64,000 bases of DNA, taken from the NCBI RefSeq assembly GCF_000226565.1, contig NC_016041.1, positions 620,001 through 684,000 of the forward strand, written 5' to 3'. This stretch comes from Glaciecola nitratireducens FR1064. Its GTDB lineage: Bacteria > Pseudomonadota > Gammaproteobacteria > Enterobacterales > Alteromonadaceae. Every line of letters starts with the position of its first letter. Position 1 is the first letter of the stretch. Positions 1 through 64,000 of the stretch are shown one piece after another. The position numbers and the translations under genes were made by a program. The notes under the pieces are model-generated. The model was not told where the DNA came from, ran no database searches, and saw only the letters and a list, made by a program, of their open reading frames with translations.

Positions 1-753
1 GAATTTCTGCTAGATGAGTCTCGACAGTTTGCAGGCGTAGTTGAATCAATAACAGCCGATAGCTTGGAAGTGCTCGATTTGGGTTATGAGCGCATAATGT
101 CTCGTCGGGCTTGGGGCGTATCGCCTAAAAATATTGGTCAGGCAATGGCGATGCATGCGCTACTCGACCCACATATCGACCTGTGTATTCTGACGGGCCC
201 TGCAGGGAGTGGTAAAACTCTACTTGCTTTGGCTGCGGCGCTCGAGATGATCGTTGAGAAAAGCATGTATGACAAAATCATTGTCACTCGTTCAACGCCT
301 GAAATTGCTGAATCCATTGGCTTTTTGCCTGGCACCGAGGAAGAAAAAATGGCTCCTTGGTTGTCGGCAATAACCGATTCTTTGGAAGTGTTGCATAAAA
401 ACGATGAGAGCACTAAAGGCTCGATGAGTTACATTATGGAAAAGGCGAATATTCAGTTTAAATCGGTTAACTTTATGCGTGGTCGCAGTATTCAAAATGC
501 GATTGTTATATTAGATGAATCACAGAACTTAACGGCATCACAGCTGAAAACCATAATCACACGCTGCGGAGAAGGCACTAAACTCATTTGCTGCGGTAAT
601 TTGGCGCAAATTGACAGTAACTATCTGAGTGCAGTTACATCAGGTTTAACTTATATTGTGGAAAAGTTTAAAAACTTTTCAGGAAGCGCTACTTTCAACT
701 TAGACGGGGTTGTTAGAAGCCGCTTAGCAGAATTTGCTGAGAAAGAACTATAG
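1..753 (+). CDS. PhoH-family ATPase, C-terminal part (5' end outside window)
   Basis: The reading frame is open to the first base, so the gene starts upstream; the TTG at 64 is only an internal codon. The visible part has a Walker A motif (GPAGSGKT), a Walker B-like ILDESQN, and the PhoH-typical segments TRSTPEIAESIGFLPG and CGNLAQID. It therefore belongs to the PhoH P-loop ATPases related to superfamily 1 helicases. Such proteins often carry an N-terminal PIN ribonuclease domain (the PIN-PhoH, or PhoH2, type). That half would lie upstream and cannot be seen. It most likely acts on RNA in the cytoplasm. No terminator is evident in the 161 bases that follow. Confidence 0.9.
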   Translation, partial: EFLLDESRQFAGVVESITADSLEVLDLGYERIMSRRAWGVSPKNIGQAMAMHALLDPHIDLCILTGPAGSGKTLLALAAALEMIVEKSMYDKIIVTRSTPEIAESIGFLPGTEEEKMAPWLSAITDSLEVLHKNDESTKGSMSYIMEKANIQFKSVNFMRGRSIQNAIVILDESQNLTASQLKTIITRCGEGTKLICCGNLAQIDSNYLSAVTSGLTYIVEKFKNFSGSATFNLDGVVRSRLAEFAEKEL

Positions 754-914
754 CTTTGGCACTAATTTAAATAGATGATATCATGCGTGTTTTTTAAACA
801 ATGTTGTTTTACGTAAGTTTTTAAGCCAATGGTCGATAACCAGTTCGCATGGTGAAATATTAATCCGCCAAGCATCTGTAAAAGAAATAGTAAATTTAGA
901 GAAGTAAGGGTTAC

Positions 915-1844
915 ATGATAGAAAAGCGCGCCACCATTCTGGTTGTTGATGATGAGCGGATCAATATTCAGATTTTAAATAACGCCCTAGGTGACCAATA
1001 CAATATCCTTGCTGCGATGACTGGTGAGCGAGCGATTAAAGTGGCTTCTGAATCACTTCCCTGTCTTATTTTGCTCGATATTGTTTTGCCAGACATAAGC
1101 GGCCACGATGTCTGCCGAGCTTTGAAAAGCAATGAGTTAACACAGCATATTCCCATTATTTTTATTACGGCACAAAGCGGAGCTGACGATGAACTCATAG
1201 GCTTAGAGTTAGGTGCCAGTGATTATTTTCGAAAGCCTTTCGTTTTACCGCTGGTTAAAGCGCGTATCCGTAATCAAATCGAATTAGTCCAAAAGACCGC
1301 TGAGCTTGAGAGGTTGGCATGGATTGATGGTTTAACCGGAGTCTCGAACAGGCGCCGATTTGACCAACTGTATTTCGATGCCTGCAAATATGCAAAACGA
1401 AACAAGCGCCGTATTTCTATCCTTCTTTTAGATATTGATTTTTTTAAACAATATAACGACCATTACGGCCATGTGAAAGGTGATGAAGTCCTTAAAAAGG
1501 TAGCACGAACAATTGAACAATGCGCATCTCGCCCTCTCGATCTAGTTGCTCGCTATGGCGGGGAAGAGTTTGTGATACTGCTGACGGATTCAAGCGAATC
1601 CGAAGGTGCTATGCTCGCCGAGAAAGTCCGTGAAAAAATAGAAGAGTTGGCAATTCCTCATATTAAATCGACTATTCACAAAGCGGTAACTATTAGCATT
1701 GGCGTAACTACAAGCTCTGATAAAGGCTCTGCATTTGATTGTAGAAAGTTGCTAGAAGTAGCCGACCGATGCTTATATGAAGCTAAGTCTATGGGGCGAA
1801 ATACAGTGGTTTCTACTGATTTTAGACCAGAAATGACTGAATAA
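915..1844 (+). CDS. REC-GGDEF response regulator (diguanylate cyclase, PleD/WspR-like)
   Basis: The 309-residue protein has an N-terminal receiver domain (about 7-125) with acidic pocket VVDDE, phospho-acceptor D55 in LLDIVLPD and the conserved lysine in RKPF. A GGDEF domain follows (about 140-300). Its active-site motif is GGEEF, and RPLD five residues upstream is an intact RxxD inhibitory site for product feedback. It should make c-di-GMP from two GTP when phosphorylated by an unidentified kinase. The ATG has an AAGGG ribosome site five bases upstream. It has the same architecture and I-site type as the cyclase at 6130-7053, so the two are probably paralogues. It appears monocistronic. Confidence 0.93.
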   Translation: MIEKRATILVVDDERINIQILNNALGDQYNILAAMTGERAIKVASESLPCLILLDIVLPDISGHDVCRALKSNELTQHIPIIFITAQSGADDELIGLELGASDYFRKPFVLPLVKARIRNQIELVQKTAELERLAWIDGLTGVSNRRRFDQLYFDACKYAKRNKRRISILLLDIDFFKQYNDHYGHVKGDEVLKKVARTIEQCASRPLDLVARYGGEEFVILLTDSSESEGAMLAEKVREKIEELAIPHIKSTIHKAVTISIGVTTSSDKGSAFDCRKLLEVADRCLYEAKSMGRNTVVSTDFRPEMTE

Positions 1845-2030
1845 ACCTAAGACCAGGCGTCAAGCTTTTAATTGGCGCGTAGGCTAACTTAAAGGAGTCA
1901 ATTATTCCTTGCAGCTAAACGCAGATTGCTCCAATCTTCACTTTTAATTTTACCTGTATCAATACATTCTTCATTCGTTAGAAAGCACCGAGTTATAGTC
2001 TCTCGGCCTGCCAATAAAAGCATGTAGCAA

Positions 2031-2074
2031 ATGTTATATTATAACTTTACACATTAAATGTTATAGTATAACAT
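2031..2074 (+). promoter_or_regulatory. Two tandem Zur-type operators upstream of the zinc receptor gene
   Basis: A perfect palindrome ATGTTATA-G-TATAACAT lies at 2058-2074. A second copy with one mismatch, ATGTTATA-T-TATAACTT, lies at 2031-2047. Their centres are 27 bases apart. The pattern matches the known gammaproteobacterial Zur consensus (ATGTTATA-N-TATAACAT core). They end 44 bases before the GTG of the TonB receptor, a suitable place for repression when zinc is plentiful. Sequence match only; binding is inferred. Confidence 0.85.
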
Positions 2075-2118
2075 CTTAATCACTATCTAAAATCTTCTTT
2101 TAATATGGATTATATATT

Positions 2119-4617
2119 GTGACCAGCTTACCTAAACCACTCACTTTTCTGTCATTATCTGTTCTATCCACTTTTGCTATTTCAATTCAAGCACAAACCT
2201 TATCTGGTGTTGTTCTCGACAAATCAGGGCAAGCTTTAGATGAAGGTAGAGTGCAGATTATGGGAACGAACATAAGCACGCCTATTCTCGCTGATGGTCG
2301 GTTTATTTTTGATAATGTAAAACCGGGTAATGTTGAAATTCACGTTGCGAGTTCAAAGCACATACATTCAAAAACAGAACTCACAATCCCTGAATTAGGC
2401 CTGTTTGATGTTGAAATTGTAGTTGCCAATTCGAGTATCGAAATATTTGATGTCACAGCGAGTGCTTTTCATGCTTCAACGATAGAGTCCGCAGCACCAG
2501 TAAGCGTGATCGCAGGCGATGAGCTTCGCAAAAAACAAGCGTCTACGCTTGGGGATACACTTAAAAATGAAGTCGGTGTGCATTCTACCTTTTACGGTTC
2601 GGTTGCGAGTTCGCCAATCATTAGAGGACTAGATGGCCCACGCGTATTGGTCACACAAAATGGTTTAGATTCTGGTGATGCTTCGCGTGTTAGCCCAGAT
2701 CATGTCGTTGCTACCGATACGTCAACTGCAACACAGATAGAAGTTTTAAGAGGCCCAGCAACACTATTTTATGGTAGTGGCGCGATTGGTGGGGTAGTCA
2801 ATGTTGTCGACCAGCGTATTCCCGACAATAATGATTGGGAAGGCGAAGTATCAACAGACCGCAATACCAATAACAGTGAAGAAACTTTTTCCGGTTTTAT
2901 TAAGGGTGGCAAGGACAATATCGCCTTTAATGTACAAGGTTATTATCGCGATGCAGATGACTACCGAATTCCTGGTTACGCAGAAAATGAAGAAGCTCAT
3001 TCTGAAGATGAAGGTGAGGAGGCGCACAGCGAGCATGAGGGCGAAAAAAAAGGCGTGGTAGAAAATTCCTCTAGCAGAACAAAAGGAATTACTGTTGGCG
3101 CTAGCTATTTACTCGACAACGGGCACATTGGATTTTCTGTAGAACATATGTCGAGTTTTTACGGTGTTCCTGGACATGCTCACGAGGATGAGCATAGCGA
3201 TGAGACCAATGTAGATGCAAGTGAACCCATGGACGAAGAGATCGTTCAAGGTGATCTACAGCAAAATCGCTACCAAATCTCAAGTGAGCTTCAGTTAAAT
3301 ACTGATGCAATAAGTGCAGTTAATACCAGCTTTGCCTTTACAGATTACAAGCATGCCGAAATTGAGAACGGAGAAATAGGCACTGTTTTCAAAAATAAAT
3401 CTCACGAGGCTCGCGTAGAGCTTATTCACCAGCCGATTGCAGGCTGGCGTGGTGGCTTCAGCTTCCATTACAAAGCCAGTGATTTTGAAGCCATTGGCGA
3501 CGAAGCATTTACGCCTCCTTCAAAAACTAATAGCTTTGGGATTGGCGTTATAGAGGAACAACACTTTGGTGACGTCCTGTTTCAACTGGGTGCAAGAATT
3601 GAACGCGTAGAAATTGATGTACCAGCAATTCAAATCGGCGAAACAGCCTTCTTGGCAATGCATTCAGAAGCAGAGCATTTAGAGGCAGATCATGACGCTG
3701 TTGAAGGCCATGACCTTGAAAACTCTCTTGGTGGAATTCAGTCGAGCAATGCTTCATTTACCCCGATAAGTGCTTCTATTGGTGCAGTATGGGACTTTAC
3801 TGAGGGATATAATCTAGGCTTGTCTTATGTTTACGCTCAACGAGCGCCATCTAGCTCTGAAATATACAGTTTTGGTCCGCACATAGGCACCAGTACTTAT
3901 GAGCTCGGTGCATTTTACGACATTACTGATGACGGTGACGTGATTTTCCAGGCGCAAGATTTGGCTGTAGAAAAATCGAATAACATCGACATCTCGCTCA
4001 GAAAATTTAGTGGAGAATTTGGTTTTGTATTAAATGCATTTTATAACCAAGTGAACGACTATTATTTTGCAGCAGACTCTGGCTTTGTCGTTGAAGGCGA
4101 GCATGACGAAACTGATGAGCTGGTGGACAACATGGCAGAAGAACACGGTGATGAATTACCCGTGTTTCTTTTCACCGCTGTTGATGCAGACCTTTACGGG
4201 TTTGAAGCTCAAGTTAACTGGCAAGCTACGGCATCGTTACAACTTCAAGCACAGGGTGATTTAGTGCGCACAAAGTTGAATGAAAATATGGGCGAGAGCC
4301 AATACTTACCAAGAACACCGCCGTCAAGAGTGGGCGTGAGTGCTAACTATGTTCTGGGTGATTGGCAAGCTGAACTTTCATTGCACAAGTACTTTACACA
4401 AGACAGAGTTGCTGAATTTGAAAGCGAAACCAAAGGCTACACCTTAGTGGATCTTGATATTAACTATCTTACATCTTTCAATAATACAGACCTTACGTTT
4501 TATTTGAAGGGGCGTAATTTAGGGGATGAAGAGGCACGCGTGCACACTTCCTTCTTAAAAGACCTGACGCCGGTACAAGGTCGTTCGTTTATCGTTGGTA
4601 TAAGAGCTAATTTTTAA
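2119..4617 (+). CDS. znuD: ZnuD-like TonB-dependent outer-membrane zinc receptor
   Basis: The 832-residue protein has a signal peptide (1-25, cleavage after IQA), a carboxypeptidase-regulatory-like domain (about 27-105), a TonB plug (about 115-230) and a 22-strand-type barrel ending in an aromatic residue (RANF). Four predicted loops are crowded with His, Asp and Glu: about 289-312, 351-375, 514-535 and 658-680. Such clusters are typical of zinc-capturing ZnuD receptors. The tandem Zur-type operators upstream support zinc as substrate. The start is GTG, because the upstream ATG at 2105 runs into TGA just before it; no Shine-Dalgarno sequence is visible. It would import zinc across the outer membrane using TonB energy. 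Nickel or another divalent metal is the main alternative. Confidence 0.88.
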   Translation: MTSLPKPLTFLSLSVLSTFAISIQAQTLSGVVLDKSGQALDEGRVQIMGTNISTPILADGRFIFDNVKPGNVEIHVASSKHIHSKTELTIPELGLFDVEIVVANSSIEIFDVTASAFHASTIESAAPVSVIAGDELRKKQASTLGDTLKNEVGVHSTFYGSVASSPIIRGLDGPRVLVTQNGLDSGDASRVSPDHVVATDTSTATQIEVLRGPATLFYGSGAIGGVVNVVDQRIPDNNDWEGEVSTDRNTNNSEETFSGFIKGGKDNIAFNVQGYYRDADDYRIPGYAENEEAHSEDEGEEAHSEHEGEKKGVVENSSSRTKGITVGASYLLDNGHIGFSVEHMSSFYGVPGHAHEDEHSDETNVDASEPMDEEIVQGDLQQNRYQISSELQLNTDAISAVNTSFAFTDYKHAEIENGEIGTVFKNKSHEARVELIHQPIAGWRGGFSFHYKASDFEAIGDEAFTPPSKTNSFGIGVIEEQHFGDVLFQLGARIERVEIDVPAIQIGETAFLAMHSEAEHLEADHDAVEGHDLENSLGGIQSSNASFTPISASIGAVWDFTEGYNLGLSYVYAQRAPSSSEIYSFGPHIGTSTYELGAFYDITDDGDVIFQAQDLAVEKSNNIDISLRKFSGEFGFVLNAFYNQVNDYYFAADSGFVVEGEHDETDELVDNMAEEHGDELPVFLFTAVDADLYGFEAQVNWQATASLQLQAQGDLVRTKLNENMGESQYLPRTPPSRVGVSANYVLGDWQAELSLHKYFTQDRVAEFESETKGYTLVDLDINYLTSFNNTDLTFYLKGRNLGDEEARVHTSFLKDLTPVQGRSFIVGIRANF

Positions 4618-4718
4618 TTAGTCTTAGACAGAGCCTCGCCTGCCAGTTAACATGTTGTTTACATTTGCGCATCCTTCTATTTTTTAGACTGGATGCGTCT
4701 AACAGCAAAGGGTAGGAA

Positions 4719-6128
4719 ATGAGTATTAGTCAGCCAAACGAAAACATACTGTACATCGTTTTAATAAGCTGTGCGGCAACCATAGGCGGCTTTTTGTTTG
4801 GCTTTGACAGCGGTGTTATTAATGGCACTTACGATGGGCTAAGCGCTGCGTTTAATACTTCCGATTTGTCCGGTGGATTTAATATCGCGAGCATGCTCTT
4901 AGGCTGCGCTATAGGTGCTCTTTTTGCTGGCGTATTAGCCGACGTTTTAGGTCGTAAAACCTTACTCATTATTTCTTCTATTTTTTTCCTCGTGAGCGCT
5001 TGGGGATCAGGCGTGTCCGCCAGTTCATTGGAATTCGTGGTTTACCGTATTCTCGGCGGCTTGGCCGTGGGCGCCGCATCAGTAATGGCGCCAGCCTACA
5101 TTAGCGAAATAGCTCCGGCGAGGTTGCGCGGTAGATTGGTGTCAATTCAGCAAATTGCAATCATCTTCGGTTTGTTCGGCGCATTCGTGAGTAACTACGC
5201 TTTAGCAACATATGCTGGCTTATCAACAGACATTTTGTGGATGGGCTTCGAAGCCTGGCGCTGGATGTTTTGGGTTGAACTGCTGCCTGCGGCCTTGTTC
5301 TTTTTGATTCTTTTTCTTATCCCTGAAAGTCCGCGCTATTTGGTGTTGAGCCAACAGTTTGATAAGGCAAGTATTGTGTTAACTAAACTCTATGGCGCTT
5401 CTGCGGCAGCAACCTTGGTGCACGAAATCAAGGCTTCAATTGAAAATAAAGATACCAAACCCACTATCGTCGATTTAATTGATAAGGCTAGCCACCGCGT
5501 GAGGCCCATTGTGTGGGTTGCAATCGGCTTGGCAACTTTCCAACAACTGGTGGGCATAAACGTCGTTTTTTATTACGGTACTGTACTTTGGCAAGCAGTA
5601 GGTTATTCCGAATCGGATGCTCTATTAATTAATGTTATAAGTGCCAGTGTGAGCATTGCGGCTTGCCTTATTGCTGTCAAAGTAATTGATAAAGCCGGTC
5701 GCAAACCATTATTGGTTATTGGTTCCCTTGGCATGGCGATAACGCTCGGGCTTATGGTTTTTGCATTCATGAATTCAGAGTTCAATACACAAACCAACAA
5801 ACTAGTGATGGGTGAGATGGGTATGCTAGCACTAATTGCGGCAAATGCTTATGTGTTCTTTTTCAATTTGAGTTGGGGGCCCGTGATGTGGGTAATGCTC
5901 GGTGAAATGTTCCCTAATAAAATTCGCGGCTCTGGCTTAGCCGTTGCTGGCTTAGCGCAATGGGCAACAAACTTCGCAGTTATCATGCTGTTTCCAATAA
6001 TGTTAGCCAGTATTGGTCTTGCGGGGGCCTACGGCTTTTATACTTTGTGTGCGTTCATTTCTATTTTCTTTGTTATTAAATATGTGCAAGAGACAAAGGG
6101 TAGAGCATTAGAAGATATGCAGGGATAG
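4719..6128 (+). CDS. Sugar porter family MFS transporter
   Basis: The 469-residue protein has about 12 transmembrane segments and the signatures of the sugar porter family (XylE/GalP/GLUT type): GGFLFGFDSGVINGT in TM1, the loop motif DVLGRKT, PESPRYL after TM6 and QQLVGINVVFYYG in TM7. It probably brings a hexose or pentose across the inner membrane by proton symport. The exact sugar cannot be told from sequence. GGTAGGAA precedes the ATG. No sugar kinase or regulator is next to it. Its stop lies one base from the stop of the convergent cyclase gene. The link to the zinc receptor 101 bases upstream looks accidental. Confidence 0.9.
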   Translation: MSISQPNENILYIVLISCAATIGGFLFGFDSGVINGTYDGLSAAFNTSDLSGGFNIASMLLGCAIGALFAGVLADVLGRKTLLIISSIFFLVSAWGSGVSASSLEFVVYRILGGLAVGAASVMAPAYISEIAPARLRGRLVSIQQIAIIFGLFGAFVSNYALATYAGLSTDILWMGFEAWRWMFWVELLPAALFFLILFLIPESPRYLVLSQQFDKASIVLTKLYGASAAATLVHEIKASIENKDTKPTIVDLIDKASHRVRPIVWVAIGLATFQQLVGINVVFYYGTVLWQAVGYSESDALLINVISASVSIAACLIAVKVIDKAGRKPLLVIGSLGMAITLGLMVFAFMNSEFNTQTNKLVMGEMGMLALIAANAYVFFFNLSWGPVMWVMLGEMFPNKIRGSGLAVAGLAQWATNFAVIMLFPIMLASIGLAGAYGFYTLCAFISIFFVIKYVQETKGRALEDMQG

Positions 6129-6129
6129 T

Positions 6130-7053
6130 TTAAAAAGTAACAACTCTGTAGCAGTCTTTTCCATCATGCTTGGCTTTGTATAATGCTTTATCTGCAGCAT
6201 CAATTAACATCTCAGGATCTTCTTGCATAGTAGGTTTCATAGAACTGACGCCAATACTCAACGTAACAAAATCGCACACTTTTGACTCAGAATGAGGGAA
6301 GTTTAATGCATGGATACTTTGACGCACCTTTGTTGCAATAAATTCAGCACCCGATAAATCGGTATCTGGCAGTAAAATTACAAACTCTTCTCCACCAATA
6401 CGTGCAACCATATCGATAGGGCGGTCTACAGTTTGTTTTAAGGTTTTGGCAACGGCAATGAGGCACTTATCACCTTCAGGATGCCCGTAATGGTCGTTGA
6501 AACGTTTGAACTCATCGATATCTATCATCAGGAGGGAGATTGGTTTTTTGTCTCGAACTGCAAGCTTCCAATCGGATCTCATTGCTTCGTTAAATTTCCG
6601 CCTATTGGGCACGCCAGTCAACACGTCGGTAAGGGCAAGCTCTTCTAAATTCTTTAGATCGATAGATTGACGAATGTGTGCCTTTAGTCTGGCTCTTAGA
6701 ATTTTGACATTGATAGGTTTCGTTATGTAATCAATTGCGCCCATCTCAAAGCCTTTTTCCTGATCTTCTTGATGTTTTGCGCTAGTGATAAATATGACCG
6801 GAATGTTTTGAGTTTCTTCAGATTTTTTGAGTGCTTCACAAATTTGAAAGCCATCAACCGAGGGCATTTTTACATCAAGCAATATCAAGTCCGGCTTTTG
6901 TTCTGCCATCGCTTTTTGCAGGCAGTCCTCTGCCGACAACGTAAATATGACATCGTATTGGTCCCTAATTGCTTCGGCTATAAATTTAACCGTCGTGATG
7001 TCATCATCGACAATAAGTACAACAGGTTTTCTGGTGATAGTGTCGGAACTCAT
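6130..7053 (-). CDS. REC-GGDEF response regulator (diguanylate cyclase)
   Basis: The protein has 307 residues from the ATG whose complement is at 7051-7053. The frame extends to a TTG at 7113, but the ATG has an AGGG ribosome site and begins right before the receiver domain, so it is preferred. The receiver (about 10-130) has IVDDD, phospho-acceptor D60 in LLDVKMP and lysine in TKP. The GGDEF domain has GGEEF and an RPID inhibitory site five residues before it. It should make c-di-GMP on phosphorylation. It is divergent from the hybrid kinase at 7140 with an 86-base gap, which makes that kinase a plausible partner. Confidence 0.93.
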   Translation of the reverse strand: MSSDTITRKPVVLIVDDDITTVKFIAEAIRDQYDVIFTLSAEDCLQKAMAEQKPDLILLDVKMPSVDGFQICEALKKSEETQNIPVIFITSAKHQEDQEKGFEMGAIDYITKPINVKILRARLKAHIRQSIDLKNLEELALTDVLTGVPNRRKFNEAMRSDWKLAVRDKKPISLLMIDIDEFKRFNDHYGHPEGDKCLIAVAKTLKQTVDRPIDMVARIGGEEFVILLPDTDLSGAEFIATKVRQSIHALNFPHSESKVCDFVTLSIGVSSMKPTMQEDPEMLIDAADKALYKAKHDGKDCYRVVTF

Positions 7054-7139
7054 TAATTGCCCTGTTAAAGTCTTCCTCTTGAGTTTATAGTGCGTTAAAT
7101 CAATTGTATACAAATTGTTCTATCTTCTAGGAGTTTATA

Positions 7140-10100
7140 ATGGGCGAATCGTTAGAGTCCTTATTCCGTTCTGACTACATGCCGCATGGTCACTGCTATT
7201 TGTGGAAGCCTGAGATTTTGTGGCTGAATGTTATTTCTGACGTTATGATTACCTTTGCTTACTTTTCCATTCCTATTGCTATTTATTATTTCGTGAAACA
7301 GAGAGCAGATTTACAGTTCAAAGGTATCTTCATTTTATTCTCGCTGTTTATTTTATTTTGCGGTATTACGCATGCCATTAGTATATTTGTGATTTGGCAC
7401 GGTATTTATGGGATACATGGGCTTGCGAAGTTTGCCACGGCCATCGTGTCTTGCATTACGGCGTATAAAGTTTATCAGTCAATTCCTCTAGCGCTAAAAT
7501 TGCCAACCCAAGATAGCCTGAAAGCTGCTTATGAAAAAGTGAATGAGGAAAGGATTGAACGACTCAAACTAGAGGGTAAAGCGAATGAAGAAGCAATGTT
7601 GAGGGAGTCAACAAACATTGCTCATGTCGGTGTATTTGCAATTGATGAAAATGGAAAAGTAATCATTGCCAATGATGCTGCTTGTCAGATTTTTGAAACA
7701 TCAAAGGTGGAAATTGAAAACATACCCATTCAAGAGTTGATTGAAATAAAAAAGATTTCACAAAAAAATGGAAAATCCACCTGGATTAAGCCTTCTGATT
7801 TACAAAAATTGTGGCAGTTGCAGTTTGACGACAAAATTCAAGATAAGTTTATTCATATTATTTATGCGGTAACGCAAACTGGGCATAGAGTGCCACTCAG
7901 TTTCAAGCTAACGTCGAACGAGAGCAATGACAGCATAAATACGGGAATTGCGGTTGCCTTTGCTTCATTCCAAGATATAAGTGAACAGTTGAGGTATCAA
8001 CAGGCTTTGGCTGAAAGCGAAGCGACAACCCGCAGTATTATCGAATCACTGCCTATCGGTATGCACGTATTCAAGAAGAATAAGAATAGCTTTATTCTAA
8101 GTGGTTATAACAATGCTGCTGAAAAAATACTGGCTCTTGATCATAAGCAACTGTTGCATAGGGAAATTGAGGAAGCTTTTCCCGATATTGCTGATACCGA
8201 GATGCCTAGAATTTATAAAAATATCGCACAGAAAGGGGGGCATTGGACCAATCAAGCGGTTGATTATGAACATGGCAATATTAAGGGAGTCTACGATGTT
8301 CAGTGTTTCCAAAGTGTTAAAAACACCGCTATCGTGTTGTTTGAGGATGTAACAGAACAGATTAAGGCTAAAAAAGCGATAGCTGCCAAGGAGTTATTCA
8401 TTAAAACGGCATTCAACGCCTCTATTACCGGCGTTATCGTCTACAGCTTTGAGTCGAATAAAATTGAGTTTGTTAATGAAAGCTTCACCGAGATTACCGG
8501 ATATAGCATGGATGTTGCGCTTAATATGGATGAGGCGGCTATGGCTAACTTAGTCCATCCGGATGACAAGCTCCATGCCTTAGAACACTGGCAAGCCCTG
8601 AAAAAGCTAGACACTGACGCGATGGCGCATATTAACTACCGATTAAAGCATAACAGTGGGCATTGGGTTTGGTGTTTGGCCAAAGACGTTGTGTTTGAAA
8701 AAGATGCTACTGGCAAGGTTGTTCGCTATATGAGCAGTTTCTTAGATATTTCCGAAATGAAGGCCATGCAAAACAACCTAATCAAGCTGAAGGAGTCGGC
8801 TGAATCGGCCAGCGCTGCAAAAAGTTCATTCTTGGCAAACATGAGTCATGAAATACGCACGCCTATGAATGCAATTTTAGGCTTAACTAACGTAGTCCTG
8901 CGCATGGATTTGGGTGCTAAACAGCGTGATTATCTCAGCAGAGTCGAAGCATCTTCGCAGTCCCTTCTCAGCTTGCTAAACGATATTTTAGATTATTCCA
9001 AAATTGAAGCAGGCAAATTAAGGATCAATAAAGAGGTTTTTGAACTTAACTTTGTGATCGATAACTGCACCGGCTTATTTGGCTTTTTGGCTGAGCAAAA
9101 GGGTATTGAATTTGTGGTCAGTAAAGAAAGTAGCTTGTCAAAATACTATTTAGGCGATCCGATACGCCTCAGTCAGATTATCAATAATTTATTGGGTAAC
9201 GCGGTTAAATTTACTAGTGCAGGCAAGATAGAAATGAAAGTATCTCGGGTCGTTATAGACGATGTTGAATCACTTAGTTTTAAAGTTGCCGATTCTGGTA
9301 TTGGTATGTCGCAAGCACAGGCTGAGTTAATCTTTGATGTTTTCTCGCAGGCTGATATTTCTATTAGTCGACAATATGGCGGAACGGGTCTTGGATTGGC
9401 AATTAGTCGCTCACTAACACATTTACTGGGCGGTAATTTAAGTTTTGAGACTGAGTTGGACAAGGGAAGTGTATTTGAGGTGATATTACCGTTTTCTCCC
9501 GCTGACTATGCAGACTTAAGCAATGTTGAGTCGAACACATCTACAGTTGATTTTCCAAACGATGGCAGTGCAGGGTTCGATATTGTTGAATTTGAGGACG
9601 TGAAAGCACTTGTTGTCGAAGATAATATGACAAATCAAGTGGTTGCCGTTGAGTTCTTATCCCAGTTAAATATTGAGTCAGTGTGTGTGAATAATGGTTT
9701 AGAAGCAATAAATGCGGTTGAAACGGATGTATTTGATTTTATTTTGATGGACTTACAAATGCCGGTGATGGATGGATATAGTGCAAGTAAAGTCATAAAA
9801 GCGACACCACATGGTAAAGACATTCCAATAATTGCAATGTCTGCGGCGGTCTCTGAATCTGACATTGAAAAAGTAGCGGCGTCGGGAATGGATCGTCATC
9901 TGCCTAAGCCATTTAGTTTACTCCTTCTGTTTCAAAGACTATCGGAATTTTTAAGCCACAAGAAGTCAAATGTGCGAGTGCTGCCCTCCAGCCAAAAATG
10001 GGATTTATCTAAATTTCCGAAAAATTTTAATATTGCCGATGCCATGAGAAAAGTGAGTGATGATGAGGCTCTATACTTAAAGCTTATACAGAGTTTTGCA

Positions 10101-10595
10101 GACGACTTTGACCATAGAGCTTCAAGTGTTTACGACGCTTTTGGGCAAGGTCAGTTTGCCGTTATTCAGCGCTATGCTCACACCATTAAGGGCTTAGCTG
10201 AAAGCATGGGAGCAAATGATTTGTATGAGGAAGCTAAATTTATTGAATTTGAGTATTCGCAGGATAATTTCATCGATCCAGCACAACTATTTGAAAAAGT
10301 AGATGACGCTATTGCGTCGATTCGTGCAGTGCACACCACCAAAAATCATACTATACAACCGATTGTCGGTGGTGGCAGAATATTAGCTTTAGAGTACCTA
10401 ACAACATTGCGAACAGACCTAGCCAACAGTAAGTTTGTTTCGATAGATGACATTACAAAAGAACTATCAGCTATTGCGGAATTCACCGACATTGACTTTA
10501 TTGACCGCTTTATTAGCGCACTTAAAAAGCTAGAATACAAAACATGTGTCACTATTCTCGACGAAATTGAAGACGGTATGCGTAAATCGAATTAG
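7140..10595 (+). CDS. Hybrid sensor histidine kinase with ethylene-receptor-like membrane domain
   Basis: The 1151-residue protein starts with three transmembrane segments (about 27-120) resembling the plant ETR1 ethylene-binding domain. D34, Y41, I71, C74 and H78 match ETR1 D25, Y32, I62, C65 and H69 with identical spacing. Three PAS-like domains follow (about 155-285, 295-410, 415-545). Then come HisKA with H570 (MSHEIRTPMN), an ATPase domain with DSGIGM and GGTGLGL (about 670-785), a receiver with D871 (LMDLQMP), and an Hpt domain with H1014 (AHTIKGLAES). This is a complete inner-membrane phosphorelay. AGGAG precedes the ATG. The likely output is the divergent REC-GGDEF cyclase. The ligand (ethylene, copper or redox) is inference. 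About 90 C-terminal residues are not assigned. Confidence 0.92.
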   Translation: MGESLESLFRSDYMPHGHCYLWKPEILWLNVISDVMITFAYFSIPIAIYYFVKQRADLQFKGIFILFSLFILFCGITHAISIFVIWHGIYGIHGLAKFATAIVSCITAYKVYQSIPLALKLPTQDSLKAAYEKVNEERIERLKLEGKANEEAMLRESTNIAHVGVFAIDENGKVIIANDAACQIFETSKVEIENIPIQELIEIKKISQKNGKSTWIKPSDLQKLWQLQFDDKIQDKFIHIIYAVTQTGHRVPLSFKLTSNESNDSINTGIAVAFASFQDISEQLRYQQALAESEATTRSIIESLPIGMHVFKKNKNSFILSGYNNAAEKILALDHKQLLHREIEEAFPDIADTEMPRIYKNIAQKGGHWTNQAVDYEHGNIKGVYDVQCFQSVKNTAIVLFEDVTEQIKAKKAIAAKELFIKTAFNASITGVIVYSFESNKIEFVNESFTEITGYSMDVALNMDEAAMANLVHPDDKLHALEHWQALKKLDTDAMAHINYRLKHNSGHWVWCLAKDVVFEKDATGKVVRYMSSFLDISEMKAMQNNLIKLKESAESASAAKSSFLANMSHEIRTPMNAILGLTNVVLRMDLGAKQRDYLSRVEASSQSLLSLLNDILDYSKIEAGKLRINKEVFELNFVIDNCTGLFGFLAEQKGIEFVVSKESSLSKYYLGDPIRLSQIINNLLGNAVKFTSAGKIEMKVSRVVIDDVESLSFKVADSGIGMSQAQAELIFDVFSQADISISRQYGGTGLGLAISRSLTHLLGGNLSFETELDKGSVFEVILPFSPADYADLSNVESNTSTVDFPNDGSAGFDIVEFEDVKALVVEDNMTNQVVAVEFLSQLNIESVCVNNGLEAINAVETDVFDFILMDLQMPVMDGYSASKVIKATPHGKDIPIIAMSAAVSESDIEKVAASGMDRHLPKPFSLLLLFQRLSEFLSHKKSNVRVLPSSQKWDLSKFPKNFNIADAMRKVSDDEALYLKLIQSFADDFDHRASSVYDAFGQGQFAVIQRYAHTIKGLAESMGANDLYEEAKFIEFEYSQDNFIDPAQLFEKVDDAIASIRAVHTTKNHTIQPIVGGGRILALEYLTTLRTDLANSKFVSIDDITKELSAIAEFTDIDFIDRFISALKKLEYKTCVTILDEIEDGMRKSN

Positions 10596-10599
10596 CGTT

Positions 10600-11451
10600 T
10601 TACGAACTTGCTTTTTTAGACAGTAAGTTCTCGAATACGGGTTTACGCTTTTGTTGCCCTGCGTTCATGGCCTCCATTACGTCGGGCATTTGTAACATAC
10701 CACTTTGCCAAGTGGCTATGTAGTTAAGGCTATCGCTTACGCTGTGGTCTCTAGTGTAGTTAATCATTTCTTTGCAGCCGGCGACGGCCATTGGAGAGTG
10801 ACCCGCAATCATTTTTGCAATTTTCATCACTTCGCTTAGCATGGTTTCTTGATCTTTATACACTTGGTTTACTAAACCGCTAGATAGCGCTTCTTGACTC
10901 ATCATATTTCTGCCCGTATACGCAAGCTCTCTAACTAGGCCTTGAGGTATGAGGTGCGGAAGGCGCTGCAATGTGCCGACGTCGGCGGTCATGCCAATTT
11001 CAGTTTCCTTGATACAAAAGAATGCGTCATCAGTGCAATAGCGAATATCGCATGCACTTATCATGTCAACCGCTCCACCAATGATACCGCCTTGGGCCGC
11101 AACTAAAACAGGCATTCTCGCTTCTTCTAATGCGTTGAAAGCGTCCTGCAGTTTCAATACATGACGTCTAAACGCTTCTGCTCTTCTAGCGGGTTCGCCG
11201 TTGAAGCTTGCTCCCATATTTTGAAAAACAGATAAATCCATGCCCGCACTGAAGTGTTTTCCCTGTGACGAAATAACAATAACGCGTACTAATGCATGCT
11301 CGTCAATATGCCTTACCGCTTCGGGAAGCTCAGTCCAGAAAGCGTCAATCATGCTGTTTAGTTCTTTTGGACGGCATAGCTGTATATGCGCAATTTCATC
11401 TGCAATGCTGATGGAAATAGTACTGTAGCTGTTCAGATTTGCTGAAGACAT
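10600..11451 (-). CDS. Crotonase-family delta3,5-delta2,4-dienoyl-CoA isomerase
   Basis: The 283-residue protein has the crotonase fold with oxyanion-hole segments HFSAGMDL and GGIIGGAVD. D129, E149 and D157 (ADVGTLQRLP) have exactly the spacing of rat ECH1 D176, E196 and D204, the acidic residues of dienoyl-CoA isomerase. It should isomerise 3,5-dienoyl-CoA to 2,4-dienoyl-CoA during beta-oxidation of unsaturated fatty acids with odd-numbered double bonds. AGGAG precedes the ATG. It converges on the hybrid kinase gene, leaving four bases between stops. It is a single gene; other beta-oxidation genes are not nearby. A generic enoyl-CoA hydratase is less likely because of the DVGTLQ signature. 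Confidence 0.88.
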   Translation of the reverse strand: MSSANLNSYSTISISIADEIAHIQLCRPKELNSMIDAFWTELPEAVRHIDEHALVRVIVISSQGKHFSAGMDLSVFQNMGASFNGEPARRAEAFRRHVLKLQDAFNALEEARMPVLVAAQGGIIGGAVDMISACDIRYCTDDAFFCIKETEIGMTADVGTLQRLPHLIPQGLVRELAYTGRNMMSQEALSSGLVNQVYKDQETMLSEVMKIAKMIAGHSPMAVAGCKEMINYTRDHSVSDSLNYIATWQSGMLQMPDVMEAMNAGQQKRKPVFENLLSKKASS

Positions 11452-11623
11452 ATGTGCTCCTAATATTGACTCAATAATTATTATCTAAGATATAAACTAT
11501 AACTCAAGCATAAGGTTTTTATTTCCAATATTGGTAAATAAACATATATTATTTGCTAACCATGGTCATTCGTTCGCCAATGCAGTTAATCGTTGGTGAC
11601 GCCAAGTAGCAACAAGGATTAAA

Positions 11624-13204
11624 ATGAATAAAATTATATCGGTGGGTTTCATTCCATTTTTGGCTTTATGCCTCGTAAGTGCTGTTACTCATGGCTCCAC
11701 TGTTCAGACTGCGGACAGCTCTGGTAATCTCAAACAAGGCATCAGTGTTGACGTGACAAGTGCGCAGCCGATTTCGTCTCATGGCCGACTTTATCTCGTC
11801 TTTTCTCCTTCTGATAAAGAGGAGCCCAGATTTTATAGTGCCTGGCCTACTAGCAATGTTGAGCCTCTTTTTGCTAAAGACATCAAGGGCTTTACGGCCA
11901 ATGAAACCCTAAGCTTCTCTGAAGGGCTTGCTGGCTTTCCTTACAAGACATTAGATGCAATACCTCATAAGAAATGGTTTGTGCAAGCGGTTTACGATAC
12001 TGATTTTTTGGACTCTAGAATCAATTCACCCTTAAATTTCTACTCAAACGTTGCAGAAATAAATGTTGATGATAAAAGTAAGCAAGCACTTACCCTTAAT
12101 TTAAATCAACAGATTGGTGAAGAAGCGTTACCAGAAGAAGAGCGATTTCTGAAGTTCGACAAAATGCCGAGTGAACTTTTGTCTAAATTCTGGCAAAACG
12201 ATATGTTTTTGAAAGTCGGGGTTATTCTGCCAAAAACCTATTTCGATAATCCAAACGCTACGTTTCCGGTAGTTTATGATATTGGTGGCTACCACGCTCG
12301 CTATACTCGCGCTAAGAATCTATATGAAAATAAGGCTTTTAAAGACTTCTGGTTTAGCGATGATGCTCCGCAGATGGTCATGGTATTTTTAGATGGCGAG
12401 GCGCCACTAGGCGATAGTTATCAAATAGACTCTGCAAATAATGGACCCTATGGTGAGGCAAATATGCGAGAGTTAATGCCTTATTTAACTGAGAAATATC
12501 GCTTAATTGATAACGGAAGTTCTCGCTTCACAACCGGTTGTTCAACAGGTGGTTGGGTAAGTTTGGCTATGCAGTTGTTTTACCCAGACGAGTTTAATGG
12601 TGCTTGGTCCTACAGCGCAGATGGCGTAGATTTTCGTTACTTTCAGTTGGTGGACATCTACAATGACAAAAATGCGTTTATCAACGAGCATGGGAATGAA
12701 CGACCTTCCTATCGGAGTAAAGATGGGGAAATAATTTTCAGCATTCAACGTGAAATCATGATGGAAAATGCTATTGGGAGAAAAAATTCGTTCGCATTTA
12801 GCGGTGGTCAATGGGGTGGTTGGAACGCTGTATTTGGTCCGAAGCAGGAAAATGGCGAACCTTCGGCAATATGGGATCCCACAACGGGCGAAATTGACAA
12901 GAAGGTAGCGAAAGCTTGGGAAGCGTATGATTTACGCGCATTTACCGAAAAAAATTGGTCTTCACTTGGACCAAAATTAGCGGGGAAACTACATATTTGG
13001 ATGGGAGATATGGACAACTTCTATTTGAATAATGCGATGAACCTTTATCAAGACATGCTCGAAAAGCAAGATGCACCAAAGTCTGATGCTAAATTCAGAT
13101 GGGAAAGAAACGTCGGGCACTGTGACTATGAAAGAGTGCCGATGCTGAAGCTTACCTTGCAACAAATGCAAGAAAGACTCAATAATGACTCAAGCTACGA
13201 TTAA
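11624..13204 (+). CDS. Secreted esterase of the esterase D / enterochelin esterase type
   Basis: The 526-residue protein has a signal peptide (about 1-24, ending THG). An N-terminal beta-rich part (about 30-170) precedes an alpha/beta-hydrolase domain (about 195-515). The nucleophile elbow is GCSTGG with S307. A likely catalytic His is H499 in VGHCDYE. This layout fits the putative esterase family that includes Fes and esterase D. It would act in the periplasm or outside the cell on an ester that cannot be named. AAGGA lies five bases before the ATG. It leads a run of three same-strand genes with gaps of 31 and 58 bases. No siderophore genes are near. Confidence 0.82.
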   Translation: MNKIISVGFIPFLALCLVSAVTHGSTVQTADSSGNLKQGISVDVTSAQPISSHGRLYLVFSPSDKEEPRFYSAWPTSNVEPLFAKDIKGFTANETLSFSEGLAGFPYKTLDAIPHKKWFVQAVYDTDFLDSRINSPLNFYSNVAEINVDDKSKQALTLNLNQQIGEEALPEEERFLKFDKMPSELLSKFWQNDMFLKVGVILPKTYFDNPNATFPVVYDIGGYHARYTRAKNLYENKAFKDFWFSDDAPQMVMVFLDGEAPLGDSYQIDSANNGPYGEANMRELMPYLTEKYRLIDNGSSRFTTGCSTGGWVSLAMQLFYPDEFNGAWSYSADGVDFRYFQLVDIYNDKNAFINEHGNERPSYRSKDGEIIFSIQREIMMENAIGRKNSFAFSGGQWGGWNAVFGPKQENGEPSAIWDPTTGEIDKKVAKAWEAYDLRAFTEKNWSSLGPKLAGKLHIWMGDMDNFYLNNAMNLYQDMLEKQDAPKSDAKFRWERNVGHCDYERVPMLKLTLQQMQERLNNDSSYD

Positions 13205-13235
13205 AATGCACGTAAAAAATAGGTAAAAAGTTCGT

Positions 13236-14450
13236 ATGAAGAACAGCAATAAACAATTTGATTTCATTCTTTATGGAGCAACTTCATTCGTTGGTCAAAT
13301 AATGGTGGAGTATCTTACTAGCTATAAGGGCGAAGAGTATAGCTGGGCAATGGCAGGTAGAAGTGAAAGCAAACTGCAGGCTTTAAAGAAACGTTTTAAT
13401 ATTAATGACGTCCCACACTTTATTGCTGATGCCGACGATGAGACTGCACTAAAAAATCTATGTTTAAATACGAAGGCCGTTGTAAGTACGGTCGGTCCTT
13501 ACGCAATGTTTGGCGAAACGCTAGTGAAAGTGTGCGCGCAGTCTGGCACCGACTATTGTGATTTGACCGGCGAGCCGCAGTGGATAAAACAAATGCTGGA
13601 TAAGTACGAATCGGATGCAAAAAGCTCTGGGGCGCGCATTGTGCATTGTGCTGGTTTTGATTCTATTCCTTCAGATCTTGGTGTTTATAAACTACAGCAA
13701 GTTGTTATAGAACGAACAGCAGCACCTGCAAAGCAGATTAAAATGCGCGTTAGGCGGCTGAAGGGAGGGGCTTCTGGCGGTACTATTGCGAGCATGTTGA
13801 ATGTGTTTAAAGAAGTTAAAGAAAACCCTAGTTTACGCAAAGTTTTAGTAAACCCCTACGTCCTCTGTCCCCAAGGACATCCCTTTAAGCAACGTCAAAA
13901 AAATCATAAAGGCGCTGAGCACGACAGTTCGCTCGGGGTTTGGACAATGCCCTTTGTGATGGCGTCTATCAACGAGCGTATTGTGCATCGCTCAAACGCA
14001 TTACTCGGCAATCAATATGGTGAAAACTTTTTATATGATGAAGCGATGACGGCTAAAAACGGTTTCCAAGCATGGACTTTTACGCTTGGCTTAGGTGCTT
14101 TTATGCTGGCAGCAAGCCTGTCGCCGTTAAGAAAATTGTTAGCCAAATACGTTCTAATGAAACCAGGTGAAGGTCCTACGCCAGAGCAACAGCTGAACGG
14201 TATGTTTGATATGCGTTTTTATGCGGATACTGCGACGGGTGCGCGAATAGTGGTTAAGGTTGAGGGAGATCGAGATCCTGGCTATGGCTGCACAGCAAAA
14301 ATGCTTGCGCAGTCTGTGCTTTGCCTATCGAAAGATGTTCCCAATCTACAGGGCGGTTTTTGGACTCCTGCTTCAGCGTTAAATGAAGCGCTTATTGACC
14401 GTTTGGCCAAGCATGCAGGTGTTACCATTGAGGTGATGGAAGCTACGTAG
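13236..14450 (+). CDS. Saccharopine dehydrogenase-like NAD(P)-binding oxidoreductase
   Basis: The 404-residue protein opens with a Rossmann dinucleotide-binding motif (LYGATSFVGQ) and the segment AMAGRSESKLQAL, typical of the saccharopine dehydrogenase N-terminal family. VVSTVGPYAMFGE, HCAGFDSIPSDLGVY and GGASGGTIASM are hallmarks of the SCCPDH / trans-acting enoyl reductase group. These are oxidoreductases of lipid-like substrates rather than true lysine-pathway enzymes. One hydrophobic stretch near residues 285-300 suggests membrane contact. It lies 31 bases after the esterase gene and is probably co-transcribed. The substrate is unknown. Confidence 0.85.
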   Translation: MKNSNKQFDFILYGATSFVGQIMVEYLTSYKGEEYSWAMAGRSESKLQALKKRFNINDVPHFIADADDETALKNLCLNTKAVVSTVGPYAMFGETLVKVCAQSGTDYCDLTGEPQWIKQMLDKYESDAKSSGARIVHCAGFDSIPSDLGVYKLQQVVIERTAAPAKQIKMRVRRLKGGASGGTIASMLNVFKEVKENPSLRKVLVNPYVLCPQGHPFKQRQKNHKGAEHDSSLGVWTMPFVMASINERIVHRSNALLGNQYGENFLYDEAMTAKNGFQAWTFTLGLGAFMLAASLSPLRKLLAKYVLMKPGEGPTPEQQLNGMFDMRFYADTATGARIVVKVEGDRDPGYGCTAKMLAQSVLCLSKDVPNLQGGFWTPASALNEALIDRLAKHAGVTIEVMEAT

Positions 14451-14508
14451 TTAACATGTTGTCACGTTTATTAAATTCACCAATTAAACGAAGAAGAGGT
14501 TAATCAAT

Positions 14509-15027
14509 ATGAAATGTAAAGTATTGTTAATTGCTGCAATAGTTATTGCTAGTACGAGTGTATTTGTTGCCTCCGCAGAGGAAATTGAAACCAACGAAAA
14601 TAGTGTTGTTTTGAGATTATCTGAGCCTGTTGCACAAGACGCTAAGTCGGAAACCTTCGGAGCTGAGCTTGATGAAACACTTCAAAAAGTGACGTTAAAG
14701 GATTTAGTAGCACAGTCTACTGATTATGTCGGGAAGCCGTTTCAGCTTGACACTAAAGTTGCTAAGGTTTGTCAGAAAAAAGGCTGTTTCTTTATTGCGC
14801 AACAAGGTGATGATGTTATGCGGGTTGCTTTTCGCGACTATGGTTTTTTTGTGCCGACAGACAGTGCAGGTAAAACCGTCACTCTGGCTGGCGAGCTTAT
14901 TAAAAAAGAAATGACTACTGAGCAGGTGGAACATTTTAATAAAGACATGCAGGGTGGGTCTGATGTAGTCAAAGAGGGGGTTGTTTATGAAATACTTGCA
15001 GACAGCGTGAGGGTCCCTAGAGCTTGA
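14509..15027 (+). CDS. DUF4920 family exported protein
   Basis: The 172-residue protein has a signal peptide (1-23, cleavage near ASA-EE) and one C-terminal domain. That domain contains the DUF4920 pattern: GKPFQLDTKVAKVCQKKGCF, then FRDYGFFVP and AGKTVTLAGEL. The conserved CxxxGC pair and small beta-barrel look suggest an OB-like fold that may bind metal or haem. No function is established. AGAGG precedes the ATG. It is the last of three same-strand genes and is followed by a hairpin shared with the convergent PatB gene. Confidence 0.75.
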   Translation: MKCKVLLIAAIVIASTSVFVASAEEIETNENSVVLRLSEPVAQDAKSETFGAELDETLQKVTLKDLVAQSTDYVGKPFQLDTKVAKVCQKKGCFFIAQQGDDVMRVAFRDYGFFVPTDSAGKTVTLAGELIKKEMTTEQVEHFNKDMQGGSDVVKEGVVYEILADSVRVPRA

Positions 15028-15038
15028 GGTATTGAAAC

Positions 15039-15062
15039 TAGGGCCCATAAATTAAGGCCCTA
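15039..15062. terminator. Hairpin between convergent genes, no strong U tract
   Basis: TAGGGCC (15039-15045) and GGCCCTA (15056-15062) form a perfect 7-bp GC-rich stem with a 10-base loop, 12 bases past the DUF4920 stop and 43 bases before the end of the convergent aminotransferase gene. The place suits a bidirectional terminator, but no T run follows on either strand. Confidence 0.45.
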
Positions 15063-15104
15063 AAGCTCAATCTTAGAACGAAATATTAACGTGTCACGGC
15101 CTCG

Positions 15105-16229
15105 TTAAGAGGACAGCTTTGCAATGGCTTCAACTAAATAGTCTCGCGAACAACCAAAGTTAAGTCTAAAAAAGTTTTTTGCACCAAAGTCTCTGCCAGG
15201 AGAAGGGCCTATGCCTTTTTCTTCACACCATTTTTGTGTATCGGCAACCTCAAGGCCACTCGCATCAACCCAGAGTAGAAAGGTTGCCGCAGGTGCGATG
15301 GCTTTCAAGCCGGGTATTTTGTTTATCTCGGTAACAAGGAAATCGCGATTAGCTTTCAAATAGCTTAGCTCATCTTTGTGCCAGTCATCGCAATGTCTAA
15401 AAGCAGCATTAGTTGCGGTTAAACCAGTAACAGTTACCCATGGCACAATTCCTCGGGTGGCTTTATTAAAAGCTGCACGCAATTTGGTATTCGGAATGAT
15501 AGCAAATGATGTGCCTAGCCCTGCAACATTGAATGTTTTACTCGCCGCCATAAGAGTCGCTGAGTGCTGGCTTAGATCTTGATGTGCACTAGCAGGAAGA
15601 TGTTTGCTTTCATCTAAAATTAAATCACAGTGAATTTCATCAGAACAAATTAAAACATCGTGTTTTCGACAAATACTAGCGATTTGATCTAACTCACCCT
15701 GAGTTAAAACAGAACCCGCCGGATTCATAGGATTACACATAATGAATAGGGTCGCTTTAGGATCGGCAGCAGCGGTTTCTAAAGCCACAAAATCAAGCGT
15801 CCATCTGCCGTCCACTTCAACAGTCGGAACACAGGTTCTATTTAGTCCATTGATGCCAGGGGCTGCTAGCAGCGGAGGGTAGTTAGGCGTTTGTACTATG
15901 ATAGTATCGCCTTCCTGACAATAAGCTTGTATCGCAACATTGAATGCAGGAACAACGCCGGGTGTCCAAACGATCCAGCTTGGATCGATTTTCCAGTCAT
16001 ATTGCTTTTCACACCAGCCCACAACGGCTTCAATTGCTTCGGTATCATGCGCCGGCAAAGTGTAGCCAAATAAACCATCTTCAACACGGTCATGCAACGC
16101 TTGTAAAATAGGCTCTGCGCAACGAAATTCAGTGTCAGCAATCCACATAGGCAATATTTCCGTGCCTTTGTACTTTTCCCATTTGTAAGCTTTTGATGCT
16201 GTGCGGTCTGGTTTATCGCTAAAATTCAT
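15105..16229 (-). CDS. patB: PatB/MalY-type cystathionine beta-lyase (PLP enzyme)
   Basis: The 374-residue protein is a fold-type I aminotransferase-like enzyme of the MalY/PatB branch. Diagnostic segments are LPMWIADTEF near the N-terminus, TPGVVPAFNVAI, CNPMNPAGSVL, SDEIHCDL (Asp binding the pyridine nitrogen) and the Schiff-base lysine in AASKTFNVAGL. The C-terminal Arg of FFRLNFGCSR would hold the substrate carboxylate. It probably cleaves cystathionine or cysteine to pyruvate, ammonia and a thiol or H2S in the cytoplasm. AGAGGA precedes the ATG. It lies 270 bases downstream of the RND genes on the same strand, separated by a strong hairpin. Confidence 0.9.
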   Translation of the reverse strand: MNFSDKPDRTASKAYKWEKYKGTEILPMWIADTEFRCAEPILQALHDRVEDGLFGYTLPAHDTEAIEAVVGWCEKQYDWKIDPSWIVWTPGVVPAFNVAIQAYCQEGDTIIVQTPNYPPLLAAPGINGLNRTCVPTVEVDGRWTLDFVALETAAADPKATLFIMCNPMNPAGSVLTQGELDQIASICRKHDVLICSDEIHCDLILDESKHLPASAHQDLSQHSATLMAASKTFNVAGLGTSFAIIPNTKLRAAFNKATRGIVPWVTVTGLTATNAAFRHCDDWHKDELSYLKANRDFLVTEINKIPGLKAIAPAATFLLWVDASGLEVADTQKWCEEKGIGPSPGRDFGAKNFFRLNFGCSRDYLVEAIAKLSS

Positions 16230-16431
16230 TGCGTGTCCTCTAATTGTTGATGCGTTTAATGCTCAAGCTCTTTTGCCGAGACTTCGATCAGTAGCGTTAC
16301 ATCAGAACGACTTTGCTTTTCTCAAAATCGATGCAGCGAACATTGCGGTGTTTGAGTCAGCATTACATATTTACAGAGTCTAAAGCACAAATCTTAATTG
16401 CAAAAGAACTTGTCGATATATTTCATAACGT

Positions 16432-16458
16432 TGACCAGAGGCTGGCTGCCTCTGGTCA
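16432..16458 (-). terminator. Strong 11-bp hairpin after the RND operon
   Basis: TGACCAGAGGC (16432-16442) and GCCTCTGGTCA (16448-16458) form a perfect 11-bp stem with a 5-base loop. It lies 42 bases past the RND permease stop on the minus strand and upstream of patB. It has no U tract, so it may be a terminator, an mRNA 3'-end protecting hairpin or a protein site. Confidence 0.5.
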
Positions 16459-16499
16459 GTTGATGTGGATAGTTAGGGCTTAAGTAGGATTTTAAAACG

Positions 16500-19400
16500 C
16501 TAAGCGCCTTGTTGCTCAGCTGCTTCAAGTTCAGTCTCTAAACGCTTACTCTCATCCGCTCTTGGTTTAGTGAACCGAGCGATAAGCTTATACAAAACCG
16601 GGGTCAAAAATAACGTAAACACAACGGCGATACCTAAGCCACCAAATACTACCCAGCCAATTGAGTTTCGAGCCTCGGCGCCAGCGCCCGTTGATAATAT
16701 TAAGGGAAGACCACCTAATATCGTCGACATCAATGTCATCATAATAGGACGCAGTCTGACTGAAGCCGCCTGAACAACCGCATCGTTCACAGCAAGCCCT
16801 TGGTCACGTAATTGGTCGGCAAATTCAACAAGCAGTATCGAGTTTTTGGCAATCAAGCCTATCAACATGACTAAGCCAATTTGTGAGTAAATGTTAATTG
16901 AGGTTCCTGTTAGATAAAGAGCATAAATAGCAGCAGCAATACCAAAAGGCACCGTTATCATAACAACGATAGCACTGTTCATGCTTTCAAACTGAGCAGC
17001 TAAAACTAGCAATACGATAATGAATGCAAACAGGTAGGTCATGGCGATCTGGTTTGAGGTTTCTTCAAAGGTGAGGGCCTCGCCCAAGAATACTAAGCCA
17101 ATGCCATCAGCTAGATTTTCATCAGCGATTTCACGCAATTGACTAACGGCTTCGGCCATGGTCATCGTGTCAGGAAGTTCAAGTTCAATTTCAATGGCTC
17201 TGCGCTGCGCGTGGCGCTCTAATTCAGCCGCAACGCCCTCTTCACTTATAAACGCGAGACTAGAGAGCGGCACCAGCATCCCGTTATTCGATTTAACATA
17301 GAGGTTCGTGAGATCTGAAGGGTCAGCCGTCGTTTTATTGGTAGACTGTAATATTAACGGAACTGCTTGGTCACCAATATTTAGGTCGGTCACATCATCG
17401 CCATTGATGGCGGCTCGTAATGTAGTCGATATATCTGTAAACGGAACGCCTAGGTCTTCGGCCCTGCGTCTATCGATATTCACTCTTAGTTGGGGCTGAG
17501 TCGGCTGATAGCCAATGTCGGGTCTACCAAGTTCAGGTAGTCGCTCCTCTATTAGTTTGCTAAAGGCCAAAGCTGATTCGTAAATGCGCGTGTAGGTGTC
17601 GCCGGTCAATGCAAATTCTAAACCACCGCCTTGGCCACGTAAATTCAAACTATTACTGCCGAATGCCCTAGCAGGTGCGCCAGGAATACCGCCTAGTTTA
17701 GGCCGCATTTCATTGATAATATCTTGCTGTGATTTTGTTCTGTCGTCCCAATGTGCAAGCGGAACAGTGATAAAAACAATATTAGGATCCCAGCGTCCAA
17801 CGACGGTATAAATTGATTCAACATCGTCATCTGCAACATAGGGCAGCAAAATTTGTTCAATTTTCTCTGCTTGTCGGTTCATATAGTTTAAGCCAGCGCC
17901 GTCAGGTCCGCGTGCAAACACGCGTATTGTTCCCCTGTCTTCAGAAGGTAAAAGCTGGTTCTCTATTTGTTCATATAGTAGCGCTGCGCCGCCAGCTGAT
18001 AAAAGAGAGAGCAAGACAGTGAGCCATGAAAAGCGCAAGGCTTTGTGCAGTATGCTCATATAACCGTTGAGAACTCGGGTGCCAAACGCGCCTAGAGTGC
18101 GGTCGAATAGACTATTGTTCTTACTTTTAACGGGTAACTTAGCGGTTAGTGCTGGTACTAAACTCAGAGCAACGAACGAGGAAATGATGACTGCCCCTGC
18201 TAGTACTCCACCAAACTCTCTAAATAATCTGCCTGCCGTTGAAGGTAAAAAGGCGATAGGAATAAAAACGGCCGCTAAGACGGCGGTTGTGGCGACAACA
18301 GCAAAGAAGACCTCTCGTGTGCCCAACACGGCTGCGGCTCTCGAACCCATACCCTGAGCACGACGGCGTTGAATATTTTCGGATACCACGATGGCATCAT
18401 CAACGATAAGACCTGTTCCAAGCACTAACGCAAGCAAGGTTAAGATATTGATAGAAAAACCGAGTACCCACATGATAACTAGTGCGCCAATCAATGACAC
18501 GGGTATTGACAGGGCGGGCACTAGTGTCGCTCTAAATGTACCTAAGAATAGCCAAAGCGTGGCAATAACTAACAAAATGGTGAGCCCGAGAGACACAATA
18601 ACTTCATCTACCGAGCTACGAATGAACTCTGCATCATCTGATGTCACTACAATGTCGAGATCAGCGAAACGATTGTCGAGGCTTTTTACCATCGCAAGCA
18701 CTTCGTCAGAAATTTCAATGGTATTTGAGCGTGCCTGACGGATAATGCCTAATCCAACGACAGGTTTGCCATCGAGTCGAACCAAACTGTTGGCATCGGC
18801 GGGGCCAAAATAGACGCTAGCAACATCGCCTATTCGGGTGTCACCAGAGATAACGATTTGCTCTATATCCTGCGTGGAGACAGAGGTAGCATCGGCTCTT
18901 ACAATAAGCTCCTGATCTTGTGACTTAACGCTGCCAGCGGGCACGTCAAATGGCGCCAGGCGCAGAGCGGCAGACACTTCAGTCATTGATAGGTTGAAGC
19001 TGGTTAAGCGCAATGGATCAACAGAAACACGCATCACTCGCTGACGTTCACCGTTAAGCGAAACGTCAGCGACACCAGGAATACTTAAAAACAAGGGGGC
19101 TAGGTCAACCTCAACACGTTCAGTTAGGGTTTCCATATCCAGTGTGTCGCTACTAATGGCCAAGCTGACAACTGCTTGTGCGTCGTTGTCGGCTTTAATG
19201 ATTGCCAAATTCTCAACTTCTGCAGGCAAGCGACGCTGCACTCGGCTGACCGATTCACGCACCTCATTCGCTGCATCTTCAAGATTGGTGCCTGGGCGAA
19301 ACTCAACGCGAATTCGAGAAGAGCCTTCCTCACTCGATGCGTTAATAGAATCAACACCGCTGACTCTGGCGACGGCGCCCTCTAAGCGGCTAGTAACTTC

Positions 19401-19622
19401 ACTATCAACCGTTTCAGGAGAGCCCCCAGGATAACTCGCTGACACTGTAACAATTGGACGATCAACATCTGGAAGTTCTCTGATCTCTAAGTCGTTAATT
19501 GCCGCAAAGCCTGCCAAAATAATAAGCAGGTTCAATACCATCACCAAAACAGGACGGCGTATTGATAGCGAAGGTAGATCGTTTATTTGTACTGAGGTAT
19601 TGATCGAATCACCTTTTTTCAT
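16500..19622 (-). CDS. RND efflux permease, HAE-1 (AcrB/MexB-like) family
   Basis: The 1040-residue inner-membrane permease has the RND layout: TM1 near residues 20-40, a large periplasmic domain, TM2-6 (about 340-500), a second periplasmic domain and TM8-12 (about 860-1020). Proton-relay residues are present: D408 and D409 in GLIVDDAIV and K926 in GLIAKNSILL, equivalent to AcrB D407, D408 and K940. It should export hydrophobic or amphiphilic compounds by proton antiport, with the adaptor encoded just upstream. The ATG overlaps the adaptor stop (ATGA), showing translational coupling. No outer-membrane channel or regulator is adjacent, so a TolC from elsewhere is expected. Substrates are unknown. 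Confidence 0.95.
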   Translation of the reverse strand: MKKGDSINTSVQINDLPSLSIRRPVLVMVLNLLIILAGFAAINDLEIRELPDVDRPIVTVSASYPGGSPETVDSEVTSRLEGAVARVSGVDSINASSEEGSSRIRVEFRPGTNLEDAANEVRESVSRVQRRLPAEVENLAIIKADNDAQAVVSLAISSDTLDMETLTERVEVDLAPLFLSIPGVADVSLNGERQRVMRVSVDPLRLTSFNLSMTEVSAALRLAPFDVPAGSVKSQDQELIVRADATSVSTQDIEQIVISGDTRIGDVASVYFGPADANSLVRLDGKPVVGLGIIRQARSNTIEISDEVLAMVKSLDNRFADLDIVVTSDDAEFIRSSVDEVIVSLGLTILLVIATLWLFLGTFRATLVPALSIPVSLIGALVIMWVLGFSINILTLLALVLGTGLIVDDAIVVSENIQRRRAQGMGSRAAAVLGTREVFFAVVATTAVLAAVFIPIAFLPSTAGRLFREFGGVLAGAVIISSFVALSLVPALTAKLPVKSKNNSLFDRTLGAFGTRVLNGYMSILHKALRFSWLTVLLSLLSAGGAALLYEQIENQLLPSEDRGTIRVFARGPDGAGLNYMNRQAEKIEQILLPYVADDDVESIYTVVGRWDPNIVFITVPLAHWDDRTKSQQDIINEMRPKLGGIPGAPARAFGSNSLNLRGQGGGLEFALTGDTYTRIYESALAFSKLIEERLPELGRPDIGYQPTQPQLRVNIDRRRAEDLGVPFTDISTTLRAAINGDDVTDLNIGDQAVPLILQSTNKTTADPSDLTNLYVKSNNGMLVPLSSLAFISEEGVAAELERHAQRRAIEIELELPDTMTMAEAVSQLREIADENLADGIGLVFLGEALTFEETSNQIAMTYLFAFIIVLLVLAAQFESMNSAIVVMITVPFGIAAAIYALYLTGTSINIYSQIGLVMLIGLIAKNSILLVEFADQLRDQGLAVNDAVVQAASVRLRPIMMTLMSTILGGLPLILSTGAGAEARNSIGWVVFGGLGIAVVFTLFLTPVLYKLIARFTKPRADESKRLETELEAAEQQGA

Positions 19623-20710
19623 GATAACGCCTCTGGCATGTTGATCGCCTCAAGACTCTGCCCTTGCCTCAACTGCTGCACACCCTCCACAACCAAAGCA
19701 GCCTCTGCGTTAAACTTGCCATTGACTAGAATAGTCCCACGCAAGCGTTGCTGTATCTGCACGTCGACTCTATCGGCTTTACCTTCAACCATTTGCCAAA
19801 CATAAGCGCCCGTTGCTCCCCATAGCAAAGCAGCTTCAGGAATAGCGACGTACTCTTGACCTTTAACTGACAGCTTAACTCTGAAGCTCATACCTGGCCG
19901 ATAGATATCGGCAGTGTTATCGAGCAGAGCTCGCACTCTTATGGTGCGATCTTGTTCGTTAATCCTAGAATCAATTTGTGCAATGCTTGCGGGAATGTTT
20001 ATTTCGCGATTTTGCCAAGGTGTTAAGGTGACTTCTGGATTATTGCCTAGGACTGCGACCGCTACTTCGGGTGCTGAAAAGTTGATGTATAGTGATTTTC
20101 TATCATCAATGGTGGTAATGCTGGTCTGTGGAGTAATCCGGTCTCCTACTTCAACGTCGGTGAAGCCAACAATGCCACTAAACGGCGCTTTTACTACGCG
20201 TTCTGAAAGTGCTACCTCAGCTTCTTTTACGGCAATTTCTGCAAACCCAAGCTGGGTGCTCGCAATGTCTACTTGGCTTTGCGCAGCGGCTCCTTTTTTG
20301 CGACTTTCTAATAAGCGATTGTATTCTCTAGTAGCGTCCTTCAACTGAATTTTTCCACGCTCGTGAGCAACGGCTTCGCGCTCGTTGTAAAGCGTTAGCA
20401 GTACCTGGCCTTTTTCCACTTGCTGTCCGGGGATAAAATTGACTGCTGTGACTCTTTCGCTTACAGCGGAGAATAAAATGACGGACTTAACCGCCTCGGC
20501 TGTGCCGACAGCTTCAAGATTAGACTGCTGTGCCTGATAGGCTAGTGGTTGAACCAATACCTGAGTTTTGCTTTCTCCTCTTCCCCCCCAAGACTGAGCC
20601 TGCGCGGTATTTGAAAAAACAAAACCGACTAGTAAAAACGCTAGTGTAATAGGGAGTTGATTGCGGTGAATAAACATAAACAAAATTTCTCGTTGTATTA
20701 GTTGTTTCAT
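19619..20710 (-). CDS. RND efflux periplasmic adaptor (membrane fusion protein)
   Basis: The 363-residue protein has a signal peptide (hydrophobic part about 20-37, ending AQA), a lipoyl-like half motif (VNFIPGQQVEKGQVLLTL), a short alpha-hairpin (about 110-160), the second lipoyl half (VVKAPFSGIVGFTDVEVGD), a beta-barrel and a membrane-proximal domain. It bridges the RND permease and an outer-membrane channel. An internal ATG 11 codons in (first base 20677) is an alternative start giving a more compact signal peptide; neither start has a clear ribosome site. It is the first gene of a two-gene operon overlapping the permease by four bases. Confidence 0.93.
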   Translation of the reverse strand: MKQLIQREILFMFIHRNQLPITLAFLLVGFVFSNTAQAQSWGGRGESKTQVLVQPLAYQAQQSNLEAVGTAEAVKSVILFSAVSERVTAVNFIPGQQVEKGQVLLTLYNEREAVAHERGKIQLKDATREYNRLLESRKKGAAAQSQVDIASTQLGFAEIAVKEAEVALSERVVKAPFSGIVGFTDVEVGDRITPQTSITTIDDRKSLYINFSAPEVAVAVLGNNPEVTLTPWQNREINIPASIAQIDSRINEQDRTIRVRALLDNTADIYRPGMSFRVKLSVKGQEYVAIPEAALLWGATGAYVWQMVEGKADRVDVQIQQRLRGTILVNGKFNAEAALVVEGVQQLRQGQSLEAINMPEALS

Positions 20711-21075
20711 AGACCAAAGTCTACGCTATATGTTCACTTAAAGATCAGGTTTTTTACAATCTAGAATTAGCATTTTCACATTAAATAGAACCTCCTGATA
20801 TTGCAAAGAAAAGGACTCGCCGTTGAGTTTACCACTAATCTAAAATTGGTATCTTATGCTCTTACATCAGTAAAAAAGACGATTGAAAAACTGCCACGCG
20901 TCTATGATGATATTGATTTGCGTCATTAATCCTATCAAAAGTAGGGTTTTATCTTGTTTTTGCATTCTATTTGCTATTAACATGCCCCATACAATCCTTA
21001 TTGTTGATATCAATGAATCGTTGATACAACTGATGCGTGTACAAAAACTAAAAAAGGCAAACAGTAAAACTAGAT
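20711..21075. other. Divergent intergenic region, 365 bases
   Basis: This region separates the RND operon (minus) from the putative copper-uptake pair (plus) and should hold both promoters. A 67-codon frame beginning with TTG at 20883 crosses most of it, but it has no ribosome site and no recognisable protein features. I see no convincing palindromic operator or RNA gene. Confidence 0.5.
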
Positions 21076-21498
21076 ATGCCGCTTAAAACTGCAAATCACT
21101 ACATTTTGAGTACCTTGCTTCTGCTAGCTCTTATTTCTAATCAGGGGCTTGGCATGCTAAATAGTGCGAGTGCTATGTCCGCAATGCAGAACTTTGTAGA
21201 TGATGACACTCTAGCTATTTGCACAGGCACTCGCGTTAAGTGGATATCGGCGGCGATATTTTACCAGTCTGGCGATATTGTTGAAGTTGAAGCACCGGTC
21301 AATACGCCTGATAACTTGCATGAAGTCTCCTGCGTTTTTGGCCAACTAAATGACTCACCGATAGACGATAAATTCACAAGTCTTAAATCCTACGCTACTG
21401 AATTCGTTAATCCCACTGTTCTCAATTCAAAACTGTTGTTTGTAGCAGCAGACTATGTGAATAATTTCCTCGCTAGAGGGCCTCCAGTTTTTCTATAA
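21076..21498 (+). CDS. Small exported DUF2946-like protein, probably copper-related
   Basis: The 140-residue protein has an N-terminal hydrophobic segment (about 9-28) that serves as signal or anchor. A conserved-looking core follows (CTGTRVKWIS..., EAPVNTP, EVSC), and it ends with RGPP. The Cys pair and the RGPP-like end resemble DUF2946 proteins, which often neighbour TonB-dependent copper receptors; I rate the match as moderate. The gene lies 69 bases before an OprC/NosA-like receptor on the same strand, which supports a role in metal uptake. The ATG has no strong ribosome site. An unrelated small secreted protein is the alternative. Confidence 0.6.
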   Translation: MPLKTANHYILSTLLLLALISNQGLGMLNSASAMSAMQNFVDDDTLAICTGTRVKWISAAIFYQSGDIVEVEAPVNTPDNLHEVSCVFGQLNDSPIDDKFTSLKSYATEFVNPTVLNSKLLFVAADYVNNFLARGPPVFL

Positions 21499-21567
21499 GC
21501 GACATTAATACTTAAAATTGATCTGCATAAAGTGGGTCACCTTTTATCGTTTATAGGAAATTATTAC

Positions 21568-23862
21568 ATGACTTCACGTTGTGACTTTAGCCCACTGCAC
21601 TCTGGCAATGCGGGCAACAAAATAAAAAATGGTATAAAACAAAGCGCTAATGTAACAAAGCGTAATTTTATTAAATTTTCTCCAGTAGCAGCGGTGTTGC
21701 TGGCTTTCTCAGTCCCTAGTTATGCACTTTCTGAGGCTTTGCTACCACATCAAGATATCGGTCAGGAACCCACTTCTACATTAAAAAATGAGCAAGAGAG
21801 CATATCAATGCTTGATGCTACTAGCACAAAAGCAATTGAAAGAATTGAAGTTGTTGGTCAAATCAATACCGGTTTAATGGAATCGGAAATCAAATTAGCC
21901 AACACTAGCTCACCTGACCTGCGCTCGCAGTTATCGCAAATTCCAGGTGTCAGTGTTAACGGTAACGGTTTAGTCAGTGGGATTGTGCAGTATAGGGGAT
22001 TATTCGGTGATCGACTCAAGGTTAAAATAGATGGTCTTGAGATTGCGGGGGCAGGACCAAACGCAATGGATAGTCCGTTGTCTCATGCACTGGGTAATAA
22101 TCAAATTGTAACTTTGTATCAAGGGATCGCTCCAGTTTCGGTTGGATACGAGACGCTTGCTGGCGCTATTGAAATAAAAGACGCGCAGCCAATATTGGGT
22201 GCATCGTCTGCATTTGATGCACGCTCCACTTTGTTAGCTAGTTGGTTCAGTAACAACGACGCGAAAATGTTGGGGGCTAACGTTGCTGTGGCAAACAACC
22301 AGAACTACATATCATTTCAAGGCCAGTTTCAGGAAGCTGATAATTACAGCAGTGGAAACGGTGATATTGTTCCTTCCACTTTTTACGAGCGAAGCGGACT
22401 TAAGTTTGCTGCGGCTAGATACACGGATGACTATGAACTCGACTTTTTAGTTGGTAGTCGCAACACCAACGAATCTGGTACGCCGGCTCTTGCAATGGAT
22501 ATCTCATTCGTCGATTCAGTATGGTACAAATTCGGATTGGCAAAAATCATAGGTAGTGATTGGAAAGTCAAAGCTAAAATATTCGGCAATCAAAATGAGC
22601 ATATAATGACTAATTTTGACCTACGATTTACACCGCTGCCAGCAGCTCACAGAAAAAATACAGTGGACAGTGATGCTGTTGGGATGGACCTAAATTTTAT
22701 TCAAACCTCTGTGCAAAACAATTGGAAGTTTGGCGCTAACTACTATTCACAATTTCATGATTCTCGCATTACCAACCCGAACAATATGGCCTTCTTCATT
22801 CAGAATTTTACTAATGTGCAGCGTGAAGTTGGCAGCGTGTATATTGAATATGATATCGCGGCAAACCCCTTTAAATCCATAAATAAGAACAATAATGTGC
22901 ATTGGCAGTTAGGCGGGCGAGTCACTCATGTTGCTTACGATGCTGATGAAGTGGGTTCTAATATGACAATGATGAATCCTAATGTTGCCGCACTAGCAAA
23001 CGGCTTCAATGACTCAGAAAAAGCGTTGGATTTCGACTTAGTTGATGCGGTAATTAAAGCGGAGACCAGGATCAACGACCACTTGCAGGCAACATTATCA
23101 TTTGGGCAAAAAGAAAGAGCGCCCAGCTATCAAGAGCTTTATTCTTGGTTTCCATTAGGGGTGTCTGCGGGTTTAGCAGATGGCCGAAATTATTTAGGTA
23201 ATCTCAATCTAGAAAAAGAGACAGCTGGCCAGATAGATGCGGGTTTACAGTTCCGATACAACAGTCTTACAGTAATGGGAAATATTTTTTATCATCGTAT
23301 TGATAACTATATTATTGGGGTTCCCACAAACAACATAGCGGCGAATATGATCGCTACTATGATGGGGGCACAGCAGCCGCTTCAGTGGGATAATCGCAAA
23401 GCGAAATTGTATGGAGCGGACCTGTATCTCTCCAAAACCATTGGATCTTATTGGCAGGCAACGTTAAGTGCACAATGGGTTGAAGGTGAATTAACTGAAA
23501 GCATTGATGGTCAACGCTATCCTCTATATCGAATTGCACCTTTAAGTGGCAATATCGGATTACACTGGAACAAGGACTCACTCGACGTTTCGCTGTCGGT
23601 TATTATAGCGGATGCGCAAGACGAAGTGTCTTCTTTACAAAATGAAACGACAACGCCTGGTTACGCAGTTTGGAACTTGAACATGCACTATCAGATGACG
23701 CCAGCACTGACGCTAAGCCTAATTGCCGAAAATCTATTGGACAAAGAGTATGCTCAGCATTTAGGAGGAGTAAATAGAGTGGCTGGCAGCGAAATAGCAG
23801 TGGGACAAAAAGTGTCTGAAATCGGTCGAAACATCGGATTGCATGCGGAGTATGCTTTTTAG
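21568..23862 (+). CDS. OprC/NosA-like TonB-dependent receptor, probably for copper
   Basis: The protein has 764 residues from the ATG at 21568, preferred over a GTG at 21532 because AGGAAA precedes it. A long n-region leads to the signal sequence (hydrophobic about 38-52, ending SYA). The plug covers about 90-215 and the barrel follows, ending HAEYAF. OprC binds copper through CxxxM in the plug and HxM in the barrel. Here the plug has GPNAMD with M167, and the barrel has EHIM with H345 and M347, at almost the same distance (178 versus 176 residues). The Cys position is Gly163. Copper uptake is therefore likely, but by a three-ligand site. A bidirectional terminator follows. Confidence 0.82.
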   Translation: MTSRCDFSPLHSGNAGNKIKNGIKQSANVTKRNFIKFSPVAAVLLAFSVPSYALSEALLPHQDIGQEPTSTLKNEQESISMLDATSTKAIERIEVVGQINTGLMESEIKLANTSSPDLRSQLSQIPGVSVNGNGLVSGIVQYRGLFGDRLKVKIDGLEIAGAGPNAMDSPLSHALGNNQIVTLYQGIAPVSVGYETLAGAIEIKDAQPILGASSAFDARSTLLASWFSNNDAKMLGANVAVANNQNYISFQGQFQEADNYSSGNGDIVPSTFYERSGLKFAAARYTDDYELDFLVGSRNTNESGTPALAMDISFVDSVWYKFGLAKIIGSDWKVKAKIFGNQNEHIMTNFDLRFTPLPAAHRKNTVDSDAVGMDLNFIQTSVQNNWKFGANYYSQFHDSRITNPNNMAFFIQNFTNVQREVGSVYIEYDIAANPFKSINKNNNVHWQLGGRVTHVAYDADEVGSNMTMMNPNVAALANGFNDSEKALDFDLVDAVIKAETRINDHLQATLSFGQKERAPSYQELYSWFPLGVSAGLADGRNYLGNLNLEKETAGQIDAGLQFRYNSLTVMGNIFYHRIDNYIIGVPTNNIAANMIATMMGAQQPLQWDNRKAKLYGADLYLSKTIGSYWQATLSAQWVEGELTESIDGQRYPLYRIAPLSGNIGLHWNKDSLDVSLSVIIADAQDEVSSLQNETTTPGYAVWNLNMHYQMTPALTLSLIAENLLDKEYAQHLGGVNRVAGSEIAVGQKVSEIGRNIGLHAEYAF

Positions 23863-23898
23863 TATCGTAAGAACTTTTCTTAGATGAAAATAAGACAT

Positions 23899-23934
23899 AA
23901 AAAAACCAGCATTATCGCTAATGCTGGTTTTTTT
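23899..23934. terminator. Bidirectional rho-independent terminator
   Basis: CCAGCATTA (23906-23914), loop TCGC and TAATGCTGG (23919-23927) make a perfect 9-bp stem, extended by an A run before and a seven-T run after. It serves the TonB receptor gene on the plus strand and typA on the minus strand. Confidence 0.93.
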
Positions 23935-23952
23935 CATAACATCGAGCTACAA

Positions 23953-25788
23953 CTAACTATTATCTTTCTTAGGACGACCAGCGCGTTTACGCTCGTTTTC
24001 TGTTAATAGTTTCTTACGTATACGGATGCTCACTGGCGTTACTTCTACCAATTCATCGTCATCAATAAATTCTAGTGCTTGTTCAAGTGTGTAAACAATC
24101 GGTGGAACTAATGTTTGTGCTTCATCAGTACCTGATGCACGAACGTTAGTAAGCTGCTTCCCTTTAAGTGCGTTTACCGTTAAGTCGTTTTCACGGCTGT
24201 GAATACCGATAATCATACCTTCGTAAACTTCAACACCGTGACCGATAAACATACGGCCACGTTCTTGTAAGTTAAATATGGCGTTAGTCAGTGCTTTACC
24301 CGTCGCGTTTGCAATCAATACACCATTTTTACGCTCTCCGATGTTGCCACCTTTGTGCGGACCATAATGGTCGAATGTGTGATAAATCAAACCGGAACCT
24401 GAAGTCAGCGTCATAAAGTCAGTTTGGAAACCAATCAAGCCACGGCTTGGAATGATAAAGTCAACGCGTGTGCGGCCTTTACCATCTGGTGTCATGTTAG
24501 TCATTTCACCTTTACGCATACCAAGCTGCTCAATCATAGAACCCTGATGTTGCTCCTCAACGTCAATCGTTAAGGTTTCAAACGGTTCCATTAGCTTGCC
24601 GTTTTCTTCTTTTAAGATAACTTCTGGACGAGAAACTGCTAGCTCATAACCTTCACGGCGCATGTTTTCAATCAAGATACCTAAGTGAAGTTCACCACGA
24701 CCTGAGACGCGGAATTTATCAGGGTCACTCATTTCTTCAACGCGCAAAGCAACGTTGTGAATTAATTCGTTTTGCAAACGCTCAAGGATATTACGTGAGG
24801 TTACGTACTTACCTTCTTTACCAGCGAATGGCGAGGTGTTTACTTGGAATGTCATGATAACCGTAGGCTCATCAACCGACAAAGGTTTCATCGCTTCGAC
24901 TTTGCTAACGTCACAAACTGTATCTGATATCTTTAATTCACCTAGGCCTGTAATGGCAACAATATCACCAGCGGCTGCTGAATCAATATCATGTCTATCC
25001 AAACCTAAGTAACCTAATACTTTACCAATTTTACCGTTACGCTTTTCACCCGCTGCATTAACAATAGTAACCGCTTGATTCAGCTTCACCGTACCGCGCG
25101 TGATACGACCGATGCCGATAACACCAACGTACGAGTTGTAGTCAAGCTGAGAAATTTGCATTTGCAAAGGACCATCTGGATCAGCATCAGGTGCAGCAAC
25201 TTGATCAACAATTGTTTGGAATAACGGCGTCATGTCTTCGCTTGGCTCGTTATAGTCCATAGTCGCCCAGCCATTAATTGCTGACGCATAAACAACTTGG
25301 AAATCCAACTGATCGTCAGTTGCGCCTAAGTTGTCAAAAAGATCGAATACTTGGTCAACAACCCAATCAGGACGAGCGCCTGGCTTGTCGATTTTGTTAA
25401 TAACAACGATTGGCTTAAGGCCTTGCGCGAAAGCTTTTTGTGTTACGAAACGCGTTTGTGGCATTGGGCCTTCTTGCGCGTCTACTAATAGAAGTACAGA
25501 ATCTGCCATTGACATAACACGTTCTACTTCACCACCGAAATCGGCGTGTCCTGGAGTATCTACGATGTTGATACGGTATTCATTCCAGTTAATTGCTGTG
25601 TTTTTAGCAAGAATGGTAATGCCGCGTTCTTTTTCAATGTCGTTCGAATCCATTACGCGCTCTTCGGCTACGCCGCGGCTCGCTAATGTGCCGGATTGTT
25701 GAAGAAGCTTGTCAACGAGGGTGGTTTTACCGTGGTCGACGTGAGCGATAATCGCGATATTGCGAAGATTTGCAATGGATGAAGGCAT
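23953..25788 (-). CDS. typA: Ribosome-associated translational GTPase TypA/BipA
   Basis: The 611-residue protein is full length (E. coli BipA has 607). It has G1 [10 protein letters not shown]3 [12 protein letters not shown]4 [14 protein letters not shown]-like domains II, III and V ([18 protein letters not shown]) and the BipA-specific C-terminal domain. It is a GTPase that binds ribosomes and helps large-subunit assembly and stress adaptation, especially in the cold. GAGAG precedes the ATG. As in enterobacteria it points away from glnA, but here a three-gene cassette separates them. Confidence 0.98.
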
Positions 25789-26118
25789 TTTTTACTCTCA
25801 ATAGATAAATACGAAGGGAAAAAGCCCCTAGGATTGTTGGGCGCGGATTGTACAGATTTATTATTCAATTAGCGACAAAATTTGCCAATTTGTCTGCAAA
25901 AATAGTTAAATACTTGATTATTCACTACTGAATCTAGTTTTTTTATCCCCTCCGTCATTCCTGCGCAGGCAGCAACCTCCTAAACCCACCCGCAAATCAA
26001 AAAATTATTTTGTTTGAATCTGCTGTAAATTATCGAAGTCCTTGCTTTCGCAAGGATGAGAGAGGATGTTTTGGATGGCCCAAAGTGTTTTGTTGATCTG
26101 CTGGGTTCGTAGCTTTAC
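25789..26118. other. Intergenic region, 330 bases, with a palindromic repeat element
   Basis: The region holds the typA promoter side (about 25789-25940) and a MITE-like element (25945-26067, listed separately). The remaining 50 bases lead to the stop of the YceI gene. A 61-codon minus frame covering 25683-25868 overlaps the typA start and looks spurious. Confidence 0.6.
25945..26067. repeat. MITE-like palindromic extragenic element, about 123 bases
   Basis: The ends form imperfect inverted repeats: ATCCCCTCCGTCATTCCTGC at the left and, read on the other strand, ATCCTCTCTCATCCTTGCG at the right. Each end carries its own small hairpin: CCTGCGCAGG (25960-25969) and CCTTGC-TTTC-GCAAGG (26040-26055). 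The GTCATTCCTGCGCAGGCAG core is typical of dispersed extragenic palindromes in gammaproteobacteria. No coding capacity. Dispersal in this genome cannot be tested here. Confidence 0.6.
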
Positions 26119-26730
26119 CTATTTATTTAACAAGAGAGTCATATCAATTTCTTCACTAACCCATTCTGCGGCGGGGTCAGACTCGAACCCAATTTTATAG
26201 GCAAGTCGGTTGATGCTGAAGTTTGCAGATAGCGTTGCACCATTGTCTTTCAAAAGGAATGAAACTGGCTGACTGATACCGCGCAATGTTAAATTTCCAG
26301 TAACATCGTAATCATTTCCTTTCGAAATTATTTGCTCACTTTCGAATAGTCCTTTTGGATGATTCTTAACATCAAACCAGTCACCCTCGGGCAGGGTGCT
26401 GTCATACGTGCTATCACCTGTCTTCGCAGATGCAACGTAAAATGTGGCTGTGATTGTCGGTGAATCTGCAGGAGGCAACACAAGTTCTGCATTCCATTTA
26501 TTAAAAACCCCAGAGAATTTCATGCCGACATGCTCTCCAGCGAAACTCACTGTACTGTCTTTAGCGCTAAAGGTGAGTTTCTGTTGTGCAGCAGCCAATG
26601 GAGCAAACGTTAAGGCAAGCGCTATACATAATGTAGAGTAAAAGGTAAGTAAGTAGTCACATTTAATTTTTTTGTTTGTTTTATAGCTGTTGATCTTTGT
26701 TAGGTTAAGCAATACAAGCGTTTTTAACAT
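26119..26730 (-). CDS. YceI family periplasmic protein (second copy)
   Basis: The protein has 203 residues from the ATG whose complement is 26728-26730. The frame extends to 26796 inside the cytochrome gene, but this ATG has GGGA upstream. The signal sequence lies unusually deep (about 25-48, ending LAAAQ). A YceI lipocalin-like domain follows, with SAKDSTVSFAGEHVGMKFSG, EGDWFDVKNHP and GNLTLRGISQPV. YceI proteins bind isoprenoid-like lipids such as ubiquinone chains in the periplasm. It is the third gene of yceI-cytochrome b561-yceI. The extended n-region may reflect a misjudged start. Confidence 0.85.
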   Translation of the reverse strand: MLKTLVLLNLTKINSYKTNKKIKCDYLLTFYSTLCIALALTFAPLAAAQQKLTFSAKDSTVSFAGEHVGMKFSGVFNKWNAELVLPPADSPTITATFYVASAKTGDSTYDSTLPEGDWFDVKNHPKGLFESEQIISKGNDYDVTGNLTLRGISQPVSFLLKDNGATLSANFSINRLAYKIGFESDPAAEWVSEEIDMTLLLNK

Positions 26731-26771
26731 GTAGTTATTTTCCCAAATATTTGTTGCTGTTGTGAGATTAA

Positions 26772-27350
26772 TTAATCTTTGTGCTTTGACCACCACATTC
26801 GGTTTAATAAATTAAGGCCATGTGCTTTTTTGTGCCATATAACAGCAGCGATGTGACCTATAATCAGCGTAAATAGAACTGCGGCGGTTATCCAGTGTGT
26901 ATTGTTGGCGACGGTTTCAACCGTCTTGTTTCTTGCAATCCCAGGAATATGCGGCCATTTTATCCAGTCTACAAACACAAAGGTTGGCAGTCCAAAAGGG
27001 CTTGCAGAGACCATTACCCAGCCGGATAAAGGCATGATCACCAAAGCCACATAGAGTAATAAATGTCCCGCCTTAGCCTTCTTTTTATTAGCATTTGACA
27101 TAGCGCTTGGAAGACCCGGTGCCTTTGTGAAAATACGTACGCAGATTCGGATAAATAATGCCCAAAGCATGATCACGCCGGCAGCTTTGTGCAGCTGAAA
27201 TAGCTTGTATTGGTCAGCTTTACTGATATCGGCATTGACCATATACAAGCCACTTGCCAGCATAAATACTAAACCAAGCACAACGGTCCAGTGCAAAAGA
27301 ATACTCAGACTATGATAGCGCAATGATTTAGCAGCGGTCGCACTAGTCAT
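26772..27350 (-). CDS. Cytochrome b561 family membrane protein
   Basis: The 192-residue protein has four transmembrane helices and the cytochrome b561 (CybB) pattern. Likely haem-ligand histidines are in LLHW (TM1), QLHKAAG (TM2) and in TM3-4 (AGHLLLY, IGHIAA). It probably passes electrons between quinol and periplasmic partners, such as superoxide or the neighbouring YceI proteins. The start overlaps the end of the preceding yceI by eight bases. The pairing of cytochrome b561 with YceI is frequent in proteobacteria. Confidence 0.93.
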   Translation of the reverse strand: MTSATAAKSLRYHSLSILLHWTVVLGLVFMLASGLYMVNADISKADQYKLFQLHKAAGVIMLWALFIRICVRIFTKAPGLPSAMSNANKKKAKAGHLLLYVALVIMPLSGWVMVSASPFGLPTFVFVDWIKWPHIPGIARNKTVETVANNTHWITAAVLFTLIIGHIAAVIWHKKAHGLNLLNRMWWSKHKD

Positions 27351-27975
27351 CAGTTTTTACAAACTCACCTTCAATCATCACTTCAACTTCATCGCCAATG
27401 TTAGGTGCATATTTTCCCATGCCCCATTCGGTGCGCTTTATTGTTGTTGTGGCAGAAAAGCCCATCGTTGGTTTTCCACTAAAAGGTTGGCGTAACATTG
27501 CGCCGTTAAATTCTACGTCAAGTGAAACAGGTTTAGATACTCCCAGGAAAGTGAGGTCACCGTTCATAACTGCAGTTTTTTCACCCGTCATTTTTATAGA
27601 GGTTGAAATAAAATCGATGCTGGCAAATTTGCCCGCATTAAACCAGCTTTCGTCGGTTGCAAGTGTGTTATCAAAATCTTCTTTCTTTGGATCTGGGTAA
27701 GCCGTTTGAATTGACATAGGGTTGATTTTAGCCGTGACTTTACTCTTGGTTATATCAGACGGGTCATACTCGATTGAAGCATCAAAATCGGCAAAACGAG
27801 CGACATAATTAGACAGGCCTAAATGAGAAACTTTCCAGACAATTGAAGCATGGCTCAGATCAACGACGTATTCGCCTTCTGGCATATCGTTAAAGGGACT
27901 TTTTGCAAAAACCCAAGAGATACAGCCCGCTAAACTAAGAACAATAGTAAATGCTGTAATTTTTAAATAATTCAT
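27343..27975 (-). CDS. YceI family protein (first copy)
   Basis: The 210-residue protein has an N-terminal export signal. It contains both a lipobox-like LAGC (around residue 18) and a type I cleavage option after VFA, so lipoprotein or soluble periplasmic fate is open. The YceI domain has DLSHASIVWKVSHLGLSNYV, NAGKFASIDF and GDLTFLGVSKPV. It is the promoter-proximal gene of the yceI-cytochrome b561-yceI operon. The two YceI copies differ clearly, so the duplication is not recent. Confidence 0.9.
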   Translation of the reverse strand: MNYLKITAFTIVLSLAGCISWVFAKSPFNDMPEGEYVVDLSHASIVWKVSHLGLSNYVARFADFDASIEYDPSDITKSKVTAKINPMSIQTAYPDPKKEDFDNTLATDESWFNAGKFASIDFISTSIKMTGEKTAVMNGDLTFLGVSKPVSLDVEFNGAMLRQPFSGKPTMGFSATTTIKRTEWGMGKYAPNIGDEVEVMIEGEFVKTDD

Positions 27976-28213
27976 TTTGTCATTCCATTTTTTGTGATTA
28001 TTTTACGAAGGTGAGTGCGCATAAGCGACTTCCACCGACCGTCAGACATCTTATGTATACCATTACGCTAATATGGCTTAAAAGTGCTCAAAAGTGTTGT
28101 AACTTTATTTTCTGGCTAAATTTTCAGTCACTTTGATTGTTCAACACTTTTTAGCGGTTGGACGATATTTATTAGTGTTGTTTTGCACCAATAAAAACAT
28201 ATTTATTTGCAGT

Positions 28214-28251
28214 TGCACTAAATTGGGTCTGATTGGGATCATTTTGGTGCA
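28214..28251 (+). promoter_or_regulatory. Probable NtrC enhancer sites of glnA
   Basis: Two imperfect 17-base sites are read here: TGCACTAAATTGGGTCT (28214-28230) and GGGATCATTTTGGTGCA (28235-28251). Each has one good half of the TGCACCA-N3-TGGTGCA consensus. Their centres lie about 129 and 108 bases upstream of the predicted start of transcription, close to the enhancer positions known for enterobacterial glnAp2. Confidence 0.6.
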
Positions 28252-28324
28252 GTTTGGCTGTTTTAAACTTGTCACGGCTGAAGGCTAAGCCAGTGTTTAC
28301 GCGGTTTTTTATTTGATTGCTAAA

Positions 28325-28340
28325 TGGCACGAATATCGCT
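28325..28340 (+). promoter_or_regulatory. Sigma-54 promoter of glnA
   Basis: TGGCACGAATATCGCT matches TGGCAC-N5-TTGCW with one change in the -12 element and correct GG to GC spacing. Transcription would start near 28351, about 88 bases before the glnA ATG. Confidence 0.85.
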
Positions 28341-28438
28341 TATAGTTTTACATAGCTATTTTGAACGCATATAGGATAGTTTTAGCATTTGTATGGACTG
28401 CAAATCTGTACAAGGACATTTTTTTATTGGAGGACAGT

Positions 28439-29848
28439 ATGTCAATCGAGTCGACATTAGAACTAATTAAAGAGAGCGAAGCGAAATTTATTGATTTGCG
28501 CTTTACAGATACAAAGGGTAAAGAGCAACACGTTACTATTCCTACTCACCAAGTAGATGAAGACTTCTTTGAAGAAGGTAAAATGTTCGATGGTTCTTCA
28601 ATTGCTGGCTGGAAAGGCATAAATGAATCCGACATGGTGCTTATGCCTGATCCAACAACTGCAGTATTGGACCCGTTTGCTGAAGAAACACAGATAAATA
28701 TTACCTGTGATATCTTGGAACCATCGACTATGCAGGGTTACGATCGTGATCCGCGCACTATTGCAAAGCGTGCTGAAGAGTTCCTAAAATCAACTGGCGT
28801 TGGCGATACTGTATTATTTGGTCCTGAGCCAGAATTCTTCCTATTCGACGACGTTCGCTACCACACTGATATGTCAGGTTCTTTCTTCAAAATTGATGCT
28901 GAAGAAGCTGCATGGAACTCTGGTGCTGAGTTCGAAGGTGGCAACAAAGGCCATCGTCCGGGCGTTAAAGGCGGTTACTTTCCAGTTTCACCTGTCGATT
29001 CAGCGCACGATACTCGTGCCGCTATGTGCCTAGTAATGGAAGAAATGGGACTCGTTGTAGAGGCTCATCACCACGAAGTTGCGACGGCCGGCCAAAACGA
29101 GATCGCTTGCAAATTCAACAGCATGGTTAAGAAAGCAGACGAAATTCAAATTTATAAGTATGTTGTACACAACGTAGCTGATGCCTACGGACAAACTGCA
29201 ACCTTTATGCCTAAGCCGCTTGTAGGCGATAACGGTTCTGGCATGCATTGCCATATGTCAATTAGTAAAGATGGCAAGAACACCTTTGCTGGCGACAGCT
29301 ACGCTGGTCTTTCTGAAACTGCTTTGTTCTACATTGGCGGTATTATTAAGCATGCTAAAGCAATCAATGCGTTCGCAAATGCGTCGACTAACTCTTATAA
29401 GCGTTTGGTGCCTCATTTCGAAGCGCCTGTTATGCTAGCTTATTCTGCGCGTAACCGTTCAGCTTCTATTCGTATTCCTTACGTAACAAGTGAGAGAGCG
29501 CGCCGTATTGAAGTTCGTTTCCCTGACCCATCAGCTAACCCATACCTAGCATTTACTGCGTTATTGATGGCTGGTCTTGACGGTATTAAAAATAAGATCC
29601 ATCCAGGTGAGTCAATGGATAAGGACTTGTATGATTTACCTGCTGAAGAAGCAGCGTCTATCCCTCAAGTTGCTCGTTCATTAGAAGAAGCGTTAGCTGC
29701 ATTGAATGTTGACCGTGATTTCTTAACAGCCGGTGGCGTTATGAGCGACGACATGATTGATGCGTATATAGAGCTAAAGACTGCTGAAGTACAAAGAATT
29801 AATATGTCAACGCATCCAGTTGAGTTTGAGTTGTACTATAGCGTTTAG
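28439..29848 (+). CDS. glnA: Glutamine synthetase type I
   Basis: The 469-residue protein (E. coli GlnA also has 469) starts at the ATG after TTGGAGGACAGT, an excellent ribosome site. It has the beta-grasp domain ([16 protein letters not shown]), the ATP and metal segments ([30 protein letters not shown]) and [14 protein letters not shown]398 in KDLYDLP is the adenylylation site (Y397 in processed enterobacterial enzyme), so GlnE/PII control is expected. It makes glutamine from glutamate, ammonia and ATP. A sigma-54 promoter and NtrC sites lie upstream, and a terminator follows before the DUF4124 gene and glnLG. Confidence 0.98.
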
Positions 29849-29940
29849 AACTGCGTGTAAGCGCTTATTATTTAGAACGCGGAGCCGATATAAACCTACT
29901 ATACCGGCTCAGCACTCACTAAATATAATAATCTATACTA

Positions 29941-29967
29941 AAGCCTGTGTTTACAGGCTTTTTTTTT
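29941..29967 (+). terminator. Rho-independent terminator after glnA
   Basis: AAGCCTGT (29941-29948), loop GTTT, ACAGGCTT (29953-29960) and then seven further T. It lies 92 bases after the glnA stop and would partly separate glnA from downstream genes. An extra weak stem (GAGCCG / CGGCTC, about 29883-29911) precedes it. Confidence 0.93.
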
Positions 29968-30029
29968 ATGTTAAAACAGCTACACTAAGCTAGCTACACG
30001 AAGAGAGCGTTATTAATTAGGGCAAATAT

Positions 30030-30581
30030 ATGAATATAGCAAAGTTCTCAACATCGACACGCTTTATAATGCTGATCATTATTGGTCTAGTTCTCTCTAC
30101 TTCTGTGAATGCAGGAAAAATATATAAAACGATTAACAAAGACGGAACTATTACGTATTCAGACCAGCCAACGCCAGGGGCGGTTGAGGTCGACTTTGCC
30201 TCCAATACAACGACAGTTGTACAAAACCCAATCGCTAAGACGAAACAACTTAAAACAATTAAACAGAAAACGCCGGTCGAGCATACCCTTAGCGTCAATT
30301 CACCAGCTATCGATGAAACCATTCGCAACACAACGGGCAATGTAAGTATCAGTGCCACTGTTACACCAAACGCGCCCGGCCACTACGAACTCTCGCTACA
30401 TGAAAAAAAGCTTCGTTCCTCATCAGGTACTTTCTTGGTAAAAGATCTACCAAGAGGAGAGTATTCCTACCAAATAAACTTTGTTAGCACTTCGGGCAAG
30501 GTAATTGCATCGTCAGGGGTGAGACGCTTTTTTATGCATAAACCTTCAGTGCTAATTACGCCTCAAAACAAGAGCAATTAA
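30030..30581 (+). CDS. DUF4124 domain exported protein
   Basis: The 183-residue protein has a signal peptide (about 1-28, ending VNAG). It then has the DUF4124 pattern of Lys/Tyr-rich repeats: GKIYKTINKDGTITYSDQP. A C-terminal part (about 100-175) resembles a small immunoglobulin-like domain. The function of DUF4124 is unknown; members are periplasmic. It sits between the glnA terminator and glnL with AGGG before its ATG, so it may be its own unit. Its position suggests conserved linkage rather than a nitrogen role. Confidence 0.8.
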   Translation: MNIAKFSTSTRFIMLIIIGLVLSTSVNAGKIYKTINKDGTITYSDQPTPGAVEVDFASNTTTVVQNPIAKTKQLKTIKQKTPVEHTLSVNSPAIDETIRNTTGNVSISATVTPNAPGHYELSLHEKKLRSSSGTFLVKDLPRGEYSYQINFVSTSGKVIASSGVRRFFMHKPSVLITPQNKSN

Positions 30582-30691
30582 GCCATATCGCGGTGCAAGC
30601 CCCATCTCCTTTGTGCACACAAAGGTGCATGAGAGTTAGCAAGTTTTAGCTATTGATTTAATTGCGCAATGAAATCGCATAATATAGTGCA

Positions 30692-30710
30692 TTGCACATT
30701 TCTGGTGCAA
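30692..30710 (+). promoter_or_regulatory. NtrC operator overlapping the glnL promoter region
   Basis: TTGCACATTTCTGGTGCAA is a 19-base inverted repeat (arms TTGCAC and GTGCAA), close to the ideal NtrC site. It lies 13 bases before the glnL ATG and just after an AT-rich -10-like ATAATA (30680-30685). In enterobacteria an NtrC site here represses the minor glnL promoter; the same autoregulation is inferred. Confidence 0.85.
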
Positions 30711-30723
30711 CAAAAAGGGCGTT

Positions 30724-31812
30724 ATGGAAGATCGTTTGGCTGCAATTAATCTTTCACCGTTTCAACTACGCAACATGTTGAAAACAGTAGTGATCATTAT
30801 AGATGAGCATTTTGATATTTTATATGTCAACGATGCCGCCTTGGCATTGCTGGAAACCGGTTTAAAACAAATCCACGATCGTAAATTCTATGAGTTTTTT
30901 CTTGAAGATGGCATTGAGCGTTCGACATTTGAAGACGCCTTTCGTAATCGAGAAGACTTCAGTGAAACAGAGGTGCAGCTATTTTTTAAAGATGGACGTT
31001 GTGTGTTAACGGATATGACGGCCACTTGTTTTGATTCTGATGGGCAACGCATGATGTTGCTAGAAATAAGACAAATCGATAAACAAAAAAAGATAACCCA
31101 AGAAACCATTCAGCACGCCCAGCAAGAAGCAGCACGGGAACTGGTGCGAGGGCTTGCCCATGAAATCAAGAATCCTCTCGGCGGCATTCGCGGCGCGGCG
31201 CAATTGCTCGAAAAAGAGCTGACGAACCCAGATCAGAAAGAATTTACACAAATGATTGTTGATCAGTCAGATCGCTTGCGTTCACTCGTCGATCGACTTT
31301 TAGGGCCAAACTCTTTACCGCAAATGAAATGGACGAATATTCATGAGGTGATTGAGAAGGTGCGGGCGGTCATATTCGCAGATACGCTGCAAGTGATTCA
31401 AATAGAAAGAGACTATGATGTGTCGATACCGGATTTGTTTGTCGACCCAGATATGCTGCAGCAAGCCCTATTAAATATTGCAAGAAACAGCATGCAGGCA
31501 TTGAAATCGGACGAAACACCAAATGCATGTATTAAGCTAAAAACCCGCATTGAAAGACAAGCAGTCATTAAAGGTAAACGCTATGGCTTGAGTGCGCTCA
31601 TTAGTATTATTGATAATGGTCCGGGTATCCCTAAAGAGCTCAAAGATACCGTTTTTTATCCAATGGTAACGAGTAAACATAATGGCAGCGGCTTAGGCCT
31701 ATCAATAGCGCAAAATTTGACGAACCACCACGATGGCAAAATAGATGTGGAAAGTTATCCTGGACATACGGAATTTACCTTGTATTTACCTATTAAGAAA
31801 AGGCTCGAATAG
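30724..31812 (+). CDS. glnL: Nitrogen regulation sensor kinase/phosphatase NtrB
   Basis: The 362-residue cytoplasmic protein has an N-terminal PAS domain (about 12-120), a dimerisation/phosphoacceptor domain with H146 in GLAHEIKNPLGG, and an ATPase domain with NIARNSMQAL, DNGPGIP and SGLGLSIAQN. It phosphorylates NtrC when nitrogen is short and dephosphorylates it with PII when nitrogen is ample. There is no membrane segment, as expected for NtrB. Only two bases separate its stop from the glnG ATG. An NtrC operator lies right upstream. Confidence 0.97.
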   Translation: MEDRLAAINLSPFQLRNMLKTVVIIIDEHFDILYVNDAALALLETGLKQIHDRKFYEFFLEDGIERSTFEDAFRNREDFSETEVQLFFKDGRCVLTDMTATCFDSDGQRMMLLEIRQIDKQKKITQETIQHAQQEAARELVRGLAHEIKNPLGGIRGAAQLLEKELTNPDQKEFTQMIVDQSDRLRSLVDRLLGPNSLPQMKWTNIHEVIEKVRAVIFADTLQVIQIERDYDVSIPDLFVDPDMLQQALLNIARNSMQALKSDETPNACIKLKTRIERQAVIKGKRYGLSALISIIDNGPGIPKELKDTVFYPMVTSKHNGSGLGLSIAQNLTNHHDGKIDVESYPGHTEFTLYLPIKKRLE

Positions 31813-31814
31813 TT

Positions 31815-33224
31815 ATGAATGAACCAGTTTGGATTGTCGATGACGACAGCTCTATTCGTTGGGTTTTACAAAAAGCACTGCAAGCAGCCAACATTGCCTG
31901 CGTTAGCTTTGAGAACCCAGAAGACTTATTGCTTCAATTGCAATCAGGTCAAACACCACAAATAATCATTTCTGATGTGAAAATGCCGCAGATGGATGGT
32001 ATGACTTTGTTAAAAGAGATCCATCAGCACTATCCTGAAATGCCCGTTATTATCATGACAGCGCATTCTGATTTAGATAGCGCTGTGAATGCATATCAAG
32101 GCGGGGCCTTTGAGTATTTGCCAAAACCGTTTGATATTGATGAGGCGGTAACGCTCACCAAGCGTGCGATGGAACACGCAAAAGAGCAAACAAAACTAAG
32201 GCAGGTTCAACAAATAAGCCCAACGGCAGAGATTATTGGGGAAGCGCCAGCAATGCAGGAAGTCTTTCGTGCCGTCGGCCGTCTGTCGCGTTCCTCAATC
32301 AGTGTCTTGATCAATGGTCAATCCGGGACAGGTAAAGAACTTGTTGCTCTTGCTTTACATAAACACAGTCCGCGTTCATCGAATACATTTGTTGCTTTAA
32401 ATATGGCGGCGATCCCTGCGGATTTGGTTGAGTCCGAACTATTTGGACATGAAAAAGGCGCATTTACCGGCGCACAAGCGGCCCGGCAAGGCCGGTTTGA
32501 GCAAGCCAACGGCGGTACTTTATTTTTAGATGAAATTGGGGACATGCCTATTGATGTGCAAACTCGTCTATTAAGAGTGTTAGCTGAAGGCCAATTTTAT
32601 AGAGTAGGCGGGCACAACCCGGTTAGCGTCGATGTACGGATAATTGCTGCGACACACCAAAACTTGGAGAAGCGTGTTGCAGAAGGGAAGTTTCGAGAAG
32701 ATTTATATCACCGTTTAAACGTTATCCGTATTCATATTCCTTCACTCAATGAGCGTCGAGAAGATATTGCTTTGCTAGCTAATCATTTCCTAGTCAAAGC
32801 AAGCAAAGAATTGGGTGTTGAGGGGAAAGTGTTAACCAAAGCGGCCGCCAAAGTACTATCGCAGTTGGGTTGGCCGGGTAACGTTCGTCAGCTTGAAAAT
32901 ACCTGTCGTTGGCTTACAGTAATGGCAAGTGGACAAGAAATTCATCCCGCTGATTTACCTCCAGAGTTGTTAACGTCTCCTGACGACCTGAAGGTAAAAG
33001 AGTCGAGTAACGATTGGACAACACTGCTTTCTCACTGGGCTGATTCGGAATTAGGCGCGGGTCATGACAATATTTTAGGTGACGCAATGCCAACCTTCGA
33101 GAAAATTTTATTACAACGCGCGCTGAAGTACACACATGGCCATAAGCAAGATGCTGCCAAAAAGCTAGGATGGGGGCGCAATACCTTAACCAGAAAATTG
33201 AAAGAACTGGACGTAGATTTATAA
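31815..33224 (+). CDS. glnG: Nitrogen regulation response regulator NtrC
   Basis: The 469-residue protein (E. coli NtrC has 469) has a receiver domain with D54 in SDVKMPQMDG, a sigma-54-interacting AAA+ domain (about 140-380) with GQSGTGKE, the GAFTGA loop and FLDEIGDMP, and a C-terminal Fis-type helix-turn-helix (KYTHGHKQDAAKKLGWGRNT). It activates sigma-54 promoters such as the one at glnA and should bind the operator before glnL. It is translationally linked to glnL. No terminator is obvious after it. Confidence 0.98.
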   Translation: MNEPVWIVDDDSSIRWVLQKALQAANIACVSFENPEDLLLQLQSGQTPQIIISDVKMPQMDGMTLLKEIHQHYPEMPVIIMTAHSDLDSAVNAYQGGAFEYLPKPFDIDEAVTLTKRAMEHAKEQTKLRQVQQISPTAEIIGEAPAMQEVFRAVGRLSRSSISVLINGQSGTGKELVALALHKHSPRSSNTFVALNMAAIPADLVESELFGHEKGAFTGAQAARQGRFEQANGGTLFLDEIGDMPIDVQTRLLRVLAEGQFYRVGGHNPVSVDVRIIAATHQNLEKRVAEGKFREDLYHRLNVIRIHIPSLNERREDIALLANHFLVKASKELGVEGKVLTKAAAKVLSQLGWPGNVRQLENTCRWLTVMASGQEIHPADLPPELLTSPDDLKVKESSNDWTTLLSHWADSELGAGHDNILGDAMPTFEKILLQRALKYTHGHKQDAAKKLGWGRNTLTRKLKELDVDL

Positions 33225-33481
33225 GTGCTTATCGTAAAATATAATTTTGGTAAAATTGCATACCGAAAGCTACGGTAGATGGCGCGTTATAATAGTTTCG
33301 AGCAGCGCTGCGATTGACGAGGAATGAGTAAAGTCACGGTGATTATCAGTTGAACAGCAAAAGTCTTTGTATATTTGGTCGAAATAAAATACTTTGTTAG
33401 TCTTAGATGTCGCAAAGCTATAGATGAAGCTGAATAGATTGAAAAAAGTTGTCTTGGCATGGTTAACATGAGTTGTAATTA

Positions 33482-35908
33482 ATGAGTGACGAGAAAAATC
33501 TGGTGGATTCAGAAGCGACACATTTTAAGGTTGTGAGTGAATTTGCTGCTAAAATATTATCGCTGAATACAGAATCCGATGTTCTTTGGTATTTGACTCA
33601 TAATGTCGTTTCAAAATTAGGCTTTGAAGATGTCGTTGTCTACATCTTTGACGAAGAAAGGCAGGTTCTAGAGCAGAAAGCGGCGTTTGGCAGCAAGGCC
33701 GGCGAAAATTACAGCGTGATTGAGCCGATCGAACTTAAACTTGGCCAAGGTGTTGTAGGAAAAGTCGCTGAAACCAGAACAACAATGATCATCGATGATA
33801 CTCGCTTGTGTAAAGATTATCTTGTCGATGATAAAAAGCGCCTATCAGAGCTTGCCGTCCCCTTGTTGGACAACGACCACCTCGTAGGAGTGATAGATTC
33901 TGAACATCGAGAATCAAACTACTTTACCGAAAACCATGTCAAAACATTAGTGGCTGTTGCCTCCATCGCTGCTACAAAAATTTCCCAGAATAGATCGCTG
34001 AGTAAGCTTCAGGAGACTGTCAGCAAGCTTGAGCAAAGTAGCAAAATTCAAGATGCTTTATTTGAAATTGCCGAACTGATATTTGAAACCGAAAACATGG
34101 CTGAGTTTTATCAGCAATTGCATGCCAAAATTTCTAATCTAACCTTTGCGAAAAACTTCTTTATTGCCTTATCTACCAGTGATGGTAAGTCTTTTACAAT
34201 TCCGTATTGTGTCGATGAAGTTGACGATGTTCCTGACAACGAAACGACAATAATGATTGATAACCCGCCGAGCATCACTGGTTACGTTTTGCAAACTAAC
34301 GAAGCTCTGCTGGTTTATAAGGATGACATTGAGCGTAAGCTCAAAGAAAAACTGATTTATGTCAAAGGCTCACTCCCCGAGGCTTGGTTAGGAGTTCCTT
34401 TTGGCAACGATTCCCTACGGGGTATCGTTGTTGTGCAAAGCTATGATGAGCAGTTTGCTTTTACAGAAAAAGACAAACTGTTGCTTACCTTTGTCGCTAA
34501 ACATATTCGAAACGCGATTGAGCGCATGCAGGCTCGCTCTGAATTGACTAATTTAGCCTTACACGATCCACTCACGCAATTGCCCAATAGAATATTATTT
34601 AACGATCGCTTAGATAGAGCCCTGATTGATTTAGAGCGACGCCAATGCAACATCGTAGCGCTACTGTTCTTGGATTTGGATAAATTTAAATTTGTTAATG
34701 ATAAACACGGCCATTTTATTGGTGACCAACTTTTGAAAACCTGCGCTGAGCGACTTAACAGATGCGTTCGTGAGTCAGATACGGTTTGCCGACAAGGTGG
34801 AGATGAGTTTGTTGTGCTACTAGTCAACATAGACAACGAACAAAATATCCATGATATTGCTAGTGACATTGCTCGGGCCATAAGTGAGCCGATTATTATT
34901 GAAGATACCGAGCTAACGATATCCACCAGTATTGGCGTGACGTATTGTAAGCCCACTCACAAAAACAGTCGTAAAAATCACGGTGAAAGTAAAAAGAAAA
35001 CCCCTGAAAAAATGTTTTTGGAAGCCGATGAAGCAATGTATCAGGCTAAAGAAAACGGTAGAAACCAAGTTTGTTTCTATCAAGCAAAAGAAGGTGGGGA
35101 TAATTTTAGTTCTTTCGACCTTGATAGTGAATTTAAGCAGGCATTAGTTGAAGATCAGCTATACCTAGTCTTTCAACCCATTATTGATATTCAATCAGGT
35201 TTGGTTATTGGCGGTGAATCGTTAATTCGTTGGGAGCATCCAAAATTCGGCAATATGCCGCCTGTATCTTTTTTACCGGAACTCGAAAAAGGCAATCAAA
35301 TTGTTGCACTAGACGAGTACGTTGTTTGGACTTCCATTCAAAACCTAAAAGCTTGGCATGACAAGTGGCCAAAGCACTTCCGTTCTCTGAATGTGAACGT
35401 TTCAGGGAAAGGATTTAACTCCGAATCCATCATGCAAATTTTGGAAAGTACCTACCATACCTTTCCAGAAGTGCTGAACTATTTGACCATTGAGTTAACC
35501 GAGAGAAGTATCGTAGCAAACGTAGCAGAAACTCAGATAACGATGCAGAAGATACGGGAAATGGGTGTAAAATTGGCGTTAGATGACTTTGGAACTGGAT
35601 ATTCTTCGCTGAGCTATTTGCATCAGTTTAAGTTTGACGTTTTGAAAATAGACAAGAGTTTTATCAGTAATCATAAAGCTGATTCGGGAGAAAATATCAT
35701 TCTCGAGGCGATTGTTAATTTGGCAAACGCATTAGGTATCAAAACTACAGCAGAAGGCATTGAAACAGCGGAACAATTGTTGTCAATGAAGGCGCTAGGC
35801 TGTAACTCTGGTCAAGGCTACTTCTTATCAAGACCCGTTGAAAAAAGTGTTTTTGTGGGCATTTTGCTAGATGGATTAGCTGTTTTAAATCAGCAAACTG
35901 ATGCCTAA
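33482..35908 (+). CDS. GAF-GAF-GGDEF-EAL c-di-GMP enzyme
   Basis: The 808-residue cytoplasmic protein has two GAF-like sensor domains (about 10-175 and 195-355), a GGDEF domain (about 365-535) and an EAL domain (about 550-800). The cyclase site is canonical (GGDEF, about 439-443) with an intact inhibitory RESD five residues before it. The EAL motif is ESL, but other catalytic parts remain (IELTE, DDFGTGYSS, KIDKSF, AEGIET, GQGYFLSRP), so phosphodiesterase activity is likely. It may switch between making and breaking c-di-GMP. A basic insertion (HKNSRKNHGESKKK) lies in the GGDEF domain. The ATG lacks a clear ribosome site. The 3' end overlaps convergent argO by 24 bases. Confidence 0.93.
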   Translation: MSDEKNLVDSEATHFKVVSEFAAKILSLNTESDVLWYLTHNVVSKLGFEDVVVYIFDEERQVLEQKAAFGSKAGENYSVIEPIELKLGQGVVGKVAETRTTMIIDDTRLCKDYLVDDKKRLSELAVPLLDNDHLVGVIDSEHRESNYFTENHVKTLVAVASIAATKISQNRSLSKLQETVSKLEQSSKIQDALFEIAELIFETENMAEFYQQLHAKISNLTFAKNFFIALSTSDGKSFTIPYCVDEVDDVPDNETTIMIDNPPSITGYVLQTNEALLVYKDDIERKLKEKLIYVKGSLPEAWLGVPFGNDSLRGIVVVQSYDEQFAFTEKDKLLLTFVAKHIRNAIERMQARSELTNLALHDPLTQLPNRILFNDRLDRALIDLERRQCNIVALLFLDLDKFKFVNDKHGHFIGDQLLKTCAERLNRCVRESDTVCRQGGDEFVVLLVNIDNEQNIHDIASDIARAISEPIIIEDTELTISTSIGVTYCKPTHKNSRKNHGESKKKTPEKMFLEADEAMYQAKENGRNQVCFYQAKEGGDNFSSFDLDSEFKQALVEDQLYLVFQPIIDIQSGLVIGGESLIRWEHPKFGNMPPVSFLPELEKGNQIVALDEYVVWTSIQNLKAWHDKWPKHFRSLNVNVSGKGFNSESIMQILESTYHTFPEVLNYLTIELTERSIVANVAETQITMQKIREMGVKLALDDFGTGYSSLSYLHQFKFDVLKIDKSFISNHKADSGENIILEAIVNLANALGIKTTAEGIETAEQLLSMKALGCNSGQGYFLSRPVEKSVFVGILLDGLAVLNQQTDA

Positions 35909-36487
35909 TACTAGCATGATAAATCCAACTACAAACTCAAGTACTTTCCAAGCTACGGGCTTCTTAAAAATGGGAATAAGCAGTTTTGCACCATAGCCCA
36001 GCGAAAAAAAGAATACGAACGACGCAGTAACAGCGCCGACACCGAATGCCAACTGCTGTCCCTCATATTGCGTAGAAATAGAACCTAACAGTACGAAGGT
36101 ATCTAAATAAACGTGTGGATTTAGCCAAGTAAATGCCAGACACGTTAATACCGCAGTTACCACATTACCCACTTCTTTCCCTTCAGCTTTAAGCGCATGG
36201 TCTGTTGTGATAGCAGATTTGAAACTGATTGCCGCATAGAAAAACAAGAACGCCGCTCCAGCATATCTCGCAATTTGTTCAATGAGTGGAAATTTTTGTA
36301 CGATAGCACCAAAACCAGCGACACCCGCAGAGATGAGAATGGCATCAGATAGGGCACAAATGAGACACACTACGAATACATGCTGCTGTTTTAAGCCCTG
36401 TTTTAGAACAAATGCGTTTTGCGCGCCAATAGCCAGTATTAGCGAAATGCCGAGTGAAAAACCTGCGAGTAGAACCGAGATACTCAT
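35885..36487 (-). CDS. argO: LysE-family arginine exporter ArgO
   Basis: The 200-residue protein has about six transmembrane helices and the LysE/ArgO signature GAQNAFVLKQGL near the N-terminus, followed by AFTWLNPHVYLDT. It should export arginine (and perhaps lysine or canavanine) across the inner membrane. AGGAA lies before the ATG. No LysR-type argP gene is adjacent, although such a regulator usually controls it. Its last 24 bases overlap the end of the GGDEF-EAL gene on the other strand. Confidence 0.92.
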   Translation of the reverse strand: MSISVLLAGFSLGISLILAIGAQNAFVLKQGLKQQHVFVVCLICALSDAILISAGVAGFGAIVQKFPLIEQIARYAGAAFLFFYAAISFKSAITTDHALKAEGKEVGNVVTAVLTCLAFTWLNPHVYLDTFVLLGSISTQYEGQQLAFGVGAVTASFVFFFSLGYGAKLLIPIFKKPVAWKVLEFVVGFIMLVLGISLLI

Positions 36488-36531
36488 GTTTTGTTCCTAA
36501 TTTAAAAAGCGTTCTGTAAGCAAAAAAACGA

Positions 36532-37926
36532 CTATTGTTTATGAACATTAGGCTTTAAACGAAGCACCAATGTTTCGGATATCTTATCTTGAATAGCTTG
36601 TCTATTTGGATCCCAATAGACTTGTAAAAAGCCTAGTAGCCCGGTTGCAAAACCTGCACCATAACCACCGTATCGCCCAAAGCTTTCCCATAAAGATGGG
36701 TAATTTCCGTCAAGCTTTACCACTTCAATTCCAACAATTCTCTTGCCAATAGTTTGTCCACGCCACCAAGCGGTAAATACGCTAAAATACAAAGCGGCCC
36801 AGCCCAGGCTAAGGCCTAGATCAGACATGATGCCTTTCACCCATTCTAAGATGCTGTAAATACCACTTCTTTTCTCTGCAGGTTCTGTCGACTCCACAAT
36901 TTCGATTATATCGTCGGTATAAGCATTGCGCTCTTCGTTTAAAGTATTGATGAATTTGTCCATAAACAGCGTCTTATTTTCATCAGTCCATTGTTTTTGA
37001 GCCACAATGTCGCTTGTCGTAGCATTAATATCCTCGATAGGGATTTTCATTGCAGCAGCACCGACAGCCGCACCTTCAGCATATTTAAGTAAACACTCAC
37101 TATCGTTATTGCAGCTTATATCGATTAGTACAGCCGCTAGGTCGAGAAGACTTCTCATGGTGTCTTCATTTTCTCGCGTTTGCGCAGTTGGACTTAACAC
37201 CGACTCATCTGACTCTTCAAGATCTGCCACAATAGTAAATACGATGACAAAAATTAAGAATGCGGAAAGGCCTCTAAAACTTAGTCGCACAAAATTAAAG
37301 CGTTTTTGCTGTTTGAGGCGATTACCTGCTTTGAAGAATGTCAGTGCAAGAAAGCCAGCAAGAAGTAAAGCGCTGAGACCACTGAGCACGGCAATAAGAA
37401 ACACATCGATGAGCATAGCGACGCCTCTGCGAGCAGGAGTTGCTAGCGGTTGACCCAGTAACTCAGGGGAAACCGTAAAGGCATATGGCGTGACGATTGT
37501 GCGCGTTTCTTTGTTCGAAAGCTTTTCATTGCGGTGTTTACGGGCTGTTGTTGCATTTTTAATATCAATATTTTTAATATCAACATCTTTAATATCAGCT
37601 TCTTCAATGTCAGCATCTTCGACATTACCATCGCGGATATCCTCCACGTCCTCCAAATCTTCAAAACTTTCTATATCCGCGCTGTCAGCGGTTTCAAAAA
37701 ACGGTTCTGACTCATTGATCTTGCGCTTGTTCTCAATACTATTTTTTGATTCTTGTTGAGTTTCATCATGCAGTTTATCGCTCGTTTCAGCAGCAGGATC
37801 ATGCGTGTTGTATTGTGAGTTTTGAGTTGATTCGTCGAGTGATTCAGCTGCTTTCTTTATATCTGTTTCATCATGCGCTGAATCAAGATCGAAAGAATGC
37901 TGTTTAGGATTATCCGAAGAAGCCAT
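36532..37926 (-). CDS. RDD family membrane protein with acidic repeat N-terminus
   Basis: The 464-residue protein has a long, highly acidic, low-complexity N-terminal region (about 1-140) followed by an RDD domain. The acidic part includes about five tandem pentads of the form I-K/E-D/N-x-D (about residues 104-124; DNA 37557-37620). Hydrophobic segments lie near 170-200, 218-238, 385-405 and 415-435, with the RDD-typical arginine-aspartate (ARRGVAMLIDVFL) and WWRGQTIGKRIVGI. RDD proteins are poorly characterised membrane proteins, some linked to ion transport. The region between the RDD halves (about 240-370) is an unusual insertion. The substrate is unknown. Confidence 0.82.
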   Translation of the reverse strand: MASSDNPKQHSFDLDSAHDETDIKKAAESLDESTQNSQYNTHDPAAETSDKLHDETQQESKNSIENKRKINESEPFFETADSADIESFEDLEDVEDIRDGNVEDADIEEADIKDVDIKNIDIKNATTARKHRNEKLSNKETRTIVTPYAFTVSPELLGQPLATPARRGVAMLIDVFLIAVLSGLSALLLAGFLALTFFKAGNRLKQQKRFNFVRLSFRGLSAFLIFVIVFTIVADLEESDESVLSPTAQTRENEDTMRSLLDLAAVLIDISCNNDSECLLKYAEGAAVGAAAMKIPIEDINATTSDIVAQKQWTDENKTLFMDKFINTLNEERNAYTDDIIEIVESTEPAEKRSGIYSILEWVKGIMSDLGLSLGWAALYFSVFTAWWRGQTIGKRIVGIEVVKLDGNYPSLWESFGRYGGYGAGFATGLLGFLQVYWDPNRQAIQDKISETLVLRLKPNVHKQ

Positions 37927-37950
37927 AATGAGTCCGTTATTATTCTACAG

Positions 37951-37978
37951 TTTTACGTAAATTGTTTTATGTAAATTG
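37951..37978. repeat. Tandem 14-base repeat upstream of the RDD gene
   Basis: TTTTACGTAAATTG (37951-37964) is followed directly by TTTTATGTAAATTG (37965-37978), one mismatch. It lies between the rlmF stop and the RDD start, both minus strand, and could affect the RDD promoter or be simple slippage. Confidence 0.6.
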
Positions 37979-37986
37979 ATTTAAGA

Positions 37987-38955
37987 TCAAAACCGCCATG
38001 CAATAAAACGGCTTGCTTTCGCACCTTGCGCCATATTAATCGTTTTACACTCGCTTGCGCCAAGTTTTTTCGCTAACAAAAGCAGTGGAGCAACATTTTC
38101 TTTTTTCGACAGCAATGTCGTAAACCACGTAACCTGCTTTTTAAATTCAACGCTTTCCTTAATCATGCTTCTAACAAATTCAAATTCACCACCTTCGCAC
38201 CACAGTTCATTGTGTTGCCCACCAAAATTAAGTGATGACTGATTTTTAGCTGTTGAGTCTTTACCTCGGCGTTTATGACTATGCCTTGCCAAGTTTTTAT
38301 TCTTCTTTTGACTGCCAGCTAAAGCTGCGTCGGCAGAAACGTGGAAGGGTGGATTGCATAAACTGAAATCAAATGCCTCATCTTCTTTTATAATGCCTGA
38401 AAATATCGCTTTTGCCTTTTTCTGATGCCGCACTTTGACCAGTTGTCGCAAGTTAGGATTCGCATCAGCAATTAGATTAGCACTAGAATATGAAGCGCGA
38501 TTAATTTCGCTACCGAGCATGCTCCAGCCATAACTTTGGCTTGCTACGATAGGATAGATAAGGTTTGCGCCGGTGCCTATATCTAAGCCACGTATCTGCT
38601 TTCCTTCGGGAATATTGCCGTTATTGTCTAGCGCAAGTAAATCGGCAATGTAGTGGATATAATCAGCCCTACCTGGCACCGCTGGGCATAAAAAGCCCTC
38701 AGGAATATCCCAATGTTGTACTTGGTAATAATGCTTTAATAATCCTGCATTCAAGGCCTTAACTGCCGTCGGTTGTGAAAAGTCTATGGTTAGTTTGCCT
38801 AAGGGATTAGGGGCTAAATGGTCTTTCAGCGGTGCATAGTTATCCGCTAATGCAGCAAAGTCATAGCCTAGGTTATGCGGATTTCTAGGGTGCATTTCAG
38901 GCTTCGCATTGCTTTGCTTGCCCGCCGAGCTTGGAGCGCTTTTCGCTGATTTCAT
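37987..38955 (-). CDS. rlmF: 23S rRNA (adenine-1618-N6)-methyltransferase RlmF
   Basis: The 322-residue protein has the RlmF-specific start HPRNPHNLGYDFAALA, a Rossmann SAM-binding motif (GLDIGTGANLIYP) and the N6-adenine methylase motif NPPFH. It should methylate A1618 in the 23S rRNA of the assembling large subunit. The C-terminal TWFTTLLSKKENV is also typical. A Lys/Arg-rich insertion (about 220-240) is characteristic of the family. It is followed after 60 bases by the RDD gene on the same strand. Confidence 0.96.
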   Translation of the reverse strand: MKSAKSAPSSAGKQSNAKPEMHPRNPHNLGYDFAALADNYAPLKDHLAPNPLGKLTIDFSQPTAVKALNAGLLKHYYQVQHWDIPEGFLCPAVPGRADYIHYIADLLALDNNGNIPEGKQIRGLDIGTGANLIYPIVASQSYGWSMLGSEINRASYSSANLIADANPNLRQLVKVRHQKKAKAIFSGIIKEDEAFDFSLCNPPFHVSADAALAGSQKKNKNLARHSHKRRGKDSTAKNQSSLNFGGQHNELWCEGGEFEFVRSMIKESVEFKKQVTWFTTLLSKKENVAPLLLLAKKLGASECKTINMAQGAKASRFIAWRF

Positions 38956-39000
38956 TTTGCCATTGCTCTACAATGCTTAAAGTAAGTGGTTTCTGCCATT

Positions 39001-39708
39001 CTATAACAACTTGGCTTGCAAATCAGATAGTAATATTGTCGGCGGTGGGGTTTTCATGGGCACTTTGTTTTTATAGGTCTTTACCCGTTGCACATGAAGA
39101 GTTGGGTATAAGGTTGGGTTCTCCAAAACAAAATCTATGCGTGGGTGCTGTCGGGTACCTTCATCTAGCCATATATCTAAAAAGGTAGGATCCATTGGTA
39201 AAAAGCACGGGAACGCTTTGTCGTGATAAGGCTCCATTTTAGGATGGGAGTCGCGTGTGATAACAGCGCAACTGTACCTGTTTTCAGCATGCTTGCGATA
39301 CAATGCGCCGAGAACAAATATGCCATCACTTTGCATGTAATATTGATGCTTTGTTTTGCCAACGAGCTTTGATTCACCAATACCTGTTGCAAAAACAAGG
39401 GCGCGTTGGTTTTGTAGCGAGTGCTTCCAAAATGGACTTTGCAGATTGCGTGCGTTGAACGTTGTTTTATTACCTACTGCTAAACCATCATCGGTATCGA
39501 AACAGTCAAACCACCAAGTTGCAGACACTTGCTTTAATTTGCCGTTTTCTCGAATCACAATGTCGATGGTTTTATTAGGATCTTTTCCAAACGCTGGATA
39601 GAAAACCTTATTTTGACCCCGGGTAAAAAAGGGTAAATAGTCTGAAAAATCGGGTTGTAGCATAACAGGACTAGACTGCTCTCCATTGACTTCAATGTAT
39701 CCACACAT
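39001..39708 (-). CDS. Divergent SRAP (YedK/HMCES-like) DNA-protein crosslink protein
   Basis: The protein has 235 residues starting at the second of two adjacent ATG codons, because SRAP catalysis needs Cys at position 2 (MCGY) and AGGAG sits six bases before that ATG. SRAP proteins protect abasic sites in single-stranded DNA by a thiazolidine crosslink through Cys2. The other key positions seem kept: N85 (FNARN), E112 (GIGES) and H162 (PYHDK). Yet the usual GFYEW and NARSE contexts are altered, so it is an outlying member. It lies 45 bases upstream of rlmF on the same strand. No LexA box was found. Confidence 0.82.
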   Translation of the reverse strand: MCGYIEVNGEQSSPVMLQPDFSDYLPFFTRGQNKVFYPAFGKDPNKTIDIVIRENGKLKQVSATWWFDCFDTDDGLAVGNKTTFNARNLQSPFWKHSLQNQRALVFATGIGESKLVGKTKHQYYMQSDGIFVLGALYRKHAENRYSCAVITRDSHPKMEPYHDKAFPCFLPMDPTFLDIWLDEGTRQHPRIDFVLENPTLYPTLHVQRVKTYKNKVPMKTPPPTILLSDLQAKLL

Positions 39709-39871
39709 CATTGACTCCTAATTTTTATATTGATAGACCAATACTATTTAAGCGCAATCTACACTTTGCTCTCTGCGTTTTATTTTCCCAATGATAAATA
39801 ATCACGCCTTTACTGTTTCTGCACATGCTTTATACTTCTATATCTTAGTTATCTAGGCTATTTATTGGCAA

Positions 39872-40504
39872 ATGAATAAAGCGCAGCCTCACTTGCATGC
39901 ATGTCCAGAGTGCGATCTCCTCATTACCATGCCTGACGTTATTTCACATCGCTCGAACGTAAACTGTCCCCGATGTCATCACAGCATTGCGGTTGGGCAC
40001 AATAATGCTAGGCATTACGTGCTGGCCACTAGTTTTACCGCGCTTATTTTGATGTTTATTGCCTGCACCTTTTCGTTTATTTCATTTTCATCAAATGGTC
40101 AAATCCGAACCATCAACTTAGTACAGAGTTTTACACAGCTTTATAGTCAGGAATATTACTTTGTTGCGTTTCTTGTCTTTGCTTTTATTCTACTGCTCCC
40201 TACACTATATTTGGTGGCTGTTTGTCTTATTATTTTCTCAAGCTATAAAGGTTTTGCATTTGTAGCAAGCCCCTGGTTAGGCAAATTGATTAGTTATATT
40301 TTGCCATGGTCAATGGCTGAAGTGTTTCTTATAGGTGTTCTAGTTGCGTTAATTAAAGTGATTTCTATGGCGGAAATTTCGCTTGAACCCTCGTTTTGGG
40401 CCTACGTTATTTTTGCACCGCTATTTACGCATATTGTATCATTAGTTGATAATCACCGGCTGTGGCGTTGGATTGAGCAAGGAAAAAGCGCTTCCCATGA
40501 TTAG
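39872..40504 (+). CDS. pqiA: PqiA domain membrane protein, first half
   Basis: The 210-residue protein has a zinc-ribbon-like start (CPECDL and CPRCHH) and four transmembrane helices. This is a single PqiA domain with the typical LPWSMAEVFLIGVLVALIK. E. coli PqiA has two such domains in one chain of 417 residues; here they are separate genes. With PqiB and PqiC it should move lipids between inner and outer membranes. It begins an operon of four overlapping or abutting genes. The ATG has only a weak ribosome site. Confidence 0.88.
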   Translation: MNKAQPHLHACPECDLLITMPDVISHRSNVNCPRCHHSIAVGHNNARHYVLATSFTALILMFIACTFSFISFSSNGQIRTINLVQSFTQLYSQEYYFVAFLVFAFILLLPTLYLVAVCLIIFSSYKGFAFVASPWLGKLISYILPWSMAEVFLIGVLVALIKVISMAEISLEPSFWAYVIFAPLFTHIVSLVDNHRLWRWIEQGKSASHD

Positions 40505-41117
40505 CTCAAGCAAACCAATCACTGCGGCAAATAGCAATTTAGTTGGTTGCACGGTTTGTCATCAGCTAGCACCCATTAACACTGCTCACTGCAAGCGTTG
40601 TGGGACTGCTTTATCTTCACGAATAGTAAATAGTGTGCAAATAACATTAAGTCTGTTACTTACAGCAGTGTTGCTATACATACCAGCAAATTTTTATCCA
40701 ATTATGAGTACCAATTTACTAGGGGAAACAACGGATAGCACCATTATTGGTGGGGTTATCTTATTCTTAGAACAAGAATCTTATTTTATAGCGTCGGTGA
40801 TTTTTATTGCCAGTGTTATTGTTCCGCTGGCCAAAATGTTTGCTTTGGCTTGGCTGTGCTATTCTGCAACACGAGTAGAATCCATAAAGAAGTATGAGCT
40901 AACTAAGCTATACCGTGTGACTGAATTTATAGGGAAGTGGTCAATGATTGATGTATTTGTTGTGGCTATTCTAGTGGCGTTGATACAGTTTGGAGAGATC
41001 ATGTCAATTAAGGTGGGCTTCGCAGCACCTGCATTTGCTGGCGTCGTGATCATGACCATGATTGGCGCTCATAAGTTTGATACAAGGATCCTTTGGGATA
41101 AAGTGGACGAAGAATGA
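40497..41117 (+). CDS. pqiA: PqiA domain membrane protein, second half
   Basis: The protein has 206 residues from the ATG at 40497, which overlaps the first PqiA gene by eight bases in another frame; an upstream frame to 40446 is unlikely. It again has two CxxC pairs (CTVC, CKRC) and four transmembrane helices, with the signature GKWSMIDVFVVAILVALIQFG. It forms the second PqiA domain. The overlap with both neighbours (four bases with pqiB) implies coupled translation, so the halves probably assemble one-to-one. A frameshift is unlikely because each half has its own zinc ribbon and start. Confidence 0.88.
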   Translation: MISSSKPITAANSNLVGCTVCHQLAPINTAHCKRCGTALSSRIVNSVQITLSLLLTAVLLYIPANFYPIMSTNLLGETTDSTIIGGVILFLEQESYFIASVIFIASVIVPLAKMFALAWLCYSATRVESIKKYELTKLYRVTEFIGKWSMIDVFVVAILVALIQFGEIMSIKVGFAAPAFAGVVIMTMIGAHKFDTRILWDKVDEE

Positions 41118-42811
41118 CAAGCAACACCAATACAGAAAATGGACAATCGGGAAAAACGGAAGAGGATAGCACGCTCAGTAGCCAAGCTGCCCCAGAGGCT
41201 AATGAGCCTGTGGTTGTGGATAAAGCGCGCTTTTCGAAAGTATGGATCCTGCCCATTCTTGCCGCACTCATTGGGTTGGGCATGGTGTATAACGACTGGC
41301 AAAATCGAGGCATTCATATCCAAGTTGAATTTGAGACTGCTGAAGGTTTAGAAGTAAAGAAAACCGTACTGAAGAATCGTAATGTTGATATTGGTCGAGT
41401 TAAAAAGATTAGTTTTAGTGAAGATAAAACCAAAATCCTAGTAGATATCGAAGTGGATAAGTCGATGGGTTCTTTCTTAGTGGAGGATAGCGAGTTTTGG
41501 GTTGTCAAACCACGATTTGGTGCAACGGGTATTACCGGTTTTGGCACACTACTCTCCGGTGCCTACATTGAAGTTTCACCAGGCCAGTCTGAAATAGAAC
41601 AGCTGGAATTCAAAGGGTTGGAAACACCGCCCGTAACATCACTAAATGCTGACGGCATTCATTTAAAACTCGTTTCGCGCGGAAATAAGCCGCTAAAAGT
41701 AGGCAATCCTGTCTTACATAAAGGCTTTGAAGTAGGAGCAGTAGAATCAAAGTATTATGATGACTTAGAACAGGAAGCTCATTACGATGTTTTTATTCAG
41801 GCGCCTTTCCACAATCTGATTACTGAAAACACTTCATTTTGGAATGTAAACGGGCTTTCAATTACCACGTCGACACAGGGTGTCAATGTAACCATGGCGT
41901 CGTTGGATGCTCTGGTTGCGGGTGGTGTAGAGTTTGGCTTATTGGATGGTGCTTTGCCAGGTCTTGGTGTGCCGCAAAACTATCAATTTCAAGTGTATGA
42001 CTCAAAAGAGAGCATTGATGAACAGCGAGATTATAAGTTCGTTGAATACGTGCTATTAGTTGAAGATAGCGTTGGCGGATTGCACAAAGGAGCGCCTGTA
42101 GAGTACCGCGGTATTCGACTAGGAACGGTCAGTGAACCTTACATGGAATTTTGGGAAATTATCGATGTAGCTGGCGTTGGTAAGGAGGAGCGTATACCCG
42201 TTGTAATAAAGCTTGAGCCAGAACGGTTGATGAAAAACGGCTATATTGCAATTGATATTTTTAAGGCAATGGTTGATGACTGGATAAAAGAAGGTCTAAC
42301 TGCCTCTTTAGAAAGTGCGAACTTACTTACTGGCAGCTTGATGGTAAGCCTGCAGCCTGGCGGCGAACCAATTGCCGCGGTAGGACAATTTGGAAAATTT
42401 CCGGTTATACCCTCTTCCCAAGGAGGATTTGCCAGTTTGAGTAAAAAGTTAGAAAATATTCTGAGTGAGCTCGAAAGGTTGCCTTTAAACGCCACACTAG
42501 CGAATATCAATGGCTTAATTGACAGCGCAGATGAAACGGTTAAAACGACAGGTGGGGTGATAGAAAAAGCGAGCAAGACTTTACACACTTTAGAGCAAAG
42601 TCTGGAAGAACTTCAGTCGACATTGAGGGGCCTGCAGCCGGATTCTCAAGTTTATCGCTCAGTTGAAGAGATGATAAAAAAAATAGAAGTCACGCTCGAT
42701 GAAATAAAGCCAATTGTAAAAGAAGTCTCCAATCAACCTAATTCGCTGGTATTTGGTGAGCCCGCAAGCAGTGATAGACAGCCAAAATCATCCAAAAAGG
42801 AAGGGAACTAA
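41114..42811 (+). CDS. pqiB: PqiB, MCE-domain intermembrane lipid transport protein
   Basis: The 565-residue protein has a cytoplasmic N-terminus rich in polar residues, one transmembrane helix (about 40-60) and three MCE domains (about 65-155, 180-270, 305-410). A long helical C-terminus (about 440-540) with heptad-like pattern follows. PqiB hexamers form a syringe-like tunnel spanning the periplasm for lipid transfer. Length and layout match E. coli PqiB (546). The ATG overlaps the stop of the second pqiA (ATGA). Confidence 0.95.
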   Translation: MTSNTNTENGQSGKTEEDSTLSSQAAPEANEPVVVDKARFSKVWILPILAALIGLGMVYNDWQNRGIHIQVEFETAEGLEVKKTVLKNRNVDIGRVKKISFSEDKTKILVDIEVDKSMGSFLVEDSEFWVVKPRFGATGITGFGTLLSGAYIEVSPGQSEIEQLEFKGLETPPVTSLNADGIHLKLVSRGNKPLKVGNPVLHKGFEVGAVESKYYDDLEQEAHYDVFIQAPFHNLITENTSFWNVNGLSITTSTQGVNVTMASLDALVAGGVEFGLLDGALPGLGVPQNYQFQVYDSKESIDEQRDYKFVEYVLLVEDSVGGLHKGAPVEYRGIRLGTVSEPYMEFWEIIDVAGVGKEERIPVVIKLEPERLMKNGYIAIDIFKAMVDDWIKEGLTASLESANLLTGSLMVSLQPGGEPIAAVGQFGKFPVIPSSQGGFASLSKKLENILSELERLPLNATLANINGLIDSADETVKTTGGVIEKASKTLHTLEQSLEELQSTLRGLQPDSQVYRSVEEMIKKIEVTLDEIKPIVKEVSNQPNSLVFGEPASSDRQPKSSKKEGN

Positions 42812-42812
42812 G

Positions 42813-43364
42813 ATGCAAAAAGTGTCTATGCTAGTCATATTTTGTTTGTTGGTGTCGGCGTGCGGAGCAATGAAACAGGCGCCAGATACAACATATTACT
42901 TGTTCGATGCAGATCCTGTGGCACAACAACACAAAGTCACAGAGGCTAGAATTAAACTTGAAAAAGTGACTCTACCCGACTACTTAAGCGGTAGCCAGTT
43001 AGTTATGCGTGAGAGTGGGCACGTGCTTATTAAGGCGAATTACCACAGCTGGGCTGATAGTTTAGATGAGTCAATTCAGCGAGCGCTGTTAAACGATCTT
43101 AATAACATAAACGCAGAAAATGAGTTCGTGGATTGGTGCAGTCCTTGCGACAGTATTAGCGTGACAATAGAGCACTTTTATCCATCTGCCGAAGGCAAGC
43201 TGCTGCTTTCAGGATTTTTTGAAATTTCGAAAAGCAAAGGTGAAAACAAGCTTTCCTACTTTCAACTCGTAGACGAGTTGAGTGTGGATGGTTACGCCAA
43301 TGCGGTAAGGCAAATGCGAGCTCAAATAAGTGAGCTCGCCGCTCAAATTAATCAAAATTTATAA
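42813..43364 (+). CDS. pqiC: PqiC, outer-membrane lipoprotein of the Pqi system
   Basis: The protein has 183 residues from the ATG one base after the pqiB stop, with AAGGGAACTAAG as ribosome site. A frame reaching back to 42753 inside pqiB is not needed. The lipobox LVSAC places the lipid anchor at Cys16. The PqiC/YmbA domain (DUF330) follows with TTYYLFD. It anchors the PqiB tunnel to the outer membrane. It is the last gene of pqiA-pqiA-pqiB-pqiC. Confidence 0.92.
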   Translation: MQKVSMLVIFCLLVSACGAMKQAPDTTYYLFDADPVAQQHKVTEARIKLEKVTLPDYLSGSQLVMRESGHVLIKANYHSWADSLDESIQRALLNDLNNINAENEFVDWCSPCDSISVTIEHFYPSAEGKLLLSGFFEISKSKGENKLSYFQLVDELSVDGYANAVRQMRAQISELAAQINQNL

Positions 43365-43369
43365 ACACA

Positions 43370-43404
43370 GGCCTTAGAGCAACAATGTAGCGGCCTTAGA
43401 GCAA
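43370..43404. repeat. 13-base direct repeat at the pqiC/mgtE junction
   Basis: GGCCTTAGAGCAA occurs at 43370-43382 and 43392-43404. The second copy contains the mgtE stop codon and last Leu codons (minus strand); the first lies just outside. It looks like a small local duplication of the gene end. Confidence 0.7.
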
Positions 43405-44736
43405 TAGTATTGTTCCTAAGCCTAAGAACGCGACAAAACCGACGATATCAGTCACCGTTGTTAAAATAACTGAGCCAGAAAGCGCTGGGTCTATTTTCAG
43501 TTTATCCAGTATTACCGGTACAAAAACGCCGGCAAATGCTGCGGCAACAATATTTAGAAAAATAGCGATAGCGATAACGGCGCCAATTAAAGGGTCGCCA
43601 AACCATGCAAATGCAACCAAGCCGATAACAATGGCCCAAATAAACCCGTTTAAGCCACCTACTTTAAGCTCTTTTCTTAGCAATACCATGGTGTTGGCAG
43701 GCGTTACTTGTTTCAATGCCAGACCGCGTATAATTAAGGTTAGCGTTTGGCTGCCGGCAATGCCACCCATACTCGCTACTACCGGCATCAATACCGCCAA
43801 AGCAACTACTTGTTGCAACGTTGCTTCAAACATACCGATAAAGGCGCTGGCCATAAATGCCGTCAACAAGTTGATGCCTAACCAGATTGCGCGTGCTTTT
43901 GCACTTCTGCGTACCGGTGAAAACAAATCCTCATTTTCATCCATACCCGCACTAGCCATCAGTTGGCGCTCATAATACTCTTCGCTTAGCTCAGATGCCG
44001 TAGTCACGTCAATCCGGCCTATCAGCTTGCGATTCTCATCAACGACGGGCAGGGCGCCATAAGTTGAAAACAGCACGTCCTTTGCCACTTTTTGACCTTC
44101 ATCTGTGGCATTAATCACAGGGAAATCGTCTAAGGCCACATCTACGAGTGGAACGTGCTCTGGTAATGCATAAAGTTTAGCAATAGGAACTGCTTCTGAA
44201 AAATGGCCTGAACGATTGATTAGAAAAATAGTATCAGTGTGTCGCGGCATCTCACGACGTATAAGACGAATACCTTCTCGCACTCGCGCATTTAAAGGTA
44301 ATACCAAATAGTCATGCGTAATCCAGTGTCCTACTTGTTCTTCAGGGTATTGATTTGCTTCGGTAAAGTACTGTCTTTGTACTCTATCCATCGCAGCGTA
44401 TGCACGTTCAACTAACTCTTCAGGTAGTGAGTCGGCCAGCTCAAGCAAGTCTTCCGCTTCAATACCAACAAACAACTTATCCCATTGTTCAGGTTCTGTG
44501 GCGCGCACAAGCACTTCACGAGGATCGCCGCGCATCGCAATGAGGATATCAAGTTTTTTATGGTCGGGTAGGGTTTGCCAAAGACTTAACCGTTGCTCTA
44601 TCGGCAGTGATTCGAGTAGCGATGCCATCTCATCTTCATCGGCCTGCGCGATAATCGCCGCAATGCCCACACCGCTTTCGCTCAAGTCAGAGTGGCTAAT
44701 GACCTCTTCAATCAAATCAGGTAAAGTTTCAGACAT
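43396..44736 (-). CDS. mgtE: Magnesium transporter MgtE
   Basis: The 446-residue protein has the MgtE N domain (about 30-130), two CBS domains (about 135-260) and a five-helix membrane pore (about 285-446) with the signatures PVVASMGGIAGSQT and DPALSGSVILTTVTD. It is a gated Mg2+ channel in the inner membrane, closed by Mg2+ bound to the cytoplasmic part. GGGGAG precedes the ATG. It converges on pqiC, and its stop codon lies inside a 13-base direct repeat. Confidence 0.96.
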   Translation of the reverse strand: MSETLPDLIEEVISHSDLSESGVGIAAIIAQADEDEMASLLESLPIEQRLSLWQTLPDHKKLDILIAMRGDPREVLVRATEPEQWDKLFVGIEAEDLLELADSLPEELVERAYAAMDRVQRQYFTEANQYPEEQVGHWITHDYLVLPLNARVREGIRLIRREMPRHTDTIFLINRSGHFSEAVPIAKLYALPEHVPLVDVALDDFPVINATDEGQKVAKDVLFSTYGALPVVDENRKLIGRIDVTTASELSEEYYERQLMASAGMDENEDLFSPVRRSAKARAIWLGINLLTAFMASAFIGMFEATLQQVVALAVLMPVVASMGGIAGSQTLTLIIRGLALKQVTPANTMVLLRKELKVGGLNGFIWAIVIGLVAFAWFGDPLIGAVIAIAIFLNIVAAAFAGVFVPVILDKLKIDPALSGSVILTTVTDIVGFVAFLGLGTILLL

Positions 44737-44885
44737 AAGAGGCTCCCCAGTAAATGGATGATAATGCGCGTAGATTCACATCAAACGACCTAAACTGCAA
44801 CGGATATTTAGATTATTTATGTATAAAAAGCTAAGCAGATTAGAGGGTTTAGCTCTGGTTTTGAGCTTTTGGATGACTAAGCGTG

Positions 44886-45845
44886 TTAATTCACAATATT
44901 GATTGATTGACCGCTTACAAATGCATTTAAATTGGTGACTACTTGGTTCATTAATGCCTGTGAAGCTTGCTGACTAGCCCATGCTACATGAGGTGTAACA
45001 ATGCAATTTAACATTGCGTTCAGCTGCATGATGACCGAACTATTCGGAGGCGGCTCTTGTGGAGCAACATCTAATCCGGCCCCTGCTATTTCTTTATGTA
45101 AAAGTGCCTCCTGAAGTGCCTCAAGGTCAACAATTGAGCCCCTCGCTGTATTGATGAGTAAAGCGTTGTTGCGCATTAATTTAAGACAGTCTGCATTTAT
45201 GAGGTTTTCAGTTGCAGGCGTCAGAGGGCAGTGCAAACTCACAATGTCGGCGTTAGCTAACAAGTCATGGAGTGAAACTAATGACTCACCTTTCAGCTCC
45301 TTGCGCCCGCTTACACTGTGAAATATTACTCGCATTCCAAATGCCTTAGCATGTAGCCCAACTTGTTGAGCAATGGCACCTGTACCAATGAGGCCCAGGG
45401 TACTGCCGTGTAAATCACTAATAGGCTCGTTATGAAAGCAAAACTGCTGCGAAGCTTGCCATTTTCCGCTAGCTATATCTGCTTGAAAATTGAATAAATG
45501 ACGCCGCAGACTCAATATCAACGACATCACGTGTTCGCTAACAGAGCGTGTTGCATAACCGGGTACATTACTCACTTTTATACCAAGCTCTGTCGCTACT
45601 TTCAGGTCAACGCAATTAGTCCCTGTAGCAGTAATTGCGATATGCTCGAGTTGAGGAAGTTGGCTCATTAATGCTTTGTCGAACTTCACTTTATTAGTGA
45701 TTATCAAGTTAGCACCTTGAGCACGTTCTAAGGTTTGCTCAGCATTTGTTTTGTCGAAATTAGTCCACTTATGCGCAAAATCGGGTGATGGAATGCGGAT
45801 CCCATCTGCAAATGTGGCACTGTCTAAAAATACTATTCGACGCAT
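44886..45845 (-). CDS. D-2-hydroxyacid dehydrogenase (hydroxypyruvate/glycerate type)
   Basis: The protein has 319 residues from the ATG whose complement is 45843-45845, with GAGGAAG upstream. A longer frame to 45980 lies inside the permease gene and encodes an unrelated Arg/Lys-rich stretch. The NAD-binding domain has GLIGTGAIAQQVG, then LHCPLTPAT, NTARGSIVDL and the catalytic His in TPHVAWAS. Family members reduce hydroxypyruvate, glyoxylate or similar 2-keto acids. It follows the permease gene by 25 bases, suggesting one operon and a related substrate. hprA-like is the best guess. Confidence 0.9.
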   Translation of the reverse strand: MRRIVFLDSATFADGIRIPSPDFAHKWTNFDKTNAEQTLERAQGANLIITNKVKFDKALMSQLPQLEHIAITATGTNCVDLKVATELGIKVSNVPGYATRSVSEHVMSLILSLRRHLFNFQADIASGKWQASQQFCFHNEPISDLHGSTLGLIGTGAIAQQVGLHAKAFGMRVIFHSVSGRKELKGESLVSLHDLLANADIVSLHCPLTPATENLINADCLKLMRNNALLINTARGSIVDLEALQEALLHKEIAGAGLDVAPQEPPPNSSVIMQLNAMLNCIVTPHVAWASQQASQALMNQVVTNLNAFVSGQSINIVN

Positions 45846-45870
45846 AGACTTCCTCGTGTTCGTTCTGTTG

Positions 45871-47265
45871 CTATTCTTTCTTGTTGTCTTCCTGCTCCGC
45901 TTTTTGAGGCTTGAACACGTTGACACCGCATAGGCCAACGATAGTAATAACGCCAACCAAGAGGCCAATCCATGGTTCAAATACGCTGAATGCCATTGCT
46001 GTTATCACCATTGCACCGCGCTCTGTTGCATCTTTAACCAGTGACAAGGCCAACGTTGCGCAGGCAAACGCCGTTAATACAAGTGTGACGGCAAGCGCTA
46101 CAGGAAGTAATGGTTTTAGCAAGGTGACTAGCGGTAGTAAAATGAATAAAAACGGCAGACCAAAGGCATAAAAGCTGCCGATGCTGTCGAAGATTGAATC
46201 GAGCTTGTCGCGTCCTTGGGTCCAACGCTTAAGAAGGACGACTTGAATACCTGTCCACAATACCCCTTGGGTAGCAAAGAAAGGAGCGACAATAGCCATC
46301 AAAATATTTCTGATACCAGTGGCCATGTGCGCGCGGCTGCCGTCTAATTCAAGCTTCTCATCACTGCGAGCTTTTTGCGCTTCTTCGATCATTTCATTAC
46401 CCGTGACAACGTCACCAAAAAACAAGATGTAAGTAATCAATGCTAATGGAAAGGATGCAAGAAAGGTTGCTAGTGATGGCCAACCAATAGCGAAGGGGGA
46501 CGCCTTATCCCATAATGACGTGGTTGACGCTACAACATCAAGAATCTCCCAGCGGATATTGTATTCAAACTCACCGGTAAAATAGCCAACAGTGCCTGCA
46601 ACGATAAAACCTGGGAGTAAGCCAAACCCGAGCAACTTAGCTAACCATCTTTTATCTAGAGCAACTGCATGTAGTGGTTTAGAAAATGCAAATACCAAAC
46701 ACACGACCACGCCTAAAGTACCCGCTATCGGTGCCGACTGAAAAACATTTGCGGCGTCACCGTCTTTGGTTACACGCAAAAATGCAGCGACGGCGGCGCC
46801 TAGAATGATGCCGCCTTTAAAGACGTTGGGAACAATATTGATTAACTTTGCGCCAAGCCCCGTAACCCCGAGAAAAATAAGAATAAAGGCAAAGTTCAGC
46901 GACAATGCGGTCATTGCTTGAAACTGAGAGGTATGGTCTCCCAAGTATGCCGGCGCAGTGATGAATGCGACGACGAATGGGATTGCGGGTGTTAGCCAGC
47001 CCGGTGCATATGGGTCGCCGAAAAACATCCAGGAAAATGAAATTAATAAACTGTGAAACATCGCCATCGTCACGGCTTCTTCAAAACTAAGCCCCAACAA
47101 GGCCATAAAATAGGGGACTAATGCCATTCCAGTCGCCCCAGCAACAGCTAAGCCCTGAAGCATATCCGCTAATGAAAAGCGTAAATGAATCAGAGGGATC
47201 CGCATGGTAAACGGGCCCCATTTAAAACCAGGTTGTACTTCTCCATCAGGCCTTGTCTTTAGCAT
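45871..47265 (-). CDS. Permease with UraA/SulP-type fold, substrate unknown
   Basis: The 464-residue protein has about 12-14 hydrophobic segments and resembles the large nucleobase/anion (NCS2-SulP) permease group, with GLAVAGATGMALVPYF near TM1 and GGIILGAAVAAFLRV. It lacks clear residues that would name a purine or uracil. It is the promoter-proximal gene of a pair with a 2-hydroxyacid dehydrogenase, so an organic acid such as glycerate or glyoxylate is a possible substrate. That is context-based inference only. The C-terminus is charged (KPQKAEQEDNKKE). Confidence 0.65.
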   Translation of the reverse strand: MLKTRPDGEVQPGFKWGPFTMRIPLIHLRFSLADMLQGLAVAGATGMALVPYFMALLGLSFEEAVTMAMFHSLLISFSWMFFGDPYAPGWLTPAIPFVVAFITAPAYLGDHTSQFQAMTALSLNFAFILIFLGVTGLGAKLINIVPNVFKGGIILGAAVAAFLRVTKDGDAANVFQSAPIAGTLGVVVCLVFAFSKPLHAVALDKRWLAKLLGFGLLPGFIVAGTVGYFTGEFEYNIRWEILDVVASTTSLWDKASPFAIGWPSLATFLASFPLALITYILFFGDVVTGNEMIEEAQKARSDEKLELDGSRAHMATGIRNILMAIVAPFFATQGVLWTGIQVVLLKRWTQGRDKLDSIFDSIGSFYAFGLPFLFILLPLVTLLKPLLPVALAVTLVLTAFACATLALSLVKDATERGAMVITAMAFSVFEPWIGLLVGVITIVGLCGVNVFKPQKAEQEDNKKE

Positions 47266-47522
47266 ATTATTATTCTCAGTATTGGGCTAAAAATTGATTA
47301 AAAACATGTTTATAAGCACGCTTTATTGAATTCATTTATTGTAACTACTCTATTAAAAGCAGAGTCAATAACTTAGTAGTTTTAACATAAAAAACATAAA
47401 TATTTTACATTTGATTGTCTTTTTTTACTCATTTAGCTTCTTGAAAACTTTACACTGATTATTATTCGAACTAATGTGTTGCCAAATTAAAATTAATTAC
47501 TTTTCAAAAGGACTTGTCTTTC

Positions 47523-49985
47523 ATGCCAATATCCCGAACTAACATTCCAAATTTCACTCGTAAAACTGTTTTTTCAACGACGGCTCTTTTGAGTTTAAGC
47601 GTGTTAAATTTTTCTTGTGCCGCCCAAATGCCGGCCGAAAAAAGCCAAGTTACTCCGCCTATTATTCAGCCAGGTGCTCCTGGGCAAACATCACGTTCGC
47701 TCAGCGCAGAAGATGCAGTCAAAATTGCCAATACAAGTTTCACACGTGACGATGCTATGTTTATGCAGAACATGATCCCGCATCATGGGCAAGCGGTGAG
47801 TATGGCTATACTAGTGGAGGACAGAACCAATAATAAGGAGATAATCGACATAGCGGGTCGCATTCGCAAATCACAAGCTGATGAAATTGCATTCATGAAG
47901 GACTGGTTAGAACAGCGAAATGAAGCGACTGATATTGATCACTCAATGCATATGGACCACAGTCTAATGGGCATGGCAACACCAGCGCAAATGGATGAAC
48001 TCGCTGCTGCAAAAGGAACAGATTTTGACCGCTTGTTTTTAACTTTCATGATACCGCATCATGAGGGTGCGGTAAGAATGGTGGATGATTTACTTGAGCA
48101 GTCAGGCTCAGCTTACGATCCCATTTTATATGACTTTATCAACGATATAGTCAACGACCAAAAAGCTGAAATCACTCGCATGGACCTTTTGTTGTCGGGT
48201 TTGTCGACCGACAAAAGGGTAGGACTAAGCGCAGGCTTCCGGGATGCAGGTGAAGCAGCCTTGAACCTGACGCTGATTAAAACACTACCACGGCCAAACG
48301 GTTTCTTCGATCCTGAAAACCCTTCAAATTTACCGCCGGTTAAAATGCCTAGCGCGGATGAAAAATCCGAAAGTCGTGAAGATGAAGAAGGTGGTGACGC
48401 AAAAACAGAGTGGGCCGAACGCTGGCCGCTGCTTAGCTTCTGGAATACCGATATGGCGTTTTCAGGCAATACGCTTGTTGCAGGGAATTATCATGGCTTC
48501 AATATTTATAATTTAGACGACAACGGTGAGCCAAGCTTAGCCAGTTCGATCGTCTGTCCGGGCGGTCAGGGCGACGTCTCCATTGTGGGCGATTTACTGA
48601 TCATGTCGGTAGAACAAACTCGAGGTCGCATTGACTGCGGTTTACAAGGTATCAGCGATGATGTGAGTGATGAACGTTTTCGTGGCTTACGGATATTTGA
48701 TATCTCAGATATGACGATGCCAAAACAAGTTGGCTTAGTACAAACCTGCAGAGGTTCACATACCCATTCAATCGTATCCTCTGATGACGAAAAGATTGTT
48801 GTGTATAACTCAGGTACAGCAGGCGTTCGAGACGAAGAAGAATTGGCCGGTTGTATTGGCGAAGTTCCAGGAGATACTCGCACGGCATTGTTTCGTATTG
48901 ACGTTATTGAAATACCGGTGAAAGACCCAGCCAAAGCGCGTATCACGTCAAGCCCTGCAGTTTTTGCTGACGACGAAGGACGCTTATCCGGTCTATGGCG
49001 CGGTGGCGACCATGGTGACGGCACTCAAGATACAAGTATTACCGATCAATGTCATGATATCACTGTCTTTCCTGCATTGAAGTTAGCGGCGGGTGCATGT
49101 TCAGGTAACGGCATATTGTTGGACATTTCTGACCCACTTCAGCCAAAACGCATTGACGAAGTATCCGATACTGGTTTCGCTTATTGGCATTCAGCTACGT
49201 TTAACAATGAGGGTACAAAAGTGTTATTTACCGATGAATGGGGCGGCGGCACGCAAGCCCGTTGTAGAGCTTCAGACCCAAAAAACTGGGGTGCAAATGC
49301 ATTTTATGAAGTGAAAGACGGTAAGCTAACATTTCAAAGTTATTATAAAATTGGTGCGCCGCAGTCAGAGCAGGAAAATTGTGTAGCCCACAATGGGTCG
49401 GTGGTTCCAGTGCCGGGCAGAGATATTTTCGTGCAAGCTTGGTATCAGGGTGGTTTGTCTGTTATCGATTTTACCGACACGGCTAATCCTGTTGAAATTG
49501 CTTATTTCGATCGTGGCCCAATTCATGATGAGCGCATGGTGATTGCTGGTTACTGGTCAACATATTGGTATAACGGCAAGATATATGGAACGGAAATCCT
49601 GCGAGGTTTAGACGTAATGGATTTGCAGGTTAGCGAGTTCCTAACAGAAAACGAGCTTGCGGCGGCTAAATTAGCTGATATGGGCGATACGTTTAATCCG
49701 CAGCAGCAATTCCAAGTCACTTGGCCTGCAGACCCTGTTATTGGTTTGGCTTTCATTGATCAACTAACACGTAACGGTGGTTTAGCCCAAGCCCATATCG
49801 ATAAGGCCACAACTTTACTCGAAAGTGCGAAGGAGTCAGTATCGAAGGGCGCTAAAAACAAGTCGTTAGCTGCCTCACTTAATCAATTGGCGCGTGATAT
49901 CAAACCTGCAAAAGATGATGTGAATACTAAAAAACGCATTGCTGGCTTGCGTGTGAATATGAGTGATATTGCTAAATTAATGTAA
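47523..49985 (+). CDS. DUF305-LVIVD fusion, exported
   Basis: The protein has 820 residues from the ATG at 47523, with AGGA nine bases upstream; a TTG three codons earlier is less likely. A signal peptide (about 1-37, ending CAAQ) leads to a DUF305 ferritin-like domain (about 70-240) with two FMxxMIPHH motifs (MIPHHGQAV and MIPHHEGAV) and a His/Met stretch (HSMHMDHSLMGM). An LVIVD beta-propeller-like region follows (about 300-720). A helical tail (about 740-815) ends the chain. DUF305 proteins such as CopM bind copper or silver. Periplasmic or surface metal binding is plausible; the propeller function is unknown. Confidence 0.85.
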   Translation: MPISRTNIPNFTRKTVFSTTALLSLSVLNFSCAAQMPAEKSQVTPPIIQPGAPGQTSRSLSAEDAVKIANTSFTRDDAMFMQNMIPHHGQAVSMAILVEDRTNNKEIIDIAGRIRKSQADEIAFMKDWLEQRNEATDIDHSMHMDHSLMGMATPAQMDELAAAKGTDFDRLFLTFMIPHHEGAVRMVDDLLEQSGSAYDPILYDFINDIVNDQKAEITRMDLLLSGLSTDKRVGLSAGFRDAGEAALNLTLIKTLPRPNGFFDPENPSNLPPVKMPSADEKSESREDEEGGDAKTEWAERWPLLSFWNTDMAFSGNTLVAGNYHGFNIYNLDDNGEPSLASSIVCPGGQGDVSIVGDLLIMSVEQTRGRIDCGLQGISDDVSDERFRGLRIFDISDMTMPKQVGLVQTCRGSHTHSIVSSDDEKIVVYNSGTAGVRDEEELAGCIGEVPGDTRTALFRIDVIEIPVKDPAKARITSSPAVFADDEGRLSGLWRGGDHGDGTQDTSITDQCHDITVFPALKLAAGACSGNGILLDISDPLQPKRIDEVSDTGFAYWHSATFNNEGTKVLFTDEWGGGTQARCRASDPKNWGANAFYEVKDGKLTFQSYYKIGAPQSEQENCVAHNGSVVPVPGRDIFVQAWYQGGLSVIDFTDTANPVEIAYFDRGPIHDERMVIAGYWSTYWYNGKIYGTEILRGLDVMDLQVSEFLTENELAAAKLADMGDTFNPQQQFQVTWPADPVIGLAFIDQLTRNGGLAQAHIDKATTLLESAKESVSKGAKNKSLAASLNQLARDIKPAKDDVNTKKRIAGLRVNMSDIAKLM

Positions 49986-50036
49986 TTAAGCTCGGTGTGT
50001 TTTTGTTCATTGAAGACGCATTGAAGTAATAATAAA

Positions 50037-50067
50037 AAAAGCGCATGAACTATGTTCATGCGCTTTT
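50037..50067. terminator. Bidirectional rho-independent terminator
   Basis: GCGCATGAAC (50041-50050), loop TAT and GTTCATGCGC (50054-50063) form a perfect 10-bp stem, flanked by an A run and TTTT. It serves the DUF305-LVIVD gene (plus) and gor (minus). Confidence 0.93.
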
Positions 50068-50124
50068 AAAAAGGTAGCTGTAGCGAAACTTGCAATAGCG
50101 CTAATTGTTGCCAGTATTTTCGGC

Positions 50125-51504
50125 TTAAGTAAGCGTCACAAACTCTTCACCGCTGGTTGGGTGAATAGCAACACAGGCGTCAAAATCAGCTTTTGTTGCC
50201 CCCATTTTAATCGCAACACCAAAACCTTGCAGTATTTCGTCCATGCCGAAACCAATACCATGCAGACCCACCACTTTTTCGTCAATGCCCGCACAAACCA
50301 ACTTCATTTTTGTCGCTTGTCGATGCGAAGTAACCGCGGTATACATAGCAGCGAAGCTAGAGTTATACACTTTGATGTTTGATAAACCGTATTTCTCAAT
50401 GGCTTCTTTTTCAGTTAAGCCCATGGTTCCAATAGCGGGGTGGCTAAACACAACCGTTGGGATTAGGTCGTAATCCATGTGTGCCTCTGTTTGAAAATTA
50501 AATAGACGCTCACACAATAAACGACCCGCTTTAACAGCAACCGGTGTTAGATCGATTTTTCCGATATTATCACCCACCGCGTATATGCCTTCAGCAGTCG
50601 TATTTTGGTATTTATCTACCTTTATGTAACCCCTCTCATCGAGTTCTACGTCTGTATTTTCAAGCTTTATTTTATCGTTTGCGGGTTCGCGACCAATGGC
50701 CCAAACTAGAGCATCACAATCTATATGCCAACCCGTATTAAGGTTCACTTTTAGCGAGCCATCTGGCTGTTTTTCAATCGATGTTACTTCGGTGAAAGGG
50801 TGCAGTTTAGGGCCTTCTTCAGCCATTATTTCTACGAGTGTGTCTGACAACATATCGTCGAAGTTACGCAGTGGTTTTTCGCGACGGACCAATAAATGGG
50901 TTTCTGAACCCAAAGAGTGCATTACGCCCGCTAGCTCGACGCCAATATATCCGGCGCCCACGACGACTACTCGTTTAGGCTGTTCGGTAATATCAAAAAA
51001 CTCGTCAGAGTTAATGCCGAGTTCTGCCCCTGGTATCGTTGGTTTAATCGGACGTCCACCGGTAGCGATAGTGATATGGTCAGCGGTATAAATATCTCCG
51101 TTGACTTCTATCGTGTGATTGTCGATGAACGTAGCGAAGCCTTTAATAAGCTCTACGCCGTTCTTGCCTAACACGCGATCATACGACTGGTGGATGCGGT
51201 CGATATATGCTGTGCGGCTCTCTACTAGTTTTGTCCAACTAAAACTGTTTACGGTAACGTCGAATCCGTAATCCGGACTATATTTGTGGATAGCCTCTGC
51301 GACTTGTGCACCAAACCACATGGCCTTTTTGGGTACACAGCCCACATTGACGCAGGTTCCGCCAATCTCTTTAGCTTCAATGATAGCGGCTTTTTTGCCG
51401 TATTTTGATGCGCGATTCGCAGATGCTATACCGCCGCTGCCGCCGCCAATGCTGATATAGTCGAAATGATTTTTCGCTTTTGCGTTCTGAGTACTTGTAT
51501 TCAT
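50125..51504 (-). CDS. gor: Glutathione-disulfide reductase
   Basis: The 459-residue flavoprotein has the FAD motif [12 protein letters not shown], the redox-active disulfide [13 protein letters not shown], the NADPH motif [12 protein letters not shown], the second FAD motif YAVGDNIG, and the C-terminal catalytic His-Glu pair [10 protein letters not shown]. The residues following the second motif ([10 protein letters not shown]) contain the Arg pair that favours NADPH. It reduces oxidised glutathione in the cytoplasm. AGGAA precedes the ATG. It is divergent from opdA and converges on the DUF305 gene. Confidence 0.97.
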
Positions 51505-51690
51505 TTTGTTCCTAAAAGGGTCACTGCTATAAAACTAGTGTGCTAAATATGCCTACAAGACCGCAATTATCAAGTTTTCCTTCAAAAAAAGTTTTATTTA
51601 CCATTGTGATCCCATTCGGAATACCCAATTATAAATGTATCTATTTGCCACTTATTTTCTTGGCAACAACGAATAACGATGAGATTTTTT

Positions 51691-53721
51691 ATGAATGCAA
51701 TTGAAAACGTGAGCGGCCTTCCTCTTTTCTCACAAATTAGTACGCAAGATATTGTTCCAGCGATTAAAAAAGCGATAGAAAACTGTAAATCAACGATTGA
51801 TGAAGTGGTTAAAAATGGAAACGCTACTTACGCTGAGGTGGTTGAACGCATCGACGACACCGACGATATTTTGGCAAGAATGTGGTCTCCAGTGGGCCAC
51901 ATGAATTCTGTCGTTAGCAGCGACGAACTTCGCGAAGCGCATGATGCGTGCCTGCCGATGCTGTCTGAATTTGGCACGTGGGTTGGTCAGCACAAGGGTT
52001 TGTTTTCTTTGTACCAGCAGCTTCGTGAGAGCAATGAGTTTGCAACATTGAATGAAGCTCAGCAAAAAGTGGTGACTAACGCTATTCGCGATTTTACGCT
52101 GTCGGGAGTTGGACTAGAGGACGACAAAAAGAAACGTTACGCCGAGATTCAGAGTCGCTTATCTGACTTGTCATCAACATTTGGCAACAATGTCATGGAT
52201 GCAACGATGGCGTGGACGAAACATGTGACGGATGAAGCACAACTTGCCGGTTTGCCAGAGTCTGCGAAAGCCGCAGCGGCGCAGACAGCAAGGAACAAAG
52301 ATAAGCAAGGTTGGTTGTTCACTCTTGATATCCCAAGTTACTTGCCGGTTATGCTGTACGCCGATAGTAGCGATTTGCGCGAAGAAATGTATCGCGCATA
52401 CAACACCAAAGCGTCAGACCAGGGCCCTAACGCTGGGGAGTTCGACAACGCTGCCCACATTGATGAAATGCTTGCGTTAAAACAAGAAGCGTCATCATTA
52501 CTTGGTTTCAGCTCTTATGCGGAGCGTTCGCTGGCCACTAAAATGGCATCATCGACAGAGCAAGTTACACAGTTTTTACGAGACTTGGCAAAACGTTCGA
52601 AACCACAAGCACAAGATGAGCTTCAAGAAATTGTCGATTTTGCAGCGCAGTCAGATGCTCAAACAGAGTTACAGCCTTGGGACTACACTTACTTTGGCGA
52701 AAAATTAAAGCAGAAAAAATATGCAATATCAGATGAGGAACTGCGTCCGTACTTCCCTGAGCATAAAGTTGTTAGTGGTTTGTTTGAGGTAGTTTCGCGT
52801 TTATATGGTTTGCGTATAGAGCAGCAAACAGACGTTGATATATGGCATAAAGATGTATCGTTTTATAAAATTTTTGATGCTGACAATCAACATCGAGGCT
52901 CTTTTTACTTTGACCTGTATGCCCGCGAGAAAAAGCGCGGTGGTGCATGGATGGACGTTTGTAGAAGTCGCAGACGTTTGTCTAATGGCGAAATACAGCT
53001 GCCTGTCGCCTACATGGTTTGCAACTTCAACGGTCCAGTAGATGGTAAGCCAGCCTTGTTCACTCATGATGAAGTGGTGACCTTATTTCATGAATTCGGG
53101 CATGGTTTACATCATATGTTGACAAAAATAGACGCAGGTGGCGTTTCCGGGATCAGTGGCGTCGCTTGGGATGCGGTTGAGTTACCGAGTCAGTTTCTCG
53201 AAAATTGGTGCTGGCAACCAGAAGCCTTAAGCTTTATATCGGGTCACTTTGAAACGGGTGAAGCACTGCCTAACGAGTTGTTAGATAAAATGTTAGCTGC
53301 AAAAAATTACCAATCGGCAATGCAAATGGTGCGTCAGCTTGAATTTAGTTTGTTTGATTTTACGCTACATCAACAAAGCAGCGCCGAAAAATCAGTACAA
53401 AGTATTTTAGACGAGATAAGACAAGAGGTAGCCGTAGTCATACCGCCTGCATTTAACAGGTTTCAAAACAGTTTTGGACACATATTTGCGGGTGGATACG
53501 CTGCGGGTTACTACAGCTATAAATGGGCTGAAGTGCTCTCCTCAGATGCGTTTGGTCGTTTTGAAGAGGAAGGCATCTTTAATCAACAGACTGGGCGAGA
53601 TTTTTTAAGCAACATCCTCGAAATGGGCGGCAGCAAAGAGCCTATGGAATTGTTTGTCGCTTTCAGAGGCCGTGAGCCTGAAGTTGATGCATTACTACGC
53701 CATTCAGGCATTGCAGCATGA
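51691..53721 (+). CDS. prlC: Oligopeptidase A (M3 family metallopeptidase)
   Basis: The protein has 676 residues from the ATG at 51691; another ATG four codons upstream (51679) is possible. The start resembles E. coli OpdA (LPLFSQIS). The zinc motif is H467EFGH471 with the M3 extension HHML. Other family segments are CNFNGP, GVAWDAVELPSQ and FGHIFAGGYAAGYYSY. It is a cytoplasmic zinc endopeptidase that degrades short peptides, including cleaved signal peptides. Its stop overlaps the next ATG by four bases. Confidence 0.96.
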   Translation: MNAIENVSGLPLFSQISTQDIVPAIKKAIENCKSTIDEVVKNGNATYAEVVERIDDTDDILARMWSPVGHMNSVVSSDELREAHDACLPMLSEFGTWVGQHKGLFSLYQQLRESNEFATLNEAQQKVVTNAIRDFTLSGVGLEDDKKKRYAEIQSRLSDLSSTFGNNVMDATMAWTKHVTDEAQLAGLPESAKAAAAQTARNKDKQGWLFTLDIPSYLPVMLYADSSDLREEMYRAYNTKASDQGPNAGEFDNAAHIDEMLALKQEASSLLGFSSYAERSLATKMASSTEQVTQFLRDLAKRSKPQAQDELQEIVDFAAQSDAQTELQPWDYTYFGEKLKQKKYAISDEELRPYFPEHKVVSGLFEVVSRLYGLRIEQQTDVDIWHKDVSFYKIFDADNQHRGSFYFDLYAREKKRGGAWMDVCRSRRRLSNGEIQLPVAYMVCNFNGPVDGKPALFTHDEVVTLFHEFGHGLHHMLTKIDAGGVSGISGVAWDAVELPSQFLENWCWQPEALSFISGHFETGEALPNELLDKMLAAKNYQSAMQMVRQLEFSLFDFTLHQQSSAEKSVQSILDEIRQEVAVVIPPAFNRFQNSFGHIFAGGYAAGYYSYKWAEVLSSDAFGRFEEEGIFNQQTGRDFLSNILEMGGSKEPMELFVAFRGREPEVDALLRHSGIAA

Positions 53722-54443
53722 GTGTAGGTAATGCAAAAGACATCAGCGTAAAAGCTGAAGCTTTTGCGAGCCTGTATGATCGCGTTATTAAACGTAAAGG
53801 CAGTGAGGCAATGGTGAAGGAATTGCTTTCGCAACCGGCGAGCAAGAAGCAAGTTCTCGACATACCTGACGATCGTTTTTTAGCCGAGTTTACTAAGAAA
53901 GTGTTTCAATCTGGCTTCGTCTGGCGGGTTGTGCGTCAGAAATGGCCAGACTTCGAAGACGTTTTTTTTGGTTTTAATATAGACAAAATATTGTTAATAC
54001 CTGATGAGATGTTGGAGCAGAAGGCAAGTAACCCCGCGATTATTCGAAATTTCAACAAAGTTAAGACGATACGCGAAAATGCCCTCATGATTGAAGACGT
54101 TCGACGCAAGCACGGTAGCTTTGCTAAGTTTATCAGCGAATGGCCGAAAGATGATTTAATTGGCTTATGGGACTTTCTCAAGAAAAACGGTGCAAGATTA
54201 GGTGGAAATACGGGGCCTTATGCGCTGAGAACCTTGGGCGTAGATACATTTTTGTTGAGCCGCGACGTCGAAGCTTATTTCCATGAACACGGTTTAATTA
54301 GTGGTTCAGCAAGATCAAAGCGCAGTTTAACCGCCATCCAAAATACATTTTTTACATGGCAAAAAGAGAGTGGCCTATCGCTGCAAGAGCTCAGTCAACT
54401 TGTTTCTTTCAGCTGCGGTGACAATTACGTGGGTATGGTTTAG
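53718..54443 (+). CDS. Tag-like DNA-3-methyladenine glycosylase I superfamily protein
   Basis: The 241-residue protein has segments typical of the Tag-like HhH-GPD branch: FASLYDRVIKRKG, VFQSGFVWRVVRQKWP, IVRNFNKVKTIRENA and LKKNGARLGGNTGPY. It may excise alkylated adenine from DNA. The Cys and His zinc ligands at both ends of classical E. coli Tag are missing, and the N-terminal start is different, so substrate range could differ. It overlaps the oligopeptidase A gene by four bases (ATGA), so both are likely co-transcribed. Confidence 0.8.
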   Translation: MSVGNAKDISVKAEAFASLYDRVIKRKGSEAMVKELLSQPASKKQVLDIPDDRFLAEFTKKVFQSGFVWRVVRQKWPDFEDVFFGFNIDKILLIPDEMLEQKASNPAIIRNFNKVKTIRENALMIEDVRRKHGSFAKFISEWPKDDLIGLWDFLKKNGARLGGNTGPYALRTLGVDTFLLSRDVEAYFHEHGLISGSARSKRSLTAIQNTFFTWQKESGLSLQELSQLVSFSCGDNYVGMV

Positions 54444-54607
54444 CTTACTTGATGTATTTACGCCGATTTTTCGCTACAATCGAACGAATAGATAGCGTAT
54501 GAGCGTTCTTGAGCTGCCTGATGAGTAAATGACTGATGGCATAAAGCTCAATGCAGTAAAAAATACACCGCTCATCAATATCAAAATCCTAAAAAGAAGC
54601 CATTAAA

Positions 54608-55441
54608 ATGCAAAGCACAAAACAAACATCAGCACCAAAGCACGACGATGAGCATGGCGAGAATTTGCTAGATCATCTGGATTCAACGCAAGAAGATGCT
54701 GCAGAGCAAACGCACTTTGGCTTTAAGCAAGTTGCGAAAGACCAAAAGGAATCGATGGTCGCCGATGTTTTTCATTCAGTTGCAGCGAAGTATGACGTGA
54801 TGAATGATTTGATGTCGCTTGGTATTCATCGCATTTGGAAGCGCTACACCATTGATTGTAGTGGTATACGTCCTGGCCAGAAAGTACTGGATTTGGCCGG
54901 TGGAACCGGTGACTTAGCCGCTAAGTTTAGTCGTATCGTGGGCGAGACAGGGCAAGTGACACTGGCTGATATTAATCACTCGATGCTGATGGTGGGGAAA
55001 GAAAAACTCACGAACATGGGCATCATGTCTAACCTTAATTATGTGCAGGCAAATGCTGAGGCCTTGCCATTTCCAGATAATCATTTCGACTTAGTTACGA
55101 TGGCTTTTGGTTTACGCAATGTGACAGAAAAATTGAATGCACTTGCTTCTATTTATCGGGTACTCAAGCCCGGTGGCCGCTTATTAGTCTTAGAATTTTC
55201 TAAGCCAAGCAGTGAGATGTTGAGCAAGATTTATGACACCTACTCATTTCATCTATTGCCCAAAATGGGCAAGTTGGTTGCTAATGATTCTGAAAGTTAT
55301 CAATACTTGGCAGAGTCTATTCGTATGCATCCCGATCAGGAGACACTCGAGGGAATGATGAAGGAGGTCGGTTTTGAACAAACCAGCTACACTAACTTAA
55401 CCGGCGGTATTGTTGCTTTGCATAGAGGTTTTAAGTTCTAA
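54608..55441 (+). CDS. ubiE: Ubiquinone/menaquinone C-methyltransferase UbiE
   Basis: The 277-residue SAM-dependent methyltransferase matches E. coli UbiE closely: [28 protein letters not shown], the SAM motif [25 protein letters not shown] and ALHRGFKF at the end. It has about 26 extra acidic residues at the N-terminus compared with E. coli (251). It methylates carbon 2 of the demethoxy-quinol ring in ubiquinone synthesis and demethylmenaquinol. The ATG of ubiJ follows its stop directly. Confidence 0.98.
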
Positions 55442-56146
55442 ATGTATCAAGCTCAAGTGATGACAAGTGCGATTGAATTTGCAATGAACAAAATCCTGTC
55501 TTTGGATGAAGACAGCGGTGTTTTGTTGCAGCCACTCATTGGTAAGCAGTGCGAAATAAAGCTGCATGAGTTAGCCTTTCCACTCGTCTTTAACTTTCAC
55601 TCAAAAGGTGTTGCAGTCAGTTCAATTGTGAATGACGGTAGTGAGCAAATTATCGCGCAAACGCCACAAGCAAAGAGTCAAAACAAAAATCAATGCGCCA
55701 TTCGCCTGTCTGTGTTCATTATTAATGAACTAAAAGACACCAGTAACATTACTCGACTCATTCGCGAACATAAATTAGATTTTGACGGAAATTTGCAAAT
55801 TGCGCAAAATATGAGTGCTCTATTTAATGGTTTAAATATTGATATCGAGGAAATTCTATCTAAACATGTTGGTGATATTGCTGCGCACAATGCAGTGCAG
55901 AGTGCAGACTCTCTTGGCCAGTTTATTAAGCGCAATCATAAAACAGCCATGCAAGCGTTAAGCAGAGTGATACTTGATGACAAACCAATTGGTGTTAGGC
56001 CGATCATGGTAGAAAATTATATACAAGAAGTGTCCGAAGTGAGAGATGCTGCTGCCAGATTGGAAGCACGTATAGCAATCTTGGAGAAGCAAGCTAGGTC
56101 GACCGCAGGTAATACAGCGAAGAAAACAACGGAGCAGGACTCTTAA
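55442..56146 (+). CDS. ubiJ: Ubiquinone biosynthesis accessory factor UbiJ
   Basis: The 234-residue protein has an N-terminal SCP2-like lipid-binding domain (about 10-115) and a C-terminal helical region (about 185-225) with coiled-coil character. UbiJ with UbiK holds quinone intermediates in the soluble Ubi complex. It starts immediately after the ubiE stop and is followed one base later by ubiB, the conserved ubiE-ubiJ-ubiB order. Sequence identity in this family is low, so context carries much of the call. Confidence 0.93.
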
Positions 56147-56147
56147 C

Positions 56148-57776
56148 GTGCAAATTAAACGCTTTTATCTCATTGGTAAAGTACTGCTTCAGCACGGGCT
56201 AGACGAACTAATACCAGCACGTTTTAAGCCGTGGTACGTGCGTTTTGCACGCCGCTGTATCTTTTGGCTGCCAAACAAACACAAAAGCGAGTCTGAAGGC
56301 CGTCGTTTGCGTCTTGCGCTTGAGACTCTGGGCCCTGTTTACATAAAGTTCGGACAAATGTTGTCAACACGTCGCGATTTACTTACGAACGATATCGCAA
56401 CAGAATTGAGTATGCTGCAGGATAACGTACCGCCCTTCGATCCTGAGAAAGCCCAAGAGATGATTAAACGCTCGCTGGGTATACAAGACTTATCGGTTTT
56501 GTTTTCTGATTTTACAACGAAACCACTCGCTTCTGCATCCATTGCACAAGTGCATTCTGCGACCTTAAAAAGTGATAACAAACAGGTTGTCATAAAGGTG
56601 CTTAGACCGAATATAAGACAGACTATTGAAGCGGACGTTGAGTTGATCACAAGTCTCGCTCGAGTTCTGCAGAAATGGCTTCCTGACGGTAAGCGTTTGC
56701 GTCCCGTTGAAGTTGTAGAAGAATACAAGCGCACTATTCTCGACGAACTAGACTTGTTGAGAGAGGCAGCAAATGGCATTCAAATAAAACGCAATTTCGA
56801 AGACTCAGATTCCCTGTATGTGCCGCATTTTTATAGTGATCATTGTCGTAAAGATGTCATTGTAATGGAACGAATTTTTGGGATTCCGGTCTCTGATGTA
56901 GTGGCATTAAGAGCCCAAAACACTAACATGAAGTTGCTTGCCGAACGCGGTGTGGAGGTATTTTTCACGCAGGTATTTAGAGACAGTTTCTTTCATGCGG
57001 ATATGCACCCCGGGAATATTTTTGTCAGCAGAGAACACCCTGAAAACCCGCGTTATATTGGCATCGATTACGGCATTGTTGGCACATTAAATAAAGAGGA
57101 TAAGCGCTATTTAGCTGAAAACTTTATCGCGTTTTTCAACCGTGATTACCGCAAAGTAGCTGAACTTCATGCTGATTCTGGCTGGGTACCTGCGGACACC
57201 AATATCGCCGATTTTGAAATGGCTATTCGCACTGTTTGCGAACCCATTTTTCAAAAGCCTTTAGAAGACATCAGTTTTGGCAATGTGCTTTTACAACTAT
57301 TTAATACAGCGCGCCGTTTTAACATGGTCGTGCAGCCGCAGCTTGTGCTGCTGCAGAAAACTTTATTGTATGTTGAAGGGCTCGGTCGCCTGCTTTACCC
57401 GCAATTAGATCTTTGGCAAACTGCAAAACCTTTTTTAGAAAATTGGATGAAAGAGCAGGTTGGACCCAAGGCTATGCTTAAAAAGGTATATGAGAATTTA
57501 CCATTTTGGAGTGAAAAGTTGCCTGAAATGCCTGATCTATTGTATGACGCGATGAAGCAAATCAAACGTAGTCCGATTGAACAACAAAGGCTGCATGAAA
57601 TACAAATTGAAGCCATTAAGAGCACTCAGAAAGCTCGTTTTTACAGTCACTTGGCTGCAGCATTCTCAGTAGTAACCGTGCTCATGTATTTGTTTGAAAA
57701 GCCAGCATTGTGGAGTGTAAGTTTAGGCTTTATCAGCGTTTTTTGCTGGCTAATGTCGTGGCGCAAACTTTCTTAA
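56148..57776 (+). CDS. ubiB: Ubiquinone biosynthesis atypical kinase/ATPase UbiB
   Basis: The 542-residue protein starts with GTG, one base past ubiJ, with AGGAC nine bases upstream. It has the KxGQ motif ([14 protein letters not shown]), the Ala-rich loop ASIAQVH, the catalytic-loop-like [11 protein letters not shown] and DYGIVG. Two C-terminal transmembrane helices (about 500-540) anchor it. UbiB is an atypical kinase-like ATPase needed for efficient ubiquinone synthesis. It ends the three-gene operon. Confidence 0.98.
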
Positions 57777-57953
57777 CTGAGCGTATATCAAAATTACATC
57801 AGCCACATTATGATTCATGACGATTAGTGTCTAAAAAGAACATGCTAGTCTTTATAAAAAGCGCAAAAGAGTTTTCACACATCGAATTGTCCGGCAATGC
57901 TTGCTGCAATCTAGTGTTAAAGCCTGCGTAATTACCAATAACAAGGAATACAT

Positions 57954-58949
57954 ATGAAACACACTATAATTGCATCAAGCATTGCGGCCTGTCTATTGAT
58001 TGTAGGCGCAACAACACCTTTAACTGCAGCAGCAGCTGACAAGGAAGTTCAAGCAACGGATTTAGTCGATATTTTTGAGAAGCTCGGCGGTAAACATCCT
58101 GGTTATCGAAAAGCCCATGCAAAAGGGATGTGTGCAGCGGGGACATTCGTGCCATCAGCAAATGAACATTTCAAAGATGCTGCACTATTGAGCAATGGCG
58201 AACTACCGGTGTCTATGCGATTCTCTTTAGGCGGTGCAAATCCAAATAGCGATGAAAGAGCACCTGGTACCCGCGGTTTAGGGATGCAAATAAAACTGCC
58301 TAATGGCTCATTCCATACTTTTACGGGCAATAACTTCCCGGTTTTTGCCGGTAAAGATCCAGAAACATTCTTTGGCTTCCTATCGACATTGCTGCCTGAT
58401 GAAAATGGAAAAACAGATCCGGCGAAAACGATGGCTTTCATTAAAGCGAATCCTTCGGTGCAGGCAAACGCTATGTGGAATCAACAGGCTAAAACACCTG
58501 CCTCATTTGCAAATACCGCATTTTTTGGTCTTCACACCTTTTATTTTGATAACGCGAACGGCGAAAAAACCAAATTTCGTTGGGATATACAGCCAAGTTT
58601 AGGTGTAAAAACCTTAGACAAAGATGAAGCCGCCAAGATGCCAGAAACGTTTCTTGCAGATACGTTTGCTAAGCAGCTTAAGGAGGGGACGGTGAGCTTT
58701 ACCATTATGGCAAGTTTGGGTGAAGCTGAAGATAGCGATATCGACCCATCGCAGCAGTGGCCTGCAGAGCGTCCTCAAGTTGCACTAGGAACAGTTACCG
58801 TAACAACGAGTGGCGGTGATGCCTGTAAAAATACCAACTTCGATCCTAATATGATGTCTGCTGGTTTCACCCCAAGCGCAGACCCAGTGTTAAGAATGCG
58901 TTCACCAGCATACGCCATTTCTTTTGGCAAACGTTTGAGCAATCAATAA
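57954..58949 (+). CDS. Periplasmic catalase-related (SrpA-like) haem peroxidase
   Basis: The 331-residue protein has a signal peptide (about 1-28, ending AAAA). It is a short catalase-fold protein (ordinary catalases have about 480 residues or more). The distal-His region is RKAHAKGMCAAGTF, then a substrate-channel-type FSLGGANPNSDERAPGTRG. The proximal Tyr lies in RMRSPAYAISFGKR. Members of this group are haem peroxidases or catalases of the periplasm. AAGGA precedes the ATG. A cytochrome b561 partner, common for the group, is not adjacent (the window has one at 26772). Confidence 0.88.
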   Translation: MKHTIIASSIAACLLIVGATTPLTAAAADKEVQATDLVDIFEKLGGKHPGYRKAHAKGMCAAGTFVPSANEHFKDAALLSNGELPVSMRFSLGGANPNSDERAPGTRGLGMQIKLPNGSFHTFTGNNFPVFAGKDPETFFGFLSTLLPDENGKTDPAKTMAFIKANPSVQANAMWNQQAKTPASFANTAFFGLHTFYFDNANGEKTKFRWDIQPSLGVKTLDKDEAAKMPETFLADTFAKQLKEGTVSFTIMASLGEAEDSDIDPSQQWPAERPQVALGTVTVTTSGGDACKNTNFDPNMMSAGFTPSADPVLRMRSPAYAISFGKRLSNQ

Positions 58950-58950
58950 A

Positions 58951-59002
58951 CACATTTTTTTGAGAAATGTGACAGCAGCGCGTTTGTTTAAAACGCGCTG
59001 CT
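58951..59002. terminator. Two hairpins between convergent genes
   Basis: CACATTT / AAATGTG (58951-58957 and 58965-58971) is followed by a 12-bp perfect stem AGCAGCGCGTTT / AAACGCGCTGCT (58974-58985 and 58991-59002) with loop GTTTA. The second is GC-rich and well placed as terminator of the catalase gene and perhaps of the convergent M15 gene, though it lacks a real T run. Confidence 0.6.
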
Positions 59003-59108
59003 TATAGCTGAACGCTAGAAAAGTATCGAAGGTTCAAGTTCAAATTTCGGCGTGTATGATTTTTGCCACTACCCAGCTTGAACATGACACAAAACTAAGG
59101 TGCATCAT

Positions 59109-59903
59109 TTATCTCAAGCGAGCAAATTGAACATGCATCCAGTCTCGGTCTTGTTCGCGCCCCAGAGAGACTGCCCCCTCGTCTTCCCAGCATTTCCACC
59201 AGAAATCATATTCAGGACTAGCTAATGTAGCCTGGCTTCTATTCCACTTTAATTTATTGTGTGCTGGATCCCAATCAATAGATGCACCCCAGGCGTGAGT
59301 TGACCATTTACTCCCACCGCGCATTTTTCGCACATTGAGTGCTCCGCCCCACAAATCGAGACGGAGTCGTTTTATTTCTTCCAATCCGTAATGATCAAGT
59401 ACTCTCTGAAGAACGCGCTCCACTGCAGTCGCTATTTTTTCATGGCAGGTGAAGCGATTAACAATTTTGTCCGTGTCCCAAGCAAGTTTGAGGGGGTAGG
59501 GAGAGTTTGCTTTGCCTTGATTAGTGCCTACTTCTCCATAAAAAGCGTTCATAGATGCTTCGTTTTGCAGAGGCCATTGTCCGCTGTCGTCGCCAGTAAA
59601 CTCTTCTTGACGCCATGGAGCAGGTAATTTTCCATGCGCTAGTTTATAAACTAAATCGCTGTAAGCACTCTCAGTCTGAGGCCCCAATTTGCCATCAATT
59701 GGGCCTGCATCAATTCCAGAAAGAGTTGCTAAATGTTGAATGAAACCGACTAACTTTCGTTCGGTACTCCATTCGGTAGGAAGTACACTGACTTTTTGCA
59801 GTGCGGCTTGTGTTTCATTACCTGCGATACCATCGACGACTAGTGTGGAGCGGTACATCTTATTTAATTTTGATTGAACAACTTTAATCATATCCTTATT
59901 CAT
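59109..59903 (-). CDS. Endolysin-like M15 peptidase with peptidoglycan-binding repeats
   Basis: The protein has 264 residues from the ATG with AGAGAG upstream; a TTG 18 codons earlier is less likely. Two peptidoglycan-binding-like modules occur (about 5-38 and 55-90, each with DGxxGxxTxxA). A C-terminal M15 (D,D/L,D-peptidase) domain has zinc ligands H203 and D210 in STHAWGASID and H257 in DWMHVQF. It would cleave stem peptides of peptidoglycan. No signal peptide is present, as in phage endolysins that need a holin. No phage genes surround it, so it may be a prophage relic or a domesticated lysin. Confidence 0.82.
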   Translation of the reverse strand: MNKDMIKVVQSKLNKMYRSTLVVDGIAGNETQAALQKVSVLPTEWSTERKLVGFIQHLATLSGIDAGPIDGKLGPQTESAYSDLVYKLAHGKLPAPWRQEEFTGDDSGQWPLQNEASMNAFYGEVGTNQGKANSPYPLKLAWDTDKIVNRFTCHEKIATAVERVLQRVLDHYGLEEIKRLRLDLWGGALNVRKMRGGSKWSTHAWGASIDWDPAHNKLKWNRSQATLASPEYDFWWKCWEDEGAVSLGREQDRDWMHVQFARLR

Positions 59904-60138
59904 AATGCTCTCTTTATGTCTCAATTTTAGTTGTGACAAATAGCGTAACTTACTCAACTTTTATATAGATATAAAAGCTGTAATAAGACACGAACTGCAC
60001 TTATCAATTGCTTATCTAGATATGGAATCAACAGTATGTAACTTTTGATTGTCTAAATAATAAGCGACATGAAAGAAGTAGCAAGGGCTTAATAATAAGT
60101 TTATTTTGAAAATAGAATATCGATAGGAAAGCGGGGGG

Positions 60139-61647
60139 CTATTCGCAGATAAGTTTCCATCCGGCTTTATGCTGTAGCCAACTTTCGTGGATGAGTTCTG
60201 CGTGCACCAATGGCTGAGATAGTAAAACACCCTCCCCGAATCGCAAATGCCAAACATGATTGTTCACGGTAAGAGCAGGAGCGGGTATGGTATCGTCTCT
60301 TCTGCGAGTACATAAAATTACGGAAATTCTCACAATACGTAATGCGTTAACCAGCATTTCTTTAAAATCTTGCTGGTAGTTATTAAATATTGCTAAATCA
60401 ATTTCTTGACGATGCATACCGACTAAATCTCTAATAAACATACGTTGCAGCGTAGTAAAGCCGGTTAATTCAACGTGCGTTAAAATATATGCGCCGTGTT
60501 CATGAAACTTCTTATATCCAATGTGAAGGCCAAGTTCGTGCAGTGCTGCTGCAGAGGAAATAAGTGCTTCAGTATCGAAGTCGCAAAAATTACTTTGGGC
60601 ACACATTTGACGGCTTAAGGCCATCGCTACTTTGCGAACTCTGTCGCTTTGCGCAGTGTCGATATGAAAGCGAGAAACAAGTTGATTGATACCTTGGGTT
60701 CTGCGGTCGGCTCGCTGGTAATTGTCCAACATGCCATAAATGATGCCCTCGCGAAGTGCACCACCAGAAATTTGCATATTGTTTAGGTTTAATTGCTTGA
60801 ATAGCGCGATGAGAATCGCTAAGCCACTTGGGAAGATTAGCCTGCGTGAATCTGCTAAGCCATCAATGTGCAGGCTATCAACGTGTCGACACGCGATTGC
60901 TTGATCACGCAGGTCGTACAAGTAATCTAAGCGAATAGCGTCATTGATGCCTTGCTTTACCAGTATGCTAACAACCGCTTGCGGTGTGCCCGACGCACCT
61001 AGACACTGCTGCCAGTCGAAGCACTTAAACGTAGCCGCATATGGAGCCAGCATTTCTTCTGCCGCTGAGAGGGCATTATCGAAGTTTGCTTCATTGATAA
61101 TGCCATTTTGAAAGTACCTCTCCATAAAAGTGACGCAACCCATGTCAACACTGTTTAAGTGAAGTGGCTGCATGTCGCGACCAATAATCACTTCAGTACT
61201 AGCACCGCCAATATCTACAACTAGCGTATTACCTTGGTTTGCTGAGGTGTAAGCAACCCCTAAATAAATTTGGCGCGCTTCTTCTTCACCGGATATGACA
61301 TTGATTTTTTGATTAAGTATTCTTTCTCCGCGCGTGACAAAGTCAACTGCATTCGTGGCAATGCGAAGTGTCGCGGTGGCTACAACTTTAATATTTGCTC
61401 TGGGGATATCATCTAACTGTTCGCGGAAGGTTTTTAAACAATCTAGGCCACGCTGAATGCTCTCTTCTGATAGATTAAAGTTATCATCGAGACCTGCAGC
61501 GAGCCTTACTTTACGTTTATTTTTACTGACTATTTGAACGCTACCGCTAAGTACCCTCACGATAACCATGTGAAAGCTGTTTGAGCCTAAATCAACGGCC
61601 GCATAGTATTCATCCTGAATAACAGTGTTGGGTACTTCTTGGATCAA
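60139..61647 (-). CDS. gppA: Ppx/GppA phosphatase (exopolyphosphatase / pppGpp hydrolase)
   Basis: The 502-residue protein belongs to the actin-like ASKHA fold: VDLGSNSFHMVI, GEEEARQIYLGV and VVDIGGASTEV. A C-terminal HD-like domain follows (about 320-500). It hydrolyses inorganic polyphosphate and/or pppGpp. Sequence alone does not separate Ppx from GppA; the rhlB neighbour favours GppA by synteny. The start is TTG with AGAGG nine bases upstream; the next ATG would cut into the first motif. It follows rhlB by 12 bases. Confidence 0.9.
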   Translation of the reverse strand: MIQEVPNTVIQDEYYAAVDLGSNSFHMVIVRVLSGSVQIVSKNKRKVRLAAGLDDNFNLSEESIQRGLDCLKTFREQLDDIPRANIKVVATATLRIATNAVDFVTRGERILNQKINVISGEEEARQIYLGVAYTSANQGNTLVVDIGGASTEVIIGRDMQPLHLNSVDMGCVTFMERYFQNGIINEANFDNALSAAEEMLAPYAATFKCFDWQQCLGASGTPQAVVSILVKQGINDAIRLDYLYDLRDQAIACRHVDSLHIDGLADSRRLIFPSGLAILIALFKQLNLNNMQISGGALREGIIYGMLDNYQRADRRTQGINQLVSRFHIDTAQSDRVRKVAMALSRQMCAQSNFCDFDTEALISSAAALHELGLHIGYKKFHEHGAYILTHVELTGFTTLQRMFIRDLVGMHRQEIDLAIFNNYQQDFKEMLVNALRIVRISVILCTRRRDDTIPAPALTVNNHVWHLRFGEGVLLSQPLVHAELIHESWLQHKAGWKLICE

Positions 61648-61659
61648 GCGCAGCTACCT

Positions 61660-62964
61660 CTAGTTTCTTCCTTGATGGTTTCTTTTGGGGCCACTTGGGC
61701 GTTGCCCGCCAGAACGACCACCTCTATTGCCAGGACGACCATCAGTTCGGCCGCGAGGCTTACGATGGAAAACTGGCGGTTTAACGTCTTTCAATAAGCT
61801 GTCAGGATCATAATCGCTTACTGTAATTTGATGATCAATATACATTTCAATTGCAGGTAAATTCAACGCATATTTTTCGCACGCAAAACTAATTGCAATG
61901 CCACTTTCACCAGCACGACCTGTTCGACCAATTCGGTGAACGTAATCTTCGGCATCATCAGGTAAGTCATAGTTAAATACATGAGTCACTTTTGGAATGT
62001 GCAGCCCGCGAGCAGCTACGTCCGTCGCAACCAATATGTCTGTTGCGCCGCTCGTAAAGTCTTCAAGTACACTCAGTCGCTTCTTCTGAGGAACATCGCC
62101 ACTTAGCATGCCAACACGATGTCCGTCAGCCTGCAGCCAAGCGCATACGGTTTCACAACCAAATTTAGTATTGGCAAATACAATGGCTTTGTCTGGCCAT
62201 TCGTCTTCAAGGAGCGTTAGTAAAAGCAGTGGTTTATCTTTGTCAGAGGGATAAAACAATTCTTCTGTCACTCTTGTCGCTGTTTTCTTTTCAGGCTCAA
62301 TTTGTACGTGCGTCGGATTATTCATATGCTCGTAAGCAAGTTCCTGAACGCGGAAGCTCAATGTTGCAGAAAAAAGCATACTTAAACGCAGAGTAGGATC
62401 AGGCATACGTCTAAACAAGTAGCGAATATCTTTTATAAAACCCAAATCAAACATGCGATCTGCTTCATCAAGTACCGCAACTTGTATGTTTTTAAGGGAA
62501 AAAATATCTTGCTTGTAATAATCAATAATACGACCGGTTGTACCAATAACAATATCTACGCCTTTCGTTAATTGATCCCGTTGACTTTCATATCCTTCAC
62601 CCCCATATATTAAACTTAGCGACAAACCGGAGTGTTTACTGAGTAGTTCCGCATCGTTATAGATTTGCACAGCAAGCTCACGAGTCGGTGCCATAATAAT
62701 AGCTCTGGGACTCGGTTTATTTGGCTCGTTGTCAGGTTTTGGGTTATTTAAAAGGTGGTGAAATGTAGCCACCAAGAAAGCAATGGTCTTGCCCGTCCCA
62801 GTTTGCGCTTGACCAGCAATGTCGTTTCCCGCAATTAATTGAGGGAGCGCCATTGACTGAATTGGCGTACATTTGGTGAAATTTGCTTCCTCAAGCGCCT
62901 TTAAAATCAGCGGATGGATCGGAAGATCGGAAAATGACGTATTTGTTAAATGTGTTTGTGGCAT
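61660..62964 (-). CDS. rhlB: DEAD-box RNA helicase RhlB
   Basis: The 434-residue helicase has the Q motif (FTKCTPIQ), motif I AQTGTGKT, motif II DEAD, motif III SAT, and the C-terminal helicase motifs ARGLHIP and [10 protein letters not shown]. The Arg/Gly-rich tail is typical of RhlB. RhlB unwinds structured RNA in the degradosome with RNase E and PNPase. It is divergent from trxA, as in E. coli. The ATG has only a weak ribosome site. Confidence 0.96.
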
Positions 62965-63062
62965 AGCTTATAGCTTATCATTGCTTGCATTAAGAACATT
63001 TTCTATTAACACTATAGGGCAAAGCTGAAAGTCTCAGCGGATGACCAAATTTGGAGAAAAGA

Positions 63063-63389
63063 ATGAGCGACAAAATAATCTCGTTGAGTGACGAAAAATT
63101 CGAAGCAGATGTTATCAATGCTAACGGTCCTGTGTTAGTTGATTTCTGGGCAGAATGGTGCGGCCCTTGTAAAATGATCGCCCCAATCTTATCTGAGATT
63201 GCTGACGAGTTTGATGGAAAGGTAACAGTTGGCAAGCTTAATGTCGATGAAAATAACGAAACGCCACCTAAATATGGTATTCGTGGTATTCCGACCTTAT
63301 TACTTTTCAAAAATGGTGCAGTTGCAGCGACGAAGGTCGGTGCATTGTCAAAAACTCAGCTGGTTGAATTTTTGAACGAAAATATTTAA
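63063..63389 (+). CDS. trxA: Thioredoxin 1
   Basis: The 108-residue protein has the redox site WCGPC, the conserved cis-proline in GIPTLLLF and [11 protein letters not shown]. It starts at the ATG with GGAG ten bases upstream; a TTG four codons earlier is not needed. It reduces protein disulfides with thioredoxin reductase. It lies between divergent rhlB and downstream rho, the standard gammaproteobacterial arrangement. A terminator follows. Confidence 0.98.
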
Positions 63390-63427
63390 GTCAGATACAA
63401 GACAGCTATCATCAACTTATAAAATTT

Positions 63428-63457
63428 AAGGCCAACATTTTTTTGCTGGCCTTTTTT
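63428..63457 (+). terminator. Rho-independent terminator after trxA
   Basis: AAGGCCAACA (63428-63437) and TGCTGGCCTT (63444-63453) form a 10-bp stem with one A-C mismatch, followed by a T run to 63457. It lies 39 bases after the trxA stop. Confidence 0.88.
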
Positions 63458-63458
63458 A

Positions 63459-63503
63459 TAAATAAAGTTATTTTTTTGTAAAACTGGACGATAACTTTAT
63501 TTA
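63459..63503. repeat. Perfect 13-base inverted repeat in the rho leader region
   Basis: TAAATAAAGTTAT (63459-63471) and ATAACTTTATTTA (63491-63503) are exact reverse complements with a 19-base spacer. It is AT-rich and comes right after the trxA terminator, so it may be an operator or promoter-region palindrome rather than a terminator. Confidence 0.6.
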
Positions 63504-63844
63504 GTGCTAACTTAACTGGGCGCTCATCCGAGCTAACCTTTTTTATATTCCTCCAGCGTCATCTATTAATTAGTTTCCTATTTATTTAGGTAACGTAAGC
63601 AACATCGATTAATAGGAACTGTTAAAGCAGTTCATTGATTCTAGCTTGTATCAGCCGATTGTTGTTATTTGCTGAAATCGAACAGCATACAAAAATTGCA
63701 TTGGAAGAAAACATAAAATCAAACCTCAATAATTGACAATTTAACCAGAGACTACTTTTGATAGGGCATAGTGAGAAAGAACGAGTAATTTGTAATTTAT
63801 TCTTTGTACTTTTTTACGCAGCCTAAACATAAAGACCCACCAAT

Positions 63845-64000
63845 ATGAATTTGAACGAATTAAAAGACAAACCCATCAGTGAATTAGTATCCTTATCTTC
63901 AGAGATGGGGCTTGAAAACCTCGCTCGCGCTAGAAAACAAGATATTATATTTTCAATTTTAAAGTCCCATGCAAAAGGCGGCGAAGACATTTTTGGAGGC
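63845..64000 (+). CDS. rho: Transcription termination factor Rho, first 52 codons
   Basis: The frame is open to the window end. MNLNELKDKPISELV and LENLARARKQDIIFSILK match the N-terminal helical domain of E. coli Rho almost residue for residue. The RNA-binding and ATPase domains lie beyond the window. Rho is the RNA-dependent hexameric ATPase that ends transcription. It follows trxA as in other gammaproteobacteria. The ATG follows a purine-poor stretch (CCACCAAT), so ribosome binding seems weak. Confidence 0.97.
   Translation, partial: MNLNELKDKPISELVSLSSEMGLENLARARKQDIIFSILKSHAKGGEDIFGG

Follow-up and report, generated by a model that had tools for sequence, protein, structure and literature searches.

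The locus examined here raises the question of whether a large hybrid histidine kinase of Glaciecola nitratireducens FR1064 is a bacterial ethylene receptor, and of the output to which it relays. The window, that is, the whole stretch of DNA analysed, comprises 64,000 nucleotides (positions 620,001 to 684,000 of NC_016041.1), and the kinase gene occupies 7140-10595 on its plus strand. The open reading frame starts with an ATG at 7140, just downstream of an AGGAG at 7129-7133, and encodes 1151 aa. Pfam analysis of the product revealed an ETR1_N ethylene-binding-type domain (PF25487, supported by the AlphaFold2 model; residues 26-121, 7215-7502), a PAS domain (residues 431-539, 8430-8756) preceded by a second PAS match (residues 161-203), HisKA (residues 560-625, 8817-9014), HATPase_c (residues 672-786, 9153-9497), a receiver (residues 824-933, 9609-9938) and an Hpt domain (residues 982-1063, 10083-10328), all on the plus strand. 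The residue check found the phospho-acceptor H570, the N and G boxes, D871 of the receiver and H1014 of the Hpt domain (AHTIKG) all intact, as in a hybrid phosphorelay. No GAF photosensor domain, a trait of the SynEtr1 type, was matched in the kinase by the Pfam scan at E 0.001. Elsewhere in the window, 2119-4617 encodes a TonB-dependent receptor with His-rich stretches, which is ZnuD-like but scores below the cut-off of that model (389 against 950 bits).

A preliminary description of this DNA had proposed an ethylene-receptor-like sensor domain at the N-terminus of the kinase. This proposal is well supported: the family, the residues and the predicted fold agree with it, and one relative is proven. 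The PF25487 match (E 1.5e-33), which at 115.4 bits well exceeds the cut-off of 27, rules out a chance similarity to ETR1_N. The five residues then named occupy the places claimed for them, D34 at 7239-7241, Y41 at 7260-7262, I71 at 7350-7352, C74 at 7359-7361 and H78 at 7371-7373, with spacings equal to those of Arabidopsis AtETR1. The remaining two binding residues of AtETR1 have counterparts in I44 and P45, so that, as judged from its sequence, the window protein holds all seven residues of the ethylene-binding set (D34, Y41, I44, P45, I71, C74, H78). The corresponding AtETR1 set, of the same spacing, we take to be D25, Y32, I35, P36, I62, C65 and H69, part of this numbering being presumed. 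The available text of PMC11819568 and PMC6682694 gives seven residues as required for AtETR1 binding, and that of PMC11819568 names D25, C65, H69 and K91, with a predicted pairing between K91 and D25. By spacing, K91 corresponds to K97 of the window kinase and to K98 of AzoEtr1. The candidate Cu(I) ligands, a Cys and a His, are thus present as C74 and H78. AtETR1 differs from the window kinase in its GAF domain and in its output, which is mainly via CTR1.

The AlphaFold2 model of the first 140 residues, built from an 80-row alignment, has a mean pLDDT of 94.7 and a pTM of 0.82, and contains three long helices (24-54, 61-87 and 90-119), in keeping with three predicted transmembrane segments. 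Its packing should not be trusted closely, because EPR distances of ETR1 agree better with an ab initio model than with the AlphaFold model, according to the accessible part of a review. A profile search for a solved structure of a relative of the domain found none, the best match (E 0.72) being an NADH dehydrogenase subunit, and none of 108 Foldseek matches in the PDB reached E 0.001. A cytochrome oxidase matched by phmmer (E 0.29) was dismissed as noise.

The window protein is, on this sequence evidence, a member of the known ETR1_N kinase family, which includes the ethylene binder of Azospirillum brasilense, AzoEtr1. The latter likewise combines an ETR1_N domain bearing a PHGxC motif and the seven residues with PAS and histidine kinase domains, and is 42.5% identical over the domain; locus L080 was taken as AzoEtr1 (strain Sp7) from its strain and single match, the record being unannotated. 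AzoEtr1 binds ethylene in a radioligand assay, as reported in the text available of PMC11819568. It is, however, a protein of 525 aa with no receiver or Hpt domain reported, whereas the window kinase is a hybrid with Hpt, and its partner is a single 135-aa receiver without an output domain, whereas that of the window kinase is a REC-GGDEF protein. SynEtr1 of Synechocystis is likewise a bacterial ethylene receptor with a kinase relay (accessible portions of PMC11819568 and PMC6682694), but it is also a photoreceptor and relays to slr1213, raising a small RNA and slr1214. Closer in output is GeiEtr2 of Geitlerinema, a putative ethylene receptor whose C-terminus bears a receiver and whose gene is grouped with one for a diguanylate cyclase; unlike the window kinase, it is cyanobacterial, has a GAF domain and, in the part of PMC6682694 at hand, is described with no mention of Hpt. 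The preliminary description had called such sensing little explored in heterotrophic marine bacteria, which agrees with the literature consulted, but for bacteria at large ethylene receptors of Synechocystis, Azospirillum and Geitlerinema have already been published.

The distribution of ETR1_N genes is patchy. A PF25487 match at E 0.001 was found in 17 of 98 genomes of relatives, the own genome included (16 exceeding the cut-off), in 28 of 398 genomes of the phylum-wide sample (27 exceeding it) and in 2 of 13 genomes of the host genus, one of the two being the own genome. With the centre genomes counted in, matches occur in 14 of 198, 9 of 145 and 23 of 146 genomes in the phyla of Cytophagales, Pelagicoccus and Myxococcales, respectively. 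A tblastn search with the first 140 residues matched 18 of 72,556 plasmid records, seven of them from Azospirillum, and none of 50,697 phage records; cyanobacteria are represented in this sampling by plasmids only. The own genome also encodes a second ETR1_N kinase of 898 aa (L141, 4721-7417). A receiver gene that overlaps it and then a REC-GGDEF-EAL gene come after it, and a PAS-GGDEF-EAL gene comes before it; 4721-7848 of L141 equals 3748720-3751847 of the genome. An eroded remnant of a third copy (about 26 residues; L142, 4534-4611, minus strand; 1045533-1045610 of the genome) resembles this second copy.

Conservation was counted over 126 rows, obtained from 138 matches by removal of identical cores (L003, L052 and L140 gave no match for this alignment set). 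A 90-row alignment, which combined the window sequence with 89 of 100 representatives, had excluded beforehand the eleven degenerate or incomplete domains L024, L073-L078, L098, L109, L112 and L117; its invariant columns are therefore biased, and the counts were taken from the larger set. In the latter D34 is kept in 116 rows, Y41 in 117, I44 in 113, P45 in 89, I71 in 118, C74 in 121 and H78 in 124, which places the site residues among the most conserved positions of the domain. D34 is replaced by N in four and by E in three of the 126.

The conservation of the site, which chiefly describes a Cu(I) site, is also what a sensor of Cu(I) itself, or of another small alkene or gas, would display, with ethylene binding being incidental. 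The replacement of D34 in some relatives is consistent with such a signal, as an Asp to Asn change at this position lowers the ethylene affinity of a plant receptor about 100-fold (accessible text of PMC13012798), and H16 and C19 of the PHGxC motif could add a copper capture site. On the other side, all seven residues are kept, including I44 and P45, and the relatives in Azospirillum and Synechocystis respond to ethylene, as the text available of PMC11819568 states. A signal other than ethylene is considered unlikely.

The motif PHGHCYLW (residues 15-22, 7182-7205, plus strand) was recognised by its conservation in relatives; it is juxtamembrane, precedes transmembrane helix 1 and lies outside the Pfam match, which begins at residue 26. 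It had been described as an extra N-terminal element that could add metal ligands. It is not extra, as PHGxCxxW is a sequence hallmark of the bacterial ETR1_N family, with P15 kept in 117, H16 in 116, G17 in 116, C19 in 118 and W22 in 116 of the 126 non-redundant relatives. Its possible relevance to the metal site stands: among the 109 sequences with D, Y, I, C and H intact, C19 is kept in all 109, P15 and H16 in 108, W22 in 106 and G17 in 105, though C19 is not alone in this, Y90, G75 and S104 likewise being kept in all 109. Over the 126 rows, motif and copper site are both intact in 105 and both broken in 11, while the site only is broken in 6 and the motif only in 4. This co-loss was not used as proof, because S104 and K97 are also lost along with the motif or site, which makes it not specific to copper residues, and because a tree-aware test yielded too few independent pairs (only 5, with a median p of 0.25, fell on supported branches of a weak tree of 101 columns).

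AtETR1 presumably carries two disulfide cysteines at its N-terminus and no PHGxC. C19 may be the bacterial counterpart of such plant cysteines, forming an interchain disulfide with no metal role, a reading which concerns the motif only and is compatible with the other readings of the kinase. Plant receptors are disulfide dimers via residues 4 and 6 (available text of PMC6586836), and the one cysteine at the N-terminus of cyanobacterial receptors has been suggested to form a disulfide (accessible part of PMC6682694). A disulfide alone would not demand the conservation of H16, G17 and W22, which is about that of C19, nor the retention of C19 in all 109 sequences with an intact site, although the co-loss elsewhere is not copper-specific. 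Taken by itself, this reading falls a little short of an even chance; a metal ligand and a dimer disulfide are about equally likely roles for PHGxC. The motif thus offers a second place to probe copper delivery to the receptor. A full-text literature search for PHGHC, PHGMC and PHGFC matched only restriction-modification work and nothing on receptors. Two bacterial variants (L102 and L115) have PRWxCGxW instead of PHGxCxxW, with the His lost and the Cys kept.

Divergent from the kinase gene lies a gene for a REC-GGDEF response regulator (6130-7053, minus strand), identified from the open reading frame and Pfam. The product is about 307 aa long if started at a presumed ATG at 7053, the start in the list of open reading frames being a TTG at 7113, and with the former start the intergenic stretch (7054-7139) measures 86 nt. 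It has the receiver Asp (LLDVKMP), a RIGGEEF active site and an RxxD I-site before it, features from which it is predicted to be a diguanylate cyclase. It is probably the output of the kinase. A second REC-GGDEF gene identified by Pfam (915-1844, plus strand), whose product is 41.9% identical to the first, is a possible additional target.

The pairing recurs in relatives. Of 46 gammaproteobacterial ETR1_N loci, 37 have a GGDEF gene that is either fused or no more than 2 kb away (38 of 47 before duplicate removal, as L153 repeats L022). This count omits L052 and L078 as weak matches, L003 as a fragment, and another three contigs that repeat named ones. The nine loci without it are L006, L021, L155, L157 (GGDEF gene at 2.7 kb) and L158-L162. 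The independent cases are fewer than 46 because many loci are close kin, such as two Catenovulum agarivorans strains, two Thalassotalea and four Bowmanella. Two arrangements are the commonest: a receiver-less kinase followed by a single receiver and then a REC-GGDEF or REC-GGDEF-EAL protein, and a hybrid kinase beside a REC-GGDEF protein, as in the group of the window itself. In Bowmanella a REC-GGDEF-EAL gene lies downstream of the kinase on the opposite strand. Beyond the Gammaproteobacteria, the pairing occurs in none of five named loci and one of ten plasmid loci, with flanks that are often short.

Since the own genome is rich in GGDEF domains (82 matches in 4.13 Mb), the neighbour could have arisen by chance, and a random point of this genome falls within 2.5 kb of a GGDEF domain in 9.6% of draws. 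Among its 33 other HisKA kinases, a GGDEF domain lies within 2.5 kb of HisKA in 2 and within 4 kb in 6, and by the same measure its two ETR kinases have GGDEF at 2.2 and 1.8 kb. This control, for which 35 of 36 HisKA and 77 of 82 GGDEF matches were used (a weak HisKA and five GGDEF fragments being dropped), measures the distance between domains, which is similar but not identical to the gene gap measured at the loci. Nine hybrid kinases form the sister group (SH-aLRT 92, not starred, in a tree built on few columns); eight of their loci have an adjacent REC-GGDEF gene, which is divergent in six cases and downstream in the other two. When open reading frames were compared at a coverage of at least 85%, with self and duplicate stretches set aside, the best matches of the window REC-GGDEF were the partners in L004, L007, L005, L148, L149, L024 and L145 (41-48% identity), which outrank the second window copy and all other open reading frames compared. 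The retention of a related partner in eight of nine sister loci despite a changed gene order argues against chance, and so does the existence of direct fusions; we regard a chance neighbour as highly improbable.

The fusions unite ETR1_N and GGDEF in a single protein (L031, 7522-8550; L147, 5747-6754), have all seven residues and PHGxC with H at the variable place (PHGHC), as read by eye, and gave no PAS match. As single proteins, they are candidates for placing c-di-GMP under the control of ethylene or copper. While the sensor family was already known, its recurrent pairing with GGDEF is the clearer result of this analysis. A search of the literature on ethylene receptors together with c-di-GMP, diguanylate cyclase or GGDEF disclosed no such cassette by title or abstract start among the matches listed, subscription literature being mostly outside its scope; the one earlier sighting met is the diguanylate cyclase gene near GeiEtr2 (available part of PMC6682694).

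Two of the nine sister kinases have a degenerate copper site. L024 (7986-11708) carries the changes C74F, Y41C, I71F and C19F, and L149 (6697-10434; the same gene as L077) carries C74L and I71L, yet both keep the kinase architecture and the REC-GGDEF partner (L024 by Pfam, L149 by our own profiles). The preliminary description had held that homologues functioning without the Cys and His would speak against its proposal, and such homologues partly exist, as L024 and L149 lack C74 and I71 with architecture and partner kept. The claim that ethylene is essential is therefore weakened, and the site is not needed by the relay in every species. These two kinases are natural candidates for blind variants.

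Such retention is what would be expected if ETR1_N were a membrane anchor or dimerisation unit with the PAS domains doing the sensing. Few positions of the domain are better conserved than the site residues, however, and neither ETR1_N-GGDEF fusion gave a PAS match; a mere anchor therefore appears quite unlikely. We favour, at somewhat better than an even chance, a bacterial ethylene receptor that would relay to the neighbouring REC-GGDEF protein and so to c-di-GMP. Against the receptor part of this preferred reading count the PAS domains, which may carry the real input, and the relay kept in L024 and L149/L077 without a complete site; against its GGDEF part count the 82 GGDEF matches of the own genome and L006, which has no GGDEF gene within flanks of 8.0 and 5.0 kb.

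In the proposed mechanism, the kinase would be a dimeric membrane protein, in which the N-terminal domain of three helices would bind ethylene and hold Cu(I) via C74 and H78. Binding would alter autophosphorylation at H570, and the phosphate would pass to D871, to H1014 and then to the receiver of the REC-GGDEF protein, an order suggested by the domain order and the conserved pairing. The REC-GGDEF protein would make c-di-GMP and so set biofilm or motility. PHGxC, at the outer mouth of helix 1, would probably serve in Cu(I) uptake or holding, or as a dimer tie. Ethylene probably lowers kinase output, by analogy with A. brasilense, in which ethylene lowers biofilm and c-di-GMP (the latter by metabolomics), the pathway being unknown, according to the accessible text of PMC11819568. 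Gene order and the two direct fusions thus provide a candidate route from ethylene to c-di-GMP, which the same source gives as unknown in Azospirillum, and this route is testable as a two-protein assay. Coastal and surface seawater contains ethylene, which photochemistry and algae supply (available part of PMC4036023), and a use of ethylene sensing by marine bacteria is therefore plausible.

ETR1_N also occurs as a stand-alone protein in phages. A scan of viral contigs gave six contigs with such proteins and then a seventh, and a remote ETR1_N protein is encoded in each of eight cultured-phage records, which represent six Maribacter phages, two of them entered twice. Further scans with single phage proteins returned the query and one relative, the query itself, and a copy of a Molly phage, and a scan with alignment A4 returned only contigs already known. 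All eight phage and viral proteins scored (L163-L169 and L171; the L167 piece is short at its start) exceed the Pfam ETR1_N cut-off, at 39-121 bits. By eye, the equivalents of C74, H78 and Y41 are kept in all eight and the complete set of seven in four (L163, L165, L166, L171), while in L167, L168 and L169 Asn takes the place of D34, and L169 retains PHGxC only in part.

The phage nature of the records is indicated by their other genes: Maribacter phage Colly_1 is a cultured tailed phage, genes for a terminase, a portal and a major head protein are present on the L164 contig, and the L163 contig has a phage-type DNA polymerase. The terminase family phrog_2, which also matches 11 of 14 cellular controls, was matched in four of the eight records, including the contigs of L165, L166 and L171, and was not matched in those of L163, L167 and L168 or in Colly_1. 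The TerL model PF03354 matched none of the eight, missing even Colly_1 with its annotated terminase, and was dropped as a phage marker. In four of eight, a gene for a cell-wall hydrolase occurs no further than 4 kb away: an amidase in L169 and L164, a tail-lysozyme-like reading frame in L167 and an endolysin-like one in L168. No such gene was recognised in L163, L166 and L171, of whose neighbours a few were scanned.

The spot directly before an amidase gene is the usual place of a holin. It is there that Colly_1 encodes its ETR1_N protein, Colly1_63 (L169, 7962-8831), which like the others of the Maribacter phages is annotated as hypothetical. The word ethylene does not appear in the main text of the isolation paper of these phages (PMC8776804), and a literature search on ethylene receptors with phage and lysis gave nothing on phage ETR1_N proteins by title among the matches listed. 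ETR1_N might be a portable Cu(I)/ethylene membrane module beyond kinases, serving c-di-GMP by relay or fusion in marine gammaproteobacteria and, in phages, where in some cases it lies near hydrolase or tail genes, acting as a holin-like or lysis-timing reader of host copper or ethylene; this wider proposal is speculative, and we give it a rather low probability. The L164 protein has a faint match to a holin family, below the cut-off (18.1 of 32 bits). Foldseek against viral models gave one of 272 matches at E 0.001 or better, a protein of 289 residues which, from its equal length, appears to be Colly1_63.
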